Source of the DNA: Jannaschia sp. W003
GTDB lineage: Bacteria > Pseudomonadota > Alphaproteobacteria > Rhodobacterales > Rhodobacteraceae
Assembly: GCF_025144335.1 (NCBI RefSeq)
Contig: NZ_CP083539.1
Location: 1,737,501 to 1,801,500 of the forward strand
DNA: 64,000 nt
Direction of reading: 5' to 3'
The position numbers were made by a program, and so were the translations under genes. The notes under the pieces were generated by a model. It was given only the letters and a program-made list of their open reading frames with translations, ran no database searches and was not told the origin of the DNA. Positions 1-64,000 of the stretch are shown in pieces (the stretch's first letter is position 1; each line of letters starts with the position of its first letter).

Positions 1-1446
1 GCGGTGCATCTCGACGGCGCGGCCCTGACGCTGCGCGCGCGGGCCGACGCGCCGGTCGGCGCTCTCTCAGTGTTCCCCGAGCAGGACCGCGCGGCCTTCG
101 GAGCGCCGGAGACGCGGGTCTCGCCCGACGGACGCACCGTCTGGGCCCGCCTGCCGGTGGAGGCTGCGGGCGAGGGGCCGCTGGCGCTGACACTGGTCGC
201 GGAAGGCGCGGCCGCGACGCTGCCGGTGCCCGCGCTAGCCACAGCCGCGCCCCTTCCGCCCGAGGGCGGGACGGGGCTGTGGGGCATCCTCGCCGTCGCG
301 CTGCTGGGCGGGCTGATCCTCAACCTCATGCCCTGCGTGCTGCCGGTGCTGTCGCTGAAGCTGGCCTCGGCACTGGCAGCGCGCGACCGCGACCTGCGCG
401 AGGTGCGCGCGGGCTTCCTCGCCGCCGCCGCCGGGGTGATGGCGTTCTTCGTGCTGCTCGCGGGTGCCGTGGCGGCGGCGCGGGGCGCTGGGGTCGCGGT
501 GGGCTGGGGCGTGCAGTTCCAGCAGCCGGTGTTCCTGGCCGTGATGATCGCGCTCATGGCGCTCTTCGCGGCCAACCTCTTTGGCCTCTTCGCGCCCGCG
601 CTGCCCTCGGGCGCGGCCACCGCGCTGGGCCGGGCGGGCGCGGGGCGCTGGGGCGACTTCGCCACGGGGGCCTTCGCCGCGGTGATGGCCACCCCCTGCT
701 CGGCGCCGTTCATCGGCACCGCCGTGGCCTTCGCCCTGACGCGGGGGGAAGGCACGACGCTGGCGGTGTTCGCTGCGATGGGGCTGGGGCTGGCCGTGCC
801 CTACCTCGCGGTCGCGGCGCGGCCCGCGCTGGTGCGGCGGCTGCCCCGGCCGGGGCGGTGGATGAACGGGCTGAAGGCGGTGCTGGGCGTGCTGATGCTC
901 GTGGCCGCCGCGTGGCTGGTCACCGTGCTGGGCGCCGCCGCCGGGTGGGGCGTCGCGGGCGTGGTGGCGGCGGCGGCGGCGGCGATGCTGCTGGCCCTGC
1001 GCCTCTGGGGCCGGCCCCTCGGCGCGGGCGCGCTTGGGGTGGCGGCGGTGGTCCTAGCGGCGGTGCTCGTGCCCGCGTCGGAGGCGTCGGAGGGTGACGA
1101 TGGCCGCTGGGCGACCTTCTCGGAGGCCGCCGTGAAGGAGGCGGTGGACGGCGGCGCGGTCGCCTTCGTGGACGTGACTGCCGACTGGTGCCTGACCTGC
1201 AAGGCCAACAAGGCGCTGGTACTCGACCGTGCGCCCGTCGCGGACGCCCTGGACGCGGCCGTCGCCCTGCGGGCCGACTGGACCCGCCCCGACCCGGCCA
1301 TCGCCGCCTTCCTCGAGCGCCACGGCCGCTACGGCATCCCGTTCAACGCCGTGTACGGGCCGGGTGCGCCGGACGGCATCGCCCTGCCGGAGATCCTCTC
1401 GGAGCGTGCGGTGCTGGACGCGATGGCGGAGGCGGCGGGCCGCTAG
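1..1446 (+). CDS. DsbD/ScsB-like thiol:disulfide interchange protein (5' partial)
   Basis: Inner-membrane protein that carries electrons from cytoplasmic thioredoxin to periplasmic thiols. The frame is open to the window edge, so the N-terminus (probably a periplasmic domain) is missing. Counting from the GTG at position 4, a hydrophobic multi-pass domain runs from about residue 90 to 360 with the two buried cysteines of the family in MPCVLPVL (C111) and TPCSAPF (C232). A thioredoxin-like tail follows with a DWCLTCK active site (C396, C399). This order matches DsbD and ScsB. It converges on the ParA gene, and the two stop codons share the tetranucleotide CTAG. The choice between DsbD and ScsB cannot be made without the N-terminus. 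Confidence 0.9.
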   Translation, partial: AVHLDGAALTLRARADAPVGALSVFPEQDRAAFGAPETRVSPDGRTVWARLPVEAAGEGPLALTLVAEGAAATLPVPALATAAPLPPEGGTGLWGILAVALLGGLILNLMPCVLPVLSLKLASALAARDRDLREVRAGFLAAAAGVMAFFVLLAGAVAAARGAGVAVGWGVQFQQPVFLAVMIALMALFAANLFGLFAPALPSGAATALGRAGAGRWGDFATGAFAAVMATPCSAPFIGTAVAFALTRGEGTTLAVFAAMGLGLAVPYLAVAARPALVRRLPRPGRWMNGLKAVLGVLMLVAAAWLVTVLGAAAGWGVAGVVAAAAAAMLLALRLWGRPLGAGALGVAAVVLAAVLVPASEASEGDDGRWATFSEAAVKEAVDGGAVAFVDVTADWCLTCKANKALVLDRAPVADALDAAVALRADWTRPDPAIAAFLERHGRYGIPFNAVYGPGAPDGIALPEILSERAVLDAMAEAAGR

Positions 1447-2090
1447 CGGCCGCGGGCGTCGAGCCGCCCGAGCACCTCGTCGGCGAGGGCGGCGATCTCG
1501 TCGGCGGCGGCGCGGGCGCCGGGAAACTCGCACACGCCCTGACCGGCGCCGAGGGCCTCGGCGTAGGCGACCCGCTGGGCGAGCACGGTCTGCGCCGCGT
1601 CGGCCTCCAGCCCGTCCAGGGCGGCGCGGATGTCGGCCGTCAGGCGCGTGCCGGCGCGGGCGCGGTTCAGGACGGCGAGGGGACGCTGGCCCTCGCGCGC
1701 AGCGAGGTCGAGCACGCCCTCGGTGGCCCAGAGGTCCACCTGGCTGGCCGAGACGGGCACGATCACGAGGTCGGCCGCGTGCAGCGCGGGCTTGAGGTCG
1801 CCGTCGATCTTGGGCGGGGTGTCGATCAGGATGAAGTCGTAGTCGCCCCCGAGCTTGCGGCACTCGAAGCTCACGCCCCAGGCCGAGGCGGTGGAGAAGG
1901 CGATGTCGCCGCGCAGCCCGTCCTCGCGGTCGAAGCGGCGCATGAACCAGCGGCCGAGGCTTCCCTGCGGGTCGATGTCGATCAGCGCCACGCGCTGGCC
2001 CCGGGAGGCGAGCTCGCAAGCCAGATGGGCGGTCAGCGTGGTCTTGCCCGAGCCGCCCTTCTGCTGGGCGAGGGTTAGGACGGTGGCCAT
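1443..2090 (-). CDS. ParA/MinD-type P-loop ATPase
   Basis: A 215-aa ATPase of the ParA/Soj family. It has the deviant Walker A motif KGGSGKTT at residues 11-18, a DIDPQGS switch motif near residue 40 and LIDTPP as Walker B. The start is the ATG at 2090 because GGAGG lies 5-10 bases upstream; the frame extends a few codons further without benefit. No ParB-like gene is adjacent, so this is an orphan ParA whose cargo is unknown; such proteins position chromosomes, plasmids or protein clusters. The next gene upstream on the same strand encodes a small exported protein and may share its transcript. Confidence 0.9.
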   Translation of the reverse strand: MATVLTLAQQKGGSGKTTLTAHLACELASRGQRVALIDIDPQGSLGRWFMRRFDREDGLRGDIAFSTASAWGVSFECRKLGGDYDFILIDTPPKIDGDLKPALHAADLVIVPVSASQVDLWATEGVLDLAAREGQRPLAVLNRARAGTRLTADIRAALDGLEADAAQTVLAQRVAYAEALGAGQGVCEFPGARAAADEIAALADEVLGRLDARGR

Positions 2091-2142
2091 CGGGCCCTCC
2101 ATGCTGCGGCGCGGCGCAACATGACGGAGGGGCGACCCGGCG

Positions 2143-2385
2143 TCAATCCGCGGGCGGGGAAGCGAGGGCCTCCAGCAGCCGGTCCATCTGCTCGGGATCC
2201 AGCACCAGCTCGATCTCGGCGTCGCCGATCGCCAGCGTCAGGTCCGAGAGCCGGATGGTCACGCGGGCCGTGGGCGGGGCGGCGGTCGTCTCGTCCGAAG
2301 GGTCGGGCGCCGGCGACGCGGTCTCCTGCGCCGCGGCGGGGGCCGTGAGGAGGGTGGCTGCGAGGAGTGCGGGGCGGAGCGTCAT
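2143..2385 (-). CDS. Small exported protein of unknown function
   Basis: An 80-aa protein with a clear signal peptide: MTLRP, a hydrophobic stretch to about residue 15, and an AAAQ cleavage site near residue 20. The mature part is short and acidic, with a Pro/Thr/Ala-rich linker and then a predicted beta/alpha segment (VTIRLSDLTLAIGDAEIELV). It sits upstream of the ParA-like gene on the same strand, with 53 bases between the two coding regions. I recognise no family. Confidence 0.65.
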   Translation of the reverse strand: MTLRPALLAATLLTAPAAAQETASPAPDPSDETTAAPPTARVTIRLSDLTLAIGDAEIELVLDPEQMDRLLEALASPPAD

Positions 2386-2424
2386 GGTCGGGGAATGCGC
2401 GGCCGCATCCCCCGGTTCCCCCGC

Positions 2425-3597
2425 CTACTGCGCCGGCACCGTCGCGTCGGCCCTGTCCAGCACCTCCACGGCGAGCACCGTGGGCAGGTGGCGCACGATC
2501 TCCTCCCACGTCTCGCCCTCGTCGAGCGAGGCGAAGACCGAGCCCGAATTGGTGCCGAAGTAAAGCCCCGCCTCGGGCCGCGCGTCGCCCGCCATCGCCT
2601 GGCGCAGCACCGTGAAGAAGCAGCCCCGCTGCGGCAGCCCCGCGCGCATCGCCTGCCATGTCCGTCCCCCGTCGTGGGAGCGCCAGACGGCGGCGGCCGC
2701 ACCCGGCGGGAAGCGCCCCGCCATGTCGCCGTTGAGGGGCAGGGTCCAGACGGTGTCCGGGTCGCGGGGGTGGACGCGGATCGGGAACCCGAAGGTGGAG
2801 GGCAGGCCCGGCGTGCGGTCGTCCCACGAGCGGCCGCCGTCGCCGGAACGCCAGACGCCGTGATGGTTCTGCTGGTAGAGCACGTCGCCCGCGCCCGGTG
2901 CGCGCATCATGTTGTGGACGCAGTGGCCGGTCTCGCCGTCGCGCGGCGCCGCCGGGTGGTCGTGGTGGCCGCAGTCCGCATTGGACAGCCGGTTGCGCCG
3001 CTCCCACGTCGCGCCGCCGTCCTCGGTGGCGAAGACGCCCGCCGCCGAGATCCCGACCCAGAGCTTCCGGGGGTCATTCGGGTCGGAGACGATGGTGTGC
3101 AGCACCAGCCCCGCACCGCCGGGGCTCCAGCTGTCCGCGGAAGGATGGTCGGTGAGGGCGTCGACCCGCTCCCACGTGCGCCCGTCGTCGTCCGAGCGCA
3201 GGAGGCCGGCGGGCTTCGTGCCTGCCCACAGCACCCTGTGGGCGCGGTGGAGCGACCAGACCTGCTCGAACGCCTCGCCGAAGGGGCGCGGCTCGGGGGT
3301 CCAGCCGATCATGGCGGCGAAGGCGGGGTCGGCTTCGGCCCAAGCGTCGCGCTGGCCGCGGGTGAGGCGCGCGGCGTCCCACGACACGCCGCCGTCCGCC
3401 GAGCGCCAGACGGCCGCCCCCTCGAAGGCGCCGCCGCCTCCGGCCCAGATCGTGCCCGTCCCGGGGTCGGCGGCGAGGTGGTTGACGGGGGCGCCGCCGC
3501 AGTGGGGGCCGGTGACCTCCCAGCCCGAGCGGTCCGCGCCGCCGTGGACGAGGAAGGCGCCCTTGGTGGTGCCGACGAGGAGGGTGAGATCGGGCAT
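2425..3597 (-). CDS. BNR/YVTN beta-propeller repeat protein
   Basis: A 390-aa protein built from repeated Asp-box (BNR) units: SADGG, SDDDGRTW, EDGGATW, GDGGRSW, HDGGRTW and LDEGETW occur at regular spacing. This indicates a sialidase-type or YVTN-like beta propeller. Database members are often called exo-alpha-sialidase or glycosyl hydrolase, but I see no catalytic evidence here. The ATG at 3597 (MPDLTLLVGTTKG) is chosen because everything upstream in frame is low-complexity Pro/Arg/Ser sequence that does not look like protein. No signal peptide is visible, which suggests a cytoplasmic protein. A second BNR protein lies at 55593-56537. Confidence 0.8.
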   Translation of the reverse strand: MPDLTLLVGTTKGAFLVHGGADRSGWEVTGPHCGGAPVNHLAADPGTGTIWAGGGGAFEGAAVWRSADGGVSWDAARLTRGQRDAWAEADPAFAAMIGWTPEPRPFGEAFEQVWSLHRAHRVLWAGTKPAGLLRSDDDGRTWERVDALTDHPSADSWSPGGAGLVLHTIVSDPNDPRKLWVGISAAGVFATEDGGATWERRNRLSNADCGHHDHPAAPRDGETGHCVHNMMRAPGAGDVLYQQNHHGVWRSGDGGRSWDDRTPGLPSTFGFPIRVHPRDPDTVWTLPLNGDMAGRFPPGAAAAVWRSHDGGRTWQAMRAGLPQRGCFFTVLRQAMAGDARPEAGLYFGTNSGSVFASLDEGETWEEIVRHLPTVLAVEVLDRADATVPAQ

Positions 3598-3828
3598 GGG
3601 CGCGCTCCGCTGGGGTGGGCGGAGGGTAGCATGCGGAGGTGAGTCGGCGGAGGGTTTAGTGGGGGCTGCACTATGCGGTCGTGGCGTCGCGGGGAGGTGC
3701 GCCTGCCTTCCGGTGCGGCGTGATCGTGCATGGAGAGCGGAGGTTCCGGATCGGGTCCGGGGCGTGACGGCGCCTCGTGACCAACGAGAACCCTCAGAGG
3801 GGCTTGGGCATCCGCGGCGGGGGTGGGG

Positions 3829-3904
<76 letters not shown>

Positions 3905-3974
3905 AACGGGGCCGCATATGGCGGGGGCGCGCGGCGGCGTCAAGCGGGCTCGGAGGGGCAAATCGAGGGGGGCG

Positions 3975-4007
3975 CCCCCCGTGCACCCCCCGTACACCCC
4001 CCGTGCA
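3975..4007. repeat. Three 11-bp tandem repeats
   Basis: Three head-to-tail copies of CCCCCCGTGCA, the middle copy reading CCCCCCGTACA. They lie between tRNA-Ala and the gcvP stop codon, where gcvP transcription should end. No function is evident. Confidence 0.7.
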
Positions 4008-4076
4008 TACGCGGAGGCACATCGGCGGCGGCGGGCGCCCCCGCGGGGACGCCCGCGCGGGCGGGCCGGGCGCCGC

Positions 4077-6905
<2,829 letters not shown>

Positions 6906-7053
6906 GGGGGGCTCCGGCGGGGCTGGGGGCGGCCCGGCAGGGGCCGAAGTGCGGTGTCTCGGGGTGGGCTGGACGCCCCGGCCTTGCGCCGGGGCCTCGG
7001 GGTGGTGTGGGCGGGGGATGGGGGCGCCTTCGTCTGCGCTGTGCGGGTGTGAC

Positions 7054-7069
7054 GGTCGCTGGCGCGACC
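7054..7069 (-). other. Short stem-loop upstream of gcvP
   Basis: GGTCGC and GCGACC form a perfect 6-bp stem around TGGC. It lies in the gcvH-gcvP gap, 15 bases beyond the larger stem-loop at 7084-7111. It may be an RNA processing or protein-binding element; there is no U tract. Confidence 0.4.
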
Positions 7070-7083
7070 ATCACCTTCCCGCC

Positions 7084-7111
7084 GACTGACTTCGCCTCCG
7101 CGAAGTCAGTC
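7084..7111 (-). terminator. 12-bp stem-loop at the gcvH stop codon
   Basis: GACTGACTTCGC and GCGAAGTCAGTC pair perfectly around the loop CTCC, and the stem overlaps the gcvH stop codon (7106-7108). There is no run of U after it on the minus strand, so it may act as an attenuator or mRNA 3'-end stabiliser rather than a full terminator. It would let gcvTH and gcvP mRNA levels differ. Confidence 0.5.
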
Positions 7112-7471
7112 TTCGACGAACTCCTTGTAGGCATCCTCGTCCATCATGGCCCCCATCTCGTCCTCCGCGGTGGGCGAGGTCATGCGGAAGAACCAGGCCG
7201 CCTCGGCGTCTTCGTTCACGAGCCCGGGGTTGTCGGCCAGCGCCTCGTTGACCTCGACGATCTCGCCGTCGAGCGGGCTCTGGATGTCGGAGGCGGCCTT
7301 GACGCTCTCGATCACCACGATCTCCTCGCCCTTCTTCACCTCGCGGCCCACCTCGGGCAGCTCGATGAACACCACGTCGCCGAGCTGCGTGGCGGCGTGC
7401 TCCGTGATGCCGACGGTGACGACCGCGCCGTCGCTGTCGAGCCACTCGTGCTCCTCGGTGTACTTGATCAT
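7106..7471 (-). CDS. gcvH: Glycine cleavage system H protein
   Basis: The 121-aa lipoyl carrier that shuttles the aminomethyl group between GcvP, GcvT and lipoamide dehydrogenase. The lipoylation lysine is K58 in IESVKAAS. The start is fixed by AGGAGG just upstream of the ATG at 7471. It follows gcvT by 22 bases and so is in the same riboswitch-controlled transcript. Its stop codon lies in a strong stem-loop. Confidence 0.98.
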
Positions 7472-7493
7472 GAATGCCTCCTGTTGGGGTCGA

Positions 7494-8606
7494 TCACCGC
7501 TTGTAACGCGGCTGGTGGAAGGGGAGGTCCGCGACCGCGACCGGCAGGCGCTTGCCGCGCACGTCGCCCCACAGCGTGCCCGTGGTGCCGGCGGGGACGT
7601 AGCCCATCGCCACGGGCGCGCCGACGGTGGGGCCGAAGCCGCCCGAGGTGACGGTGCCGACCGGCTCGGCGGCCTCCGGGTCCGCGTAGAGCATCGTGCC
7701 CTGCCGCATCGGCGCGCGGCCCTCGGGGCGCAGGCCGACGCGGGTGCGGGCGGGGCCATTCTCCAGTTCCGCGAGGATTCGGTCCGCGCCGGGGAAGCCG
7801 CCCTCGCGGGCGCCGCCGCGGCGGCGGACCTTCTGGAGGGCCCAGCCGAGGCCGGCCTCCACGGGGGTGATCTCGGGGGTGAGGTCCTGGCCGTAGAGGG
7901 GCATGCCCGCCTCGAGCCGCAAGCTGTCGCGGGCGCCGAGGCCGATGGGCTCCACGGCGTCATGGGCGAGGAGGGCGCGGGCGAGGGGTTCGGCGTGGGC
8001 AAGGGGCACGGAGATCTCGAAGCCGTCCTCGCCGGTGTAGCCCGAGCGGCTGATCCAGAGGTCGGCGTCCTGCCAGCGGTGGGTGGCGACGTCCATGAAG
8101 CGCATGGCGCGCACGTCCGGGACGAGGGCGGCGAGCGCGTCCTCGGCCTCGGGGCCCTGGAGGGCGAGCAGGGCGCGGTCCTCCAGCAGCGTGACCTCGT
8201 GCTCGGGGAGGTCGGCGCGCAGTATGTCCATGTCGGCGTGCTTCATGGCGCCGTTCACGACCAGCAGCATGTGGTCGCCGCGGTTGGCGACCATGAGGTC
8301 GTCGGCCACGCCGCCATCCGGTAAGGTGAGCAGGGCGTAGCGCTGGCGGCCCTCGGCGATGCCCTCCACGGAGACCGGCAGGAGGCGTTCGAGCGCCGTG
8401 GCCGCGCCCTCGCCGCGCACGACGACTTGGCCCATGTGGCTCACGTCGAAGAGGCCGGCCCGCTCGCGGACGTGGAGGTGCTCGGGCATCACGCCGCGGA
8501 ACTGCACGGGCATGGCATAGCCCGCAAAGGGGACCATGCGGCCGCCGAGTTCCTCGTGCAGCGCGTGGAGCGGCAGGCGCCGCGGCTCGGAGTCGGTTTC
8601 GGACAC
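7494..8606 (-). CDS. gcvT: Aminomethyltransferase, glycine cleavage T protein
   Basis: A 370-aa T protein that takes the methylene group from the H protein to tetrahydrofolate, releasing ammonia. Recognisable segments are [13 protein letters not shown] and [10 protein letters not shown] near the N-terminus, [13 protein letters not shown] in the middle and the C-terminal barrel with [11 protein letters not shown]. The GTG at 8606 is preferred to the ATG far upstream because GGGAGGTG sits just before it and the upstream frame runs through the glycine riboswitch. It is the first gene of the gcv operon. Confidence 0.95.
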
Positions 8607-8640
8607 GGGCACCTCCCTGGGCGGTCGATCCGCCGGTGCG

Positions 8641-8792
8641 CCCCCTCTGTCCCTTGCGCCTGAGATCGCTATCCCTTCGGCGGGCGCATGCGGCGCCACT
8701 CTCCAGAGTCGTCCCGCGCGCACGGTCCATTTGCCTGAGAGTTTACCGGGGCGGTTGCTCCTTCGGCACCGATCGAACGGTTCTCCCGCGAC
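8641..8792 (-). promoter_or_regulatory. Tandem glycine riboswitch
   Basis: Read on the minus strand, the leader of gcvT contains two glycine aptamers in series. The first begins GGGAGAACCG near 8788 and has the conserved GCCGAAGGAGCAA and AAACTCTCAGGCAAA blocks, ending in GACTCTGGAGAG. The second repeats the pattern as GCCGAAGGGATAGC and ATCTCAGGCGCAAGGGACAGAGGGGG. Known members switch on gcv genes when glycine is abundant. The second aptamer ends about 35 bases before the gcvT GTG, so control is probably at translation initiation or by leader folding. Confidence 0.93.
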
Positions 8793-8872
8793 GCGCGCCT
8801 TAGCCTTAGCGAAACGGCAGGCGCCCGCGCAAGAGGTTGCGTGCGGGCGCGCGGGCGGCGAGACCTCCGGCC

Positions 8873-9403
8873 ATGAACGAGACCGAACCCACGCCCCGCT
8901 TCTTCGGCTACGGCAGCCTCGTGAACCGCCGCACCCACGACTACCCGAATGCCGCGCCGATGACGGTGCGGGGCTGGCGGCGGGCGTGGCGGCACACCTC
9001 GATCCGCGACGTGGCGTTCCTGACGGCGGTGCCCGATTCCGAGGCCCGGATCGACGGGCTTGCGGCCGACGTGCCGGGCGGGGACTGGGGAGCGCTGGAC
9101 CTGCGCGAGGCGGCCTACGCCAAGGTCGTGCTGCCCTCGGGCGAGGCGATCTACCAGATCCCCGACGGCTTGCACGCTAAGCCCACGCGGGCGCACCCGA
9201 TCCTGCTGAGCTACCTCGACGTGGTGGTGCAGGGGTTCCGCGACGAGTTCGGCGAGGCGGGCGTGGCGCGGTTCTTCGAGACCACCTCGGGCTGGGACGC
9301 CCCCGTCCGCGACGACCGGGGCGCGCCGGAGTATCCGCGGGCGCAGGTGCTTTCGGCGGCGGAGCGGGCGCTGGTGGATCGCTGGCTCGGGCGGGTCGCC
9401 TAG
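8873..9403 (+). CDS. Gamma-glutamylcyclotransferase-family protein
   Basis: A 176-aa protein with the N-terminal FGYGSLVNRRTH motif that forms the substrate loop of the gamma-glutamylcyclotransferase (GGCT/ChaC-like) fold. The family acts on gamma-glutamyl amino acids or glutathione; the exact substrate is not evident here. The ATG at 8873 is chosen because the fold begins immediately after it. It diverges from the glycine riboswitch leader and converges on kpsC, sharing a CTAG stop overlap. Confidence 0.75.
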   Translation: MNETEPTPRFFGYGSLVNRRTHDYPNAAPMTVRGWRRAWRHTSIRDVAFLTAVPDSEARIDGLAADVPGGDWGALDLREAAYAKVVLPSGEAIYQIPDGLHAKPTRAHPILLSYLDVVVQGFRDEFGEAGVARFFETTSGWDAPVRDDRGAPEYPRAQVLSAAERALVDRWLGRVA

Positions 9404-11376
9404 CGCCAGAGCCACGCCTGCGAGGCCACCGCTCCTTGCGCCTTGCTCAGCAGGCGGTTCGCGGGGCCGGGGTGGGGGACGCGGCCTTCGGTCAAGCGGC
9501 GCAGGGCGACCTCCGCGGGGCAGGCGGTTCCCGTCACGGGGTCGAAGTAGCGGGGGTAGGCGATGAGCGACCCGTGGACCAGCGCGTCGAGCGAGGGGCG
9601 CGCGGCGCGGCGGCGGGCGGGCACGGGGCCGCGGTCGTCCGTGAGGCCCCAGCCAGCGTAGAAGGGCGCGCCGAGGCAGGTCACGGGCACGCCGCGGATC
9701 AGCGCCTCGAAGCCTAGGAGCGAGGTCATGGTCCAGACCGCGTGGGCGGCCCCGATCAGCGGGACCGGGGCGGCGTGGGCGGCCACGAGGTCGGCGTCGC
9801 CGGCGTCGATGGCGCCCTCGCGCAGGCCTGCCTCGACGTCCGGGTGGGGCTTGTAGACGATGAAGGCGTCGGGGTCCGCCTCGCGCGCGGCGCGCAGGAG
9901 GGCGGCGTTGTCGCGGACGGGGCCGGCGCCGTGGCGCAGGCTGGCATCATCCGCGACCTGGCCTGGTACGAGAACGATGCGGCGGCCTTCGGGGAGGTCC
10001 GGCAGGGGCGAGGCGTCGAGGTTGTACTTGGTGACGCCGAGGGCCACCACCGCCTCGCGGAGGCGGCGCGCCCGGTCCAGCGCCTGGGGCGGGCGGGCGG
10101 CGGCGTTGATGACGGCCCGCTCCAGCGCCGAGGGGCGGGTGGGGTCGTAGTAGATGCCTTCGGGGTCGAGCACGAGGCTGAGGGGCGGGACCAGCTCGGC
10201 CCCCAGCCCGCGCGAGCGCAGGAAGCCGTCCTCGATCCGCACGGCGTCCGGGTCGTCGGCGGGCCGGTCGCCCCAGACCAGGGTGCGGCGCAGACGGTCG
10301 GGGCGGAAGCGGACGTTGCCCGACAGGAACCGGCGCAGGTGCGCGCGCTTCCACAGGCGCATGCCGGGGGCGCTCCAGCCCTCGCGGTCCTCGCGCCAGG
10401 CGCGGGCGCGGGCCTCGAGGATGCGAATGATGTCGGCGGGGCCGCAGAGGGCATCCGCGTGGGGGTCGTACCAGCGCGGATGGAGCACCATCGCGCCCGC
10501 GAAGAGCTGCACGCGGGTCAGGCGCCGCTGGCGGCGGTCCACGGGGTTGCGGTCGTCGGTGAGGCCCCAGCCACAGTAGAAGGGCTGGCCGAAGACGACG
10601 GGGCGGTGGCCGTGGACGATGGCCTCGAAGCCCATCTGCGAGGACACGGTGTAGACCGCCACCGCGCCCGCGAAGAGCGCGGCGGGGGCGAGGGGGCGCG
10701 TCTCGAGCACGGCGCCGTGCACGGCGTCCGCGGGGCCGTAGTGGCCGGGGCGCAGGCCGCGCGCGGTCTCGGGGTGGGTCTTGACGACGATGCGGGTGCC
10801 GGGATGCTCCTCGCGCGCCAGCAGCACCATCTCGCGGAACGTCGTCTCGGAGGCGCCGCCGAGGCGGATCGAGGCGTCGCCGCGGGTCTGGTCTATCACG
10901 AGCACGTAGCCGGGGGCAGGCGGCGGCGCGTCCACCGTCGCGGCGTACTTGGTGACGCCGGAGCGGGCGAAGGCGCCCATGGCCTCGCGCGCGCCGGCGA
11001 TCAGGGCGCCGTCGTCGAAGGGGTGGGTGGCGAGGATGCGCTCGAGGTCGGACGGGTGGCCGCCGTCGTAGGGCGCGGCGCGGGTGTCCATCACCAGCCC
11101 CAGCGGCGGCTCGCCCATGCGGCCGGGGTGGAGCGAGCGCAGCGGCGCGTCCTCGAAGCGCAGGACCGGGGCGCCGGCCTTGCGCGCCACCCACTCGGCG
11201 CGGGCCGAGGTGCCCGCGTGGCCCCAGATCGCCACCGCCTCGCCGGCGCGCGGCCAGCCGGGGCGCAGGGAGACGCCCGAGAGCGCGGCGATGCGGCGGA
11301 TGCGGGGCGCGAGGAAGCCGCCCGAGACGCAGCGGGCGACCGTCGGGAGGGTGGGGACGTCGGGGGTGTCCGTCAT
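9400..11376 (-). CDS. kpsC: KpsC-like capsule beta-Kdo transferase
   Basis: A 658-aa protein with two related halves. Each half ends in a copy of the diagnostic segment (FYCGWGLTDDRNP and FYAGWGLTDDRGP) together with a KTHPE or KPHPD motif. This is the two-domain arrangement of KpsC/LipA, which builds the poly-Kdo linker joining capsular polysaccharide to lipid at the cytoplasmic face. It is the downstream gene of a three-gene capsule group with an outer-membrane exporter and KpsS. No KpsM/T/E transporter genes lie nearby, so the exporter must be encoded elsewhere. Confidence 0.9.
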   Translation of the reverse strand: MTDTPDVPTLPTVARCVSGGFLAPRIRRIAALSGVSLRPGWPRAGEAVAIWGHAGTSARAEWVARKAGAPVLRFEDAPLRSLHPGRMGEPPLGLVMDTRAAPYDGGHPSDLERILATHPFDDGALIAGAREAMGAFARSGVTKYAATVDAPPPAPGYVLVIDQTRGDASIRLGGASETTFREMVLLAREEHPGTRIVVKTHPETARGLRPGHYGPADAVHGAVLETRPLAPAALFAGAVAVYTVSSQMGFEAIVHGHRPVVFGQPFYCGWGLTDDRNPVDRRQRRLTRVQLFAGAMVLHPRWYDPHADALCGPADIIRILEARARAWREDREGWSAPGMRLWKRAHLRRFLSGNVRFRPDRLRRTLVWGDRPADDPDAVRIEDGFLRSRGLGAELVPPLSLVLDPEGIYYDPTRPSALERAVINAAARPPQALDRARRLREAVVALGVTKYNLDASPLPDLPEGRRIVLVPGQVADDASLRHGAGPVRDNAALLRAAREADPDAFIVYKPHPDVEAGLREGAIDAGDADLVAAHAAPVPLIGAAHAVWTMTSLLGFEALIRGVPVTCLGAPFYAGWGLTDDRGPVPARRRAARPSLDALVHGSLIAYPRYFDPVTGTACPAEVALRRLTEGRVPHPGPANRLLSKAQGAVASQAWLWR

Positions 11377-11413
11377 GCGCCGCCCCTCGCGCGGGCGGGG
11401 GCGGCGCGCAAGG

Positions 11414-12568
11414 TCAGTTGCCCGCGAGGGTGGCGACCGAGTTGGCCGCGCCGGTGGCGTTGCCCAGGGTGCCGAACACCGCCGAGACGGTGCGGTTGAA
11501 GGCCACGATGGGGGCCTCGGTCACGTAGACCGTGTCGCCGTCGCGGATCAGGAAGTCGCGGGCGTCGAACATGCCGTTCGGCTCCGTGAGGTCGAGCACG
11601 TAGACGAGGCGCTGGGTGCCCTGCAGGTCGTCGCGGCCCATCACGGCCTCGGCGATGGCCTCGGCCTCGTTGCGGAACACGAACACGCCGGTGGGCGTGG
11701 CGAGCGAGGGGTTCAGGCCGCCGACCTGGGCGAGCGCCTCGATGGCCGAGAGGGTCTCGGTCTCGAACTCCAGCCGGTTCTGGGCGCCGGTGGCGCCGAG
11801 CACGGTGAAGGCGCGGGTGTCGTCCTCGATGTAGACGCGGTCGCCGTCGCGCAGGGCGATGTCGAGGCGCGGGTTGCGGAACAGGTCCGAGAAGAAGATC
11901 GACTCGGTGCGCTGGCCGCGGCTGACCGAGACCTTGGCGACGGTGGGGTCGATGGCGACTCCGCCCGCGGCGGCGATCATGGAGGTGAGGGTGCGGGTGG
12001 GACGCTCGATGGGGTAGACGCCCTGGGCCGCGGCGGCGCCGACCACCGTGACGGTGGCGCCGTCGCCGGCGAGGCGGCGCACGAGCACCTGCGGGTCGGG
12101 GGTCTGCTCGTCGAGGCGCGCGGTGATCACGCGGCGCAGGGCCTCGGGGGTGTTTCCGGCCGCGCGGATGCGGCCCGCGTAGGGCACGAAGATGAAGCCG
12201 CCGGCGTCGACCTGCACCTCGTCGATCAGCGAGGCCGAGGCGCCTGCGTTGGTCAGCAGGCCGTCCTCGACGTTCTCGTAGATGATGAGGCCGAGCGTGT
12301 CGCCGGGGCGGATCGTGTCCGGCCCGATGGGGTTGGCGTTCTGGAACGCCGACGAGAAGCCCAGCGCGGGCAGCACGGCGGTGGCGGCCGTCACGCGCGG
12401 GTTCACGGAGACGATGAACGCGTCGCCCTCGCGCAGGACGCTGCCGGCGTAGATCTCGGACTTGTTGGGCCCCGAGCGGGGCAGGAAGCCCCCTCCGCAG
12501 CCCGCGAGGAGTCCGGCGACCACGGTGAATGCGACGGCCCTCGCCGCGCGGCTCTTGGTTCTGCTCAC
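11414..12568 (-). CDS. Polysaccharide export lipoprotein (Wza/KpsD-like)
   Basis: A 384-aa outer-membrane polysaccharide exporter. It has a lipoprotein signal (hydrophobic segment then LLAGCGGG near residue 20), a Poly_export domain (IRPGDTLGLIIYENVEDG, then VDAGGFIFVPYAGRIRAAG) and two SLBB-like domains (VTVVGAAAAQGVYPI and FTVLGATGAQNRLEF). The GTG at 12568 is the best start, since it places the lipobox correctly; longer in-frame sequence overlaps kpsS. It forms the pore through which capsule made by the neighbouring KpsC/KpsS reaches the surface. Confidence 0.88.
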   Translation of the reverse strand: MSRTKSRAARAVAFTVVAGLLAGCGGGFLPRSGPNKSEIYAGSVLREGDAFIVSVNPRVTAATAVLPALGFSSAFQNANPIGPDTIRPGDTLGLIIYENVEDGLLTNAGASASLIDEVQVDAGGFIFVPYAGRIRAAGNTPEALRRVITARLDEQTPDPQVLVRRLAGDGATVTVVGAAAAQGVYPIERPTRTLTSMIAAAGGVAIDPTVAKVSVSRGQRTESIFFSDLFRNPRLDIALRDGDRVYIEDDTRAFTVLGATGAQNRLEFETETLSAIEALAQVGGLNPSLATPTGVFVFRNEAEAIAEAVMGRDDLQGTQRLVYVLDLTEPNGMFDARDFLIRDGDTVYVTEAPIVAFNRTVSAVFGTLGNATGAANSVATLAGN

Positions 12569-12639
12569 GTCACTGCCCTTTCTGCCTCGTGCCTCCTGCG
12601 GGGGTTCGTCCCCCGTCCCGGGCCTTCGTCGCGGTGGCC

Positions 12640-13926
12640 CTATCCGGACACCAGTTTCAGGTTCTGCCTCGGGGCGGGTTGCCCGGTGTCGAGGCGGTCG
12701 TAGGGGTCGAGATCGCTCAGCATCATGTCCACCACCTGCCGCAGCAGCTGCCGGCGCCCGCGCGCGGAGTAGAAGCCGCCCGCCACCTGGCTCGTCTCCA
12801 GGAGGTAGTGGCGGTAGTCGCGGTAGGCGCGGCTGTCGGGGCGGGCCGGGTCGCGGAAGAACGCCTCGAGCGGCTGGTCGGACACGAATTCGGGCTTGGA
12901 GTAGACGGAGGCGCCCATGGCCTTCACGGGCAGGCCGCGCCACAGCGCCTGCTGGGCCGCCGTCGAGTTCACGGTGACCGCGGAGCGGGCCTCGTTCAGG
13001 AGGCCGGCGAGCTTGCCGCCGCGCAGGTAGTGCACGCGCCCCCGCAGCCCGTGCCGGGCGACGAGGCGCTCGATGGTGCCCTGCACCGGGGCGCGGCCGT
13101 CCTCGAGGGGGTGGGCCTTGAACACCAGGTGGTGATGGCTCGGCGCGCCGCGCGCGAAGGCGCCCACGACCTCCTCCAGGAACTCGGTCATGGAGCGGTA
13201 GGGCGAGTGGGCGCGGAAGCTGGCGTCGTGCTCCAGCTGCAGGAGGCACAGGTGGTAGGGGAAGCCGCCGCGGGTGATGCGGCCCTGCGAGATGCGCCGG
13301 CGCAGGGCGGTGGCGGGCATGAAGGCGAGGCGCCGCAGGTAGAGGCGGAACTCGCGCCCCACGGTGATGTCGCGGTGGGGCCGGTAGCCCCGGTAGCCGA
13401 GCCCAAGCGCCCCGCGCGAGAGCACAAACCAGTGGTAGAGCGCGCCGTAGAACACGTGGTGGCGCATGTCGCCCCAGTGCGCCGGCGCGTCCGGAAGATC
13501 GAGGTCCAGCGCGGCGAGCGCGCGGCGCATGTCAGGGACGGACTTCTGCATGAGGCGCGAGTTGGCGTTCGAGCCGCCGCGCTCGTAGGAGACCCACCAG
13601 GGGCGCAGGTAGCCCTCCTCGAAGACGTGGACGCGCAGGCCCATCGCGTTCGCGGCGCGCACCGCGTCGGCGTGGATCGCGCGGGTGTCGCCGTAGAGGA
13701 CCACGTCGGTGATGCGCTTCTCCTCCACGATCGCCTCGAAGCGCGCGGGCCAGGCCTCGGGCGCGTCCTCGAAGGCAATGTAGGAGGGGCGGTGGAACCA
13801 GAAGGCGGCGTCGCCGTGGTTTAACCCGACGCGCCACACCTCGCACCCCGCCGCGCGCAGGAGCGCGCCGAGACGGTGGAAGAAGGGTCCGTGCGGCCCT
13901 TGCAGGAAGAGGAAGCGGCGCGGCAT
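12640..13926 (-). CDS. kpsS: KpsS-like capsule Kdo transferase
   Basis: A 428-aa protein that begins with the characteristic FLFLQGPHGPFF motif and contains VFEEGYLRPWWV, KAHPLEDGR and an NSTAAQQALWRG segment, all typical of KpsS/LipB. KpsS adds the first Kdo to the lipid anchor, and KpsC extends it. The gene is first in the minus-strand capsule group, with the exporter and kpsC following. The region just upstream is short and shared with the divergent ribE promoter. Confidence 0.9.
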   Translation of the reverse strand: MPRRFLFLQGPHGPFFHRLGALLRAAGCEVWRVGLNHGDAAFWFHRPSYIAFEDAPEAWPARFEAIVEEKRITDVVLYGDTRAIHADAVRAANAMGLRVHVFEEGYLRPWWVSYERGGSNANSRLMQKSVPDMRRALAALDLDLPDAPAHWGDMRHHVFYGALYHWFVLSRGALGLGYRGYRPHRDITVGREFRLYLRRLAFMPATALRRRISQGRITRGGFPYHLCLLQLEHDASFRAHSPYRSMTEFLEEVVGAFARGAPSHHHLVFKAHPLEDGRAPVQGTIERLVARHGLRGRVHYLRGGKLAGLLNEARSAVTVNSTAAQQALWRGLPVKAMGASVYSKPEFVSDQPLEAFFRDPARPDSRAYRDYRHYLLETSQVAGGFYSARGRRQLLRQVVDMMLSDLDPYDRLDTGQPAPRQNLKLVSG

Positions 13927-14061
13927 GGCGCGGGTATCCCTTTTGCGTCAGTGTCCTCTATTCCGCCACCCGGCGGCAGCGGAAGGGCGGGAATGTGGCG
14001 GGCATGGGGCACTTGCGGCGGCGATCCGCCCCGATTAGCCCCGCCCGCAGGAGGATCGCCC

Positions 14062-14661
14062 ATGTTCACAGGCATCGTCACCGACATCGGAACGATCCGC
14101 GCCGTCGAGATGCGCGGTGACCTGCGCGTGCGGATCGGCACCGCCTACGACCCCGCGGGCATCGACCTGGGCGCCTCGATCGCCTGCGACGGCTGCTGCC
14201 TGACGGTGGTGGACCGGGGCGCGGACGGGGCGGGCGGCTGGTTCGACGTGGACGTGAGCGCCGAGAGCCTGTCGAAGACCGCGCTCGGAGATTGGGCCGA
14301 GGGGCGCCGCGTGAACCTGGAGCGCGCCCTGCGCGTGGGCGACGAGCTGGGCGGGCACATCGTGTCGGGCCACGTCGACGGCGTGGCCGAGATCGTGGGG
14401 GCGCAGCCCGAGGGCGACTCGATGCGCCTGCGCTTCCGCGCGCCCGAGGCGCTGGCCAAGTTCATCGCGCCGAAGGGCTCCGTCGCATTGCAGGGCTGCT
14501 CCCTGACCGTGAACGAGGTCGAGGGCGCGGAGTTCGGCGTGAACCTCATCCCCCACACCCGCGAGGTGACGACCTTCGGCGAGCGGGGCGCGGGCGACCG
14601 GGTGAACCTCGAGGTCGACACGATGGCCCGCTACGTGGCGCGGCTGCGCGAGGCGGGGTGA
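14062..14661 (+). CDS. ribE: Riboflavin synthase alpha chain
   Basis: A 199-aa enzyme that converts two molecules of 6,7-dimethyl-8-ribityllumazine to riboflavin. It has the MFTGIV start and two lumazine-binding repeats. The first ends near residue 90, and the second begins with GGHIVSGHVDGVAEI and contains GCSLTVNEVEG. The ATG at 14062 follows GGAGG by about 7 bases. Its TGA overlaps the GTG of the next small gene. Upstream I see no FMN riboswitch. Confidence 0.97.
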   Translation: MFTGIVTDIGTIRAVEMRGDLRVRIGTAYDPAGIDLGASIACDGCCLTVVDRGADGAGGWFDVDVSAESLSKTALGDWAEGRRVNLERALRVGDELGGHIVSGHVDGVAEIVGAQPEGDSMRLRFRAPEALAKFIAPKGSVALQGCSLTVNEVEGAEFGVNLIPHTREVTTFGERGAGDRVNLEVDTMARYVARLREAG

Positions 14662-14879
14662 GGGCGCGGGTCCTCCGCTCGCTCGAGAGCGCGGACGGGA
14701 CCCGCTGCGTGGACCTCGTGGCGGCGGAGGGCGGCGTGGCCTGGGTCGAGTGCCGCCGCGATCCCGAGGACGGGCACGGCTGGCGGCGCATCGGGGTGCC
14801 GTCGGGCGCCTTCGCGGACGAGGACGCCGCGCGCAGGGATGCCGCGGCGACGACCGGCTGGCTGGAGGCGGACGGCTGA
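14658..14879 (+). CDS. Small unknown protein coupled to ribE
   Basis: A 73-aa reading frame starting with a GTG that overlaps the ribE stop codon in the sequence GTGA, the usual sign of translational coupling. The product is charged, with alternating beta-like segments (RCVDLVAAEGGVAWVECRRD) and an acidic-alanine tail ending in TTGWLEADG. I recognise no family. Confidence 0.6.
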   Translation: MRARVLRSLESADGTRCVDLVAAEGGVAWVECRRDPEDGHGWRRIGVPSGAFADEDAARRDAAATTGWLEADG

Positions 14880-14967
14880 TGCCCGGAAACCGGGCAGGGG
14901 TGGGACGCGGGGCCGGGGCGGCACGGCCCCTCTTGCTCTCGGCACGGGTGCGCGCCACGCTCGGCCC

Positions 14968-15513
14968 ATGACCCCCGGCATCGGACACAACTCGAACCAC
15001 GACCCGAACGGCTACGCGGGGCGCCTCCACCAATGGCGCCGGGCGCGGCGCGCCCTCGTGTCGCGCGCGCTGCCCGTCGAGGTGATCCGCTCGCGGATGC
15101 GCCGCGCCGATGCGCTGGGGCTCGACTTCCGCACCTACGCCTCCGTGCGCGCCTCCACGGGGCGCGACGTGGTGGCGCTGCTGTTCTCGTCGTCGGCGCT
15201 GGGCATGCTGCGCCGGGCCGAGCTGGACGCGCGCGCCGCGCGCAAGCTGGCGGGCGTCTCGGCGGACTGCGCGGTGCTGGTCCATGCGCCGGTGCCCGTG
15301 GCCGCGCCTGCGCCGCTGGGCTGGGCCGAGCGCGCGCCCTCGTTCCTCGTGCCGCCGGGGGCCGCGGCGCGCGCGGTGGCGGCCGCGCTGCGGGCGAGGA
15401 AGCTGCCCGCGGATGCGGTGCTGATCGTGGGCGCCACGGCGGCCGAGCGCGCCTGGTGCGCCGGGGCGCGGGCGGCGGGCTACGTGGACGCCGAGGGCTA
15501 CTTCGCGTCGTGA
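14968..15513 (+). CDS. Conserved hypothetical protein in the riboflavin region
   Basis: A 181-aa protein that starts MTPGIGHNS, a start commonly seen in Rhodobacteraceae hypothetical proteins. After this comes a basic helix-rich stretch (LHQWRRARRALVSRALP) and a domain with FSSSALGMLRRAELDARAARKLAG. No catalytic motif or membrane segment is visible. It lies between ribE and ribBA on the same strand. I assign no function. Confidence 0.65.
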   Translation: MTPGIGHNSNHDPNGYAGRLHQWRRARRALVSRALPVEVIRSRMRRADALGLDFRTYASVRASTGRDVVALLFSSSALGMLRRAELDARAARKLAGVSADCAVLVHAPVPVAAPAPLGWAERAPSFLVPPGAAARAVAAALRARKLPADAVLIVGATAAERAWCAGARAAGYVDAEGYFAS

Positions 15514-15589
15514 CGTCGCGGGGGCCTCGGCTGGCCCTCGCGCCGCGGCCCCGCTAGACACCCCCCGGACACTGGCGCGGAGAGACCCC

Positions 15590-16708
15590 ATGGCCGAACC
15601 CATCCCCTTCGAGGAACCCGGCCCCGTGGAGCGGGACTACGCCGACGTGATCTCGCCCGTGGACGAGATCATCGAGGACGCGCGCAACGGGCGCATGTTC
15701 ATCCTGGTCGATCACGAGGACCGCGAGAACGAGGGCGACCTCGTGATCCCCGCGCAGATGGCCACGCCCGATGCGGTGAACTTCATGGCCGCCCACGGGC
15801 GCGGCCTGATCTGCCTGACGCTGCCCGGCGAGCGCATCGACGCGCTGGGCCTGCCGCTGATGTCGACCAACAACGCCTCGCGCCACGAGACGGCGTTCAC
15901 GGTGTCGATCGAGGCGCGCGAGGGGGTGTCCACCGGCATCTCGGCCCACGACCGCGCGCGCACCATTGCGGTGGCCATCGACGGCTCCAAGACGGCGGCC
16001 GACATCGCCACGCCCGGCCACGTGTTCCCGCTGCGTGCCCAGCCCGGCGGCGTGCTGGTCCGCGCGGGCCACACCGAGGCGGCCACCGACATCGCCCGTC
16101 TCGCGGGCCTGATCCCGGCGGGCGTGATCTGCGAGATCATGAACGAGGACGGCACCATGGCGCGGCTGCCCGACCTCGTGGCCTTTGCGCAGCGGCACGG
16201 GCTGAAGATCGGCACGATCAGCGACCTCATCAGCTACCGCCGCCGCCACGACAACCTCGTGAACCAGACCGACGCCCGGCCCGTCACCGCGAAGGTCGGG
16301 GGCGACTGGCTGATGCGGGTGTTCTCGGACGAGACCCAGGGCGCGGAGCACGTGGTGCTGACCAAGGGCGACCTCGCGGCGCCCGGCCCGGTGCTCGTGC
16401 GGATGCATGCGCTGCATCCCCTGGAGGACGTGCTGGGCATCGGGCGCTCGGACCTGCGAGGCGCCATGAAGGTGATCGCCGACGAGGGGCGCGGCGTGGT
16501 CGTCCTGCTGCGCGACACCGAGATGAAGCTGGATACGGACGCCGCCAGCCCCGAGAAGCTGCGCCGCTACGGGCTGGGGGCGCAGATCCTGGCAGCCCTG
16601 GGCATCCACGAGATGGAGCTGGTCACCAACTCCGGCCGCCCCCGCGTGGTGGGGCTGGAGGCCTATGGCCTGAGCATCACCGGCACCCGTCCCATCCCCG
16701 AGGAGTGA
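15590..16708 (+). CDS. ribB: 3,4-dihydroxy-2-butanone-4-phosphate synthase with degenerate GTP cyclohydrolase II-like domain
   Basis: A 372-aa protein. The N-terminal 210 residues are DHBP synthase, which makes the four-carbon precursor of riboflavin from ribulose 5-phosphate. They carry the metal and substrate motif DHEDRENEGDL (residues 41-51) and GHVFPLRAQPGGVLVRAGHTEA. The C-terminal part resembles GTP cyclohydrolase II, but where active enzymes have the zinc-binding RxHSECLTGD segment this one reads RMHALHPLEDVLG and lacks the cysteines. I infer that only the DHBP synthase half is active and that GTP cyclohydrolase activity comes from another gene. ribH follows after 4 bases. Confidence 0.93.
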   Translation: MAEPIPFEEPGPVERDYADVISPVDEIIEDARNGRMFILVDHEDRENEGDLVIPAQMATPDAVNFMAAHGRGLICLTLPGERIDALGLPLMSTNNASRHETAFTVSIEAREGVSTGISAHDRARTIAVAIDGSKTAADIATPGHVFPLRAQPGGVLVRAGHTEAATDIARLAGLIPAGVICEIMNEDGTMARLPDLVAFAQRHGLKIGTISDLISYRRRHDNLVNQTDARPVTAKVGGDWLMRVFSDETQGAEHVVLTKGDLAAPGPVLVRMHALHPLEDVLGIGRSDLRGAMKVIADEGRGVVVLLRDTEMKLDTDAASPEKLRRYGLGAQILAALGIHEMELVTNSGRPRVVGLEAYGLSITGTRPIPEE

Positions 16709-16712
16709 GCTC

Positions 16713-17255
16713 ATGGCCGGCCACAGCGACAACGTCCTTCCCCTGCCCAGCTTCGACGAGGCGCCGCGCATCCTCATCGTCATCGCGCCCTACTACGGCG
16801 ACATCTCCACGGCACAGCTCGCTTCGGCGCGCGCGGTGATCGAGAGCGCGGGCGCCGCGCACGAGACCGTGGAGGTGCCCGGGAGCCTCGAGATCGCCCC
16901 CGCCATCGCCATCGCCCACCGGCAGTCCGACTACGACGGCTACGTGGCGCTGGGCTGCGTGATCCGGGGGCGCACCTCGCACTACGACGTGGTGGTGAAC
17001 GAGAGCGCGCGGGGCATCACCACGCTCGGGCTCGCCGGCGCGTGCATCGGCAACGGCATCATCACCGTCGAGAACCGCGAGCAGGCCGAGGAGCGAGCCG
17101 ATCCCGAGCGCCTCGACACGGCCGGCGGCGCGGCGGCTGCGGCGCTGCACCTCGTGCACCTCCAGCGCACGCTGCGGAAGGAGTCGAAGGGCATCGGCTT
17201 CAAGCCCGGCAGCTTCCAGCACGACGCGGCGCGCAAGGGGCCGACGGTCGCCTGA
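16713..17255 (+). CDS. ribH: 6,7-dimethyl-8-ribityllumazine synthase
   Basis: A 180-aa lumazine synthase that condenses DHBP with the ribityl-pyrimidine. The fold motifs VEVPGSLEIAPAIAIA, GYVALGCVIRGRTSHYD and NGIITVENREQAEERAD are in order. The last contains the usual T-V-E-N-x-E-Q-A active-site segment. The C-terminal extension after residue 150 is basic. It lies 4 bases after ribB and upstream of nusB, the common alphaproteobacterial arrangement. Confidence 0.97.
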   Translation: MAGHSDNVLPLPSFDEAPRILIVIAPYYGDISTAQLASARAVIESAGAAHETVEVPGSLEIAPAIAIAHRQSDYDGYVALGCVIRGRTSHYDVVVNESARGITTLGLAGACIGNGIITVENREQAEERADPERLDTAGGAAAAALHLVHLQRTLRKESKGIGFKPGSFQHDAARKGPTVA

Positions 17256-17350
17256 GGGCAGGGGGGCGGCGGCATGTCGCCCCGCCGCACGGGTCCCCGG
17301 CGTCCGCGCCCCATTGACCCCGTATGCGCGCGGGCCTACCTGCCGCCCCC

Positions 17351-17836
17351 ATGCCGAACACCGATCCCGACGACGCCCGCGCCCTCCGCCGACGGATGCG
17401 CTCCGCCGCCCGCCTCTACGCGGTGCAGGCCCTCTATCAGATGGAGGCCATGGGGCAGACGCTGGACAAGGTCCGCTCGGAGTTCGAGGACCACCGCTTC
17501 GGCATGACCGTGGACGGCGTGGAGTTCGCGGAAGGCAACGTGGACCACTTCCGCTCCGTGCTGGGTGACGCCGTCAGCAACCAGGCCGCGATCGACCAGG
17601 CCACCGACCGCGCGCTGGTCGCCAAGTGGCCCATCGCCCGCATCGACCCGGTGCTGCGCGCCCTGTTCCGCGCCGCCGGCGCCGAGCTGATCTCCAAGGC
17701 CAACCCGCCCAAGGTCGTGATCTCGGAGTACATCGAGGTCGCCCGCGCCTTCTTTCCGGAAGGCAAGGAGACCGGCTTCGTGAATGCCGTGCTCGACCAC
17801 ATGGCCCGCGAGGTCCAGCCCGCGGCGTTCCGGTGA
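17351..17836 (+). CDS. nusB: Transcription antitermination factor NusB
   Basis: A 161-aa all-helical NusB that binds boxA RNA with NusE (S10) during rRNA transcription. Signature segments are ARLYAVQALYQME near residue 20, VAKWPIARIDPVLRALFRAAGAEL and KVVISEYIEVARAFF. The ATG at 17351 begins the conserved helix, and the frame extends upstream without support. The stop overlaps the GTG of trmB (GTGA), so the two are translationally coupled. Confidence 0.95.
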   Translation: MPNTDPDDARALRRRMRSAARLYAVQALYQMEAMGQTLDKVRSEFEDHRFGMTVDGVEFAEGNVDHFRSVLGDAVSNQAAIDQATDRALVAKWPIARIDPVLRALFRAAGAELISKANPPKVVISEYIEVARAFFPEGKETGFVNAVLDHMAREVQPAAFR

Positions 17837-18552
17837 GCGGGCCGGACGCCGGGCGGGTGACCGAACGCCCCCACCGCAACTTCTACGGCCGCCGCAAGGG
17901 CAAGCACCTGAAGGCGAGCCACGAGCGGTACCTGGACGAGGACCTCGCCGCCCTGTCGCCGGGCGCGGTGGACTGGGACACGAACCCCGAACGCACGCCC
18001 CTCGACCTCGATGCGCTCTTCGGCGGGCGCGACCTCTGGCTGGAGATCGGCTTCGGCGGGGGCGAGCACATGGTGGCGCAGGCCGCCGCGAACCCGGGCG
18101 TCGGCATCATCGGCGCGGAGCCTTACGTGAATGGCGTGGCCATGCTGCTGGGCAAGCTGCGCGAGGCGGGCGCGGACAACGTGCGCATCCACCCCGGCGA
18201 CGCGCGCGACCTGATGGACGTGCTGCCCGAGGCTTCGGTGGCGCGCGCGTTCCTGCTCTACCCCGACCCCTGGCCCAAGGCGCGCCATCATCGCCGCCGC
18301 TTCGTGACGCCCGAGCATCTGGAGCCCCTGGCACGGGTCATGCGCCCCGGCGCCGTGCTGCGGATCGCGACCGACATCCCGGACTACGTGCGACAGGCGC
18401 TGGAAGAGGTGCCGCGCGCGGGCTTCCGCTGGACCGCGGAGGGCCCCCGCGATTGGCGCGAGCCGTGGGCGGACTGGACGCGCACGCGCTACGAGGCGAA
18501 GGCGGTACGCGAGGGCAGGGCGCCGCATTATCTGACGTTCGTCAGGGATTGA
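17833..18552 (+). CDS. trmB: tRNA (guanine-N7)-methyltransferase
   Basis: A 239-aa SAM-dependent enzyme that makes m7G46 in tRNA. It has the SAM-binding LEIGFGGGEHM motif and the TrmB hallmark YPDPWPKARHHRRR, which carries catalytic residues. The N-terminus FYGRRKGK is also typical. The GTG at 17833 overlaps the nusB stop. A hairpin-forming repeat follows the stop codon. Confidence 0.96.
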   Translation: MSGPDAGRVTERPHRNFYGRRKGKHLKASHERYLDEDLAALSPGAVDWDTNPERTPLDLDALFGGRDLWLEIGFGGGEHMVAQAAANPGVGIIGAEPYVNGVAMLLGKLREAGADNVRIHPGDARDLMDVLPEASVARAFLLYPDPWPKARHHRRRFVTPEHLEPLARVMRPGAVLRIATDIPDYVRQALEEVPRAGFRWTAEGPRDWREPWADWTRTRYEAKAVREGRAPHYLTFVRD

Positions 18553-18595
18553 GGCCGCCGGGGCTCTGCCCCGGACCCCGAGGTATTTCCGGCAA
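18553..18595 (+). repeat. GGGGCTCTGCCCC intergenic repeat, possible terminator
   Basis: Directly after trmB is a GC-rich palindrome, GGGGCTCTGCCCC, followed by GGACCCCGAGGTATTTCC. This type of repeat is common between genes in Rhodobacteraceae genomes. It can fold in RNA and probably ends trmB transcription, although a clear U run is missing. Confidence 0.55.
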
Positions 18596-18627
18596 GATGA
18601 GGGAGGGCGTTCGTTCCCTCCTTACCC

Positions 18628-18951
18628 TCACATCGAGAAGCTGACGCCGCAGCCGCAGCTGGAGGCCGCGTTGGGGTTGTCGATGGTGAAGCGCGCGCCC
18701 ACCAGTTCCTCGGTGAAGTCGATGGTGGCGCCGGCGAGGAAGGGCAGCGAGGTCGGGTCGATCACCACCGTCTCGCCCTCGCCGCTGAGGGCGAGGTCGT
18801 CGTCGGCCGGCGCATCGAGCTCGATCGCGTACTGGAAGCCCGAGCAGCCGCCGCCCTCTACGGCGACGCGCAGCGCCTTGCCGGTGCGGGCGGCGCCGAT
18901 CTCGGACAGGCGCTCGAAGGCGCGGGGGGTGACGCGGGGCGGGAGCTGCAT
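18628..18951 (-). CDS. erpA: ErpA/IscA-type iron-sulfur cluster carrier
   Basis: A 107-aa A-type carrier that transfers Fe-S clusters to apoproteins. The three cluster cysteines are in place: C36 in GGGCSGFQY, and C99 and C101 in SSCGCGVSF at the C-terminus. The ATG at 18951 is preferred because GGAGG lies 5 bases upstream; an ATG 8 codons earlier is in frame but less well placed. It sits alone between trmB and dgt. ErpA and IscA are hard to separate by sequence alone. Confidence 0.88.
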   Translation of the reverse strand: MQLPPRVTPRAFERLSEIGAARTGKALRVAVEGGGCSGFQYAIELDAPADDDLALSGEGETVVIDPTSLPFLAGATIDFTEELVGARFTIDNPNAASSCGCGVSFSM

Positions 18952-19055
18952 GGGAACCTCCGTGGTCTTGCCCATCAGATGGGGCAGGGGCCGCGCCTGC
19001 GCAAGCCGCGCCCCGCGCCGGAGGGGGGTGGGGATCGCGGCGCGGTCCGCTATGT

Positions 19056-20264
19056 ATGGTTCCGATGGACCTCTACGTCAGACCGATCGCGCCCTACGCC
19101 TGCGACCCCGCCCGGAGCCGGGGGCGGCTGCACCCCGAACCCGAGAGCCGCCACCGCTCGCCGTTCCAGCGCGACCGCGACCGGATCATCCACGCCAGCG
19201 CGTTCCGGCGCCTGAAGCACAAGACGCAGGTCTTCATCGAGCACGAGGGCGACTACTTCCGCACCCGCCTCACGCATTCGATCGAGGTGGGGCAGGTGGC
19301 GCGCACCATCGCCAAGCATCTCGGCCTGAACGTGGAGCTGGCCGAGGCGGTGGCGCTGGCCCACGACCTCGGGCACCCGCCCTTCGGCCACACCGGCGAG
19401 GAGGCGCTGCAGCGGCTGATGGCCCCCTACGGCGGCTTCGACCACAACGCCCAGGCGATCCGCATCGTCACCTCGCTGGAGCGGCACTACGCCGAGTTCG
19501 ACGGCCTGAACCTCACCTGGGAGACGCTGGAGGGCATCGCGAAGCACAACGGCCCCGTCCTGCCGCCGGTGCCCGCCGCACTCGCGCTCTACGATGCGCG
19601 CCACGACCTGGAGCTGTCGACCCACGCCAGCGCCGAGGCGCAGATCGCGGCCCTGTCGGACGACATCGCCTACAACAACCACGACCTCCACGACGGGCTG
19701 CGGGCCGAGCTGTTCTCCACGGCCGAGTTGGCGGAGCTGCCGATCCTGGGCGCCTGCTTTGCCGAGGTCGACGCCGCCTACCCGGATCTCGACCTCTACC
19801 GCCGCCGCCACGAGGCGCTGCGCCGCTTCTTCGGGCGACTGGTGGTGGACGTGATCGACCAGGCCGAGACGGCGCTGGCCGAGATCGCCCCCGGCTCGCC
19901 CGAGGCGGTGCGCCGCGCCGGCCGTCCGGTGGCGCGCTTCTCGCCGGCGATGTGGTCCGACCTGAAAGTGATCCGGCGCTTCCTGTTCCACCGCATGTAC
20001 CGCGCGCCCTCGGTGGTCGCGATGCGCGAACGGGTCACGCGCGTGGTGGACGAGTTGTTCCCGGCCTACATGGCCGACCCCTCGGAGCTGCCCAAGCAGT
20101 GGCGCAAGGACGTCGCCGGCGTGCAGAGCGAGACCGAGCTCGCGCGCATCGTCTGCGACTACATCGCCGGGATGACGGACCGCTTCGCGATCCAGAGCCA
20201 CGCGCGCCTCCTCGGGGAGATCGAAGGATTGCCCGAGATTGGCGCGACCAACGGGATGCCCTGA
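19056..20264 (+). CDS. dgt: Deoxyguanosinetriphosphate triphosphohydrolase-like protein
   Basis: A 402-aa HD-domain dNTPase that cleaves dGTP to deoxyguanosine and triphosphate. It has the family's FRRLKHKTQVF segment, the HD metal ligands in RTRLTHSIEVGQ and LAHDLGHPPFGHTGE, and the later YNNHDLHDG motif. The length fits the dGTPase type 2 subfamily. The start could be the ATG at 19056 or the one at 19065 (MDLYV). It diverges from erpA across about 100 bp. Confidence 0.93.
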   Translation: MVPMDLYVRPIAPYACDPARSRGRLHPEPESRHRSPFQRDRDRIIHASAFRRLKHKTQVFIEHEGDYFRTRLTHSIEVGQVARTIAKHLGLNVELAEAVALAHDLGHPPFGHTGEEALQRLMAPYGGFDHNAQAIRIVTSLERHYAEFDGLNLTWETLEGIAKHNGPVLPPVPAALALYDARHDLELSTHASAEAQIAALSDDIAYNNHDLHDGLRAELFSTAELAELPILGACFAEVDAAYPDLDLYRRRHEALRRFFGRLVVDVIDQAETALAEIAPGSPEAVRRAGRPVARFSPAMWSDLKVIRRFLFHRMYRAPSVVAMRERVTRVVDELFPAYMADPSELPKQWRKDVAGVQSETELARIVCDYIAGMTDRFAIQSHARLLGEIEGLPEIGATNGMP

Positions 20265-20341
20265 CCGGGGCCGCTTGACCGGGGTCAAGGCACGCACCGG
20301 TCCGGAGCGTTACGAGCGAGGCGGAGAACCGGGAGAATGCC

Positions 20342-20710
20342 ATGCTGACCGTCACCAAGCCGTCCGCCGACCGGGTGGACATCGAGCTGCGCGGCGCGCT
20401 CGACGCGGACGCGATGCGCCAGGGTCTCGACGCGCTCATCGCCGCGTCGGACGGCGTGCGGAACGGGCGGATGCTCTACACGATCACCGACTTCGCGATG
20501 CCGACCTTCGGCGCGATCGGCGTGGAGATGGGGCGCCTGCCCAAGCTGTTCGGCCTGCTCGGCAAGTTCCGCCGCTGCGCGGTACTCGCCGACGCGGATT
20601 GGCTGCAACGGGTCGCCGAGGCCGAGGGCGCGCTGTTCCCCGGCATCGACATCAAGGCGTTCGATCTTGATGAGCGCGACGAGGCGGAGGCGTGGCTGGC
20701 GCGGGACTAG
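20342..20710 (+). CDS. SpoIIAA/STAS-like protein
   Basis: A 122-aa protein of the SpoIIAA-like family (STAS-related fold), recognised from VDIELRGALDADAMRQGLDAL at the N-terminus and KFRRCAVLADADWLQRV in the middle. These small soluble proteins are often adjacent to membrane or lipid-associated genes, but their role is not established. It begins with ATG at 20342, after GGAGAA, and converges on the FAD oxidoreductase with the stop codons sharing CTAG. Confidence 0.75.
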   Translation: MLTVTKPSADRVDIELRGALDADAMRQGLDALIAASDGVRNGRMLYTITDFAMPTFGAIGVEMGRLPKLFGLLGKFRRCAVLADADWLQRVAEAEGALFPGIDIKAFDLDERDEAEAWLARD

Positions 20711-21906
20711 ACCGACTGGCCCGCCACCCAGCCCGACGACCAGGCCCACTGGAAGTTGTAGCCGCCCAGCCAGCCCGTCACGTCCACCACCTCGCCCACG
20801 AAGTGCAGGCCGGGCACGGCGCGCGCCTCCATGGTGCGGGGGTCGAGCGCGTCCGTGTCCACGCCGCCCAGCGTCACCTCGGCGGTGCGGTAGCCCTCGG
20901 TGCCCTGCGGGACGACCTGCCAGTCGTGCACCGCGGCATTCAGGCGGGCGAGCGCCGCGTTGCCCTGGTCCGCCAGCGTGCCCCGCAGGCCCGCCCGCGC
21001 CACGGCGGCGCGCGCGACCCGCTCGGGGACGAGGCGGGCGAGGGCGGTGGCGGGCGCGACCCGGCCCGCGCGCCGGCGCTCGGCGGCGAGGGAGGCGCCG
21101 ACCTCCGCGCCCGCGGCGAGGTCGATCGCGACCGCCTCGCCCTCGCGCCAGTAGGAGGACGCCTGCAGCACGGACGGCCCCGAAAGTCCCCGGTGGGTGA
21201 AGAGCAGCCCGTCCCGGAAACGGGCCCGCCCGCAGGCCACCGCGCCCTCCACGGCCGTTCCCGCGAGCGCCGCCATCTCCTCCAGCGGCGCCCCCGCGAA
21301 GGTGAGCGGCACCAGCGCGGGGCGGGTGTCCGTCAGGGGCACCCCGTGGGCGCGGGCGATGCGGTAGCCGATGTCGGTGGCCCCCATCTTCGGGATCGAC
21401 AGGCCCCCGGTCGCGACGATCACCCGGGCGGCGGCCATGTCTCCGCCGTCCGTGCGCACCGTGAACGGGCCGGCCCCCTCGACGCCGTGCACCACTGTCC
21501 CGAGGCGCAGCGTCGCGCCCGCCGCCGCGAGATCGCGAACGAGCCAGGCGACTACGTCGCGCGCGAAGGTCGCGCAGAAGAGCTGCCCCAGCGCCTTCTC
21601 GGTCCACGAGAGGCCCGCAGCCTCGAAGCGCGCGAGGAAGTCGCGCGCCGTGTGCCGCGACAGCGCCGAGAGCGCGAAGCGCGGGTTGCGCGACAGGAAC
21701 CGCTCGGGGATCGTGGCGCGGGCGACGTTCAGGTTGGTGACGTTGCAGCGCCCGCCGCCGGAGATGCGGATCTTCTCGCCCGGCTTGCGCGCCCCGTCGA
21801 TCACGAGGCACCGCCGCCCCCGCCGCGCCGCCTCGATGCCCGCGTAGAGCCCGGCCGCGCCGGCGCCGAGGACGACGACGTCCCATGGAGGGTGTGCGGT
21901 GCCCAT
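20707..21906 (-). CDS. HI0933/BaiN-like FAD-dependent oxidoreductase
   Basis: A 399-aa flavoprotein. It begins with the dinucleotide-binding motif VVLGAGAAGLYAGIEAARRG, followed by the family hallmark ISGGGRCNVTN. ATGGLSIPKMGATDIGY in the middle and LHFVGEVVDVTGWLGGYNFQWAW at the C-terminus are also typical of the HI0933 (TIGR00275) family. The physiological substrate is not known. The ATG at 21906 matches the family start. It converges on the SpoIIAA-like gene and lies next to tRNA-Gln on the other strand. Confidence 0.88.
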   Translation of the reverse strand: MGTAHPPWDVVVLGAGAAGLYAGIEAARRGRRCLVIDGARKPGEKIRISGGGRCNVTNLNVARATIPERFLSRNPRFALSALSRHTARDFLARFEAAGLSWTEKALGQLFCATFARDVVAWLVRDLAAAGATLRLGTVVHGVEGAGPFTVRTDGGDMAAARVIVATGGLSIPKMGATDIGYRIARAHGVPLTDTRPALVPLTFAGAPLEEMAALAGTAVEGAVACGRARFRDGLLFTHRGLSGPSVLQASSYWREGEAVAIDLAAGAEVGASLAAERRRAGRVAPATALARLVPERVARAAVARAGLRGTLADQGNAALARLNAAVHDWQVVPQGTEGYRTAEVTLGGVDTDALDPRTMEARAVPGLHFVGEVVDVTGWLGGYNFQWAWSSGWVAGQSV

Positions 21907-21996
21907 GCCCCCGGAGCTAGCGCCGAGTGCGCCGCCGTGCGAGGCGATTTTCGGGTTGCGACCCCCCGCGCCCTCCCTTAGATCGCGCGGCACGGT

Positions 21997-22071
21997 TGGG
22001 GTGTAGCCAAGCGGTAAGGCAGCGGTTTTTGGTACCGTGTACCGTAGGTTCGAATCCTACCACCCCAGCCA
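21997..22071 (+). tRNA. tRNA-Gln (anticodon TTG)
   Basis: The 75-base gene has acceptor TGGGGTG pairing with CACCCCA, a D arm starting TAGCCAAGCGGTAAGGC, anticodon stem GCGGT/ACCGT around TTTTGGT (anticodon TTG), a T arm GTAGGTTCGAATCCTAC, discriminator G and encoded CCA. Its 3' half is the likely integration site of the element that follows, since a tyrosine integrase reading frame begins about 90 bases downstream. Confidence 0.96.
22045..22071 (+). other. Putative attL (3' end of tRNA-Gln)
   Basis: The T arm and acceptor end of tRNA-Gln are immediately upstream of a tyrosine integrase gene, the usual arrangement when an element has integrated at a tRNA 3' end. I searched by eye for a second copy of TTCGAATCCTACCACCCC downstream and found none in the window, so the partner attR is not identified. 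Confidence 0.5.
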
Positions 22072-22160
22072 ATTTCTCCGAAAACCGCAGTGCGAACAAC
22101 GGGTTAGCCTCTCCCTCCGGGGGCGATGTTTCCGGTTTGTCCAGCGGTGTGATACAAACC

Positions 22161-24701
22161 GTGATACAGCGTGGCACACAGGACGCACGCCTCGCCGTGC
22201 TGCGCGCCCACCGCGAGATCGCCGCCGAGGCCCTCCGCGCACCCGGCCCGCGTGCCGCCTCCGCCGGCCCCCACACCGTGCGCCGCGGCCGCGTGTTCCA
22301 CTTCGCCCGCCGCCTCTCGGCGCCCGCCGAAAAAAAATTGCAGAAAAAATTTCTGCGCCTCTCGCTACGCACCGATCTCCCCGTCTCAGCGATGCATCGG
22401 GCTCTCCTGGTCCGGTCCTACGCTGCACGAGCGGAGCGAGATCTCGTGAACGGACAGATCACCCCGAACCAGGCCAAGGCCCTTCTCGGCGAGGGCGCGC
22501 GCCAGATTATCGCTGCCATGATCGATGAGCAGGAGGCGGCCGCGGGCCGCTCCGATGCCGAAATCGACGCCCGCATCGAGACGCTGAAGGCAGAAGCGCA
22601 GTCGCTGGGCCGTGCAGCACGGCGCAATCGCTTCGATGCGCTGCGCCCGTGGCTCGACGCCGCCGCCCGCGGGGCCGGCGTCGCGCTTCCCGAAGACCTG
22701 CCCACCGAGCTCGGCCGCCAGGCCGCGCAGGTGCGCCGCGACCTGCTGGAGGCCGAAGCCGAGGTCGAGGACGGCGCCGCCGTGGAAGCTGCGTGCACGC
22801 CCGTCGTCGAGCGGTTCAGCGAGGCGACCGTCGCCGTGTTCGCCCAGGCGCCTGTGACGCTCTCGACGGCCATCGCGCGGACCTACGCGCTCTACCCGAC
22901 CCGCTCCATGCACGGGAACATCAAGATCGCCGGCGATCTGCTCATCGCGTGGTTCGGCGACGTTCCGGTCTGCGCCATCGACAAGGAACAGCTTCTCGCG
23001 TTCCTCGGCTGGGCCATCCGTCTTCCGAAGACGCATGGAAAGGCCCATGGTCGCGCGCATGGCGGGGCAGGCCACGTCGTCACGAAGGACGAGGAGATCG
23101 CGCGCGCCGACGCCAGGGATGCCGCGGTCATCGCCGAGATTTCCGCCATGGATTGCTCGGACGCCGAGAAGCGCGCGCTGCTCGCCGAGCGCCTCGTGCC
23201 TCGCCTGACGTTCCAGACGATCAAGCGCTACCGCGACAGCGTGAACCGCGTCTGGAAGGCTGCGGCCGACCTCGGTGCGACCGGTCTCGCCCCGGTGCCG
23301 GGTTATGCCGAAGCCGAGCGTCACATCGAGGCGGCCATGCCGGTCGATCCGCTGCACATCCACAAGACGCAGCCGAAGGCGCGTCAGCCGTGGTCCGAGG
23401 AGCGGCTCGTGGCGCTGTTCAACTCGCCCATCTATCGGGGCTGCGCCTCGCCGCACCGCCGCTGGAAGGCTGGCCCGCTGATCATTCGCGATGCGCTCTA
23501 CTGGGTGCCGCTGATCGTCGCCACGCTCGGAACGCGGGTCACCGAGGTTCTCGAACTGCGCCGCGACGACCTCATCCACCGCAACGGCGTCTACTGCCTC
23601 CGCATCGGCGCCACCGCCGAGAAGCGGGTAAAGACCGAGGACAGTGTCCGCGTCGTGCCCGTGCCGCAGCTCCTTCTCGACTTCGGCCTTGTGGAGTGGG
23701 TGCGGGATCTCGCAGACGATCACGGCCCGCTGCTGTTCCCCGAGATCGCCGCGCGGGCCGAGAAGCGCAGTCTCGCCGATGCATTCGGCAAGATCCGCCT
23801 GCAGATCTGGCGCCGGCTCGGCATCGCCGATCACGACGAGGACTTCTACGCGCTGCGCAAGACGCTGCAGACGATGCTCGAGGCGAACGATGTCTCCGAA
23901 GGGCGCCGGCAGGCGATCGCGGGCCACCGCAACGGCAAGATCATCAATCGCCACTACACTGCCTTCCATGCCCGTTCGCTCAAGGGCGATCTCGACAAGG
24001 CCCGCTATGAGCTGACGCTCGTCTGGGACGCCGCGAACGGCTTCCCGGTGATCGGACACTGCGGGCTTTCCGATCGCATTCCCGAGACCGCGATCGATGT
24101 GGAACTCGCCGACGAAGGCGTCGCGGCCGTGACCGTCGACACCGAGGGCGAGCGCGCGACCTGCCGCTTCGACCACGATGCCTCTCCGAGCGAGATCGCG
24201 CAGGCGATGCCGAAATCCGTTCGGGCAAAGGTTGCGGCCGATGCGATCCGACTGCCCACGCGGGGGCGCAAGCGGGACTTGTGCGAGGCCATTGCCGCTC
24301 AGGCGAAGGCGATCGACGCCGAGCCTCTGGTGGCTCGACTTTCGCGCGAGCTGGGCGAACCCATCGCCCAGGTGAGGCCGCAGTCGTCAGACGGTTTTGG
24401 CACTGCCGGGCGCGTTGTGATCTCGGCCAATGTCGGACAGACAGTCCAGGAACTGCCGCAGTCCGTCCCCGACCTTGACGGCGCTACCGCGAGCGAGCGG
24501 ACGACACGTGCGGCGTTCGAACCAATCGCCTCGGCCCCTTCGAAATCCGTGAAGAGGGCGAAACCTTTGCCCAAGAAGCGGAGCCGCCTCCGCAATGGCG
24601 CACTGGAGGCGTTGGAACCGAATGCGGAGGGCGTGCGGCTATCGGTCGGGGAAGGCGCGGCGGTGCGACGAACGCGATCGTCGCAGTATCGCCGAGCTTG
24701 A
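22161..24701 (+). CDS. Large site-specific tyrosine integrase (DUF6538 type)
   Basis: A tyrosine recombinase of about 846 aa. The N-terminus holds a short beta-hairpin domain (VRRGRVFHFARRL) seen in DUF6538 integrases. A SAM-like core-binding region follows, and the catalytic domain has R459 in LGTRVTEVLELRR, H589 and nucleophile Y599 in GHRNGKIINRHY. The HxxR motif reads YALR (Y563, R566), so its histidine is replaced. After the catalytic domain there are about 230 extra residues of unknown role. No ATG precedes the first domain; the GTG at 22161 is one of several possible starts (22149 is another). It is likely to integrate the element at tRNA-Gln. Confidence 0.85.
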   Translation: MIQRGTQDARLAVLRAHREIAAEALRAPGPRAASAGPHTVRRGRVFHFARRLSAPAEKKLQKKFLRLSLRTDLPVSAMHRALLVRSYAARAERDLVNGQITPNQAKALLGEGARQIIAAMIDEQEAAAGRSDAEIDARIETLKAEAQSLGRAARRNRFDALRPWLDAAARGAGVALPEDLPTELGRQAAQVRRDLLEAEAEVEDGAAVEAACTPVVERFSEATVAVFAQAPVTLSTAIARTYALYPTRSMHGNIKIAGDLLIAWFGDVPVCAIDKEQLLAFLGWAIRLPKTHGKAHGRAHGGAGHVVTKDEEIARADARDAAVIAEISAMDCSDAEKRALLAERLVPRLTFQTIKRYRDSVNRVWKAAADLGATGLAPVPGYAEAERHIEAAMPVDPLHIHKTQPKARQPWSEERLVALFNSPIYRGCASPHRRWKAGPLIIRDALYWVPLIVATLGTRVTEVLELRRDDLIHRNGVYCLRIGATAEKRVKTEDSVRVVPVPQLLLDFGLVEWVRDLADDHGPLLFPEIAARAEKRSLADAFGKIRLQIWRRLGIADHDEDFYALRKTLQTMLEANDVSEGRRQAIAGHRNGKIINRHYTAFHARSLKGDLDKARYELTLVWDAANGFPVIGHCGLSDRIPETAIDVELADEGVAAVTVDTEGERATCRFDHDASPSEIAQAMPKSVRAKVAADAIRLPTRGRKRDLCEAIAAQAKAIDAEPLVARLSRELGEPIAQVRPQSSDGFGTAGRVVISANVGQTVQELPQSVPDLDGATASERTTRAAFEPIASAPSKSVKRAKPLPKKRSRLRNGALEALEPNAEGVRLSVGEGAAVRRTRSSQYRRA

Positions 24702-24773
24702 GTGAGAGGCGTGTTCAATCAGCAAGGCGTTTTCGGCTGGCCGCCAATCCAGGAAACCGCGCCGCGGAGCTTC

Positions 24774-25895
24774 TCAAGATCCTGCCGGGGTCCAGTCCGG
24801 AAAACCCATTCGGCGGGCAATTCCGAACAGCGGGGTGTAGGTCTCGCGGAAGGCCGAGCGAAACGTCGTCTCGTCGCTTCCCACGGGGTCGAACCCGAGG
24901 TCGGCGGCATAGTCGTCGCGCCACCGCCGCAGGGATGCCTGATGGCGACCGAGGCGATCCGCAGCATGCCAGAGTGCCGCGTGACGGCAGGCAAGGGCAT
25001 CCACGGCCGCTTCGGGGGGCAACCCGTCGCGCTTGCTCGCGTTTACGGCGGGCGCAATCGGGGAGAGGTTCCAGAACCGATCGTGTCCGGTGAAGGCGTG
25101 GGGCAGGAAGTGATCGACCGCGAAGAGGTCGGGCGTCACCGAAGCCCGCGAGAACACGCAAGTGCCTCCGCCGCGCAAGTGGGCCGACCAGACCCGACGC
25201 TCTTCGGTGAGGGACGCGCGTTCGAATGCGGGTCGAACCTTTGCCAGAAGGCTCGTTGCGTGGGGGTTCCGCCGTTCAAGATACGAGAGCCAGACCGCGT
25301 CTGACCACCCATCGAAGATGGGTCCGTAGCGCTCGATAGCCGCGACCCAGTCGGGATGCACGACGATGCGGTCCGGCTCGATGCGAAACAGCGGACGCCT
25401 GTCATCGAAAAGCGCGCGTGACGCGTATGCGATCGCCCGATCGCGCTTCCCGTCGGGCAGAGAGCCGACCTCGCCCTCGAACCAAGGGCGCAAAAGACGT
25501 GTCGGAACATACCGGAGCAGGGAACGTGCAGGTCCCTCTGAAAGCTGCGTGGCCGGGACATGAGCGAGGTAGTCGAGGACATCCCCCGGTCGCATCCGCA
25601 ACGCGGTGGGATCTTCGATCAGTGTGGAGAGGTGTTTCACCGCCATGTCCTGGGAACCAAGCGCGAGGCGATAGTGGAATGCAGGCCACCACGCCTCGGC
25701 GAGCATTCCCCGGAGCAGGTCGAGGAACAATGGCTCGGTATCGCCTGCGCGCACCCGTGCCAGCAACGCGCGCAGGAACAGATGCTTGTAGCTGTTCGTC
25801 ACCGCCCGCATCGACTGAACGAGGGGAGCCGTGTCGATCCCGAGTTCGGGGAAGGGCTTAAGGTCGGGCACCACGACCGGAGTTAAATGCGGCAT
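24774..25895 (-). CDS. HNH endonuclease domain protein
   Basis: A 373-aa protein with an HNH nuclease core near the C-terminus: VDHFLPHAF (D261, H262), then WNLSPIAPAVNASKRD. The N-terminal part contains TNSYKHLFLRALL, like the SYK-type helical segment found before HNH domains in some defence and mobile-element nucleases. The start is uncertain. The ATG at 25895 has GAGGG close by, and a GTG at 26042 would overlap the upstream gene by 25 bases. It is the last gene of the minus-strand run. The likely role is DNA cleavage, in defence or element maintenance; this is inference from the domain only. Confidence 0.7.
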   Translation of the reverse strand: MPHLTPVVVPDLKPFPELGIDTAPLVQSMRAVTNSYKHLFLRALLARVRAGDTEPLFLDLLRGMLAEAWWPAFHYRLALGSQDMAVKHLSTLIEDPTALRMRPGDVLDYLAHVPATQLSEGPARSLLRYVPTRLLRPWFEGEVGSLPDGKRDRAIAYASRALFDDRRPLFRIEPDRIVVHPDWVAAIERYGPIFDGWSDAVWLSYLERRNPHATSLLAKVRPAFERASLTEERRVWSAHLRGGGTCVFSRASVTPDLFAVDHFLPHAFTGHDRFWNLSPIAPAVNASKRDGLPPEAAVDALACRHAALWHAADRLGRHQASLRRWRDDYAADLGFDPVGSDETTFRSAFRETYTPLFGIARRMGFPDWTPAGS

Positions 25896-26017
25896 GCCCT
25901 CGGGTGCCAGAGAAAGGTTGCGATCCGGTAAGGTCCGGCGAGAGGGCTTCGCGATCAGGGGTCGAGGCTGACAGCCCTTCGCTCGGACCGGCAGAACCGG
26001 TCCGAGCTTCGGCGCGA

Positions 26018-26428
26018 TCACCGGCCTGGCAATGCGGCGCACCTCTCATGGCGTCGCCCCCTCGAACGAAGCAGGTTGTCGAGGTTCCGGGCCCGTGTTT
26101 CGAAGGTCGCACCCAGATAGCAGATCGCGTTCTCGTCCGTCCCCGGACCGTGGGCATCTCCGACGAACCTCCGGATGGGCATCCTCGCAAGGCAGTCGCG
26201 AATGTCCCAGGCGATGCGAGCGGCCTCGGCGATCACCTCGGCGTCCGGCATCTCTTCGGTGCCGCGGTGAAGCTGATGGGCCTGACGCAGCAACGACATC
26301 AGTCTCGTTTGGGGGTAGGCTGAAGCGACATTCGCGATCTGTTCAGCATGGGCGTCCGTCACAGCAGCGAACTGCGCGAATTCGAGGTCGATTGCTTCCG
26401 GCGCGAGTATGCTCGTGACCTTGTTCAT
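26018..26428 (-). CDS. 136-aa protein of unknown function paired with HNH nuclease
   Basis: An alpha-helical protein with a good ribosome site (GGGAGGGG, 6 bases before the ATG at 26428). It contains long amphipathic helices (LEFAQFAAVTDAHAEQIANV; EVIAEAARIAWDIRDCLARM) and a basic tail (LLRSRGRRHERC). No known family or enzyme motif is apparent. It lies directly upstream of the HNH nuclease gene; with the longer HNH start the two overlap. A regulator or partner of the nuclease is possible. Confidence 0.6.
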   Translation of the reverse strand: MNKVTSILAPEAIDLEFAQFAAVTDAHAEQIANVASAYPQTRLMSLLRQAHQLHRGTEEMPDAEVIAEAARIAWDIRDCLARMPIRRFVGDAHGPGTDENAICYLGATFETRARNLDNLLRSRGRRHERCAALPGR

Positions 26429-26696
26429 CGACGCCCCTCCCGCCGCATCGGTCGCCGAGGCCGGCGAGGCTTGACCTTCGGGTATGGGGCCTGATGGCGA
26501 TGGGGCTTGGCCGTGCGACGACGGATGTGCCGAGGTTGCGCTCTTCTCATGGTTGGGCTTCCGGTCTGACTGCCCGGCTCCCACGCCGCCGGTAGGGTCG
26601 GCGCGTGCGGGCGTCACCCGGACCGCCCGCGCGCGCCGACATTCTGGCGCCCTGCAGATCATACGTTGTTGAAGCGTGCTCGATCCTCAGACGTTT
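26429..26696. other. Non-coding gap in the recombinase-nuclease run
   Basis: A 268-bp gap between the second recombinase and the 136-aa gene. Both strands are open in some frames, but the translated sequence is Pro/Ser/Arg-rich without structure. It may hold a promoter for the last two genes, but no clear -35/-10 pair is visible. Confidence 0.4.
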
Positions 26697-28031
26697 TCAA
26701 CGGTGCCGTCGTAGCGGCGCCAGGGCTTCTTTTGCTTCGTTCCTCGCGGCGCGCAGGGCGTCGCGTCCTCGCCGCTGGTTTGCCTGCACGGAGGCGCGGG
26801 TTTGGTAGTGAAGGCGCGTGCGCTCCGACCGCTGGCCGCAGAGCGCGAGGGCGAGCCACACCTCCCGGTCGCCGGACACGTCGCGGACGTGATCGTGCCA
26901 GAGCGTGCGGACGATGTGGGCGCCGTGACCGGTGTGGCGCCGCCAGACCTTCGAGATCCAGTCGGCGCGCAGACCGGTCTTGCCGCCGTCGAGCGAGAAG
27001 ATCGGCGTTCCCTCCCGTTCGTCGTAGCCCGTCCACAGCTCACGTCCCGCCGCCGAAGCGTACACGAGCGCGTCGAGGAACGGCGTCGTCTCGGGCCACA
27101 GCGAAGGCATCTCGTAGTCCGCGCCTGTCTTGGACGTCCTGATGCTCACCGACCATCCGGTCGCGTCGCGCACGAGTTCGCGGCCCACGCGCAGGCGGTG
27201 CAGGTCGCCGATCCGGAGGGGGCAGTTCACGGCGAGCGCGAGCGCCGCAGCGTGAAGTTGTGCGATCGCCTCGGCGCGCGAGCCCGCCGGGGCGGATGCG
27301 CCCTCGCGCGCCAGATGCTCTGCGCTCTCGATGACCGCGCCGAGCGTGAGCGGACGCGCACGCAGGCGTCGATCCTTTACGCTGATCGTGCAAGCGGCCT
27401 TCTCGCCCTCTTGCCGCGCCCAGCTCGCGACTGTCTCGCACAACGACGTATGATCCCCCTGCCACGCGAGGAACCGCTCGATATGACGGAGTTGCAGTGC
27501 GACGCTGGCCGGGCGCAAACCCCGGTCCTTCGCGGCATTCCTCCACTCTCCGATGGCTCGCTTGTCGAGCCTGACGGGGACGTCTCGCTCGGCGCACTTT
27601 GCCGCCACGGCCCGCAGGACGTAGGCGATCCCTCGGAGCACGTGCGGAGCGGGCGGATCACGGCCCTCGATCCACAGACCGTCGTCGTCCAGCGCCCGCG
27701 CCGCTTCCATCTCGCGAAGCGTTCGGCGCCACGGCTCGGGCAGGGCTTCGAGGGGCACCGAATGCCGGGGAGCCGGCCCCCGTTGCCCGCCGCCTGGTTC
27801 GGGGCGGGTCTTGCGCTGCCGAAGCTCGCGCACCGCAAGGCGGACCACGCCGCAGTGATCCGGCTCTTCGGTGCATAGCGCCCGCAGGAGGCGTTCGAGC
27901 GTCGACAGGCGCCCGAACGCAAGGGCGTCCTCGACGGTCGGGTGGGGCACATGATCACTGCTCCCGCCGAGGTGATCCCTCCATCGCCCGATGAGGGCAG
28001 TCTGCGCGGGCGTGAGTGCAGGATCAGCCAT
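26697..28031 (-). CDS. Tyrosine recombinase B of an overlapping pair
   Basis: A 444-aa tyrosine recombinase. The catalytic residues are Arg in CPLRIGDLHRL, Lys in RTSKTGADYEMP, the HxxR motif HIVR (H372, R375) and nucleophile Tyr409 in TRLHYQT. The usual second His/Trp position reads CGQRS, with Gln400. The N-terminal half is helical and unlike ordinary phage integrases. The ATG at 28031 overlaps the stop codon of recombinase A in the sequence ATGGCTGA, so the two are made together. This implies a heteromeric or sequential recombination function. Confidence 0.78.
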   Translation of the reverse strand: MADPALTPAQTALIGRWRDHLGGSSDHVPHPTVEDALAFGRLSTLERLLRALCTEEPDHCGVVRLAVRELRQRKTRPEPGGGQRGPAPRHSVPLEALPEPWRRTLREMEAARALDDDGLWIEGRDPPAPHVLRGIAYVLRAVAAKCAERDVPVRLDKRAIGEWRNAAKDRGLRPASVALQLRHIERFLAWQGDHTSLCETVASWARQEGEKAACTISVKDRRLRARPLTLGAVIESAEHLAREGASAPAGSRAEAIAQLHAAALALAVNCPLRIGDLHRLRVGRELVRDATGWSVSIRTSKTGADYEMPSLWPETTPFLDALVYASAAGRELWTGYDEREGTPIFSLDGGKTGLRADWISKVWRRHTGHGAHIVRTLWHDHVRDVSGDREVWLALALCGQRSERTRLHYQTRASVQANQRRGRDALRAARNEAKEALAPLRRHR

Positions 28032-29871
28032 GGCTCCGTCCCTCCTCGAAGTGCTGGCCGCGGCGGTGGCGATGCACTTCGCGGCGCGCCGCCCGCAGAT
28101 GAGACCGTCCCGTTTCGCCGACGCGGCGCTCGTTGAGCCAGCCGTAGTATTTGCGCACCGTGTTCGCTCGGTCGCCGAGGACCTGCGCAGCCTCTTCCCA
28201 GGCGTTCGGATCGCGTGCGAGGATGTGGAACGCACACACGTGCCGTGCGAGGTGGATCGTCAGATCGAGCCCCACCGCCGCAACCCCGGCGTCGAACCGT
28301 GCGGCGAGGGTGGTGTCGTCGAGTGGGGCGTGGCTCTGGGGACCTGCGAAGAGGAAGTCGCTGTCCTGGGCGGGCTTGCCGTAGGGATGGTCCGTGATCA
28401 GCCGCGCCCGAACGTCGTCGACGAACCAGCGCAGGATCGGCATCGCCTCGTCGTCGCCCTCGATCTCGATCGGCCGCCGGTTCTTGACCGCCGTGCCATC
28501 GATGGAGAGGTGCGGCGCAGCGCCGAGGAGGTTCAGCTCGGCCTCGGGGCCATGGATGCGTAGACTGCGCAGGTTGCCCCTCCGAATGGGCGCGACGAGG
28601 AACAAGACGGCCGACATGGCGGCCGCCGTGCCGAGATCGAGCGCTCGCATCCGCTCGCGGCGTCTCAGCGGCTTGCCGGCGTCCCAGCGCGCGAGGATGC
28701 GAGTTGCCTCCCCCATGAGCGCCCACGGCATCCGATGCAGCGCCCGCTGCTGCGCCGGATCGCGGCCGTAGCGCTTGATCCAAGACAGATGGGCGGGCGA
28801 CATCTGCCACGTGGAAGGCGCCTTCCTCTTAAAATTCTTTCGAAGCTTGGTGAGCGCTTCACGCTCCTTCTCGTCCGCTCCGACGTGGGCGAAATAGATG
28901 AGCCGCTGCATGTCGCGCGAGAAGCTCGTGGCATCCTCTCGAAGCTCACCGCATTCGACCCGTGCCTTCCACGCGGTGTGGTAGGCCGCGAGGCCGGGGA
29001 TGGACAGGACATCGTTTAGCTCTGGCTCGGCGGGGAGGTAGCCTTTCGCGTCGAGCGCCGCGATCGCGCCGCGAACGGCGTCTTCGTAGCGATCGCGGCC
29101 ACGACCTTCGCGCTCGTCATCGTCCTCGTCCTCGCCGAGCGTTTCGCGCCGCAGCGCCATGCGTGCGTCGAACTGCGACCAGAGACGCCGCAGCCGCAGT
29201 GCATCGCGGCCATACGCCGCCGTCCGGCGCTTCGCCGGGGGCGGCAGGGCAGGGGCCCCGGAGGGGAGCAGGTGTCCGACGTCCGCGCGCGTGCGTCCGC
29301 ACTCGCAGAGGCGCGCGAACGACCGGAGACCGCACCGAAGCGTGCGCCTCAGCTTTCCCTGCGCGCCGTCGAAGATCCGCACCGCAGCGTCGTCGGTCAT
29401 TCCCACAGGTTCGATGCCGCGCGCCGAGGCGTGACGTGCCAGCGCGCCGATGCTTAGGTCCAGGTGAGGCGGCAGATGCCCGTCGTTGCCCATGGTATGC
29501 GCGGCGACGTAGGCAAGAAGCTCGTCCCACGCTGCGAGCCGCGCGGTCGGCTCCGCGGCGCGCGGCTTGTGGGCCTTTGCCAGAGCGGCCCGCACACGGC
29601 GGCGCCATTCCAGGAACTGTGCCTGATCGCGCAGTCCGGCGGCGATGGCGCCCTTGGCGTCCCGTCCACGACCCCAGCGGCGCTCGAAGTCATCGAGGTC
29701 CGCAGGGATGCGGTGCAGCGGCGTCCGGTAGACCGTCTGGCACCGTTTGATCTGGGGGCGGATCTGCGCCGCCGTCGTCTCGGTGTAGCCGAGGGCGGAC
29801 AGTGCTTGCAGAAGGTCGTCCATCGTGCGGATGGAGCGCGCACCGCGCCGGGCGGACTTTGCGTTAGACAT
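28024..29871 (-). CDS. Tyrosine recombinase A of an overlapping pair
   Basis: A 615-aa protein with a long N-terminal region (about 400 residues, including an acidic GEDEDDDERE stretch) followed by a tyrosine recombinase domain. The visible catalytic residues are Arg430/431 in PIRRGNLRSL, Lys in AVKNRRPIE, HLAR (H540, R543) and Tyr575/576 in KYYGW. The second His/Trp position reads LGDRA (Asp567). The ATG at 29871 has GGAG upstream. It follows the HTH gene by 62 bases and overlaps recombinase B. Its size and pairing do not match the tRNA-proximal integrase. Confidence 0.78.
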   Translation of the reverse strand: MSNAKSARRGARSIRTMDDLLQALSALGYTETTAAQIRPQIKRCQTVYRTPLHRIPADLDDFERRWGRGRDAKGAIAAGLRDQAQFLEWRRRVRAALAKAHKPRAAEPTARLAAWDELLAYVAAHTMGNDGHLPPHLDLSIGALARHASARGIEPVGMTDDAAVRIFDGAQGKLRRTLRCGLRSFARLCECGRTRADVGHLLPSGAPALPPPAKRRTAAYGRDALRLRRLWSQFDARMALRRETLGEDEDDDEREGRGRDRYEDAVRGAIAALDAKGYLPAEPELNDVLSIPGLAAYHTAWKARVECGELREDATSFSRDMQRLIYFAHVGADEKEREALTKLRKNFKRKAPSTWQMSPAHLSWIKRYGRDPAQQRALHRMPWALMGEATRILARWDAGKPLRRRERMRALDLGTAAAMSAVLFLVAPIRRGNLRSLRIHGPEAELNLLGAAPHLSIDGTAVKNRRPIEIEGDDEAMPILRWFVDDVRARLITDHPYGKPAQDSDFLFAGPQSHAPLDDTTLAARFDAGVAAVGLDLTIHLARHVCAFHILARDPNAWEEAAQVLGDRANTVRKYYGWLNERRVGETGRSHLRAARREVHRHRRGQHFEEGRSHG

Positions 29872-29933
29872 GTCGATCTCCGTTCGTCGAGCGGACGCCA
29901 TTCGCCCGCGCGTCCCGGGGCGAATGGCGGCCG

Positions 29934-30290
29934 TCAGACCTTCTCGAGCCAGTGTTCGAAGTCGCCCGTGCGCACCCGGCGAAGGCCGGGCGCGAGGGCC
30001 ACCGTCGGCAGGCGTCCCGCTGCGAGGTGGCGTCGCCAAGTTCGCGGCGATCGGCCCAGGGGGTCGGACGCGGCGCAGTCTGCGGCCGTGAGGAGCGGCG
30101 CGCGCAGCCGAGTGCGATCCATCGGATGGACGGAGGAGAGCCCCTCCACGGCCCACACGTCGTCCCACTCCCATCGCCGCCCGCCGCCGTGGGGGCGCGC
30201 GCCGCTCGCGCGCAGGAGCCGCCGTGCGGTGTCAGGGTGCACCGCCCAGTGGCGGGCGATGCGGGAAAGCGTCTCGGTTCTCAACTCCAT
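29934..30290 (-). CDS. Helix-turn-helix protein (excisionase/AlpA-like)
   Basis: A 118-aa protein with two short DNA-binding segments. The first (residues 6-45) is an HTH of the kind LSRIARHWAVHPDTARRLL followed by a wing. The second is MerR-like (LTAADCAASDPLGRSPRTWRRHL, then GLRRVRTGDFEHWLE). The start is fixed by AAGGAGA before the ATG at 30290. It is the first gene of the minus-strand recombinase run and begins 85 bases from the 27-bp inverted repeat, which it may bind. A role as excisionase or operon regulator is inferred from size and position. Confidence 0.65.
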   Translation of the reverse strand: MELRTETLSRIARHWAVHPDTARRLLRASGARPHGGGRRWEWDDVWAVEGLSSVHPMDRTRLRAPLLTAADCAASDPLGRSPRTWRRHLAAGRLPTVALAPGLRRVRTGDFEHWLEKV

Positions 30291-30374
30291 GGGCCATCTC
30301 CTTCTGGTCGGAAGGGAGTTAGGTCCCCGCGATGGCCGACGGAAAAATGCGTTGGCCGGCCCCCGGCGGCAGAG

Positions 30375-30433
30375 CGGCGGCACGGATGGACGGACGGCCC
30401 CTTAGGGGGGCCGTCCGTCCATCCGTGCCGCCG
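30375..30433. repeat. Perfect 27-bp inverted repeat between divergent genes
   Basis: The arm at 30375-30401 begins CGGCGGCACGGATGGACGGA, and its exact reverse complement occupies 30407-30433; only TTAGG (30402-30406) separates them. Each arm contains the short direct repeat GGACGGACGG. It lies between the HTH/recombinase run and the AAA ATPase gene. A terminator role is unlikely because both genes point away from it. An operator, recombination site or origin element is more plausible. Confidence 0.9.
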
Positions 30434-30498
30434 TCCGAACTTTCGTTTTGGTGTCCGGCGAGAAGGATCGATGTCCCTGTCAGAAAGGAGACAACGAC

Positions 30499-31614
30499 AT
30501 GTTTGACATACTGACGGAAGACACGGCGATGGACGGGATCGAGGCTGCGGGGAACAACCCTGCGCCGGTCCGCGCGCACGGTTTCCAGGCGGAAGCGCCA
30601 CTGCGCCGAGAGCGACGCTTGAAGAGCAGCTACACCGTCAAGGGGCTCCTTGGCGGCGCCGGCACGGTGTCGGTGCTGGTCGGTGCGCCGGGGAAGGGCA
30701 AGTCGACCGCGGCGATGGCGATTGCGGTTCGCGTCGCTGACGGCACGTCGGTCGGTCCGATGTTCGTCCGGCAAGGCGCCGTGATGTATCTGGCGTGCGA
30801 GGCCTACACGAGCACCGAGCGGCGACTGGAAGCCTGGCGCGACGAGGTGTGCGCGGACATCCCCGTCCACATCGCGAGGGGCAACCTGCACCTCGACGAC
30901 ACCCAGAGCGTTCTGCAATTCATCGCCTTCGCAGAAGGCTACGTCGCGAAGGGCGGCGAGACTCTGCAGCTCGTCGTCATCGACACGCTCGCCGCAGCGT
31001 TGTCGCCCGATGCCGACGAGAACCACGCCGGAACGATGGCCCTCGTTGCCGCCAACTTGCGACGGATCGCCGAGGAGCTGCGCGTCCACGTTCTCACCCT
31101 GCACCACCCCGCAAAGTCGGGCGGGGCCGGGGGGCGGGGAAGCTCGGCGCTGAACGGTGCGGTGGATACGACCCTCATCCTCGAGCGAGAGCCCAGCAAG
31201 CGCACGGCGCATATCAAGGCCGAGAAGCAACGCGATCTCGCCGACGACACCAAGCTTGCCATGGACCTCGAGCCCGTCGTCCTCGGGCGGGATCAGGAAG
31301 GAGATGAGGTGACGACCGTCCGGGCCGTGTGGCGTTGCCCTGATCCCTCTAAAGAAGATTCCGAGAAGAAGGCAGGGGCCGACAAGGAGTGGCGCTTCAA
31401 GGACCTCTCCGTGGTGATCTGGGTTTGCCTCCAAGCATCCTTGTCGCGACCCATGACCCCGGCGCAGATCGCAAGCCTGATCCCCGCGGAGGCGGAGTTC
31501 CGCGCGCCGTGGAAAAAGGAAACCTTGGAGCGCCATGTTCGCGATCTGCTTGGGCAGATGGAGAAGGACGGCGCGGTGTGTTGCGTGGGCAAGCAGTGGA
31601 AGCTCGCGACGTAG
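30499..31614 (+). CDS. RepA-like AAA ATPase (AAA_25 family)
   Basis: A 371-aa ATPase related to hexameric RepA helicases. It has Walker A GAPGKGKS (residues 62-69), Walker B in LQLVVIDTLAAAL, and a RecA-like motif LTLHHPAKSGGAGGRGSSAL where family members contact nucleotide and DNA. The C-terminal 80 residues look like a winged helix (TPAQIASLIPAEAEFRAPWKKETLERHVRDLL). AAAGGAG lies 9 bases before the ATG at 30499. It diverges from the recombinase run, across the inverted repeat. The likely role is replication or mobilisation of the excised element. Confidence 0.8.
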   Translation: MFDILTEDTAMDGIEAAGNNPAPVRAHGFQAEAPLRRERRLKSSYTVKGLLGGAGTVSVLVGAPGKGKSTAAMAIAVRVADGTSVGPMFVRQGAVMYLACEAYTSTERRLEAWRDEVCADIPVHIARGNLHLDDTQSVLQFIAFAEGYVAKGGETLQLVVIDTLAAALSPDADENHAGTMALVAANLRRIAEELRVHVLTLHHPAKSGGAGGRGSSALNGAVDTTLILEREPSKRTAHIKAEKQRDLADDTKLAMDLEPVVLGRDQEGDEVTTVRAVWRCPDPSKEDSEKKAGADKEWRFKDLSVVIWVCLQASLSRPMTPAQIASLIPAEAEFRAPWKKETLERHVRDLLGQMEKDGAVCCVGKQWKLAT

Positions 31615-31987
31615 CGGCGCTGGAGGGGGCTAACCCCACGGTGGCCGAAGGATGCCGCCGTGGGGGACGAGCAGGCGAACTCATGGCCGAATGACCCAAA
31701 CGATCTGGCCAACTCAGGCGATGAGGGCGGGTGAGCGCCCGAGTATGATCGCGCCGGCAAAGCCGTTTGGTGGCCAAACCGGGTGATTGACAGCCATATC
31801 AACCATGGCCGGTTTTACGCTATAACGTAGTAAAATCTGCGCTCGGCTCATTAACCAGGGGTAGATACTGGTTCGCTTCGTATCGATGCTGTTCCGTGAT
31901 GGACTGCGACATATCGCTTGCCGAGACCCCTGTCGCCGCGGAGGTGGTAGTGGGCAAGAACCGCGCCCTGTCGGAAGCGACCGCCTG
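31615..31987. other. Lower-GC stretch without a supported gene
   Basis: About 370 bases with clearly lower GC than the neighbours, including AT-rich DNA around 31785-31860 and a TTGACA at 31787. The open frames on both strands have no coding character I trust. It may hold the promoter of the small genes that follow. Confidence 0.4.
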
Positions 31988-32242
31988 ATGGCGTTCATAT
32001 GTGTATGCCCCCGCTGCCGTCTTCTAAGTCTATGGCGATCGGATCGCTTCTCCGGCGGACAAGCCGGCAAGTCTGCATGCACCTTGGGTAAACTCTGTCG
32101 ACATGTCCTCGACACAAGCAGTGTGGCCTCAAGGCAACGACTCCGTGCCATCGTTGAAACCTGGCAGCAGGGGCTGCCATGCACCTCTAAATTCCCCTTC
32201 CACGACCGCGATCAACGCGGCGGCAGAGAGGTAAGGCAATGA
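31988..32242 (+). CDS. Possible 84-aa Cys-containing protein
   Basis: A small open frame starting MAFICVCPRC, with cysteines at C6, C8 and C11 in the N-terminus and more later, as in a zinc-binding protein. It ends with a TGA that overlaps the ATG of the next gene (ATGA), which favours real translation. Against it are a weak ribosome site, non-Rhodobacter codon use and no recognised family. Confidence 0.35.
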   Translation: MAFICVCPRCRLLSLWRSDRFSGGQAGKSACTLGKLCRHVLDTSSVASRQRLRAIVETWQQGLPCTSKFPFHDRDQRGGREVRQ

Positions 32243-32562
32243 CACAACCCGAATTCGTCCTCGAGCAAGGCACTCTGCGCAACATGTTTGCGATGATCGG
32301 TAAAATTGAATCGTTGACCAGCGAAAAGCGCAGGGAACTGGAAGTCCTTATGCGCCGCGCTGGGATACGTATCGAGGGCACGAAACTGATCCTACCACTT
32401 CAAGCTGGAGACATTACGAGGGAGGACACGAACATGCTTCGACGCGGGCTAAAGTCGGCTGTGGAGTTGAAGCGATTGCGTAATTCCGAAGGGGATGGCT
32501 ACGCCAAGGTGGGATCTTCAGTTGGAGATGTTCCTGACGACTGTTGCGAGCAATACGAGTAG
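32239..32562 (+). CDS. 107-aa protein of unknown function
   Basis: A small protein with helix-forming sequence (EQGTLRNMFAMIGKIESLTSE) and a charged middle, preceded by GAGAGGTAAGG. GC content is much lower than in flanking core genes, suggesting recent transfer. It overlaps the previous small frame by 4 bases. I recognise no family; it may belong to the integrated element. Confidence 0.5.
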   Translation: MTQPEFVLEQGTLRNMFAMIGKIESLTSEKRRELEVLMRRAGIRIEGTKLILPLQAGDITREDTNMLRRGLKSAVELKRLRNSEGDGYAKVGSSVGDVPDDCCEQYE

Positions 32563-33063
32563 GGTTATTCCCGCGATCCGCAATGGCTCATGGTAACAGG
32601 CCGATGCGTCAAGCGTCGGCTCCCCGTGCCCGCTACTGCATCCTGAGCGAAAGTTTCATTGATAGTTAAACCGTGCCATAGCTGCGGCGATGTCCTTCCA
32701 CATCCGTTTCACCCTAAGATCGAACGTAGAACGCCCCACTCTGCAAGCATGGCCCACTATCGGTCTGGAACGCGTATACGGCAAATTTCCTTCGCGTAGT
32801 TCTATCCTTACAATCCGATTGTGTCGCAGGTGGACGACGCCCAATAACTCGGCGTTGTCTCGAACCGTAGACCGGGGACCGTGACGCTGTGGAATCCGGC
32901 CCCGCCCTGCGTAGTTCCCAGTGCGGGTTGCCTCGGGGTTCCTATTTGGAACGCCGACAAGGGTGCGCCCGACCGCGCAAACGCGGTTCGAGCGCAGGCC
33001 GGGCGTTCTCCACGGTGCCGGGCATACCTGCGATGGCGCCCCGGCGCCGCGCCGGGTGCGACC
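32563..33063. other. No supported gene
   Basis: About 500 bases between the 107-aa gene and the SDR remnant. A 62-codon minus-strand frame at 32656-32844 (TTG start) has a protein-like tail ending WKDIAAAMARFNYQ, but it has no ribosome site and no recognised family. GC rises towards the right, consistent with a junction of two DNA sources. Confidence 0.4.
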
Positions 33064-33234
33064 CTACGCGAGGCCGAACTGAGCTTTGATGCCCCCAATG
33101 AACTCGGCGTCGCCCTGTGCCGAGCGTGGGGCCATGGATTGTCGAGCATCTTCGCCGGCCGTGTATCGCAGGCGCAGGCCGCCGTCGGTGGCAGCTTCCC
33201 AGATCGCTTCGGAGACGACCACATGACCGCATAG
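33064..33234 (-). pseudogene. C-terminal remnant of a short-chain dehydrogenase
   Basis: A minus-strand frame ending with TAG at 33064-33066 translates to about 57 residues that include AIWEAATDGGLRLRYTAGED, then RSAQGDAEFIGGIKAQFGLA. This matches the C-terminal tail typical of classical SDR oxidoreductases. There is no room or start codon for the N-terminal Rossmann domain, because the AraC gene begins 25 bases away on the other strand. I infer that a divergent AraC-SDR pair lost most of the SDR gene. Confidence 0.6.
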
Positions 33235-33258
33235 GCAAGCTGAGGTAAACTTCCCTGC

Positions 33259-34263
33259 GTGGGATCCGTGACGTCAGTCTATGTGCACAAGGTGGTGGCC
33301 GCCGTAGGTGGTGCGGCGGGACCTGCCTATCTGCGCTCGGTCGGCTTGGATCCCAAGGCGCCGGCCGACGTGGGCACCATGATCGATGCGGACGCCTACT
33401 ACGGCCTGCTCGAGCGAATAGCGCACGACCTGCCCGACGCGGCCGATTTGCCGTTGCGCGTGGGAGCAACGATGCGCTGCGATGACTATGGCGCGTTCGG
33501 GCTGGCGTGGAAGACGGCGCCGACCCTGCGCGACTCCTTCCGCCGTGCGCAGCGCTACTGGAGGGTGCTGACCTCCGTGGCGGAGATCGAAATTCGACCC
33601 GAGGGCGCGGGCGTCTGGTTTCTTTTGCACCGTGCGGGCGCACGGCGGCTGGGCCTGCGCCTGTCCAACGAAGCGACGCTCGCCTCGGCGTTAACGATCA
33701 TGCGCGAGGTCGCGCCCGGCTCGGTGCAGCCGACCGAAGTGCACCTGCGCCATGCTTCGCCGTGCCCGTCCCGCGGCTATGCGATATGGTATGGCTGCCC
33801 GGTGACATGGGGTTCGGACCGCGACGGTCTGTTGCTGACGGCGGAACTGATCGACCGACCGAACCGGCTGGGGGACGCGGGCCTGTCGGCATATCTTGAC
33901 GCTCAGCTTGACCGCGCGCTGGCTCGAATACGGTCGGGGGGCGACGACCTCGCTTCGGCAGTCCGCCGCACAATCGAGCGCTCGTTAAGCGACGGCGTCC
34001 CTGTCCTGGCCAAAGTTGCAGCGGCGATGGGCCGGTCGGAACGCTCGTTGCAACGGGCGTTGGCCGCCGAGGGGCTGTCCTTCCGCAACCTGGTGGATGG
34101 GGTCCGCCGCGACCTCGCGGAGGGGTTGCTGGTGAACTCCGACTACGCCCTTACCGAGATTGCCTTCCTCGCAGGCTTTTCCGAGCAAAGCGCGCTGAGC
34201 CGCGCGTTTCGCCGCTGGAACGGCGTCACGCCCGCAACCTTCCGCGCCGCCCGCCGCGCTTGA
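33259..34263 (+). CDS. AraC-family transcriptional regulator
   Basis: A 334-aa regulator with an N-terminal arabinose-binding-like domain of the OruR/ArgR subtype (residues 1-200) and a C-terminal double helix-turn-helix (VPVLAKVAAAMGRSERSLQRAL and YALTEIAFLAGFSEQSALSRAFRRWNG). The start codon at 33259 is GTG. It precedes an NmrA-like gene and a DUF1772 gene on the same strand and may regulate them. A remnant of an SDR gene lies divergently upstream. Confidence 0.88.
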   Translation: MGSVTSVYVHKVVAAVGGAAGPAYLRSVGLDPKAPADVGTMIDADAYYGLLERIAHDLPDAADLPLRVGATMRCDDYGAFGLAWKTAPTLRDSFRRAQRYWRVLTSVAEIEIRPEGAGVWFLLHRAGARRLGLRLSNEATLASALTIMREVAPGSVQPTEVHLRHASPCPSRGYAIWYGCPVTWGSDRDGLLLTAELIDRPNRLGDAGLSAYLDAQLDRALARIRSGGDDLASAVRRTIERSLSDGVPVLAKVAAAMGRSERSLQRALAAEGLSFRNLVDGVRRDLAEGLLVNSDYALTEIAFLAGFSEQSALSRAFRRWNGVTPATFRAARRA

Positions 34264-34361
34264 CGTCCCGCGTCAAGCCAAGGGCGGGGTGAGTCAATCC
34301 GCGGGGCCGGTAGGAACGGCATCTTCTTCGCGTCGACCTCGACGCAAGAAAGGAGAACCCC

Positions 34362-35198
34362 ATGACCGATCCCCGACCCACCCTTGTGATCGGCGCCACC
34401 GGCAAGACCGGCCGCCGCATCGCCGACAGCCTCCAGGCCGACGGCCTGCCCGTGCGCCGCGCCTCCCGCGGGGGGGGCACGCCCTTCGACTGGGAGGACC
34501 ACGAGACCTGGAAGCTCGCGCTCGACGGTGCGCGGGCTGCCTATGTCAGCTACTTCCCCGACCTCGCCTTTCCCGGCGCAGTGGAGGCCGTGGGCGCCTT
34601 GGCCGAGACCGCCCGAGCGGCGGGCGTCGAGCGGCTGGTGCTCCTGTCGGGCCGGGGCGAGCATCACGCCCGGATGGGCGAAGAGGCGGTGCTGGCGGCG
34701 GGAGTGCCCACCACGCGGCTGCGCTGCGCTTGGTTCGCGCAGAACTTCTCGGAAGGGTATCTTCGCGATCCGATCCTCGCGGGCGTGCTGCCCATGCCCG
34801 GCGGAGATGTGGCCGAGCCGATCCTCGACGTGGATGATATCGCCGAGGTGGCGATCGAGGCGCTACGCTTCGACAGCGACGAGAACCGATTCTACGAGCT
34901 GACCGGCCCCCGCCTGATGACTTTTTCGGAGATGGCCGACACGCTGTCGGCTGCGACGGGTCGTCCCGTTCGCCACGTGCCCATCAGCTTCGAGCAGTTT
35001 CACGAGGGGCTCGCCCAAGGTGCGGGCGCCGTTGTCGCCGATGTCTTCACTGCCATTGCACGCGAGACTCTGGATGGGCGCAACGCGCAGATTTCCGATG
35101 GGGTGGAGCGGGCACTGTGCCGCCCCGCGCGGGACTTCGCTCTCTTCGCCCGCGACGCCGCCCACGCGGGCGCGTGGGACCTGGCCGGCGCGGCATGA
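34362..35198 (+). CDS. NmrA-like NAD(P)-binding protein
   Basis: A 278-aa atypical SDR of the NmrA/HSCARG type. It has an N-terminal nucleotide-binding motif VIGATGKTGRRIA and no classical YxxxK catalytic pair. LVLLSGRGEHHARMGEEAVLAAG, LRCAWFAQNFSEGYLR and VDDIAEVAIEALRF are typical of the family, which senses NAD(P) or reduces quinones. The ATG is preceded by AAAGGAG. It begins 98 bases after the AraC gene. Confidence 0.85.
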   Translation: MTDPRPTLVIGATGKTGRRIADSLQADGLPVRRASRGGGTPFDWEDHETWKLALDGARAAYVSYFPDLAFPGAVEAVGALAETARAAGVERLVLLSGRGEHHARMGEEAVLAAGVPTTRLRCAWFAQNFSEGYLRDPILAGVLPMPGGDVAEPILDVDDIAEVAIEALRFDSDENRFYELTGPRLMTFSEMADTLSAATGRPVRHVPISFEQFHEGLAQGAGAVVADVFTAIARETLDGRNAQISDGVERALCRPARDFALFARDAAHAGAWDLAGAA

Positions 35199-35221
35199 TT
35201 GCAGGGTGAGGAGATGCAAAT

Positions 35222-35692
35222 ATGGACCCTTGGCTTCTCGTCCTCACGCAGTTCGCCGTGCTGGCCTATTCTGCGCTCGGTGGCGTTTTCCTTGCCTTCT
35301 CAGACTTCATCATGCGGGCGCTCGCGCGCAGTCCCGGTGGAGCCGAGGCGATGCAGTCGATCAACCGGGAGGTCTTCCGCATCGTTTTCATGGCGCTGTT
35401 CCTCGGTATGGTGCCCGTCTCGGTCCTGCTGGCCGTGGGCGGCTGGCTTGCCGCACCAGATCCGACGCGATTCGTTGCGGCCGCTGCGCTCTACGTCGGC
35501 GGATGCTTCGCGGTGACGGCGGCGGGCAACGTGCCGCTGAACGACCGGCTTGCCGGCATAGACGCGACCACGCCGGAGGGCCGCGACTGGTGGGCCACGG
35601 TCTACGGCCCCCGCTGGACGCGGCTCAACACCGCGCGGACCATCGCATGCATCGCCGCCGCTGCGGTTCTGATCGGCGGGCTTGGCAGTTAA
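35222..35692 (+). CDS. DUF1772 (anthrone oxygenase-like) membrane protein
   Basis: A 156-aa integral membrane protein with four predicted helices. It contains the DUF1772 features GGVFLAFSDFIMRAL, MQSINREVF, NVPLNDRLA and WTRLNTARTIA. Related proteins in fungi are anthrone oxygenases; in bacteria the role is not known. It starts 23 bases after the NmrA-like gene, so the two probably form an operon. Confidence 0.85.
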   Translation: MDPWLLVLTQFAVLAYSALGGVFLAFSDFIMRALARSPGGAEAMQSINREVFRIVFMALFLGMVPVSVLLAVGGWLAAPDPTRFVAAAALYVGGCFAVTAAGNVPLNDRLAGIDATTPEGRDWWATVYGPRWTRLNTARTIACIAAAAVLIGGLGS

Positions 35693-35838
35693 TTTAGCCC
35701 CGCCGCCAGCTCGCGGCTGCGGTATTGCTGGAACCGCTCGCGACCGGTTTGGTAGCGAACGCTACCGAGGACGTCGCGGCTTGCCCGATCGGAGCACAAA
35801 CTCCGTGTTCCTTGGACCTCGGTATAAGAACGGCGCTC

Positions 35839-36270
35839 CTATTCTCGGTCTGACGCGCTGCGCTTGGAGGTCGCTCGGAGCATGACGTCGATCTTGCCGC
35901 GGAGCATATCGTTGGTTGCAGGAAGCACCTCTTCCACGAGATCGGTGATCGAAGCTCGATCTTCGGGAGAAGAGGGTATCCGCTGAAGAAGCGATGCCCA
36001 GCGTCCACCAGTGGAGGCCTTCGGGTTTGGGGCCCGGCAGAAGTGTAAGCCCTGTATCGCGCATCGAGGCCGCGCGCGTTCAATATCTCCGGCGTTCGCC
36101 AAACCTGCGGAGAACGCCACAGCGTTTTTGGCCCACTCCTTCGTCGCCGCGCGCCTCGGCGGCCGCGCTTTCGTCGTCCACGCTTGGAACGCCACGAGTC
36201 GTTCGCGCTGATCGAGTTCGGGCTGTGCGAAGATCCGGACCGGGCGTTGTGGTCCCGCAAGCAGGACACA
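35839..36270 (-). pseudogene. Possible 5'-truncated gene of unknown family
   Basis: The minus frame from a TAA at 36271-36273 down to 35839 reads like protein: IFAQPELDQRERLVAFQAW, TKEWAKNAVAFSAGLANAG, and a C-terminus with SITDLVEEVLPATNDML. There is no good start codon near the open beginning (a GTG at 36195 is internal), so the 5' end is probably lost. I recognise no family. It abuts the broken copper ATPase on the other strand. Confidence 0.35.
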
Positions 36271-36302
36271 TTACGCGAAATCGCGGGTAGCCCTCGCCGG
36301 AC

Positions 36303-36920
36303 ATGAACAGCCTCGTGGCGCTCGGCACGCTGGCGGCCTGGGGCTACTCCGCCGTCGCTCTCCTCCTGCCAGGGCGGTTCCCCGAGGGCACGCGCGCCGT
36401 CTACTTCGAGGCGGCCGCGGTGATCGTGACGCTGATCCTGCTTGGGCGCTGGCTCGAGGCGCGCGCCAAGGGCCGCACCGGAACTGCGATCGTGCGGTTG
36501 GTTGACCTTAGCCCGCGCACCGCGCTGCGGGTCCGGGACGGGCGCACCGAGGAAGTGCCGCTGGAAGCGGTGGTCGCGGGCGTGTCGGTGCTGATCGTGG
36601 CCTGCCCCTGCGCCATGGGCCTTGCCACGCCGACGTCGATCATGGTGGGCACCGGACGCGCTGCCGAGACGGGGGTGCTGTTCCGCCGCGGCGACGCGCT
36701 GCAGGCGCTGGGACAGGCCCGGGTGGTCGCCTTCGACAAGATCGGGACCCTCACCGTCGGGCGCCCCGAGCTGAACGCTCTGGCGCCCGCTCCGGGCGTG
36801 ACGCGCGCCCGTTCTGCCGGATGGACCTCCGACGTTGTCTCGGGCGGGGCCTGCATTCTCGATGCCAACTGCGGTGGCTGCGTGCACTGCCGCTCAACCG
36901 ACCCGTTCCCCCCGCGGTGA
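36303..36920 (+). pseudogene. Internally deleted copper-type P1B ATPase
   Basis: The reading frame joins two pieces of a copper ATPase. The first has MNSLVALGTLAAWGYS and [25 protein letters not shown], and breaks off after EEVPLEAVVAG. It is fused directly to VSVLIVACPCAMGLATPTSIM and the phosphorylation site. The actuator domain with its TGE loop is gone, and the phosphorylation motif reads DKIGTLT instead of DKTGTLT. The sequence then departs from the family after GRPEL, with no nucleotide-binding domain. It cannot be an active pump. An intact relative lies at 50804-53152. Confidence 0.85.
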
Positions 36921-37027
36921 TCTTTCACGTGGCCATGCACCACGACGGGGCCGGCCAGTGAAGCTCAGGGACTGTCGCCACAGACCTGCGGGCCGGTGGT
37001 CCACCAACTTGTCTCCGCTCGAACATT

Positions 37028-37039
37028 ACGTATATACGT
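37028..37039. promoter_or_regulatory. ACGTATATACGT palindrome upstream of the AbrB-Doc pair
   Basis: A perfect 12-bp palindrome, followed closely by GGTGTATATG. It lies 23 bases before the antitoxin ATG in otherwise GC-rich DNA. AbrB-type antitoxins usually bind such sites to repress their own operon, so this is a probable operator and promoter region. Confidence 0.55.
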
Positions 37040-37061
37040 CGGTGTATATGAGGGACTTGCG

Positions 37062-37286
37062 ATGATCGAGACCAAGATCCGCCGCGTCGGCAACTCCGCG
37101 GTCATGACGCTGACCACTGAGATGCTCGCGATGCTCGATGCCAAGGAGGGCGACACCCTCTTCGTCGTGCGCGGCGACGACGGCACCCTTCGCGTGATGG
37201 CCCACGACCCTTCCGTGGCTGAGGCGTTGGCCGCGGCCGAGGTGGTGATGGACGAGAACCGCGACCTCCTGCAGGCGCTCGCTTGA
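37062..37286 (+). CDS. AbrB/MazE-type antitoxin
   Basis: A 74-aa protein with a SpoVT/AbrB swapped-hairpin DNA-binding domain (IRRVGNSAVMTLTTEMLAML, then KEGDTLFVV) and an acidic C-terminal tail that should wrap the toxin (VAEALAAAEVVMDENRDLLQAL). The ATG at 37062 is preceded by AGGGA. The stop codon overlaps the TTG start of the Doc toxin gene, so both proteins are made from one message. A palindrome upstream is a likely operator. Confidence 0.85.
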   Translation: MIETKIRRVGNSAVMTLTTEMLAMLDAKEGDTLFVVRGDDGTLRVMAHDPSVAEALAAAEVVMDENRDLLQALA

Positions 37287-37672
37287 CGGCGCCCATCTGG
37301 GTGCCCCTCGCCGCCGTCGTCGTGATCCACGACCGCCAGATCGCCCGCCACGGCGGGGCGCCCGGCCTGCGCGACCGGGGGCTTCTGGAGATGGGCTGTG
37401 CGCGCGCCGTGAACCTCGCGGCCTACGACGATGCGGCGGGCTTGGCAGCGATCGCCGCGGCCTACGCGTTCGGAATTGCCAAGGCCCATGCGTTCGTGGA
37501 CGGCAACAAGCGCACCGCCTTCGTGACGGCCCTCACCTTTCTGCGCCTCAACGGCCATGCCTTCCGTCCCGACCCCATAGAGGGGGTGCGAGTGATGGAA
37601 GGTCTGGCGGCGGGGGAGGTGAGCGAGGCGGACTTCGCCCGGTGGCTGGCAGCGGGGATGCGCCCGATCTGA
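37283..37672 (+). CDS. doc: Doc-family (Fic) toxin
   Basis: A 129-aa death-on-curing toxin of the Fic/Doc fold. The catalytic motif is HAFVDGNKRTAF, matching HxFx(D/N)GNKR. Known Doc proteins phosphorylate elongation factor Tu and stop translation. The TTG at 37283 overlaps the antitoxin stop (TTGA). The pairing of Doc with an AbrB-type rather than a Phd-type antitoxin is common enough in proteobacteria but differs from the P1 prototype. The likely role is stabilisation of the accessory region. Confidence 0.9.
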   Translation: MTAPIWVPLAAVVVIHDRQIARHGGAPGLRDRGLLEMGCARAVNLAAYDDAAGLAAIAAAYAFGIAKAHAFVDGNKRTAFVTALTFLRLNGHAFRPDPIEGVRVMEGLAAGEVSEADFARWLAAGMRPI

Positions 37673-37726
37673 GGGGCGACCACGGGTCCAAGGCGACGAT
37701 GCCGACGAACCCGAACGGCATCGAAC

Positions 37727-38146
37727 TCACGCTGCCTCGACCGTCCGTCGTGTCCTCTTGCCCGGCCGCAGGATCCGCTCGGACTCGATCTCCGCGGCGG
37801 CATGGTCGTGCGCCGAGGCATCAGGGCCCAGGTCTGCGAAGAGATCGAGGACCCGCATGACCCGGCCCACACGGGTCGCGCACGCCCCGTGCAGAGCGGC
37901 CACGTGCTTCGGCGTGTGGCCGTGGTTCCACCGGGTTTTCGGCCAGGCCCGCGACGGCGCTCGGATGCGGTCGCATGCGAGGCAGTGCTCGTCGATCTGG
38001 AAGCGGCCGGCCTTGTCCCAGGTCCCGGCGGGATGGTGCACACGCCGCTTGCGCAGCCACGCCTCGCGGCCGGCGTCGAGGGTGGGTTGGTCGTAGCCGG
38101 CGAAAGCGGCGGCGGCGAGAGCGGCGTCGAGTGCGATTGGGGTCAT
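37727..38146 (-). CDS. 139-aa protein with possible zinc site
   Basis: A real gene by its ribosome site (GAGGAG 6 bases before the ATG at 38146). The middle has a Cys/His cluster (IDEHCLACDRIR, then TRWNHGHTPKHVAALHGAC) that could bind zinc, and the C-terminus is basic (RPGKRTRRTVEAA). I recognise no family. The style suggests a phage or mobile-element protein. It converges on the doc gene. Confidence 0.55.
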   Translation of the reverse strand: MTPIALDAALAAAAFAGYDQPTLDAGREAWLRKRRVHHPAGTWDKAGRFQIDEHCLACDRIRAPSRAWPKTRWNHGHTPKHVAALHGACATRVGRVMRVLDLFADLGPDASAHDHAAAEIESERILRPGKRTRRTVEAA

Positions 38147-38199
38147 TCTGAACTCCTCGTTGTGGTGGCGAGGAGATCAGGTCGTCCGCTGGTGGGCAG

Positions 38200-38372
38200 A
38201 AATTGCGCGCAGAGGATTGCGCGGTGCCGCGAGCGAAGCGTGGAACGCGCCATCGATTGCGCCGGTGCGCGATCGCGACCACGGACTTTCCGGGCTCGGC
38301 CGCGCGCCGTGCCGCTTTCGCGAAGGCAGTGGTCTTTCCGCCTCCTGAAGACAGAACGTGGAGCTTCGCCAA
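38200..38372 (-). pseudogene. ATPase N-terminal fragment
   Basis: A minus-strand frame beginning at TTG 38372 reads LAKLHVLSSGGGKTTAF, then PGKSVVAIAHR, which resembles the P-loop and following strand of a helicase or terminase-type ATPase. The frame degenerates into Arg/Pro-rich sequence before the 139-aa gene, and there is no ribosome site. I infer a short remnant of a larger gene. It might instead be a chance frame. Confidence 0.3.
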
Positions 38373-38471
38373 GCACCGGCGGCGTAGACTGCGGAGATGT
38401 CGTCCGGATCGCACGCCTGATGATCGCAGCATTCGCACGCCGCGGATATGCGTCCCCGCGGGGACACGAGC

Positions 38472-38921
38472 TCAGCGGATGGTCAGCGAGGCGGCCTCGA
38501 GGACTTCTTGCACCCGGCCTTCGCGCAGCGCCTCGACAGGCGCCTGGCCGTCGAAAGCGTGGTGCGGGCGCTTGAGGAAGAGCCACGCGGTGGTTGCGGA
38601 CCCGCTCGCGATGCGAAGCACGTCCGCGACACCGGGCAGAACCTTGCCGCCCTCGAACTGAGCGACAGGCACGATGAGACCGCGCTTTTCAGAATCTAAC
38701 ACGACGATTTGTCTGTCTTCGCGCCAGCGCTCGATCGTCGCGAGATCGACCCCGAGGGCCTGGATGGCTTCGGGCAGAGAGTAGAGCTTCCCGAAGACCT
38801 TCTCGGGCGAGAGGGGCTTCTTCCCGGCAAGCATGCGGCGCATGTTCTCGCCAGGCGGCAGGGACTTAGACAGGCGTTCGCCCTGGATGTCTGAGCCAGT
38901 CGCCCAAGGATACTTCTTCAC
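38472..38921 (-). CDS. Orphan MbcA/ParS/Xre-type antitoxin
   Basis: A 149-aa protein whose C-terminal 50 residues match the MbcA/ParS toxin-binding domain (ATTAWLFLKRPHHAFDGQAPVEALREGRVQEVLEAA is its core, positions about 108-143). The N-terminal part carries a helical DNA-binding-like region (SLPEAIQALGVDLATIERWRED). It starts with GTG at 38921 after GGGAGG. The partner RES-domain toxin normally follows directly downstream, but the DNA there (38143-38470) encodes no RES protein, so the antitoxin is an orphan. Confidence 0.65.
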   Translation of the reverse strand: MKKYPWATGSDIQGERLSKSLPPGENMRRMLAGKKPLSPEKVFGKLYSLPEAIQALGVDLATIERWREDRQIVVLDSEKRGLIVPVAQFEGGKVLPGVADVLRIASGSATTAWLFLKRPHHAFDGQAPVEALREGRVQEVLEAASLTIR

Positions 38922-39073
38922 CGGATCCTCCCGCTCTTACGCGGCCGCGCTCATCCACTCCGCGGCTCAGTCTTCGTTTTGCGCTTCCGCTTCTCGCATC
39001 GAGCCACGGACTGCAAATAATGGATCAGGTGGAATCGCAGTTTATCCTCATCGATAAGACCTGATTTGAGCCC

Positions 39074-40281
39074 TGACTTTCCTCCAGCGGCGGGGAGAGT
39101 CCTGGGGTTGATGTCTGCGCTCTACGCGGCCTTGTCGTCCAGTCTGATCTGCGCGGCGAACTCGGCCGGCGGGACATGTCCCGAGGCCGAATGCGGGCGG
39201 CGGATGTTGTGGTCCTCCCGCCAGGCCCGGATCGCGCCCCTCGCCTGGCGGAGATCGCTGAACAGCGTCTCGTTCAGCAACGCGTCGCGCAGGCGCCCCT
39301 TGAAGCTCTCGACGAAGGCGTGTCTCGGGTGGACTTGCCTGGCGCGATGGTCCGCGACGTGGCCGCCATCGGTCCGAAACTCATGGCGGACGCCAGGCGA
39401 TCTCGGTGCGCTAACACCGGGTTCAGGATCGCCATAGAAGTAAACTCCGCTCCGTTCTCCGAGACCGCGGTCGCGGGCCTGCCCCGGACGGCGATGATCG
39501 CGTCCCGCTCGCGGGCGACCCGTGCCCCCGACAGCGACGTGTCGGCCACCAGGGCCAGGCATTCCCGGCTGGAGTCGTCGACCACGGCCAGAAGGCGGAA
39601 CCGCCGCCCGTCCGTGAAGGCGTCGCCGACGAAATCCATCGACCAGCGCCGGTTCGGCCCGTCGAGCACGACCATCGGCCTGCGCGCGCCGAGCGCGCGC
39701 TTGCGACCGCCGCGCTTCCTGAGCTGCAACCCCTCCTCGCGGCAGGGCCGCCGGAGCGTCTCAAGGTTCATGGTGATCCCCCGGCGGCCGAGCATCACGT
39801 GGATCCTCCGGTAGCCGAAGCGACGCCGCTCAACGGCCCGCCGCCTTCATGGCATCCCTGGCCTCGGCGTCGTCGGGGCGGATGCTGCGATACCGGATGC
39901 TCGACCGGTCGAAACCCGTCGCCGCGCATGCCCGCCGCTGGTTCACGCTGTGCGCCTCGCGCAGATGGACCACGACCGACCTCTTCGCGCTCGCCCTTGT
40001 CCTCGAACCAGTGTCCTCGAACCAGTGTCGGACAAGGCTCGCCCTCCAGGCCGCCATGCTTGGCCTTCCATTCGCAGAACGTCGCTGAGCCGGCACCGTG
40101 GTTCCGGCAGACATCGGCGGTCGCCACGCCGCTCGGCATGGCCTCGAACCGATGGCGGGCTCATGCCTCGCCCTGCTCCTTCGGCATCGCGATGATCCGC
40201 TCCTCGTTGGACCTCGATCTCCTCATCCGTCCATCTCTTTCGTCGGGACAGACTCTACCCGAATCTGGGGGGGAAACGTGG
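39074..40281 (-). mobile_element. Degenerate IS3-family insertion sequence
   Basis: An orfA/orfB-type transposase on the minus strand is bounded by imperfect terminal inverted repeats. The left end has TTTCC and GGGGAGAGTC (39078-39101), and the right end, read inward, has TTTCCCCCCC and CGGGTAGAGTC (about 40251-40276). Both orfs carry frameshifts, so the element is not self-mobile. The exact ends and target duplication are not certain. Confidence 0.65.
39122..40220 (-). pseudogene. IS3-family transposase, frameshifted
   Basis: Remnants of orfA (RSRSNEERIIAMPKEQGEA, then GVATADVCRNHGAGSATFCEWKAKHGG) are split by frameshifts. OrfB supplies a DDE integrase core: NRRWSMDFVGDAF and VSENGAEFTS in one frame, then HAFVESFKGRLRD and HNIRRPHSASGHVPPAEFA in another. 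At least two frame changes and a D-to-E change in the second catalytic motif show that it is inactive. Confidence 0.8.
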
Positions 40282-40343
40282 CTTAGGTCAACCGCGCCCG
40301 AACGATAGGGCACGTCGGTCGGGCATTGTGCTATGCATTTGGC

Positions 40344-41414
40344 ATGATGCGCATCCGCCAGAACCTGCGGTTCCTTCGGTCCGACGATGGCGTCGGGCTT
40401 GCCGTTGCCCTGAACGGGCATGGAAGCCCCATCGTGCGCGTGGCGCATTGGCTGAGCCATGTCGAGCACGACGCCGCCTCGCCGGTCTGGGCGCCGTGGC
40501 TCGAGGAGGTCGGGCGGATCGCGACCTACGTGCGCTATGACCAGCGGGGCTGCGGTCTGTCCGACCGCGGCGTGGCGGACGTGTCGCTCGACCGGATGGT
40601 GGGCGACCTCGCCGCAGTGATCGACGGGCTCGGGCTGGAGCGGCCCGTCTTGCTGGGCATGTCGCAGGGCGGGGCCATCGCGGTGCGCTACGCTGCACGG
40701 CATCCGGACCGCGTGGCCGGGCTGGTGCTGCTCGGGGCTTATGCGCGCGGGCTGCGAGCCCGGGGCGGTGGCGCGGAGGCGGATCGGGAGGCGGAGACAC
40801 TCGTGAACCTCGTCCGGCTCGGCTGGGGGCGGGACAACGCGGCCTTTCGGGCGGTGTTCACGGAGCTCTTTATCCCAGGCGGCACCCCGACTCAGCACGA
40901 GTGGTGGACGGAACTCGAACGTTTATCGGCCCATCCTGAGGACGCGGCGCGCATCCTTCAAGCGCTGCAGGTCATCGACGTAACCGAGGACGCGCGTGCG
41001 TGTGATGTGCCGACGCTGGTGGCGCATATGACCGGCGACGCGCGTGTGCCCTTCGAGGAGGGGCGTCGCTTCGCGACGCTCCTGCCGCGAGCGCGCTTCC
41101 TGCCGCTCGAGGGGCGCAACCACGTGCCACTTGCGGGCGAGCCCGCCTTCGACGTCTTCCTCGCGGAGTTGCGCGCCTTCCTGGCCGAGCTGACGCCGCA
41201 AGGGGCGAGCGGCGGCTTCGCCGACCTCACCGCAGCCGAGGCCGCCGTGCTTCGGCTCGTGGCCGAGGGTCTGGGCAACGACGCCATCGCCGCGCGGTTG
41301 GCCAAGAGCGCCAAGACGGTGCGCAACCAAGTCTCCCAGGCGATGCAGAAGATCGGGGCCCCGACGCGCGCCGCCGCCGTCGCGATGGCCCGCGACGGGC
41401 TGCCGCCGGGCTGA
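40344..41414 (+). CDS. Alpha/beta hydrolase fused to a LuxR-type DNA-binding domain
   Basis: A 356-aa fusion. Residues 1-275 are an alpha/beta hydrolase with the DQRGCGLSD oxyanion segment, nucleophile S107 in GMSQGGA and a late histidine in EGRNHVPL. The last 65 residues are a LuxR/GerE helix-turn-helix (LTAAEAAVLRLVAEGLGNDAIAARLAKSAKTVRNQVSQAM). The arrangement suggests a regulator that senses or hydrolyses a small ligand. ATGs at 40344 and 40347 are possible starts. It lies just right of the IS remnant. Confidence 0.85.
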   Translation: MMRIRQNLRFLRSDDGVGLAVALNGHGSPIVRVAHWLSHVEHDAASPVWAPWLEEVGRIATYVRYDQRGCGLSDRGVADVSLDRMVGDLAAVIDGLGLERPVLLGMSQGGAIAVRYAARHPDRVAGLVLLGAYARGLRARGGGAEADREAETLVNLVRLGWGRDNAAFRAVFTELFIPGGTPTQHEWWTELERLSAHPEDAARILQALQVIDVTEDARACDVPTLVAHMTGDARVPFEEGRRFATLLPRARFLPLEGRNHVPLAGEPAFDVFLAELRAFLAELTPQGASGGFADLTAAEAAVLRLVAEGLGNDAIAARLAKSAKTVRNQVSQAMQKIGAPTRAAAVAMARDGLPPG

Positions 41415-41559
41415 TCCGCGGCCCTCGTGGGACGTCCGTCCCATGGGGGCGGCGCCTGGACAGCGCCTGACGGGCGACGGCGGGACATCCGCCTCATGCG
41501 CGTCCGTGCCGGTGGACCGATCCTGGTAGCATGGAATTGGATCGGAACGGGAGGAAGCC

Positions 41560-42714
41560 ATGACGACGGCGGGAACGAACATCGACCCGAAGGCGCCCTC
41601 GGGCAACGATCACAAGACCGAGCCCCGGAGCGCCGCCACGCTGGCGGCCGCGTCCACCGACCCGGATCCGGATCGGCTCAACGCCCTGATCGGCCAACTG
41701 CTGGCCGATCTCGGAGGCGCTTTCTCGGTGCCGTTGGTGCGCATCGGCGACCAGCTCGGCCTCTACGGGCATCTCCGCGACGGCGGAGGTTTGAGAGCGG
41801 ACGAGTTCGCCGCGCGATCCGGGATCGCGCCGCGCTACGCCCGCGAATGGCTGTCCGCCCAGGCCGCCTCCGGCTACGTGAGCTACGACGACACGTCCGA
41901 ATGCTTCTCGCTCTCGCCCGAGCAGGCGATGGTGTTCGCCCGGGACGACAGCCCGGTGAACCTTCGCGGCGCTTTCGACCTCGCGGCGGCGATGCACGAC
42001 AACACGCCGATGGTCCTCGACGCGTTCCGCACCGGCGAGGGCGTCGGCTGGGGCGACCAGGCGGGCTGCCTGTTCTGCGCAGTGGGCAAGTTCTTCCGGC
42101 CCGGTTACGTGAACAACATTGTGAGCCGGTGGCTGCCGACGTTGGATGGCGTCGCCGAGCGCCTGTCCCGCGGCGGGACGGTGGCCGACGTGGGCTGCGG
42201 GCATGGCCATTCCACGGTTCTCATGGCCCAGGCCTTCCCCAAGGCGCGCTTCAAGGGGTTCGACTTTCACGAGGGGTCGATCGCGGAGGCGCGCCGGCAG
42301 GCGGAGGCCCACGGCGTCGCCGACCGCGTGACGTTCGAGGTCGCCTCCGCCACGGATTTCCCGGCTGGGGGCTACGACCTCGTCACCCATTTCGACTGCT
42401 TGCACGATCTGGGTGATCCGCGCGGCGCGGCGCGGCGGGTGCGCGAGACGCTGGCGGACGACGGCGTCTGGATGATCGTGGAGCCGATCGCCGGCGACCG
42501 GCTCAATGACAACCTGAACGCCGTCGGACGGCTGTTCTACTCCGCCTCGACCATGGTCTGCGTGCCCACCTCCCTGGACCAGGAGGTGGGCGAGGCGCTC
42601 GGCGCGCAAGCCGGTGAGGCCCGGATCGGCGCCATCGCCCGCGACGCCGGCTTCACGCGCTTCCGCCGCGCCACCGAGACGCCGTTCAACATGGTCCTGG
42701 AGGCGCGGCCGTGA
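41560..42714 (+). CDS. SAM-dependent methyltransferase
   Basis: A 384-aa class I methyltransferase. A winged-helix-like N-terminal domain (LGLYGHLRDGGGLRADEFA, then GIAPRYAREWLSAQAASGY) precedes the SAM-binding motif VADVGCGHGHSTVLMAQAF near residue 210 and a Rossmann fold with FDCLHDLGDP. The substrate is not evident. It resembles the family annotated as class I SAM methyltransferases with an rRNA-methyltransferase-like winged domain. The ATG follows GGAGGAAG. The MFS gene overlaps its stop codon, suggesting the pair works together. Confidence 0.85.
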   Translation: MTTAGTNIDPKAPSGNDHKTEPRSAATLAAASTDPDPDRLNALIGQLLADLGGAFSVPLVRIGDQLGLYGHLRDGGGLRADEFAARSGIAPRYAREWLSAQAASGYVSYDDTSECFSLSPEQAMVFARDDSPVNLRGAFDLAAAMHDNTPMVLDAFRTGEGVGWGDQAGCLFCAVGKFFRPGYVNNIVSRWLPTLDGVAERLSRGGTVADVGCGHGHSTVLMAQAFPKARFKGFDFHEGSIAEARRQAEAHGVADRVTFEVASATDFPAGGYDLVTHFDCLHDLGDPRGAARRVRETLADDGVWMIVEPIAGDRLNDNLNAVGRLFYSASTMVCVPTSLDQEVGEALGAQAGEARIGAIARDAGFTRFRRATETPFNMVLEARP

Positions 42715-43961
42715 GCGCGCCCGCGATGCCGGGCGGCGCGCCGTCCCATCGCGGGCACTGGAGGCTCGCTCTCGCCTGCGCTCTGATCCTCGCGCTGGCG
42801 ATGGGGGCGATGGTGAACGGCCTGACGGCTTTCGTCGTCCCGCTGGAGGCGGCGCATGGCTGGTCGAGGGGCGAGATCGCGCTGATCAACACGCTGGGCA
42901 TCCTGGGCCTCGCGCTCGGCGGCTTGCCCATGGGGGCGCTGGCCGACCGGATCGGCACGCGGCCCGTGGTGCTGGGTGGGGCGATCGTGGTCGGCACGTG
43001 CTACCTGCTCGCCGCGCTGGCCATCGCCTTGTGGCAGTTCTATGGGTTCATGTTCGTGGCCGGCTTCTTTGGGGCGGCGGCGATTTTCCCGCCCGTCATC
43101 GCCTATGTCGGACGCTGGTTCGCGGCGGGCGGGGCGGGGCTCGCCATCGGTGTCGTGTCGGCCGGTCAGGCCTTGGGGCAGGGCGGCGTCCCGTTCGCTT
43201 CCTCCCTCGCGATCGAGCGCATCGGGACCGCCGCGACCTTCGCCGCGACGGGCGTGCTGATGCTGGTCCTGCTGGTCCCCCTCGCCCTGACGCTGCGTCC
43301 GCCCCCGCCCTCCGGCGCGAGCAACGCGACGGCGAGGGCGGGCTACCCGCCCTTTCACGTCGTCGTGCCCGCGCTCTGCCTCGCGATCGTCCTGTGCTGC
43401 ACCACGATGTCGGTGCCGCTCATGCACCTCGTGCCGCTCGTGCAGGACCGCGGACACGCGGCCGAGGAGGCGGGCGGCGTGGTGTTCGCCATGCTACTCG
43501 TCGCCATCCTCGGCCGGGTCGCCTTCGGCAAGCTCGCCGACGTGATCGGCGCGCTGCCCGCCTACATGACCGCGACCGCATGGATGGCGGCGCTGGTCTA
43601 CGGCTTCGTGCTGCTCGAGGACGCCGGCGCCTTCCTCGGCTATGCGATCATCTACGGGTTCGGCTATGCTGGCGTCATGACGGGCGTCCTGGTCTCCATC
43701 GGGGCGCTGACGGCACCCGAACGGCGGGGCATGGCGATCGGCGTTGTCACCATGTTCGGCTGGTTCGGGCACGCCAATGGCGGCTTCCTGGGCGGCGCGC
43801 TCTTCGACGCGACCGGCGGCCACGAGGTGGCGTTCGGCATCGCCGCGGCAACGGGCCTTGCGAACCTCTTGGTCGTGGGAACGCTTCTCCTCTGGGTGCG
43901 CCGCGACCGCACTGGCAGAGATGAGTTATACCGAGCCCATCTGATCGGACCGACCCACTAA
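42711..43961 (+). CDS. MFS transporter
   Basis: A 416-aa major facilitator with 12 predicted helices. It has the MFS loop 2-3 motif GALADRIGTRPVVLGGAI and the loop 8-9 copy GRVAFGKLADVIGALP. Features resemble the oxalate/formate antiporter-like group of monocarboxylate transporters. The GTG at 42711 overlaps the methyltransferase stop codon (GTGA). The substrate is unknown. Expression is probably linked to the methyltransferase. Confidence 0.88.
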   Translation: MSAPAMPGGAPSHRGHWRLALACALILALAMGAMVNGLTAFVVPLEAAHGWSRGEIALINTLGILGLALGGLPMGALADRIGTRPVVLGGAIVVGTCYLLAALAIALWQFYGFMFVAGFFGAAAIFPPVIAYVGRWFAAGGAGLAIGVVSAGQALGQGGVPFASSLAIERIGTAATFAATGVLMLVLLVPLALTLRPPPPSGASNATARAGYPPFHVVVPALCLAIVLCCTTMSVPLMHLVPLVQDRGHAAEEAGGVVFAMLLVAILGRVAFGKLADVIGALPAYMTATAWMAALVYGFVLLEDAGAFLGYAIIYGFGYAGVMTGVLVSIGALTAPERRGMAIGVVTMFGWFGHANGGFLGGALFDATGGHEVAFGIAAATGLANLLVVGTLLLWVRRDRTGRDELYRAHLIGPTH

Positions 43962-44111
43962 CCGCTCGGTCACCAAAAAGGTGTGAGACTATCATTCGTC
44001 AGGCAGCCTGCGGGCGGCGGCTATATCACCGCCCTCAATCCTCCACCTGACCGTTGGCTTGTCACAAGATCGGCGTAGTCGCGGAACAAGACCGTGTCCC
44101 GGCGTTCCGCA

Positions 44112-45227
44112 TTATTCGAACGTCCTTCGCCAGATATCGGCGCGACGCTCATCACGTGCCTCGTAAGCCGCGATCACCGTGTCCAGTGTCGTAGGATCGG
44201 GAAAGGGACGATCCGCGCCGAGGGCGGTCAGGCACATCGTGAACCATGCGGTCACGCCCCCTTCGGGCGGGGCATCGAAGCGGGGGAGCGCGGGCTCCGC
44301 GCGCTCGCCCCGGCGCCAGAGCGAGGGCAGGGCGGGCTCCAGCGCGAGGGCGCGAGCCAGGCCGACCACGTCCACCACGCCGCTTGCGACAGCCTCGGAC
44401 GCCTGCGCCAAGGTCTTGAACCCGCCGGTCGCCATGAGCGGCGTGCGCGTCGCGTCCTGCGCGCGCCGGGCGAACTCGAGGTAATACGGCCCCTTGCCGC
44501 CGCTGTCCGAGGCAGACTTCGCGCCCGGAAAGTAGGTCCCGCCGCTGATGTCGATCAGGTCGACCGCGCAGGAATCGAGTGCAGCCACGACGGCGAGCAC
44601 GTCGTCCTCGCCGAGGCCGCCCTCAAACTGGTCCGTAGCATTGATCTTAATGGCGATCGGCATGGCGGGGCCGATCGCCGCGCGCACGGCGTGGATGACC
44701 TCCAGCAGGAGCCGCATGCGGTTCTCGATGGGGCCGCCGTAGTCGTCGTCCCGCCGGTTGAAGAGGGGCGAGAGGAACTGACTGAGGAGGAACCCGCGCG
44801 CCGCGTAGATCTGCACGCCCGTGAAGCCGGCCGCCCGGGCGAGCGTCGCGGTCTGCGCGATCTGCGCGATCTGCGCCGGCAGGGCCGCGATCTCGCCCGG
44901 GGTCAGCGCGGCGGCCCGCAATCTTGGAAGGTCGAGCGCGCTCGGCCCCTTGGGGGTGCTGGTCGGCGGACAGGCCATCGCGCCGGCATGTCCGATCTGA
45001 GGCCAGAAGTGCGCTCCGCCGGCCGTTCCGCGCCGCGCCACCTCGCGGAAGCGATCGAGATTGGCGTGCCGGTCGAGCACGAGGTTCCCGGGCTTCTCGG
45101 CGAACGCCGGAAGGGCCTGCACCTCGCCGACGATCGACAGGCCGACGCCCCCCTCGGCCCAGCGCTCATAAAGCCGCGCCTGCGCCGCGGTCGGATGGCC
45201 GGCGCCATCGCCAAAGGAGTCGGACAT
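44112..45227 (-). CDS. Old Yellow Enzyme-family NADH:flavin oxidoreductase with a lost start
   Basis: A 371-aa FMN-dependent TIM barrel of the OYE family. Visible features are GGAHFWPQIGHAGAM, GFTGVQIYAARGFLLSQFLSP, NRRDDDYGGPIENRMRLLLE and the phosphate-binding MATGGFKT. The first ATG is 45227, but homology continues upstream in frame with DPLVLPCGATLRNRIAKSA, the usual OYE N-terminus. From there back to the in-frame TAA near 45345 no ATG, GTG or TTG exists, so the native start is missing. The gene is either inactive or uses a rare codon such as CTG. It converges on the MFS gene. Confidence 0.8.
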   Translation of the reverse strand: MSDSFGDGAGHPTAAQARLYERWAEGGVGLSIVGEVQALPAFAEKPGNLVLDRHANLDRFREVARRGTAGGAHFWPQIGHAGAMACPPTSTPKGPSALDLPRLRAAALTPGEIAALPAQIAQIAQTATLARAAGFTGVQIYAARGFLLSQFLSPLFNRRDDDYGGPIENRMRLLLEVIHAVRAAIGPAMPIAIKINATDQFEGGLGEDDVLAVVAALDSCAVDLIDISGGTYFPGAKSASDSGGKGPYYLEFARRAQDATRTPLMATGGFKTLAQASEAVASGVVDVVGLARALALEPALPSLWRRGERAEPALPRFDAPPEGGVTAWFTMCLTALGADRPFPDPTTLDTVIAAYEARDERRADIWRRTFE

Positions 45228-45345
45228 CGCTGACTTCGCAATCCGGTTCCGCAGCGTGGCGCCGCACGGGAGGACCAGCGGATCGAAGAGGGGGCGGCCA
45301 GGTCGGGCGTCCGGGGGGTCCTGCTTGCTGCGGCGCCAGGCGGGG

Positions 45346-45792
45346 GCGTTTCGTTCGAGGTCTTATCAGTCCCGTGCAGTCGCAACCATTCGAACGCGCG
45401 ATCCCGGCACTGGATATGTGCGCAGTTGCCTGTGCCTACCGCGAGGCCGTCCGCATCTACACCGAGCTGTCGTCGTCATTCATCGTCAGAGCCAATCGAA
45501 CGAACGATCCGGACCAAGCGAGCGAGTTCGGCGAGCATGGATACTGGAAGGATAGGAAGCCGTTTTTCGTCGCATATTCTTCGCGCGGAAGTTTCGGATC
45601 GGCATCGCGACCTGCGCTACATCCTCTGTTGAGCGGCCGAGTAGACCGAAGTTCCCTGGGCTGCTCGGCCGAAGAGTGGTGCAAAATTCTTCAGTCCTGC
45701 ACCAACGGCGGGGGCAGAAGCGTCGTCGTCCGGAATGGGTATGCCTAACGACGTGATCAGCCTGCTCGCTTCTCCAAGCACGTCCGCCGCCT
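45346..45792. other. No supported gene
   Basis: About 450 bases between the OYE gene and merR, with lower GC. A plus-strand frame and a minus-strand tail (ending TSVYSAAQQRM) are open, but neither has a ribosome site or a recognised family. It is probably a junction left by rearrangement. Confidence 0.4.
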
Positions 45793-46248
45793 CTACTCCG
45801 GCGACGTCTCCCTTAAGCTCGCGGGCCCGCTCCCATCCGACAGCACGTCGAGCAGGGGGCAGGCCGGCGCGGCCGTGCCAGTGCACCGGGCGACGGTGTC
45901 GGCCAGCACGGCCTCGATCGCCTGGAGGTCGCGGATCTTGGCGCGGACCGCGTCGAGGTGGTGGCGGCCCATCCGCTCGACCTCGGCGCAGGTGTGGCCG
46001 CCCCGGCCGGCGAGCGTCAGCAGGCCGCGGATCTCCTCGAGGGCGAAACCGAGCGCGCGGGCCTGCATGAGGAAGCTCAGGCGCTCGACGTGCTGCGGCC
46101 CGTAGCGGCGGTGACCGGCCGGGCTGCGGGGCGGATCGGGCATGAGGCCGACGCCTTCGTAGTAGCGGATGGTCTCGAGGTTGCAGCCCGTGCGTCGGGC
46201 CAGATCGGAGCGCCGGAGGTCGCTCGCCGTTCCGTGATCGCGCGCCAT
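45793..46248 (-). CDS. merR: Mercury-responsive MerR regulator
   Basis: A 151-aa MerR regulator. It has an N-terminal winged helix (SDLARRTGCNLETIRYYEGVGL, then SPAGHRRYG) and the three mercury-binding cysteines C87 (GHTCAEVE), C122 and C130 (RCTGTAAPACPLL). In the prototype the last two are separated by eight residues; here seven lie between them. It is divergent from merTPFA and should bind the 19-bp-spacer operator between them, repressing without Hg(II) and activating with it. Confidence 0.9.
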   Translation of the reverse strand: MARDHGTASDLRRSDLARRTGCNLETIRYYEGVGLMPDPPRSPAGHRRYGPQHVERLSFLMQARALGFALEEIRGLLTLAGRGGHTCAEVERMGRHHLDAVRAKIRDLQAIEAVLADTVARCTGTAAPACPLLDVLSDGSGPASLRETSPE

Positions 46249-46260
46249 GGAAAAGGCCCC

Positions 46261-46291
46261 TTGATCCTGTAGCTGCTACAGACCCTACGTT
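46261..46291 (+). promoter_or_regulatory. mer promoter/operator with 19-bp spacer
   Basis: The -35 TTGATC (46261-46266) and -10 TACGTT (46286-46291) are separated by 19 bp. The spacer starts with the perfect dyad CTGTAGC-T-GCTACAG (46267-46281). An over-long spacer with a central dyad is the hallmark of MerR-controlled promoters, which the activator untwists when bound to metal. Confidence 0.88.
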
Positions 46292-46324
46292 GCCCGTCAC
46301 GACGCCGCAACGAGGGACAGCGCA

Positions 46325-46714
46325 GTGACCGAACGGACCACCGAAGCCCCCCGCGGGCGGACCGACCCGGGGGGATGGATCGCCACCGGCGCCGGCGTCG
46401 CCGGGGCGCTGGCGATGACCTCGTGCTGCATCCTGCCGCTCGCGCTCGTGAGCCTCGGGGTGGGCGGAGTGTTCATCGGCCAGCTCGGCGCGCTCTACGC
46501 CTGGAAGTGGGCGACCTTCGCGTTCGCCGCCGCGGCCCTCGGCTACGGGTTCTGGTCCGCTTACCGCCCGGCGTCCGATGCGGCCTGCCGGGACGGGACC
46601 TGCGCGCGCCCGTTGGGCCGCACGGCGATGCGCGCGCTCCTCTGGATCGCCACCGCCGTCGTCCTGCTCGCTCTCGCGTTCCCGCTGCTCGCCCCCATCA
46701 TCCTAAGGTTCTGA
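46325..46714 (+). CDS. merT: Mercuric ion transport protein MerT
   Basis: A 129-aa inner-membrane protein with three predicted helices. The vicinal cysteines C34 and C35 lie in the first helix (AMTSCCILPLAL), and a second pair C88 and C93 lies in the cytoplasmic loop (AACRDGTCARP). MerT takes Hg(II) from MerP and delivers it to MerA. It is the first gene of the operon, just downstream of the mer promoter. Confidence 0.93.
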   Translation: MTERTTEAPRGRTDPGGWIATGAGVAGALAMTSCCILPLALVSLGVGGVFIGQLGALYAWKWATFAFAAAALGYGFWSAYRPASDAACRDGTCARPLGRTAMRALLWIATAVVLLALAFPLLAPIILRF

Positions 46715-46716
46715 CC

Positions 46717-47028
46717 ATGAGGCCATCCGCCATGAAAACACTGCTTCCCGCCGCCGCGCTGATCCTGTCGGCGGGCGGCGCCATCGCTGCGGAGGCGACG
46801 GCGCGCATCGCCGTCTCGGGACTGACCTGCCCATCCTGCGGCTACGTGGTCGCGACCACGATGCGGCGCATCGAGACGGTCGAGATCGTCGACTTCGCCG
46901 AAGGCGCCGGCGGGACCGGCACCTATGTGCTTCGCTACGACGACGGGGCGACCGATCCCGAGGCCATCCTCTCCGCCGTCGCTGGCATCGGATACGCCGC
47001 CGCGCTCGTCCCGGAGAGCGGCTCGTGA
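46717..47028 (+). CDS. merP: Periplasmic mercury-binding protein MerP
   Basis: A heavy-metal-associated (HMA) protein with signal peptide (hydrophobic residues 8-22, cleavage near AIAAEA) and the metal site GLTCPSCGY (C38, C41 counting from 46717). The spacing T-C-P-S-C differs from the common GMTCxxC only in the residues between the cysteines. The start could also be the ATG at 46732. It begins 2 bases after merT and overlaps merF. Confidence 0.9.
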   Translation: MRPSAMKTLLPAAALILSAGGAIAAEATARIAVSGLTCPSCGYVVATTMRRIETVEIVDFAEGAGGTGTYVLRYDDGATDPEAILSAVAGIGYAAALVPESGS

Positions 47029-47279
47029 GCGCGCCGGCTCCGCACTCCGCCGAGAAGGACGATCACTTCGGTCTGCTCAAGCTGGGCATCGTCGGAACGG
47101 TCATCGTGGCGCTGTGCTGTTTCACGCCGGTGCTCGTCGTCCTCTTCGGGGTGGTGGGCCTGTCCGCCTGGCTCGGCTGGCTCGACTACGTGCTCCTGCC
47201 GGCCTTGGGGGTGTTCATCGCCATCACCCTCTACGCGCTCTGGCGCCGCAACAGATCCCACACGGAGGGCACCTCATGA
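47025..47279 (+). CDS. merF: Mercury transporter MerF
   Basis: An 84-aa two-helix membrane protein. It has the MerF motif ALCCFTPVLVVLFG with vicinal cysteines C31 and C32. The second, C-terminal cysteine pair of the prototype is missing here: the tail after helix 2 is [14 protein letters not shown]. The GTG at 47025 overlaps the merP stop and its own stop overlaps the merA ATG, so the order merT-P-F-A is tightly coupled. Confidence 0.9.
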   Translation: MSAPAPHSAEKDDHFGLLKLGIVGTVIVALCCFTPVLVVLFGVVGLSAWLGWLDYVLLPALGVFIAITLYALWRRNRSHTEGTS

Positions 47280-48691
47280 GAGACGCACACACCCCAGAAC
47301 CCGGCCGCTATGACCTCGCCGTGATCGGCGCCGGATCGGCGGGCTTCTCGGCGGCGATCACCGCGGCCGAGGCCGGCGCGCGGGTCGCGCTGATCGGGGC
47401 CGGCACGCTGGGCGGCACCTGCGTGAACGTCGGCTGCGTGCCCTCGAAGGCGCTGATCCGTGCCGTGGAGAGTCTGCACCATGCCCGCACGGCGGGCCGC
47501 TTCGGCGGGATCGAGGCCGGCGGCCGCATCGTGGACTGGGCCGCCACGGTGGACCGCAAGCAGGCGCTGGTCGAGGAGCTGCGCGCCGCGAAGTATGCGG
47601 GCGTGCTGCCGCGCCACGAGGGCATCCACTACGTCGAAGCGCATGCCCGGTTCGGCGAGGGCGGACGCCTCGAGGTGGACGGCGTGCCCTTCGCTGTCGG
47701 CAAGGTGATCCTCGCCACCGGCTCGCGCCCGCACGTGCCCGCCCTTCCGGGGCTGGACGCCGTGGGCGCGCTCGACAGCACGGCGGCGCTGGAGCTGCGC
47801 GCGCTGCCCGCTTCCATGCTGGTGATGGGCGCAGGCTACATCGGTGTGGAGCTGGCGCAGATCTTCGCCCGCGCCGGGGTAGAGGTCACGCTGGTCAGCC
47901 GCCGGGGCGTGCTGCCGGAAGCGGAGCCCGAGGTAGCCGCGGCGCTGGAGCGGTATCTCGCAGAGGACGGTATCCGCCTCGTGCGCGCGACCGGCTACGA
48001 GCGGGCCGCCCGGGACGGCGGGGGCGTCGCCCTGCACCTCGCCGGCGGCGACGTGCTGCGCGCCGAGCGGCTGCTACTGGCCACGGGGCGCGTGCCGAAC
48101 TCGGACGGCTTGAACCTCGAGGCCGCCGGTATTGCGGTGGAGGCGAACGGCGGCATCGCGGTCGACGCCCACATGCGCACCGCCAACCCGCAGGTCTGGG
48201 CTGCGGGCGACGTCACGGGGCGCGACCCCTTCGTCTACATGGCCGCCTACGGTGCCAAACTTGCGGCCCGCAACGCGGTGTCGGGCGAGACGCGGCGCTA
48301 CGACAACCGCGCGATGCCGTGGGTGGTGTTCTCGGACCCGCAGGCGGCGGGCGTCGGGATGAGCGAGCGCGAGGCCCGTGCCGCCGGGCACGAAGTGGTC
48401 ACCTCGGTCCTGCCTCTCGACGCGGTGCCCCGGGCACTGGCCGCGCGAGACACAAGGGGCCTCGTCAAGCTGGTGGCCGACGCGGGGACCAAGCGCCTGC
48501 TCGGCGCGCAGATCCTCGCACCAGAGGGCGCCGACAGCATCCAGACCGCCGCGATGGCCCTGCGGGCGGGCATGACCTACGAGGAACTCGGCGAGACCAT
48601 CATGCCCTACCTCACCACGGTCGAGGCGCTGAAGCTTGCCGCCCAGACCTTCGAGCGGGACGTCGCCTCGCTGTCCTGCTGCGCGGGGTAG
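47276..48691 (+). CDS. merA: Mercuric reductase MerA
   Basis: A 471-aa flavoprotein that reduces Hg(II) to volatile Hg(0) with NADPH. It has the FAD motif [13 protein letters not shown], the redox disulfide [13 protein letters not shown] (C49, C54) and the C-terminal vicinal cysteines LSCCAG (C468, C469) that hand mercury to the active site. The N-terminal HMA domain found in many MerA proteins is absent. The ATG overlaps the merF stop. No merB (organomercurial lyase) follows. Confidence 0.96.
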
Positions 48692-48722
48692 CAAACCCGG
48701 ATGCGTAGATCATGGAACAGAT

Positions 48723-49052
48723 ATGCTGACCCTCGCCATCTACGTCGGTGCCGCTCTCGCGGAGATCGCCGGGTGCTTCGCCTTCTGGGCCTGGTATCGG
48801 CTCGACGCGCCGTTCTGGTGGATCGGGCTTGGCCTGGCTTCGCTGGCGGTCTTCGCCTTCCTGTTGACGCTTATCGACAGCAACGCTGCTGGTCGGGCGT
48901 ATGCAGCTTACGGCGGGATCTACATCGCGACCTCGCTGTCTTGGCTTTGGGTCATCGAAGGAATCAGGCCGGATCGCTGGGATCTGATCGGCGCCGGTTT
49001 CTGTCTTCTGGGTGCCGGGATCATCATCGCAGGCCCCCGGGCCCCGATCTGA
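48723..49052 (+). CDS. YnfA/UPF0060-family membrane protein
   Basis: A 109-aa protein with four predicted helices. The family features [37 protein letters not shown] and [16 protein letters not shown] are clear. UPF0060 proteins resemble small multidrug resistance exporters, but no transport function is established. It starts 31 bases after merA and may be read through from the mer promoter. Confidence 0.88.
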
Positions 49053-49095
49053 CCTCGTCCCGCCACGAACATCGTAGTCAAATAGGTAGAAGAGC

Positions 49096-50022
49096 ATGCT
49101 CGACCTTGTCGTGATCGGCGCCGGCATGGCCGGCATCAACGCTGCGAAGAAATGCGCTCGCGCCGGCTGGTCGGTCGCGATCGTGGACGCGCTGCCCTAC
49201 GGGGGCACCTGCGCCCTACGTGGCTGCGACCCGAAGAAGATGCTGCGCGCCGGCGCCGAGGCCGTCGAGGCCGCCCGTCGCATGGACGGCCGTGGTGTCG
49301 CGGGCGACGCCCGGATCGACTGGTCTGCGCTGATGGCGCACAAGCGGACCTTTACGGATCCGGTGCCCGGGAGCATGGAGGCGGGCCTGCGGGACGCGGG
49401 CGTGCAAACCTTGCACGGCCAAGCCCGGTTCACGGGCGAGGACCGGATGGAGATCGAGGGGCACGGCCCGTTCCGCTTCCGCCACGCCCTGATCGCCGCC
49501 GGCGCCAAGGCGCGTCCGCTGGACATTTCCGGCGCGGAGCGGATCGTCGACAGCACCGGCTTCCTCGAGCTCGCGGCGCTTCCGCGCAGCATCGTGTTCG
49601 CGGGGGGCGGCTACATCTCGTTCGAGTTCGCCCACATCGCCGCGCGCGCCGGCGCCGAAGTGACAATCCTGGACCGCGGGGCACGGCCCCTGAAGGCGTT
49701 CGATCCCGATCTCGTGGACATGCTGATCGAGCGAAGTCGCGCGGCGGGGATCGCGTTCGTGCCGGAGGCGTCACTCCAACGAGTGGAGGCGGCCGGCGAT
49801 GGTGGCAGCCGCGTGCTTTACGAGACGGGTGGCGAGCCCCATGCGATCGACGCCGATCTCGTGGTTCACGGCGCGGGACGGGTGCCGGCGATCGACGACC
49901 TCGACCTCGCCGCCGGGGGCATCGAGCGCGAACCGGGTGGGGTGACGGTCGAGCCGTGGCTCCAGTCGACGTCGAACCCGCGCGTCTTCGCGGCGGGGGA
50001 TGCGGCCGCCTCGCGGCGATAG
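49096..50022 (+). pseudogene. C-terminally truncated disulfide oxidoreductase
   Basis: A 308-aa flavoprotein of the glutathione reductase/lipoamide dehydrogenase class. It has the FAD motif VVIGAGMAGINAAKKCA, the redox disulfide GGTCALRGCDPKKM (C39, C44) and an NAD-binding fold (VFAGGGYISFEFAHIAARAG). It stops straight after NPRVFAAGDAAAS. Family members continue for about 140 residues with the dimerisation domain that completes the active site, so this copy is probably non-functional. The loss may have come with the CcdA-like gene that follows. Confidence 0.75.
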
Positions 50023-50052
50023 ATGCCGTCCGATCCGGAGGTGTAGGGAGGA

Positions 50053-50724
50053 ATGATGGATCTCGCTGGCGGAAGCCTTCTGCTCGCCGCGGGTCTCGGG
50101 CTGCTCGGCTTCGTCGAGCCGTGCACGATCGGGGCGCACATGCTGTTCCTCGCCGGACAGAAGACCCGCTCCACGGCGCAGCGCCTCCGGGCGGTCACGG
50201 CGTTCCTCGCAGCGCGGCTACTGGTGATGGGTGGTTTCGGTGGGCTGATCGTCCTCCTCGGGCAGGCGTTGATCGGCGTTCAGACCGGAATGTGGCTCGT
50301 CTTCGGCGCGCTCTACATCGGCATCGGAGCGGCGATTCTGCTCGGCGGCGACCATATGCTCCGGCGGCGCATCGGGCTCGCGCCAAAGCGCTGGCGGCTC
50401 GCCTCCGATCCGATCGTGCAGGGGCTGGCCTTCGGACTGAACATCCCGGCCTGCGCGGCCCCGATCCTCTTCGGGCTGATCGGGGCCGCCAGCGTCGGCG
50501 CCTCACCGGTGTCGGGCTTCGTGTTGATGTCGGTCTTCGCGCTCACCCTGTCGGCGCCCCTCCTTCCCCTGTCGGTTGCACCACGCCTCGCTGCTCCGTT
50601 CGACGGGCTGGCGGACTGGCTGCGTCCGCGTCGCTGGCTCCTGGGACTGATCTTCGTCGGTCTGGGCCTGTGGTCGGCGTGGTTCGGGTTGTTCATAGAC
50701 CCGGTCGACTGGAGCGGTGGGTAG
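50053..50724 (+). CDS. CcdA/DsbD-like membrane protein
   Basis: A 223-aa protein with six predicted helices. It has FVEPCTIGAHMLFL near the N-terminus and GLNIPACAAPILFGL in the middle, the two buried cysteines of the CcdA/DsbD transmembrane module. This would carry reducing equivalents across the membrane, perhaps for cytochrome c or for metal-reducing proteins encoded nearby. The start may be ATG 50053 or 50056. It converges on the copper ATPase across a strong hairpin. Confidence 0.82.
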   Translation: MMDLAGGSLLLAAGLGLLGFVEPCTIGAHMLFLAGQKTRSTAQRLRAVTAFLAARLLVMGGFGGLIVLLGQALIGVQTGMWLVFGALYIGIGAAILLGGDHMLRRRIGLAPKRWRLASDPIVQGLAFGLNIPACAAPILFGLIGAASVGASPVSGFVLMSVFALTLSAPLLPLSVAPRLAAPFDGLADWLRPRRWLLGLIFVGLGLWSAWFGLFIDPVDWSGG

Positions 50725-50748
50725 ACCCCCGGTCCCGCGGATCGACGG

Positions 50749-50770
50749 GCCGCGCCCCGTGGGGCGCGGC
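50749..50770. terminator. Bidirectional hairpin between convergent genes
   Basis: GCCGCGCCCC and GGGGCGCGGC pair perfectly around GT. It lies midway between the stop codons of the CcdA-like gene and the copper ATPase, so it can end transcription from both sides. No U run is present. Confidence 0.6.
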
Positions 50771-50803
50771 GCTGAGCGGTGAGAGGGGACGCCGCGGACG
50801 TCT

Positions 50804-53152
50804 TCAACTTTCGTCGGATCTGAACCCGACGCGCGCTGCTCGTAGCCTGAGGGCGTTCCCGATCACCGAGACGGAGGACAGGCTCATCGCCGCCGCGGCG
50901 AAGATCGGCGAGAGCATCACCCCGGTGAACGGGTAGAGGACGCCCGCCGCGACCGGCACGCCGAGTCCGTTGTAGAGGAAGGCGAAGAACAGGTTCTGCT
51001 TGATGTTGCGGACCGTCGCCCGGCTCAGGCGACGGGCCGTCACCAGCGCCATCAGGTCGCCGCGCACGAGGGTCACGCCCGCGCTCTCGACGGCGACGTC
51101 GGCTCCGGTGCCCATGGCGATCCCCACGTCGGCGGCCGCGAGGGCAGGTGCGTCGTTCACCCCGTCGCCCGCCATCGCCACGGTGCGGCCCTCGGACTGC
51201 AAGCGGCGGACCGCCTCCTGCTTGTCGGCGGGAAGCACCTCGGCGATCACCTCGTCGATACCGAGATCGGCGGCCACGGCGCGCGCCGTGACCTCGTTGT
51301 CGCCCGTGAGCATGACGATCCGCAGGTCCTCCCGGTGCAGCGCCGCGATGGCCGCGGGCGTCGTCTCCTTGATGCGGTCGGCCACCGCGACGAGGCCGGC
51401 GGCCCGCCCGTCGACGGCGACGAGGATCGCGGTCTGGCCCTTCCGGCGCGCCGCGTCGGCCCGCTCCGAGAGCGCGGACGCATCGGCGCCCGCCACCTCC
51501 ATCATCGCGCGGTTCCCGGCCGCGACGGCGCGTCCCGCGACGCGGCCCGAGATGCCCTTGCCGGTGGTGCTGTCGAAGGCCTCAACCCCGGGCACGGCGA
51601 CGCCCCGCGCCTCGGCGCCCTCGACGATCGCGCGGGCGAGAGGATGCTCGGACTGCGCCTCGAGGGCCGCGACGAGGCCGAGCAGCTCCTCCTCGGGCAT
51701 GTCCGTGGCGACGACTTCGACGAGGGTGGGGCGGCCTTCGGTCAGCGTCCCGGTCTTGTCCACGACCAGCGTGTCGACGGCGGCGAAGCGCTCCAGCGCC
51801 CCGGCGTTCTTGATCAGCACGCCATGGCCCGCGCCCTTGCCGACGCCGACCATGATCGACATCGGCGTGGCGAGGCCGAGCGCGCAGGGGCAGGCGATGA
51901 TGAGCACGGTGACCGCCGAGACCAGCGCGAAAGCCATCGCCGGATCGGGGCCGAAGAGGCTCCAGACCACGAATGCCAGGATGGCGACGCCGATCACGGC
52001 CGGCACGAAGTATCCCGACACCTTGTCGGCGAGCTTCTGGATCGGCGCCTGGCTGCGCTGCGCCTCGGCGACCATGGCGACGATCCGGTTGAGCATCGTC
52101 TCGGCGCCGACCCTCTCGGCGCGCATCACGAAGCTGCCGGTCTGGTTGAGCGCGCCGCCGGTGACCGGGTCGCCCTCCGCCTTCTCGACCGGGATCGGCT
52201 CGCCCGTGATCATGCTCTCGTCGACCGTGGACCGGCCCTCGACCACGGTGCCGTCCACCGGAACGCCCTCGCCGGGCCGCACGCGCAGGCAGTCGCCGGA
52301 GCGGACCATGTCGAGGGGCACGTCGCGCTCGCCCGCCTCGTCGACCAGCCGCGCCGTCTTGGGCGCCAGGTCGAGGAGCGCGCGGATCGCGCCGCTCGTC
52401 TGCTCTCGGGCGCGCAGCTCCAGAAGCTGGCCCAGCAGCACCAGCGTCACGATCACCGCGGCCGCCTCGAAGTAGACGCCGACCTCGCCTTCCGGCCCGC
52501 GGAACTGCGGCGGGAAGAGGCCGGGCGCGACGGTGGCCACGACCGAGTAGACGTAGGCCACGCCAACGCCGAGCGCGATCAGCGTGAACATGTTGAAGTT
52601 GCGGCTCCGCATCGAGGCCCAGCCGCGCTCGAAGAAGGGCAGGGCGCACCAGAGCACCACCGGGGTCGCGAGAAGCAGCTCGATCCAGTCGAGCCAGGGG
52701 GCGGAAATGATCGCGAAGGCCTTCGGCGCGAAGTGCCGGCCCATGGCGACGATCGCCAGCGGCACGGTCAGCGCCGCGCCCACGACGAAGCGGCGGCGGA
52801 AGTCGAGGTATTCTTCGCTCGGGCCTTCCGTCATCGGAATGCCCTTCGGCTCCAGCGCCATGCCGCAGATCGGACAGGTGCCCGGCCCGACCTGCTCGAT
52901 CTCGGGGTGCATCGGGCAGGTGTAGATCTCGTCCGCGCGTTCGGGGGGCGCGGCCTTCAGCGCCGGGTCGAGGAAGACCTCCGGTCTGGTCTCGAACGTC
53001 TCGCGGCATCCCGCCGAGCAGAAGTAGAACGTCTCACCTCCGTGCTCGGCGACGTGCCGTGCGGTCTCGACCTCGACGGACATGCCGCAAACCGGATCGG
53101 TCGCGGTCCGATCTGCGGGCAGGGCGTGGCCCTCCTGGTGCTGGTGATCCAT
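50804..53152 (-). CDS. Copper-type P1B ATPase with YHS and metal-binding domains
   Basis: A 782-aa heavy-metal pump. From the N-terminus it has a His-rich start, a YHS domain ([20 protein letters not shown]), a short heavy-metal-binding domain ([22 protein letters not shown]), eight predicted helices, the actuator TGE loop ([15 protein letters not shown]), CPC in helix 6 (C421-C423), D465 in DKTGTLTEG and the hinge [13 protein letters not shown] with the other features points to Cu(I) export. It has no classical GMTCxxC HMA domain. It lies between the mer cluster and the periplasmic copper operon. Confidence 0.92.
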
Positions 53153-53290
53153 CTTCAGTCTCCGGTTGTTAGGCTTCCAGCCGGAAGCCGCATTTCGGAT
53201 GCGCGCACGTCCGGCGTTCGGTTCACGCTCGCGGGTCGAGCGGCCGGCATGCGGGCCGTTCGTCCTGCGAGCGATGGCGGATCGCGCTCA

Positions 53291-53788
53291 TCAAGCACGG
53301 GCGATCCTTCGGAAGGGTGATTGCGACGTCGCCGCCCAATAGGCCGCCACAGGCACGACGAACCATTGCAGGAAAGGGGTCAGCCCGGCGTCGATGACCG
53401 GGATCACCGGCATGATGTCGCGATAGGCCCATGCCTCGCGCACCGAGATGTTCAGCCATTCGCTGAAGATCGTGTAGCCCACGCCCATGAGCACCGCGGC
53501 GAGGAGGACCGGACTCGAGGTCCGGCGCGGCCAGTCCGCATCTCCGAACCCGAAGAGCGCAAGGAGAAGCGCGCTGAAGGCGATCATGAGGTCGCCGCCC
53601 GTGCAGTGCACGACCGCGAACGCGATCTCGCCGGCGCTTCCGTCGGTCCAGATCGTGTAGAGCGGAATGTGCGCGATCTCCCACAGCAGATGGCCGGCGA
53701 GTGAGAACGCGAAGTAGCGTCGCAAGACGGCGAGCCAGTCGGGATGTGACGACGTAGCGCGGCGGGAAGGGAATGGGTCCGAAGTCAT
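53291..53788 (-). CDS. Integral membrane protein of unknown function
   Basis: A 165-aa protein with four or five predicted helices (FAFSLAGHLLWEIAHIPLY; LMIAFSALLLALFGF; SPVLLAAVLMGVGYTIFSEW; TPFLQWFVVPVAAYW). Tryptophan-, histidine- and glutamate-containing segments such as LLWEIAHIPLYTIW and VVHCTGGD are placed as in a family often found near copper-resistance genes. I assign no function. It is upstream of the P1B ATPase on the same strand. Confidence 0.7.
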   Translation of the reverse strand: MTSDPFPSRRATSSHPDWLAVLRRYFAFSLAGHLLWEIAHIPLYTIWTDGSAGEIAFAVVHCTGGDLMIAFSALLLALFGFGDADWPRRTSSPVLLAAVLMGVGYTIFSEWLNISVREAWAYRDIMPVIPVIDAGLTPFLQWFVVPVAAYWAATSQSPFRRIARA

Positions 53789-53809
53789 CGCTCCGTTCTT
53801 TCGTTCGAT

Positions 53810-53833
53810 CCGCCCGGGCCTGAGCCCGGGCGG
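53810..53833 (-). terminator. Hairpin after the Met-rich protein gene
   Basis: CCGCCCGGGC and GCCCGGGCGG form a 10-bp stem around CTGA. It begins 10 bases after the stop codon of the Met-rich protein gene and would end the copper-handling operon on the minus strand. Confidence 0.6.
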
Positions 53834-53842
53834 GTTCTCGGT

Positions 53843-54121
53843 TCAGCCCTCGTCGGCCTGCTCGCGATGCTCCTGCATGTGGGCTTCCATGGAGTTCATC
53901 ATCTCCATGCAGGCCTTCATGTGGTTCATCATCATCGGCATCATGCCTTCCATGCCTTCCATGCCTTCCATTCCGGCCATGGAGCCCATGCCGGCCATGC
54001 CGCCGTCCATGTGACCGCCCTCCTTCGCCTCGCCCGTGGCGGGGGTGTCCTGCGCGTGGGCGGCGGGGGTCAGGGCGAGGGCGAGGACGGCAGCGCCGGC
54101 CAGCTTCGAGATCGTCGTCAT
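53843..54121 (-). CDS. Met-rich periplasmic protein, probably copper-binding
   Basis: A 92-aa exported protein. It has a signal peptide (hydrophobic to about residue 18, cleavage after AHA) and a mature chain with 18 methionines and several histidines, organised as GM and MEGM repeats and an MMPMMMNHMKACMEMM block. Such Met/His clusters bind Cu(I). The DNA has a 9-bp repeat that underlies the MEGMEGMEGM stretch. It is the last gene of the operon that starts with the BNR protein. Confidence 0.8.
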   Translation of the reverse strand: MTTISKLAGAAVLALALTPAAHAQDTPATGEAKEGGHMDGGMAGMGSMAGMEGMEGMEGMMPMMMNHMKACMEMMNSMEAHMQEHREQADEG

Positions 54122-54143
54122 GTCGTATCCTTTCGGGTGGGGT

Positions 54144-54449
54144 TCATTCGGTGGGAATGCCCGGCTTGGCTGCCGGATCGTTCTTGCTGGCGCAGGCGGA
54201 AGATCCCCCGCGCATGCACAGCCCCGCCGCGCACATCGCGGCGCAGGGGGCCAAGCTCAGGATCAGGGGGGCGGCGCCGATCGCGGTCAGCCACCCCCAG
54301 TTCAGGGCCATGCCGCCGCCGATCACGGCGAGGGCGACCAGAAGCCAGTTGCGTCGGCTCAGCTTCGGGAACCGGCGATCGGTAGCGACTTCGATTGCGC
54401 TGTGCCGTGCGATCTGCGTGCTGCGGGACAAAGGCTCCTGCACGCTCAT
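54144..54449 (-). CDS. Small Cys-rich membrane protein
   Basis: A 101-aa protein with one or two hydrophobic helices (NWLLVALAVIGGGMALNWGWL; AAPLILSLAPCAAMCAAGLCM) followed by a cysteine-containing tail. Four cysteines lie in C-x3-C-x5-C and later positions. The ATG at 54449 overlaps the stop of the cytochrome c gene (ATGA). Metal binding at the membrane is plausible but not shown. Confidence 0.7.
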   Translation of the reverse strand: MSVQEPLSRSTQIARHSAIEVATDRRFPKLSRRNWLLVALAVIGGGMALNWGWLTAIGAAPLILSLAPCAAMCAAGLCMRGGSSACASKNDPAAKPGIPTE

Positions 54450-54958
54450 CGCGCGTCCTCGGTGCGTGCGGAGACGTCGGCTTGGAAGGTGCGCTCCCGG
54501 TCGGACCAGCTCGTCTTGATGTAGGCCAGCACGGCCGTGATCTCGTCGTCGGAGAGCAGTCCCTCGAACGCGGGCATGTCGCTCTCGTAGCCCGGCACCA
54601 CCCCGCCTACGCCGAGTTTGGTGATCCGAAAGAGATCCCGGTCGGCGTGGTGCCAAGTGTGGCCGGTGCCGTCGTGCGGGGGGGCGGGCATGCGCCCGTT
54701 CTCCATCCGCCGGCGCCAGTCGGGTTGGCCTTCGAGCTCCACGCCATGACACGCTGCACAACTTTCGGCGTAGACCGCGGCACCGAGCTCGATCATGCCC
54801 AGCGTGACGGGCCGCCCGAGCACGGCAAGGTCCGCGGCCTCCTCCGCGCCTTCTGACGCGCCGCCCGTGGCATCTCGTGTGGTGCCCTGCGCCATCGCCG
54901 CAAGTGCGGCGACGGCGAGCGATCCGGCAGCGACCGCGAGTTTCGGCCCCCGTCTCAT
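54446..54958 (-). CDS. c-type cytochrome (mono-heme)
   Basis: A 170-aa exported cytochrome. It has a signal peptide (residues 5-23), heme motif CAACH at C67-H71 and a likely axial methionine in SDMPAFEGLL. The ATG at 54958 overlaps the stop of the 50-aa gene upstream, and its own stop overlaps the next gene, so it is part of one message. It may accept electrons from a copper- or thiol-oxidising partner in the periplasm. Confidence 0.85.
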   Translation of the reverse strand: MRRGPKLAVAAGSLAVAALAAMAQGTTRDATGGASEGAEEAADLAVLGRPVTLGMIELGAAVYAESCAACHGVELEGQPDWRRRMENGRMPAPPHDGTGHTWHHADRDLFRITKLGVGGVVPGYESDMPAFEGLLSDDEITAVLAYIKTSWSDRERTFQADVSARTEDAR

Positions 54959-55107
54959 CGCGTGGTCCTCAGGAACCGGACCAAGGCGAGCAGGCTCAGC
55001 ACGACGAGCGCGAGCACGAGCACGAAGACCAACCCGGCCCCGACCATCATGGTGCCCATCATCGGGCTTCCCATCATCGACGTCATCGCATCCCAGCAAT
55101 CACTCAT
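54955..55107 (-). CDS. 50-aa single-helix membrane protein
   Basis: A short gene between the DUF411 and cytochrome c genes. It encodes a Met-rich N-terminus (MSDCWDAMTSMMGSPMMGTM) and one long hydrophobic helix (residues 21-44) with a short basic end. GGAG lies before the ATG at 55107. Its start overlaps the end of the DUF411 gene by 8 bases, and its stop overlaps the cytochrome ATG. The Met cluster suggests copper contact at the membrane. Confidence 0.75.
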   Translation of the reverse strand: MSDCWDAMTSMMGSPMMGTMMVGAGLVFVLVLALVVLSLLALVRFLRTTR

Positions 55108-55591
55108 CGGAGAACTCCGTGACGCCGGCGTCCGAGAAGCCGTAGATCTTCAGGGTGCCGCTCTTGCCGGCCATGCCGGGGGCGTTCATCGGCATACCCG
55201 GCAGGGTGATGCCCGCGATGTCGGGACGCTCTGAGGTCAGACGCGCGACGATGTCGGCCGGGACCAACCCGCTGACGTAGTAGCCGTCGACTTCGGCCAG
55301 ATGGCATCCGAGGCCCCCCTCGGGCACACCGACCGCAATCGAACGCTTGTCGAAATCGACATCGTCGATCCGGGTCACGCGATAGCCGTTCTCTTCCATG
55401 TAGTCGGCATAGGCGTCGCAGCAGCCGCAGTTGGGATCGCGCCAGATCGTCATTTGCCGGTCCGCGGGCAGGGCGGCTTCGCTCGGGGCCTTCGCCGCGT
55501 CGCGGGGGTCCGCAGTCGTGAGGGTGGCAAAGCCGATGGCGGAAGCGGCGACCAGAACGACGGCGACGCCGGAGAAGATGGTGCGTTTCAT
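55100..55591 (-). CDS. DUF411 metal-binding protein
   Basis: A 163-aa exported protein of the DUF411 family, found near copper and other metal resistance genes. It has a signal anchor (residues 5-25) and the family motif DPNCGCCDAY (C55, C57, C58), with ADYMEENGY and later HLAEVDGYYVSGLVPADIVARL. Its role in copper handling is inferred from the family and its neighbours. The stop overlaps the 50-aa gene. Confidence 0.85.
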   Translation of the reverse strand: MKRTIFSGVAVVLVAASAIGFATLTTADPRDAAKAPSEAALPADRQMTIWRDPNCGCCDAYADYMEENGYRVTRIDDVDFDKRSIAVGVPEGGLGCHLAEVDGYYVSGLVPADIVARLTSERPDIAGITLPGMPMNAPGMAGKSGTLKIYGFSDAGVTEFSDE

Positions 55592-55592
55592 G

Positions 55593-56537
55593 TCAGGTAT
55601 CCTTTTTCAGGTCGAAGGGCGTCCACGTGTGTCCACCGTCCTGCGAGGCGCGAAGCCCGGCGGGTCCGGCCGTCAGCACGTGCTGCGGATCGGTGGGATC
55701 GACGGCGAGGGTGTCAGCAGGCTCGGGGCTCACGTGCTCCCAGTTCACTCCCGCATCCGCTGACCACCACAATCCGGATGGCAGCGCCGCGTAGAGGCGT
55801 CCGGGATCGTCGGGGGCGAGCGCGAGAATCCGCACGGGCTCACCTTCGGGAAGTGCGGCGGGCGGCGGCGGGGCATTTCCAGCGACGAGGGCGTCCATCG
55901 CATCGCCCGCCGCGACGTCCTGCCATCGGCAGAAGCAGTCGGGCACACGGGTCAGTCCGGCATCGGTTCCGGCGTAGAGCCAGATGCCTCCCATCCCGGT
56001 CTCGCTCGCAACGGAGACGAGGGAGAGCACGTCACGCTCCGCACCGTCGAGGTAGGGGCGGTCCATGACGAACGCCCAGGTCGCGCCTGCGTCTTCGCTG
56101 CGCCACACACCATCTCCGTCGAGTGCGGCATAGACGGTGTCCGGGGTCCTGGCGCCCACCGCGAGCGAGCGGATGGCCGCATGGGGCAAGCCCGCGCCGA
56201 CGCGTGTCCAACTCGAGCCTCCATCCAGACTTCGGTGTAACGTGCCGTCCTCGTGCCCGGCGAAGAGCGTGCCGGGCCGACCGGGATGCGCCGCGAGAGC
56301 AGAGGGCGGCTCGACACCCCCAAGGGTGATCCAGGCGGCGCCCTCCCGGCGAAGCAACCCGCGCGGGGACGCGGCCAGGGCGGAGGAGCCGTCGAAGGCG
56401 AGAGCGGTGACGGGATCGATCGTGTCTGCCGCGACCGGCCGGGCAAGGGTGGGGATGGCAAGCGTGGCGCCCAGTGCGGCCAAGCCGACGGACAGGACGC
56501 GGCGACGCGAAGGCGCGCGTGCCGGAAGAGTAGCCAT
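55593..56537 (-). CDS. Exported BNR-repeat beta-propeller protein
   Basis: A 314-aa protein with a Tat-like signal (SRRRVLSVGLAALGA) and repeated Asp-box motifs (LDGGSSW, EDAGATW, ADAGVNW, QDGGHTW). Members of this family occur upstream of DUF411 and cytochrome genes in copper clusters, but no reaction is known. A CFCRWQDV segment gives two cysteines in the middle. The ATG at 56537 follows AGGAATC; stop and the next ATG are adjacent. It is the first gene of the operon. Confidence 0.75.
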   Translation of the reverse strand: MATLPARAPSRRRVLSVGLAALGATLAIPTLARPVAADTIDPVTALAFDGSSALAASPRGLLRREGAAWITLGGVEPPSALAAHPGRPGTLFAGHEDGTLHRSLDGGSSWTRVGAGLPHAAIRSLAVGARTPDTVYAALDGDGVWRSEDAGATWAFVMDRPYLDGAERDVLSLVSVASETGMGGIWLYAGTDAGLTRVPDCFCRWQDVAAGDAMDALVAGNAPPPPAALPEGEPVRILALAPDDPGRLYAALPSGLWWSADAGVNWEHVSPEPADTLAVDPTDPQHVLTAGPAGLRASQDGGHTWTPFDLKKDT

Positions 56538-56634
56538 GAGGAGATTCCTGAGAGGAGAGGGTCCGTTCGACGCCGGCCCGTCGCGATGCGACGGACATGG
56601 CAGTGCCGGGCCGTCACCTACGCGGTGCGGCCGA

Positions 56635-56976
56635 TCAGCTCAGGAAGGTGGTTCGTGGGGGGGCAGGATCGAATCCCGGACGCCGTGCCTGGAAGGTGGC
56701 ATGGGCCGGTCGATCGATGAGGGTGGCAGCAAGCGACCGCGGAGAGGGCTCCGCGGAGCCAACTGCGATCAGCATGGGCGCTGTGCAATCGAATGTGCAC
56801 ACGACCTCTTCGGCCGCGCCTGCTTCGCACGCAGGGCACGGGGCGTCCGCCTGCAAGGCGACGGCGTCGGACGTCATCTCGATCGACATCCGGGCGCTCG
56901 CGGCATCATGCATCAAAACGCCGCCCAAAAGGACGAGCGAGAGACACAGAGAAGCGAGGCGGACCCAGAGGCGCAT
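56635..56976 (-). CDS. Small exported Cys-containing protein
   Basis: A 113-aa protein with signal peptide (WVRLASLCLSLVLLGGVLM, cleavage near ASA) and a mature segment with CPAC and CTFDC motifs, then a Pro/Arg-rich tail. The four cysteines could bind a metal or form disulfides. It lies just upstream of the BNR protein on the same strand, with about 100 bases between. I recognise no family. Confidence 0.6.
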   Translation of the reverse strand: MRLWVRLASLCLSLVLLGGVLMHDAASARMSIEMTSDAVALQADAPCPACEAGAAEEVVCTFDCTAPMLIAVGSAEPSPRSLAATLIDRPAHATFQARRPGFDPAPPRTTFLS

Positions 56977-57521
56977 GCGGACGATGTAGGAACGGCCTGG
57001 CCGCCTGTCCACCAGTCGAGCGGAAAATTGGATAAGCTTCCCGAGACCGCGCATCCGAACGGGTGCGATCTGGAAGCTGCGCCCGAACCGTCCATCACCC
57101 ATACTGGGACCAACCCATGCGCGGAGGGCAGTGCGCCGCGAAGCGCATGAATGACGGTTGGTGGCTGCCCCGGCATTCCTGGTGAGATGTGTCCGCCTTT
57201 GCCGCATCGGTAGCATAAGCGTGCGGCGGGCAACTCTTGGGCTTGGTGCATCATTCCTGACTTTCGCAACACTTCGCCCCGTGAGCGCGATCAGGGGCTT
57301 AGCTGTTGCATATGTCCGGTGCGGCGTGCCCGCGGCACAATACGTTGGTGAATGGCGCTCATACGACTCTGGTTATGAGCACGGTCAGTTAACAGCAAAG
57401 ATCCGCGAGACAGTCACTTTGGGGGCAAGCAGCGGGGCAGGACACCCTCGCGCTGATGCGCGAGGATGCCTGCCGCTATTCGAGGAACATTGTCTTACTC
57501 TGGCTGCGAGCGCCGGGCCGG
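56977..57521. other. No supported gene
   Basis: About 545 bases between the small exported protein and the cupin. GC is lower around 57300-57430. Open frames are short or lack a ribosome site. It probably contains the promoter of the copper-handling operon, but no confident -35/-10 or CueR-type dyad is visible. Confidence 0.4.
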
Positions 57522-58001
57522 TCAGGCTTCCGCCGGGGCCGGGATGCTCATGCCCCACTTCCTGGCGGTCTGCACCACGTGGGCGACATCCGGGGGCCCG
57601 TCCATGGGCGCGGGCTGGGTCCGGTCGTCATGGATGGGCTTGCCGAGCTCGGTGAAGAAGCCCTCGTGCATCTGCCCGGGGGCATTCACGATCATCACGC
57701 GTGCGGGGGCCGAGCCGGTCGCCGTGAAGGCGTGAACCGCACCGTCAGGGATCCGGACGCTGTCGCCGGCCGTGGCGTGGATGGTCTCACCCGCCACCAT
57801 GAACTCCACCTCGCCGTCGATGACGAAGAAGGTCTCGGTCTCGCCGGCATGGTGGTTGGGCGGTGCCCCCAGTCCCGGGGGCACGACACATTCGACCATG
57901 CAGTATTTGTCCGCAACTTCGCCCGGGAAGGCATGGAAGGTCATCAGGATGCCCAGCGTCTCATAGCGGCGGGGCCCCGCGGAGGTATCTTGTCCGGTCA
58001 C
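57522..58001 (-). CDS. Cupin-domain protein
   Basis: A 159-aa single-domain cupin. Motif 1 is PNHHAGETETFFVIDGEVEF, with histidines and glutamate for metal binding, and motif 2 is RIPDGAVHAFTATG. The GTG at 58001 is chosen because AAGGAGAGACCT precedes it; the ATG 12 codons upstream has no site. It is divergent from a TetR regulator, which probably controls it through GAGAC half-sites between the genes. The substrate is not known. Confidence 0.82.
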   Translation of the reverse strand: MTGQDTSAGPRRYETLGILMTFHAFPGEVADKYCMVECVVPPGLGAPPNHHAGETETFFVIDGEVEFMVAGETIHATAGDSVRIPDGAVHAFTATGSAPARVMIVNAPGQMHEGFFTELGKPIHDDRTQPAPMDGPPDVAHVVQTARKWGMSIPAPAEA

Positions 58002-58045
58002 AGGTCTCTCCTTGAACCAACGTGGAATGCAGCTCATGATACACA

Positions 58046-58070
58046 GGTCTCTTTATGAGACAATAGTCTC
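58046..58070. promoter_or_regulatory. GTCTC/GAGAC operator cluster between cupin and TetR genes
   Basis: GTCTC (58047-58051), GAGAC (58057-58061) and GTCTC (58066-58070) alternate at 9- to 10-base intervals, forming two overlapping palindromes. This sits between the divergent cupin and TetR starts, the usual location of a TetR-family operator. Confidence 0.55.
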
Positions 58071-58088
58071 CTGAATGGAGGGGCCCGC

Positions 58089-58673
58089 TTGTCCTTCGAA
58101 CGCCACGCGCAGAAGTCGCGCACCCGGAACGCTCTTCTGGCAGCCGCGCGACGGCTGCTCTCCGAGCAGGCTACGCTGACGATCCCGGCCGCCGCGGAGG
58201 CGGCGGGCATTTCGCGCGCGACCGCCTACCGGTATTTCTCCGACCCCTCGGTGCTGGCCGCGGAGGCCGGCCTCGATGTCAGCACGAAGCCCTACGAGGA
58301 GATCGTGCAGGGCTGCGCGGACGCCCGGGAGCGGGTCTTGGCGGTGGCCCTATTTTTCTTCGACCAGTCGATCGAGCATGAGGCCGAGTTTCGGGCGTTC
58401 CTCTCCCGGTGGCTCGATAGCTGGCGTGCGGACGGCTCTGGACCGACGCGCGGCGGGCGGCGCGTCGCGATGTTCCGCACGGCACTTGAGGACGAGCGGA
58501 CCAGGATCGGCGACGCGGCGCTCGAGCGGCTCGTTCACGAGTTGTCCGCGGCGACCGGGACCGAGGCGATGATCGCCCTGCTCGACGTCGCCGGCGCGGA
58601 TCGCGTGGCCGCTCGGGCTACGGTCGCACATATGGCCAGCGTGCTGGTCAGCAGCACGCTGCAGGAGCCGTAG
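58089..58673 (+). CDS. TetR-family transcriptional regulator
   Basis: A 194-aa regulator with an N-terminal helix-turn-helix (LTIPAAAEAAGISRATAYRYF) and an all-helical ligand domain. The TTG at 58089 follows GGAGGGG. It is divergent from the cupin gene, with a cluster of GAGAC half-sites between them, and probably represses the cupin gene and itself. The inducer is unknown. Confidence 0.85.
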   Translation: MSFERHAQKSRTRNALLAAARRLLSEQATLTIPAAAEAAGISRATAYRYFSDPSVLAAEAGLDVSTKPYEEIVQGCADARERVLAVALFFFDQSIEHEAEFRAFLSRWLDSWRADGSGPTRGGRRVAMFRTALEDERTRIGDAALERLVHELSAATGTEAMIALLDVAGADRVAARATVAHMASVLVSSTLQEP

Positions 58674-58913
58674 TGTGAGGGCTCGCATGATACACGATCC
58701 ACCCGGGCCGGCCTAAGGGCACATGATGGCAGGAAACCGAGGGCGGTGACGGGTCTGTCGAAGCCCGAGCTCGACGCCGTGCGCGGCGCGGTGGCTGTCG
58801 AGTTGCTGCCGGAGGCGCCCTCGTAGACGAGGTGGCCCCCAGCAGACGCTTCTACATCACCCGGTGGGGCACTGACCGTGCCGCACCGTGCGGCGCATGC
58901 ATCGACCGCCGCG

Positions 58914-59264
58914 TCAGTCCGCGGCCTCGACGATGGTGACCTCGGGCGGCGCGGCGACGCCGGCGTCGCCCATGGCGGCGCGCAGGGTCTCGGAGCCGAG
59001 GAAGGCATCGGCCGCGTCCACCGAGGCGAAGCGGTGCACCACCACCACGCGGTTCGGATCGGCGGGGTCGCGGAACACCTCGGCGCCGGTGACGCCGCCG
59101 GCGACCTGCTCGTCGCGGAAGTCGTCGTAGACGCCGCGCCAGCGGGCGTAGTCCTCGACTGGGTGGCTGATGATCGCGAGCACCGGGGCCGCGGCGTCGG
59201 CGGCGGCGAGGCCGGGCAGGGCGAGGGCGGTGCCGAGGGCGAGGGTGGGCAGGATGCGAGTCAT
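58914..59264 (-). CDS. Exported dimeric alpha/beta-barrel protein
   Basis: A 116-aa protein with a signal peptide (residues 1-22, cleavage near AAADA). The mature part resembles ABM-like alpha/beta-barrel proteins: AIISHPVEDYARWRGVYDDF, VFRDPADPNRVVVVHRF, VDAADAFLGSETLRAAM. Members are often called antibiotic biosynthesis monooxygenases or stress-responsive proteins, with little functional proof. It lies downstream of the LysR gene on the same strand. Confidence 0.65.
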   Translation of the reverse strand: MTRILPTLALGTALALPGLAAADAAAPVLAIISHPVEDYARWRGVYDDFRDEQVAGGVTGAEVFRDPADPNRVVVVHRFASVDAADAFLGSETLRAAMGDAGVAAPPEVTIVEAAD

Positions 59265-59386
59265 GGTCGTCTCCTTCGGGTCGTGGCGGGCCACGCTGGC
59301 CTGCCGGTGCCCCCAGCCTGCCGCGGGGCCGGCGCGTCCGGTATCGCGCGCGGCGCCGAGCGGTTCTGCGTCGCTGCACGACGCAG

Positions 59387-60280
59387 CTACAGAGGCTCCC
59401 AGAGGTCGCTGTGGGGGAAGTTGTCGCCCACGAAGCGCATGAAGGCCCGCACCCGCGCCTGCGCGTAGGCTTCGCGCGAGGCGACGATCCAAAGCGTGTG
59501 GACCAGCGCCTCGTGACGGAAGCATGGCACGAGGTCCGGATTGGTATCGCCCGACACGCACGGCAGCAGGCCGAGGTAGCTGCCCGAGCGCAGCGACCCG
59601 GCCATGCCTTCCACAGAGTTCACCCGGAACGCCACATCCTCCGCCGGAACCGTCTCGTCGAGCCAGCGCACGGCCGCGATCTTGTCGGTGAGGCCGCGGT
59701 CATAGAGGAGGAACGGATGGCCCGCCGCCTCCTCGATCGAGCGCGGCGCGCCCCGGGCGCGATGGTAGGCGCGGTTGCAGTAGACGCCCCAGGGAATGCG
59801 CGCGAGCTTGCGCGCCACCAGCGTGTCGCCCTCCACCGCGTCGGTGGCGCGGAAGGCCACGTCGGCCTCGCCCGCCTCCAGGTCCACGCGCCCCTTGCTC
59901 ACGTCCACCTCGAACTCCACGTCCGGAAACTTTTTGCGGAAGCGCGCGAGCACTGGAAAGCCCCACTGGTTCATGGCCTCGCCCGCCCCGGTGATGCGGA
60001 TCAAACCCGCCACGTCGCGCGCCAGCCGCTCGGCGCGCACGGCGAGGGTCTCGGCGGTGGCCTGCATCTGCCCGGCGAGGTCGAGCAGCGCGCTGCCCTG
60101 CGGGGTGAGCTGGTAGCCGCGGGTGTCGCGCTCGAAGAGGGTGAGCCTTAAGGCCTGCTCCAGCGCCTGCACCCGGCGACCCACGGTGGTCTGGTTGAGG
60201 CCGAGCTTGCGCGACGCGGCGAGAGTCGATCCCTCGGCAGCCACCGCCAGGAACAGGCGAATGTCATTCCAGTCGAACAC
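59387..60280 (-). CDS. LysR-family transcriptional regulator
   Basis: A 297-aa LysR regulator. The N-terminal winged helix has DIRLFLAVAAEGSTLAASRKLGLNQTTVGRRVQALEQAL-type residues (positions 6-44) and the TPQGSALL segment. The C-terminal part is a periplasmic-binding-like effector domain. The ATG at 60280 begins MFDWNDIRLF. It is divergent from the NTF2-like and sulfotransferase genes, which are its likely targets. Confidence 0.9.
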   Translation of the reverse strand: MFDWNDIRLFLAVAAEGSTLAASRKLGLNQTTVGRRVQALEQALRLTLFERDTRGYQLTPQGSALLDLAGQMQATAETLAVRAERLARDVAGLIRITGAGEAMNQWGFPVLARFRKKFPDVEFEVDVSKGRVDLEAGEADVAFRATDAVEGDTLVARKLARIPWGVYCNRAYHRARGAPRSIEEAAGHPFLLYDRGLTDKIAAVRWLDETVPAEDVAFRVNSVEGMAGSLRSGSYLGLLPCVSGDTNPDLVPCFRHEALVHTLWIVASREAYAQARVRAFMRFVGDNFPHSDLWEPL

Positions 60281-60417
60281 CTCGGCAGGTCCCCCCGACC
60301 CTTCTGCATTCCTGCATAACGGCTCGTCGCTGCGCTGGCTACGCCGGCGTGACGGGACGGGCGAGGCTGGAGGCAGGACCCGCGCGGTGCGGGCCGCCCG
60401 ACCCGAAAGGACCCGCC

Positions 60418-60870
60418 ATGACCCGCTTCGCCCTCGCCGCCGCCGCTGCCTTCATGCTGCTTCCGCCCGTCCCCGCCGCGGCTGACGCCCACGTCGACCC
60501 CGCCGTGCAGGCCGTGATCGACGCCTTCGACATCGCGATCCGGGGCGACGACACCGCTCTCGCCCCGGTCTTCGCCGAGGACGGCGTGATGATGCCCGCC
60601 TCGGGAGGCCGCTTCGAGGGGCATGCGGAGATCGCCGCTTGGCTGGCCGAGTTTCCGGACATGACCGCCTTCGACGTGGAGGTGGACGAGGTGATGACGC
60701 TCGGCGACGGCTTCGAGACCGTGATCGGCACCTACACCGTCACCTTGCCCGAGGAGATGGGCGGCGCCACGCTTCCCGGCGAATACGTCTCGATCGGCCG
60801 CCGCGAGGGCGACGCCATGCGCGTGGTCCGCCACGTCGCCTTCCCGCCGCGGATGACGATGGGTCAGTGA
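60418..60870 (+). CDS. Exported NTF2-like (SnoaL/SgcJ) protein
   Basis: A 150-aa protein with a signal peptide (residues 1-22) and an NTF2-like cone fold (VQAVIDAFDIAIRGDDTALAPVFAEDGVMMP, in part, then EMGGATLPGEYVSIGRR). Such proteins bind small molecules or act as cyclases or hydrolases; the role here is unknown. It diverges from the LysR gene and is followed by the sulfotransferase gene after 58 bases. Confidence 0.72.
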   Translation: MTRFALAAAAAFMLLPPVPAAADAHVDPAVQAVIDAFDIAIRGDDTALAPVFAEDGVMMPASGGRFEGHAEIAAWLAEFPDMTAFDVEVDEVMTLGDGFETVIGTYTVTLPEEMGGATLPGEYVSIGRREGDAMRVVRHVAFPPRMTMGQ

Positions 60871-60928
60871 GCCCGCCTGCCGCCCCGCCCGCGCGGCGGG
60901 GCGCCCGCCCCCTCCGAGGAGACCCGCC

Positions 60929-61858
60929 ATGAGCACCGAAACCGCCGAAGCCCACGCCGAGCCCGCATGGCCGCGCAAGACGCGCGAGATGCACAACCAC
61001 CACATGGACAGCACGATCTGGAACGACCTCGCGTTCCGCGAGGGCGACATCGTGATCGCCACCTACGCCAAGTCGGGCACGACCTGGATGCAGCAGATCG
61101 TCTCCCAGCTCCTGTTCGACGGCCCCGAGGACCTGCCGGTGGCCGAGATGTCGCCCTGGCTCGACCTGCGGGTGCCGCCCAAGGCGGTGAAGCTGCCGGA
61201 GGTCGAGGCCCAGACCCATCGCCGCTTCCTGAAGACCCACCTGCCGGTCGACGCGCTCGTGTTCTCACCCGAGGCCCGCTACGTCTACGTCGGCCGCGAC
61301 GGGCGCGACGTGATGTGGTCGATGCACAACCACCACCTTCACGCCAACGCCGCCTGGTATGACGCGCTCAACAACACGCCCGGCCGCGTCGGCCCGCCCA
61401 TCGGGCCGCCCCCCGAGGATCCGGTCGAATACTTCCGCCACTGGCTTGAGGCGAACGGCGATCCGCTCTGGCCGTTCTGGGAGAACGTGCGCTCCTGGTG
61501 GGCGATCCGCGCCCTGCCCAACGTGCGGTTGGTGCACTTCGCCGACCTCAAGCGCGACCTCGAGGGCGAGATGCGCGGCATCGCCGGCTTCCTCGGGATC
61601 GAGCCCGACCCGGCGGCTTGGCCGCGAATGCTCGAGCACTGCTCGTTCGAATGGATGAAGCGCAACGCCGCCGCCTCGGTGCCGCTCGGCGGCGCGTTCT
61701 GGGAAGGCGGTGCGCAGCGGTTCATCCACCGCGGCACCAACGGCCGCTGGCAAGGTGTGCTGCCCGACGAGCTATCCCAGGGCTACGAAGCGCGCGCCGT
61801 GGCGGAACTGGGCGCGGAGGCCGCCGACTGGCTGCGCGCGGGGCACGGGGCGCGGTGA
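60929..61858 (+). CDS. PAPS-dependent sulfotransferase
   Basis: A 309-aa cytosolic-type sulfotransferase. The 5'-phosphosulfate loop is YAKSGTTWMQQ (K48, T51-T52), and the 3'-phosphate site is VYVGRDGRDVMWS, with RGTNGRWQG near the C-terminus as in the RKGxxGDWK region. It transfers sulfate from PAPS to a hydroxyl or amine acceptor, which is not evident. GGAGG lies 8 bases before the ATG at 60929. Confidence 0.88.
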   Translation: MSTETAEAHAEPAWPRKTREMHNHHMDSTIWNDLAFREGDIVIATYAKSGTTWMQQIVSQLLFDGPEDLPVAEMSPWLDLRVPPKAVKLPEVEAQTHRRFLKTHLPVDALVFSPEARYVYVGRDGRDVMWSMHNHHLHANAAWYDALNNTPGRVGPPIGPPPEDPVEYFRHWLEANGDPLWPFWENVRSWWAIRALPNVRLVHFADLKRDLEGEMRGIAGFLGIEPDPAAWPRMLEHCSFEWMKRNAAASVPLGGAFWEGGAQRFIHRGTNGRWQGVLPDELSQGYEARAVAELGAEAADWLRAGHGAR

Positions 61859-61942
61859 CGGTCCCAGGGCGTCCTCCAGCATGGCGCCTGCCGGAAGCGT
61901 TCGCATCGTCCCATCGGGGAGCAAGGATCGACCGACCGTTCG

Positions 61943-62581
61943 TCATGCACCATCATGCGTCGGCAAGGCACGATCGTCGCCCAGCAGTCCCCGCCCCGGC
62001 TTCTTCAGCGTGCCGTCCGCACCGAGGTAGTGGTAGAGCGTGGAGGGGCGCATGCCGCCCAGCTCCTCGCAGATCGAGGGGATCGAGCGCTCGCGGTCGG
62101 CCATGAGGTGCATCGCGTAGCGCAGCTTGTCGGGCGTCATCACCCGCGGGCGCCCGCCCTTGCGTCCCCGCGCTCGGGCGGCGGCCAGCCCCTCGCGCAC
62201 GCGCTGGCGGATCACGTTGCGCTCCATCTCCGAGATGGCGGCGGTGATCTGCAGGAACGCCCGCCCTGCCGGCGTGGTGGTGTCCACGGGGGAGTTGAGG
62301 GCGCGGAACCCGATCCCCCGCGCCGCCAGCCCGTCGATCAGCCGGACCAGCTCGACGGCGAGGCGGCCCAGGCGGTCGAGGTCGAGCACGATCAGCGTGT
62401 CGCCCTCGCGCAGGTAGTCGAGGCAGGCCGTCAGTCCCGGACGGTCAGCGGCGTCCTTCGCGCCCGACATGCGATCCTCGAAGACGCGCTCGCACCCGGC
62501 GCCATCCAAGGCGTCGGTCTGCCGGTCCATGACCTGTCGTCCTTAGGCGGTCGAGATCCGCGCGTAGCCGATGAGGGCCAT
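61943..62581 (-). pseudogene. Serine recombinase (resolvase/invertase) with in-frame stop
   Basis: The frame begins with a strong site (GGGAGG) at ATG 62581 and reads MALIGYARISTA, the resolvase N-terminus with its catalytic serine at residue 10. An in-frame TAA follows at 62543-62545. The frame then reopens with DRQTDALDGAGCERVFED and continues through LDRLGRLAVELVRLIDGL and the C-terminal HTH, ending at 61943. Translation from the next ATG (62530) gives 195 aa without the catalytic serine. It is probably inactive unless the stop is read through. Confidence 0.88.
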
Positions 62582-62895
62582 GTCCTCGTCCCTCCCATTG
62601 TCACGACAAACCGTTCCAACGAACATGTTCGTGGACATAGATATTTACGGCTTTGTCGTAAACAGATCGATCGGGAAGGGCGGTCGGTCCGACGTCCTGC
62701 GTCTGCACTGCGATAAACACATGATTTTCGGGGCGGGCACCGAACAAGGAGCCCGAAGCGATAGCCTACGTCTCGCTCGTCGAAGTCAGACGTGCGGACA
62801 GCTACCGGTGATCCACGAGGTAACATCAGAACTGATCATGCCTGGTGATCGAATGCGCAGCCGCGAGGTTGGGCTTGGCCATAGCGCGATCCGCG
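62582..62895. other. AT-richer intergenic region
   Basis: About 310 bases between the resolvase and the TPR protein. The part at 62610-62660 is AT-rich, with TTTACGGC and TTGTCGTAAAC, which may be a promoter or a resolvase recombination site. I see no complete inverted-repeat set. Confidence 0.4.
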
Positions 62896-64000
62896 TCACC
62901 CGTCGGGGATCAGCTCGTCGAACCGCGTGAGAAGATCGAGGTATTCTGGGTCGTGGTCCCACGATGGCAGGCCTTCGAGCAGCGTCTCGCGAGAGAGCCA
63001 AGGATGTGCCGCCCGCCACTTCCGTCCGGCCGCAATCGCGCCTTCCCGGTCGCCCTGCAGCCAGAGTGTTCCGAACAGCATGCGGTAGGCCCACACGGCC
63101 TTCGGCGCCATGCGCATCCCCTTGTGGATCTGGGCGACCGCACCGTCGTAATCCTTCATCGAGCGTAGGCAGGCCGAACGCCCAAAGGCTATGTTGAAGA
63201 GGAACGGATCGAGCGGGCTGAGCATCTCCGCGCGGTCGAAACATGCCAGCGCCTCGTCGTTCCGGCCGAGGTAGCAGAGGACCCAGCCAAGCCGAAGCCA
63301 GCCCCATGCGTTGTTCGGATCGATGTCGAGCGCCCGCCGGGCAAGGTCCTCCGACGAGGCAAAGTCGCGAAGCGCGAGCGCTGCCGTGGCACTCAGCGCC
63401 GTCAGGGCAGGCGCGTGGTCGTCGACCAGGGGCAGGGCCTCGTCGAAGTCCCGCCGAGCTGCCGCTCGCGCCGATGCGGCGTCGCGCATCCAGAGATAGC
63501 AGCAGCGATGCGCAAAGCACCACGCGCGCTGTGCTCGCGCCGGCCCAAAGCTCGGCGCTTTCGACAGTGCGGCATCGAGCAGCGCGATGGCTCGGTCGTT
63601 CTCGTCGCTGTCATGCACCCAGAAGTGCGGGAGGGCGATGAGGGTCAGCTCGTAGGCCGAACGCTCCCCCGGCGCGTGCCGCCGAGCCCTCGCGATCTCG
63701 GCGGTTCGGAGATTAGGTGCCAACCGCCCCGCGACCTGGACCGAGATGCGGTCCTGCAGATCGAAGAGATCGTCGAGCTCGTCATCGAACCGCTCGGACC
63801 ACAGCGTGTGGCCGTCGGCGGCTCGCACGAGTTGCACCGCGATGCGGACGCGGCGGCCGGCGCGCCGAACGCTGCCCTCGATCAAGTAGTCGACGCCAAG
63901 AAGCTGAGCGAGCTCGGGCGCGGAACGCTCGCGCCATGGCGTCGCCCAAGCGGACTGACGCGCCACGACGTGGAAGGTCCGGATGCGGCTGAGTGCGCCG
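62896..64000 (-). CDS. TPR-repeat protein, C-terminal part (5' end beyond window)
   Basis: The frame is open to the window edge and continues upstream. The visible 368 residues start in a domain with GVDYLIEGSVRRAGRRVRIAVQLV and LWSERFDDELDDLFDLQDRI, found in CadC-like and adenylate-cyclase-linked regulators, and continue with TPR repeats (ARRALDIDPNNAWGWLRLGWVL, EALACFDRAEMLSPLDPF). The missing N-terminus probably holds a winged helix or cyclase domain. No function is assigned beyond signalling. Confidence 0.85.
   Translation of the reverse strand, partial: GALSRIRTFHVVARQSAWATPWRERSAPELAQLLGVDYLIEGSVRRAGRRVRIAVQLVRAADGHTLWSERFDDELDDLFDLQDRISVQVAGRLAPNLRTAEIARARRHAPGERSAYELTLIALPHFWVHDSDENDRAIALLDAALSKAPSFGPARAQRAWCFAHRCCYLWMRDAASARAAARRDFDEALPLVDDHAPALTALSATAALALRDFASSEDLARRALDIDPNNAWGWLRLGWVLCYLGRNDEALACFDRAEMLSPLDPFLFNIAFGRSACLRSMKDYDGAVAQIHKGMRMAPKAVWAYRMLFGTLWLQGDREGAIAAGRKWRAAHPWLSRETLLEGLPSWDHDPEYLDLLTRFDELIPDG

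Follow-up and report, generated by a model that had tools for sequence, protein, structure and literature searches.

Two unlike tyrosine recombinases and an HTH protein share an operon conserved on plasmids and tRNA-linked islands of Rhodobacterales, with a candidate recombination site in a minority of loci

The window analyzed here, the whole 64,000-nucleotide stretch from Jannaschia sp. W003 (contig NZ_CP083539.1), contains a run of five genes on the minus strand and a divergent AAA ATPase gene, and the open reading frame coordinates agree with this layout as first described in the initial annotation. The features are listed below.

21997..22071 (+): tRNA-Gln, located at one end of the island
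22392..24701 (+): integrase of the island, of classical type (769 aa), transcribed toward the module (Phage_integrase 4.5e-06)
24774..26042 (-): HNH-nuclease-like protein P0004, 422 aa, GTG start (HNH_4 6.1e-05); outside the conserved core
26018..26428 (-): small protein P0003, 136 aa; sits where relatives have the small protein F16
26697..28031 (-): recombinase B (P0002; 444 aa), the second tyrosine recombinase, from catalytic residues and Cre fold; 8-nt overlap with A
28024..29871 (-): recombinase A (P0001; 615 aa), the large tyrosine recombinase, from catalytic residues, fold, and distribution
29892..29933 (no strand): inverted repeat filling the gap between HTH and A; 16-nt arms (94% paired), 10-nt center
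29934..30290 (-): HTH protein P0005, encoded at the start of the core operon (HTH_17 5.9e-09; weak excisionase-like matches)
30375..30433 (no strand): palindrome with perfect 27-bp arms and a 5-nt center; separates the HTH and AAA_25 genes; not recurrent
30499..31614 (+): AAA_25 (RepA/DnaB-like) ATPase, divergent (AAA_25 3.5e-28); arrangement repeated in L155 only

The coupling of A and B that had been proposed is seen as an overlap of the A stop and the B start within ATGGCTGA (8 nt shared by the genes), and the long palindrome said to face the AAA gene is present, with perfect arms. As a hallmark of the family this palindrome was rejected, since a scan of other loci showed none of comparable arm length ahead of the HTH gene. 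The Phage_integrase score of the island integrase (27.0 bits) lies just below the cutoff of 27.1.

Both A and B are tyrosine recombinases, as judged by their catalytic residues and the fold of the catalytic domain. In the window, A carries R430, K463, H540xxR543, and Y576, together with LGD, and B carries R273, K301, H372xxR375, and Y409, together with CGQ; the usual form of the last motif is LGH. The residues thus bear out the earlier reading that Arg, Lys, HxxR, and Tyr are kept while the second His is replaced by Asp in A and by Gln in B. Most catalytic residues are also intact across the two families. In the A family, the first Arg is found in 44 of 45 proteins, Lys, His, and the second Arg in 45/45 each, and Tyr in all 43 scored; in the B family, the counts are 35/35 for Arg, 35/35 for Lys, 34/34 for the second Arg, and 33/34 for Tyr, and the His of HxxR is present in 27 of 35 and missing in 8. 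At the position of the replaced His, 37 of the 43 A proteins scored have D, N, or C and the other 6 have H, and among 34 B proteins 23 have H and 11 have Q, indicating that Asp/Asn is typical of A, whereas Gln is a minority state in B.

Neither protein matched Pfam Phage_integrase or any transposase or integrase model of NCBIfam. A weak PHROG integrase match was obtained for A (3.8e-4), and its sequence profile matches XerC-like and XerD chains. The fold of B is Cre-like, with all 32 Foldseek matches below an E value of 1e-3 being to Cre or the Cre-derived Tre (E values to 1.4e-6). That of A is Xer/Cre-like but weaker: XerA, XerH/difH, and Cre were matched at a Foldseek probability of 1.0, with all E values above 1e-3.

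The HTH, A, and B genes constitute an operon that is conserved on plasmids and tRNA-linked islands of Rhodobacterales and is smaller than the six-gene set of the window. Among 58 distinct A genes with neighborhoods (59 locus rows, as L131 and L141 share one A gene), B lies beside A in 53 and an HTH gene lies upstream of A in 50; the window's own HTH gene is one of the eight missed by the position filter and was recognized by inspection. The small protein F16 follows B in 20 of the 58 (about a third). At the window junction and the 13 junctions inspected, A and B are adjacent, with no intervening gene. On tRNA islands the operon is located near the integrase end, and a separate integrase usually adjoins the tRNA end where such an end is visible. 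A third recombinase-like family was found near A-B in six loci only, and on the plasmids examined the family is mostly labeled as hypothetical protein. When 292 genomes of the order were searched with the family alignment, 51 gave a match to A (E ≤ 1e-10, own genome included), and the best match was below 1e-40 in 31 of these 51; the weaker matches may be other tyrosine recombinases. The replicases RepQ, RepY, and RepW were rejected as candidates, not being recombinases. A phage origin was also rejected: two pattern-based scans of viral contigs gave no confirmed relative of A, and B had no match in 50,697 phage records.

The expectation that the same gene order would recur between different flanks holds, in many genomes, for the HTH gene and the recombinase pair. 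Co-occurrence of the full set of five or six genes stood for HTH, A, and B but not for the rest: relatives of the HNH protein were absent from the other 58 locus rows, relatives of P0003 were confined to the window among the 59 loci, and a divergent AAA_25 ATPase gene was found at one other locus of the 59, L155 (E ≤ 0.01 throughout, in single-sequence HMMER searches by which remote relatives could be missed). No homology of P0003 to F16, or to the second small protein of L154, was detected. Although the HTH, A, B, P0003, HNH, and AAA genes are contiguous in the window, and AAA_25 is divergent from HTH in L155 too, this distribution makes it scarcely credible that the six genes are one functional unit.

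The recombinases A and B co-vary as a pair (mirror-tree distances, r = 0.94; none of 1000 permutations as high). In two cases, the kinship of A and B is at odds with that of the HTH gene. Between L079 and L084, the A-B DNA is 50 to 65% identical and the flanks are mostly 72 to 95% identical; A of L079 is 62% like that of L132 and 47% like that of L084, whereas its HTH is 76% like that of L084 and 52% like that of L132. For L062 and L131, the identities are 85% for A, 80% for B, and 40% for HTH. From these comparisons, the A-B pair has apparently been swapped between otherwise similar islands. Such an apparent exchange would also suit a module serving mobile elements as a competition or defense device, and AbiE, multiubiquitin/ThiF, and SAVED genes neighbor the module on some plasmids. 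However, neighbors of these types are common on plasmids, which counts against a defense reading, and PADLOC gave weak matches to the HTH protein (0.0043) and the ATPase (0.0061 and 0.017) and none to A, B, P0003, or HNH. The genome-defense role first suggested is left unsupported by these matches, and we regard a competition or defense function as very improbable.

In a minority of loci, the gap separating HTH from A holds a recurrent inverted repeat. That of the window has a P value of about 0.007 and, allowing up to three mismatches, no other copy in its own genome. Repeats upstream of A at P ≤ 0.05 were found in 10 of 50 loci versus 2/50 and 3/50 at two control positions (Fisher 9e-5), and repeats with a TT-N6..9-AA center were found in 11 of 54 loci versus 40 of 3091 control windows, with P values that are optimistic because the position and the TT..AA pattern were picked after viewing the same loci. 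In 35 of the 50 loci, no repeat upstream of A reached P ≤ 0.1. A CTTT..GAAG-type center, judged by eye, is common to several divergent loci. On two Limimaricola plasmids, a repeat-bearing stretch of 116 bp is 97.4% identical, versus 84% for the segment that they share, and occupies a single place on each plasmid. Elsewhere near the module, at 22 loci, the arms of the repeat were matched at 12 to 16 of 20 bases at best, scored without a formal null. Phased repeats directly upstream of A were seen in 3 of 55 loci versus 15 of 711 control segments and are not a general feature.

We read the inverted repeat as a candidate core site at which a system of two subunits would act in the manner of Cre/lox or Xer/dif; alternatively, it may be an RNA hairpin. 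A hairpin would tune the expression of A-B relative to HTH, with A-B acting at another site. The position of the repeat just 5' of the A start is consistent with this, as are the long stems of L079 (21 bp, perfect), L152, and L155 (25 and 28 positions, with mismatches), since these arms are longer than a recombinase arm needs. However, the shared center, albeit judged by eye, and the TT..AA enrichment, albeit for a post hoc pattern, suggest sequence recognition, and we consider the hairpin unlikely.

Operons with several recombinases have been described in other elements. Tn554 (tnpA, tnpB, and tnpC) is set apart, by description, by its gene order and sizes, the large recombinase coming first here, and by the upstream HTH gene and the lack of any target or ends found here. 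Recombinase in trio (RIT) elements also have several recombinases in one operon, but the window operon has two adjacent ones, not three. The strand-biased circularizing integrative elements (SE) are described as having the order intA-tfp-intB-srap, 13- to 19-bp imperfect inverted terminal repeats, and a 6-bp footprint, with SE blocks reported in Gammaproteobacteria only (PMC10214605). The likeness to SE lies in an operon that combines two catalytic tyrosine recombinases with a small accessory gene (PMC10214605); here, however, no gene lies between A and B, HTH comes first, and no ends were found, so the SE gene order is not reproduced. GInt elements are described as having three integrase-type genes (ginABC) plus ginD and as being flanked by 10- to 17-nt imperfect direct repeats (PMC5385486). 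Gin operons are reported in alphaproteobacteria by the GInt paper (PMC5385486), and the SE paper found none there (PMC10214605). GInt shares with the present loci a recombinase operon, which in some of them ends in a small gene, and a variable neighborhood, but there are two recombinase-type genes here, not three, and several loci lie beside a separate tRNA integrase. The composition is not that of a RIT trio, as had been suspected from the window, nor that of GInt or SE, and no description of an HTH-A-B operon was found among the titles and abstract openings of the open-license literature.

An SE-, GInt-, or Tn554-like transposition module is nevertheless a close rival of our best explanation. 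A, B, and the small protein would then be the transposition or integration machinery of their own mobile element, with one terminus just upstream of A and with recombination of attL with attR and a circular intermediate, which we rate as possible but doubtful. A layout in which a small protein accompanies two tyrosine recombinases, one large and one of ordinary size, recalls the descriptions of SE and Tn554 (PMC10214605) and in part that of GInt (PMC5385486), and the HTH-A-B segment is shared between plasmids with unrelated flanks, at 84% over 4.2 kb for the two Limimaricola plasmids and at 89% over 6.3 kb for Thioclava plasmids. However, neither terminal repeats nor a second site copy was recognized and no element ends were found, and of the segment edges examined, one, in the Thioclava segments, is ambiguous, whereas the others fall at or close to gene ends or, as in the Thioclava segments, insertion sequences. 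The HTH gene is conserved although it lies outside the repeat, a separate integrase is usually next to visible tRNA ends, and the operon in the window encodes no more than two recombinases. A search for empty sites on plasmids gave one left-flank match, which stops before the module; in the other plasmid, insertion sequences come next. Besides the tRNA itself, the tRNA-Gln 3' end has one two-mismatch match, about 0.36 Mb away, and the 58- to 64-kb part of the window has short matching stretches in 4 of 19 other genomes of the genus.

Our best explanation, which we hold tentatively, is that A and B act together on the adjacent inverted repeat, with the HTH protein as accessory, and recombine sites in multimers in a manner like that of Cre/lox or Xer/dif. 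A and B would assemble together on the repeat that immediately precedes A, the HTH protein serving as an accessory or directionality factor, and would recombine two site copies brought together in multimers of a circular form (a plasmid dimer or a dimer of the excised island); insertion of the island would be left to the separate integrase. A system of this kind would be expected to have an inverted-repeat core with a 6- to 8-bp spacer beside the gene, one per replicon. The Cre fold of B, the Xer-like A, and the single inverted repeat beside the gene are like Cre/lox and Xer/dif, but the mode would be one with two unlike subunits and an HTH partner, and the repeat is not significant in most loci. 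Were carriers to exchange their A-B pairs, the specificity for the site would change as well. The linkage of A-B to HTH, the catalytic residues, the co-variation, the apparent exchanges of the pair, the folds, the repeat enrichment, the lack of a second copy in the same genome, and the high identity of the repeat-bearing stretch on the two Limimaricola plasmids count for this explanation; the loci without a repeat, the post hoc choice of the repeat tests, the long arms, the Foldseek E values of A, and the missing HxxR His in some B proteins count against it. The same site on two plasmids of one strain would make fusion possible, which counts against a role in resolution. It is rather unlikely, in our estimation, that the operon is a previously undescribed two-subunit Cre-like system in which the pair and its specificity are exchanged as a matched cassette, with a private site for each carrier.

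Tn554, RIT, GInt, and SE are known examples of operons that encode two or three tyrosine recombinases, but the need for unlike recombinases is poorly understood. The present family is common within a single order, has a candidate site next to its genes, and includes matched pairs that have apparently been exchanged in nature. This makes the two-recombinase question testable, and A-B could yield a new heteromeric site-specific recombinase tool.

An ORF reading of the window found every gene of the six-gene run that the initial annotation had proposed as a possible distinct mobile or defence system, at the positions claimed for it. The long palindrome said to separate the ATPase from the minus-strand run is likewise present and perfect, with 27-bp arms. 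The features are as follows, with Pfam matches in parentheses:

21997-22071: tRNA-Gln, beside the module
22392-24701: 769-aa integrase, beside the module and the tRNA-Gln, convergent with the minus-strand run
24774-26042, minus strand: HNH protein (HNH_4, 6.1e-05)
26018-26428, minus strand: small protein P0003 (none)
26697-28031, minus strand: tyrosine recombinase B (none)
28024-29871, minus strand: tyrosine recombinase A (single, sub-threshold match, RuvA_C, 0.0065)
29892-29933: inverted repeat with 16-nt arms, in the HTH-A gap
29934-30290, minus strand: HTH protein (HTH_17, 5.9e-09)
30375-30433: long palindrome
30499-31614, plus strand: AAA_25 ATPase (AAA_25, 3.5e-28)

The coding regions of A and B overlap by 8 nt, ATGGCTGA. 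A 12-bp motif of the large palindrome (CGGATGGACGGA, 30383-30394) recurs within the HTH gene (30123-30134). At 36303-37672, a shortened metal P-type ATPase ORF is followed by an antitoxin/Doc-like toxin pair (judged by eye). Same-genus genomes give only short matches at 58-64 kb, and G+C is about 0.60-0.73 across 22000-64000, so this region may be an island of more than 42 kb or several insertions.

Scans of NCBIfam, PHROGs and PADLOC returned an integrase PHROG match for A (3.8e-4) and none for B. Among 45 A proteins, the catalytic Arg is present in 44, the Lys, His and second Arg in all, and the Tyr in 43/43 ungapped sequences. Among 35 B proteins, Arg and Lys are invariant and the HxxR His is present in 27, with the second Arg in 34/34 and the Tyr in 33/34. 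The A model (mean pLDDT, 87.9) matched XerA, XerH, and Cre with a Foldseek probability of 1.0, but all E values were >1e-3, and query-length TM-scores were 0.21 to 0.32; its sequence profile matches XerC-like and XerD chains (best, 1.8e-10). For the B model (mean pLDDT, 89.5), all 32 Foldseek matches at <1e-3 are Cre or its derivative Tre, whereas the B sequence profile found no recombinase.

Neighbourhoods of A were sampled from 40 places of the genome set, plasmids, and six close relatives. Near or exact repeats (L003, L004, L005, L130, L133, and L153) and L006, in which A is broken, were excluded, and the similar pairs L082/L084 (93.5%) and L134/L135 (84%) were retained as separate rows. 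L131 and L141 proved to be a single gene, so the resulting 59 rows represent 58 distinct A genes. B adjoins A on the same strand in 53/58, an HTH gene lies 5' of A in 50/58, and F16, a small protein gene, lies 3' of B in 20/58. Of the five A genes lacking a counted B (L063, L067, L087, L090, and L094), those of L063 and L094 stop at a contig edge, and L067 does have a B, which did not pass the position filter. Among the HTH misses, the window's own HTH is visible on inspection, L154 is at a contig edge, and in L156 the HTH gene sits 3' of B on the opposite strand.

The most distant loci, L087 to L095, are weaker cases: it is mostly the A profile that their second recombinase matches, and five of them have a serine recombinase family (judged by eye) nearby. 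Close to one another in L087, L089, L091, L092, and L095 are three genes: an A-like recombinase of distant kinship, another recombinase, and a member of a family with a large-serine-recombinase-like example (by eye). A third, remote family matching the A profile occurs near A-B in six loci (L065, L071, L074, L081, L083, and L094); its L094 member has no Pfam integrase match. The gene 3' of B on a Thioclava plasmid (L131:17458-18036) is SMC_ScpB-like (Pfam, 1.2e-27), and L137 has a gene annotated ScpB about 8 kb from the module.

The part that is conserved is smaller than the proposed module. Across the 59 loci, HNH and P0003 have relatives (E <= 0.01) in the window only. AAA_25 recurs in L155, where it is also divergent from HTH, but in no other locus. 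Seven other rows hold relatives of the 769-aa integrase, one of these relatives being marginal.

A single-sequence search of a large protein set gave at least seven relatives of A among 7995 listed candidates. With the family alignment, A was matched at E <= 1e-10 in 51/292 genomes of the order (41/112 genera) and 17/385 genomes of a class-wide sample, its own included in both; the weaker of these matches may be other tyrosine recombinases, as a best E of <1e-40 leaves 31/292 and 2/385. Nine same-genus genomes listed by this search gave no match. Among 72,556 plasmid records, A relatives occur in 15 and B relatives likewise in 15, all Rhodobacterales by genus or record name. No relative of A was confirmed among viral contigs, nor any of B among phage records.

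A and B travel together. Their distance matrices correlate at r = 0.94 (51 loci), compared with 0.78 for A-HTH and 0.80 for B-HTH (44 loci), and 0/1000 permutations equalled any of these; carrier kinship feeds into all three, so the gap between them carries more weight than the values themselves. The islands of L079 and L084 share mostly 72 to 95% DNA identity as far as the HTH gene and 82 to 95% from the downstream small genes onward, but only 50 to 65% over A and B. The L079 A is 62% identical to that of L132 (a Roseivivax plasmid) and 47% to that of L084, whereas its HTH is 52% and 76% identical, respectively. Between L062 and L131, A (85%) and B (80%) are likewise far closer than HTH (40%). 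Since the L079/L084 drop is gradual on the HTH side, ordinary homologous recombination or fast divergence could also account for it.

The operon is found on plasmids and near island ends. An integrase akin to the window's sits at tRNA-Asn in L058, L068, L082, and L084 and at tRNA-Gln in L086, while in L077 a different integrase and an HTH gene lie between B and tRNA-Phe. A-B can thus coexist with different integrases, and the principal integrase of the islands is probably another enzyme. L154 may be an exception: about 0.9 kb separates the end of F16 from tRNA-Phe, with no integrase-sized ORF in that gap, the island's other end lying beyond the contig. The stretch from module to tRNA-Phe 3' end (L154:3913-4810) holds small ORFs only, one of them HTH-like (by eye) and on the opposite strand.

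Some loci have iteron-like arrays 5' of the module, with about 4 to 6 direct repeats of 21- to 23-bp period and, in several, a GGG..TGCGTC or GCGACC core; these could be replication or binding arrays:

L134:12077-12180
L135:11573-11679
L137:8752-8852
L058:7256-7383
L094:2976-3071
L071:14655-14756
L138:1489-1580

By composition, and in line with the initial annotation on this point, the HTH-A-B operon is not a RIT (recombinase in trio); nor is it a GInt (ginABCD) or SE (strand-biased circularizing integrative element), the latter two being set apart by their published descriptions rather than by sequence comparison. Literature searches, judged on titles and abstract openings, yielded no description of such an operon. 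The nearest rival reading, a module for transposition like that of SE, GInt, or Tn554, agrees with the gene layout, as far as the SE and GInt papers describe theirs, but its ends, circles, and empty sites all went unseen, and we consider it somewhat less likely than the reading proposed below.

Inverted repeats in the HTH-A gap occur in 10/50 loci at p <= 0.05 and 15/50 at p <= 0.1, compared with 2/50 and 3/50 (p <= 0.05) and 4/50 and 6/50 (p <= 0.1) at two control positions (Fisher, 9e-5 versus 0.97 and 0.89), and a TT-N6..9-AA centre with at least 5 paired bases occurs in 11/54 loci versus 40/3091 control windows; these figures are optimistic, since both position and pattern were picked after viewing the same loci. 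Most loci lack a significant repeat. The arms span 25 and 28 positions, with mismatches, in L152 and L155, and L157 and L154 have no repeat worth noting. With up to 3 mismatches allowed, the window's repeat occurs only once in the genome. On two plasmids of one Limimaricola strain, the repeat-bearing 116-bp stretch is 97.4% identical, compared with 84% for the whole shared segment. The repeat may be a protein site or an RNA hairpin, both of which fit these data.

We tentatively favour the reading that A and B together form a heteromeric recombinase, with this repeat as its candidate target, that would serve carriers circulating as circles in the manner of Cre/lox or Xer/dif.
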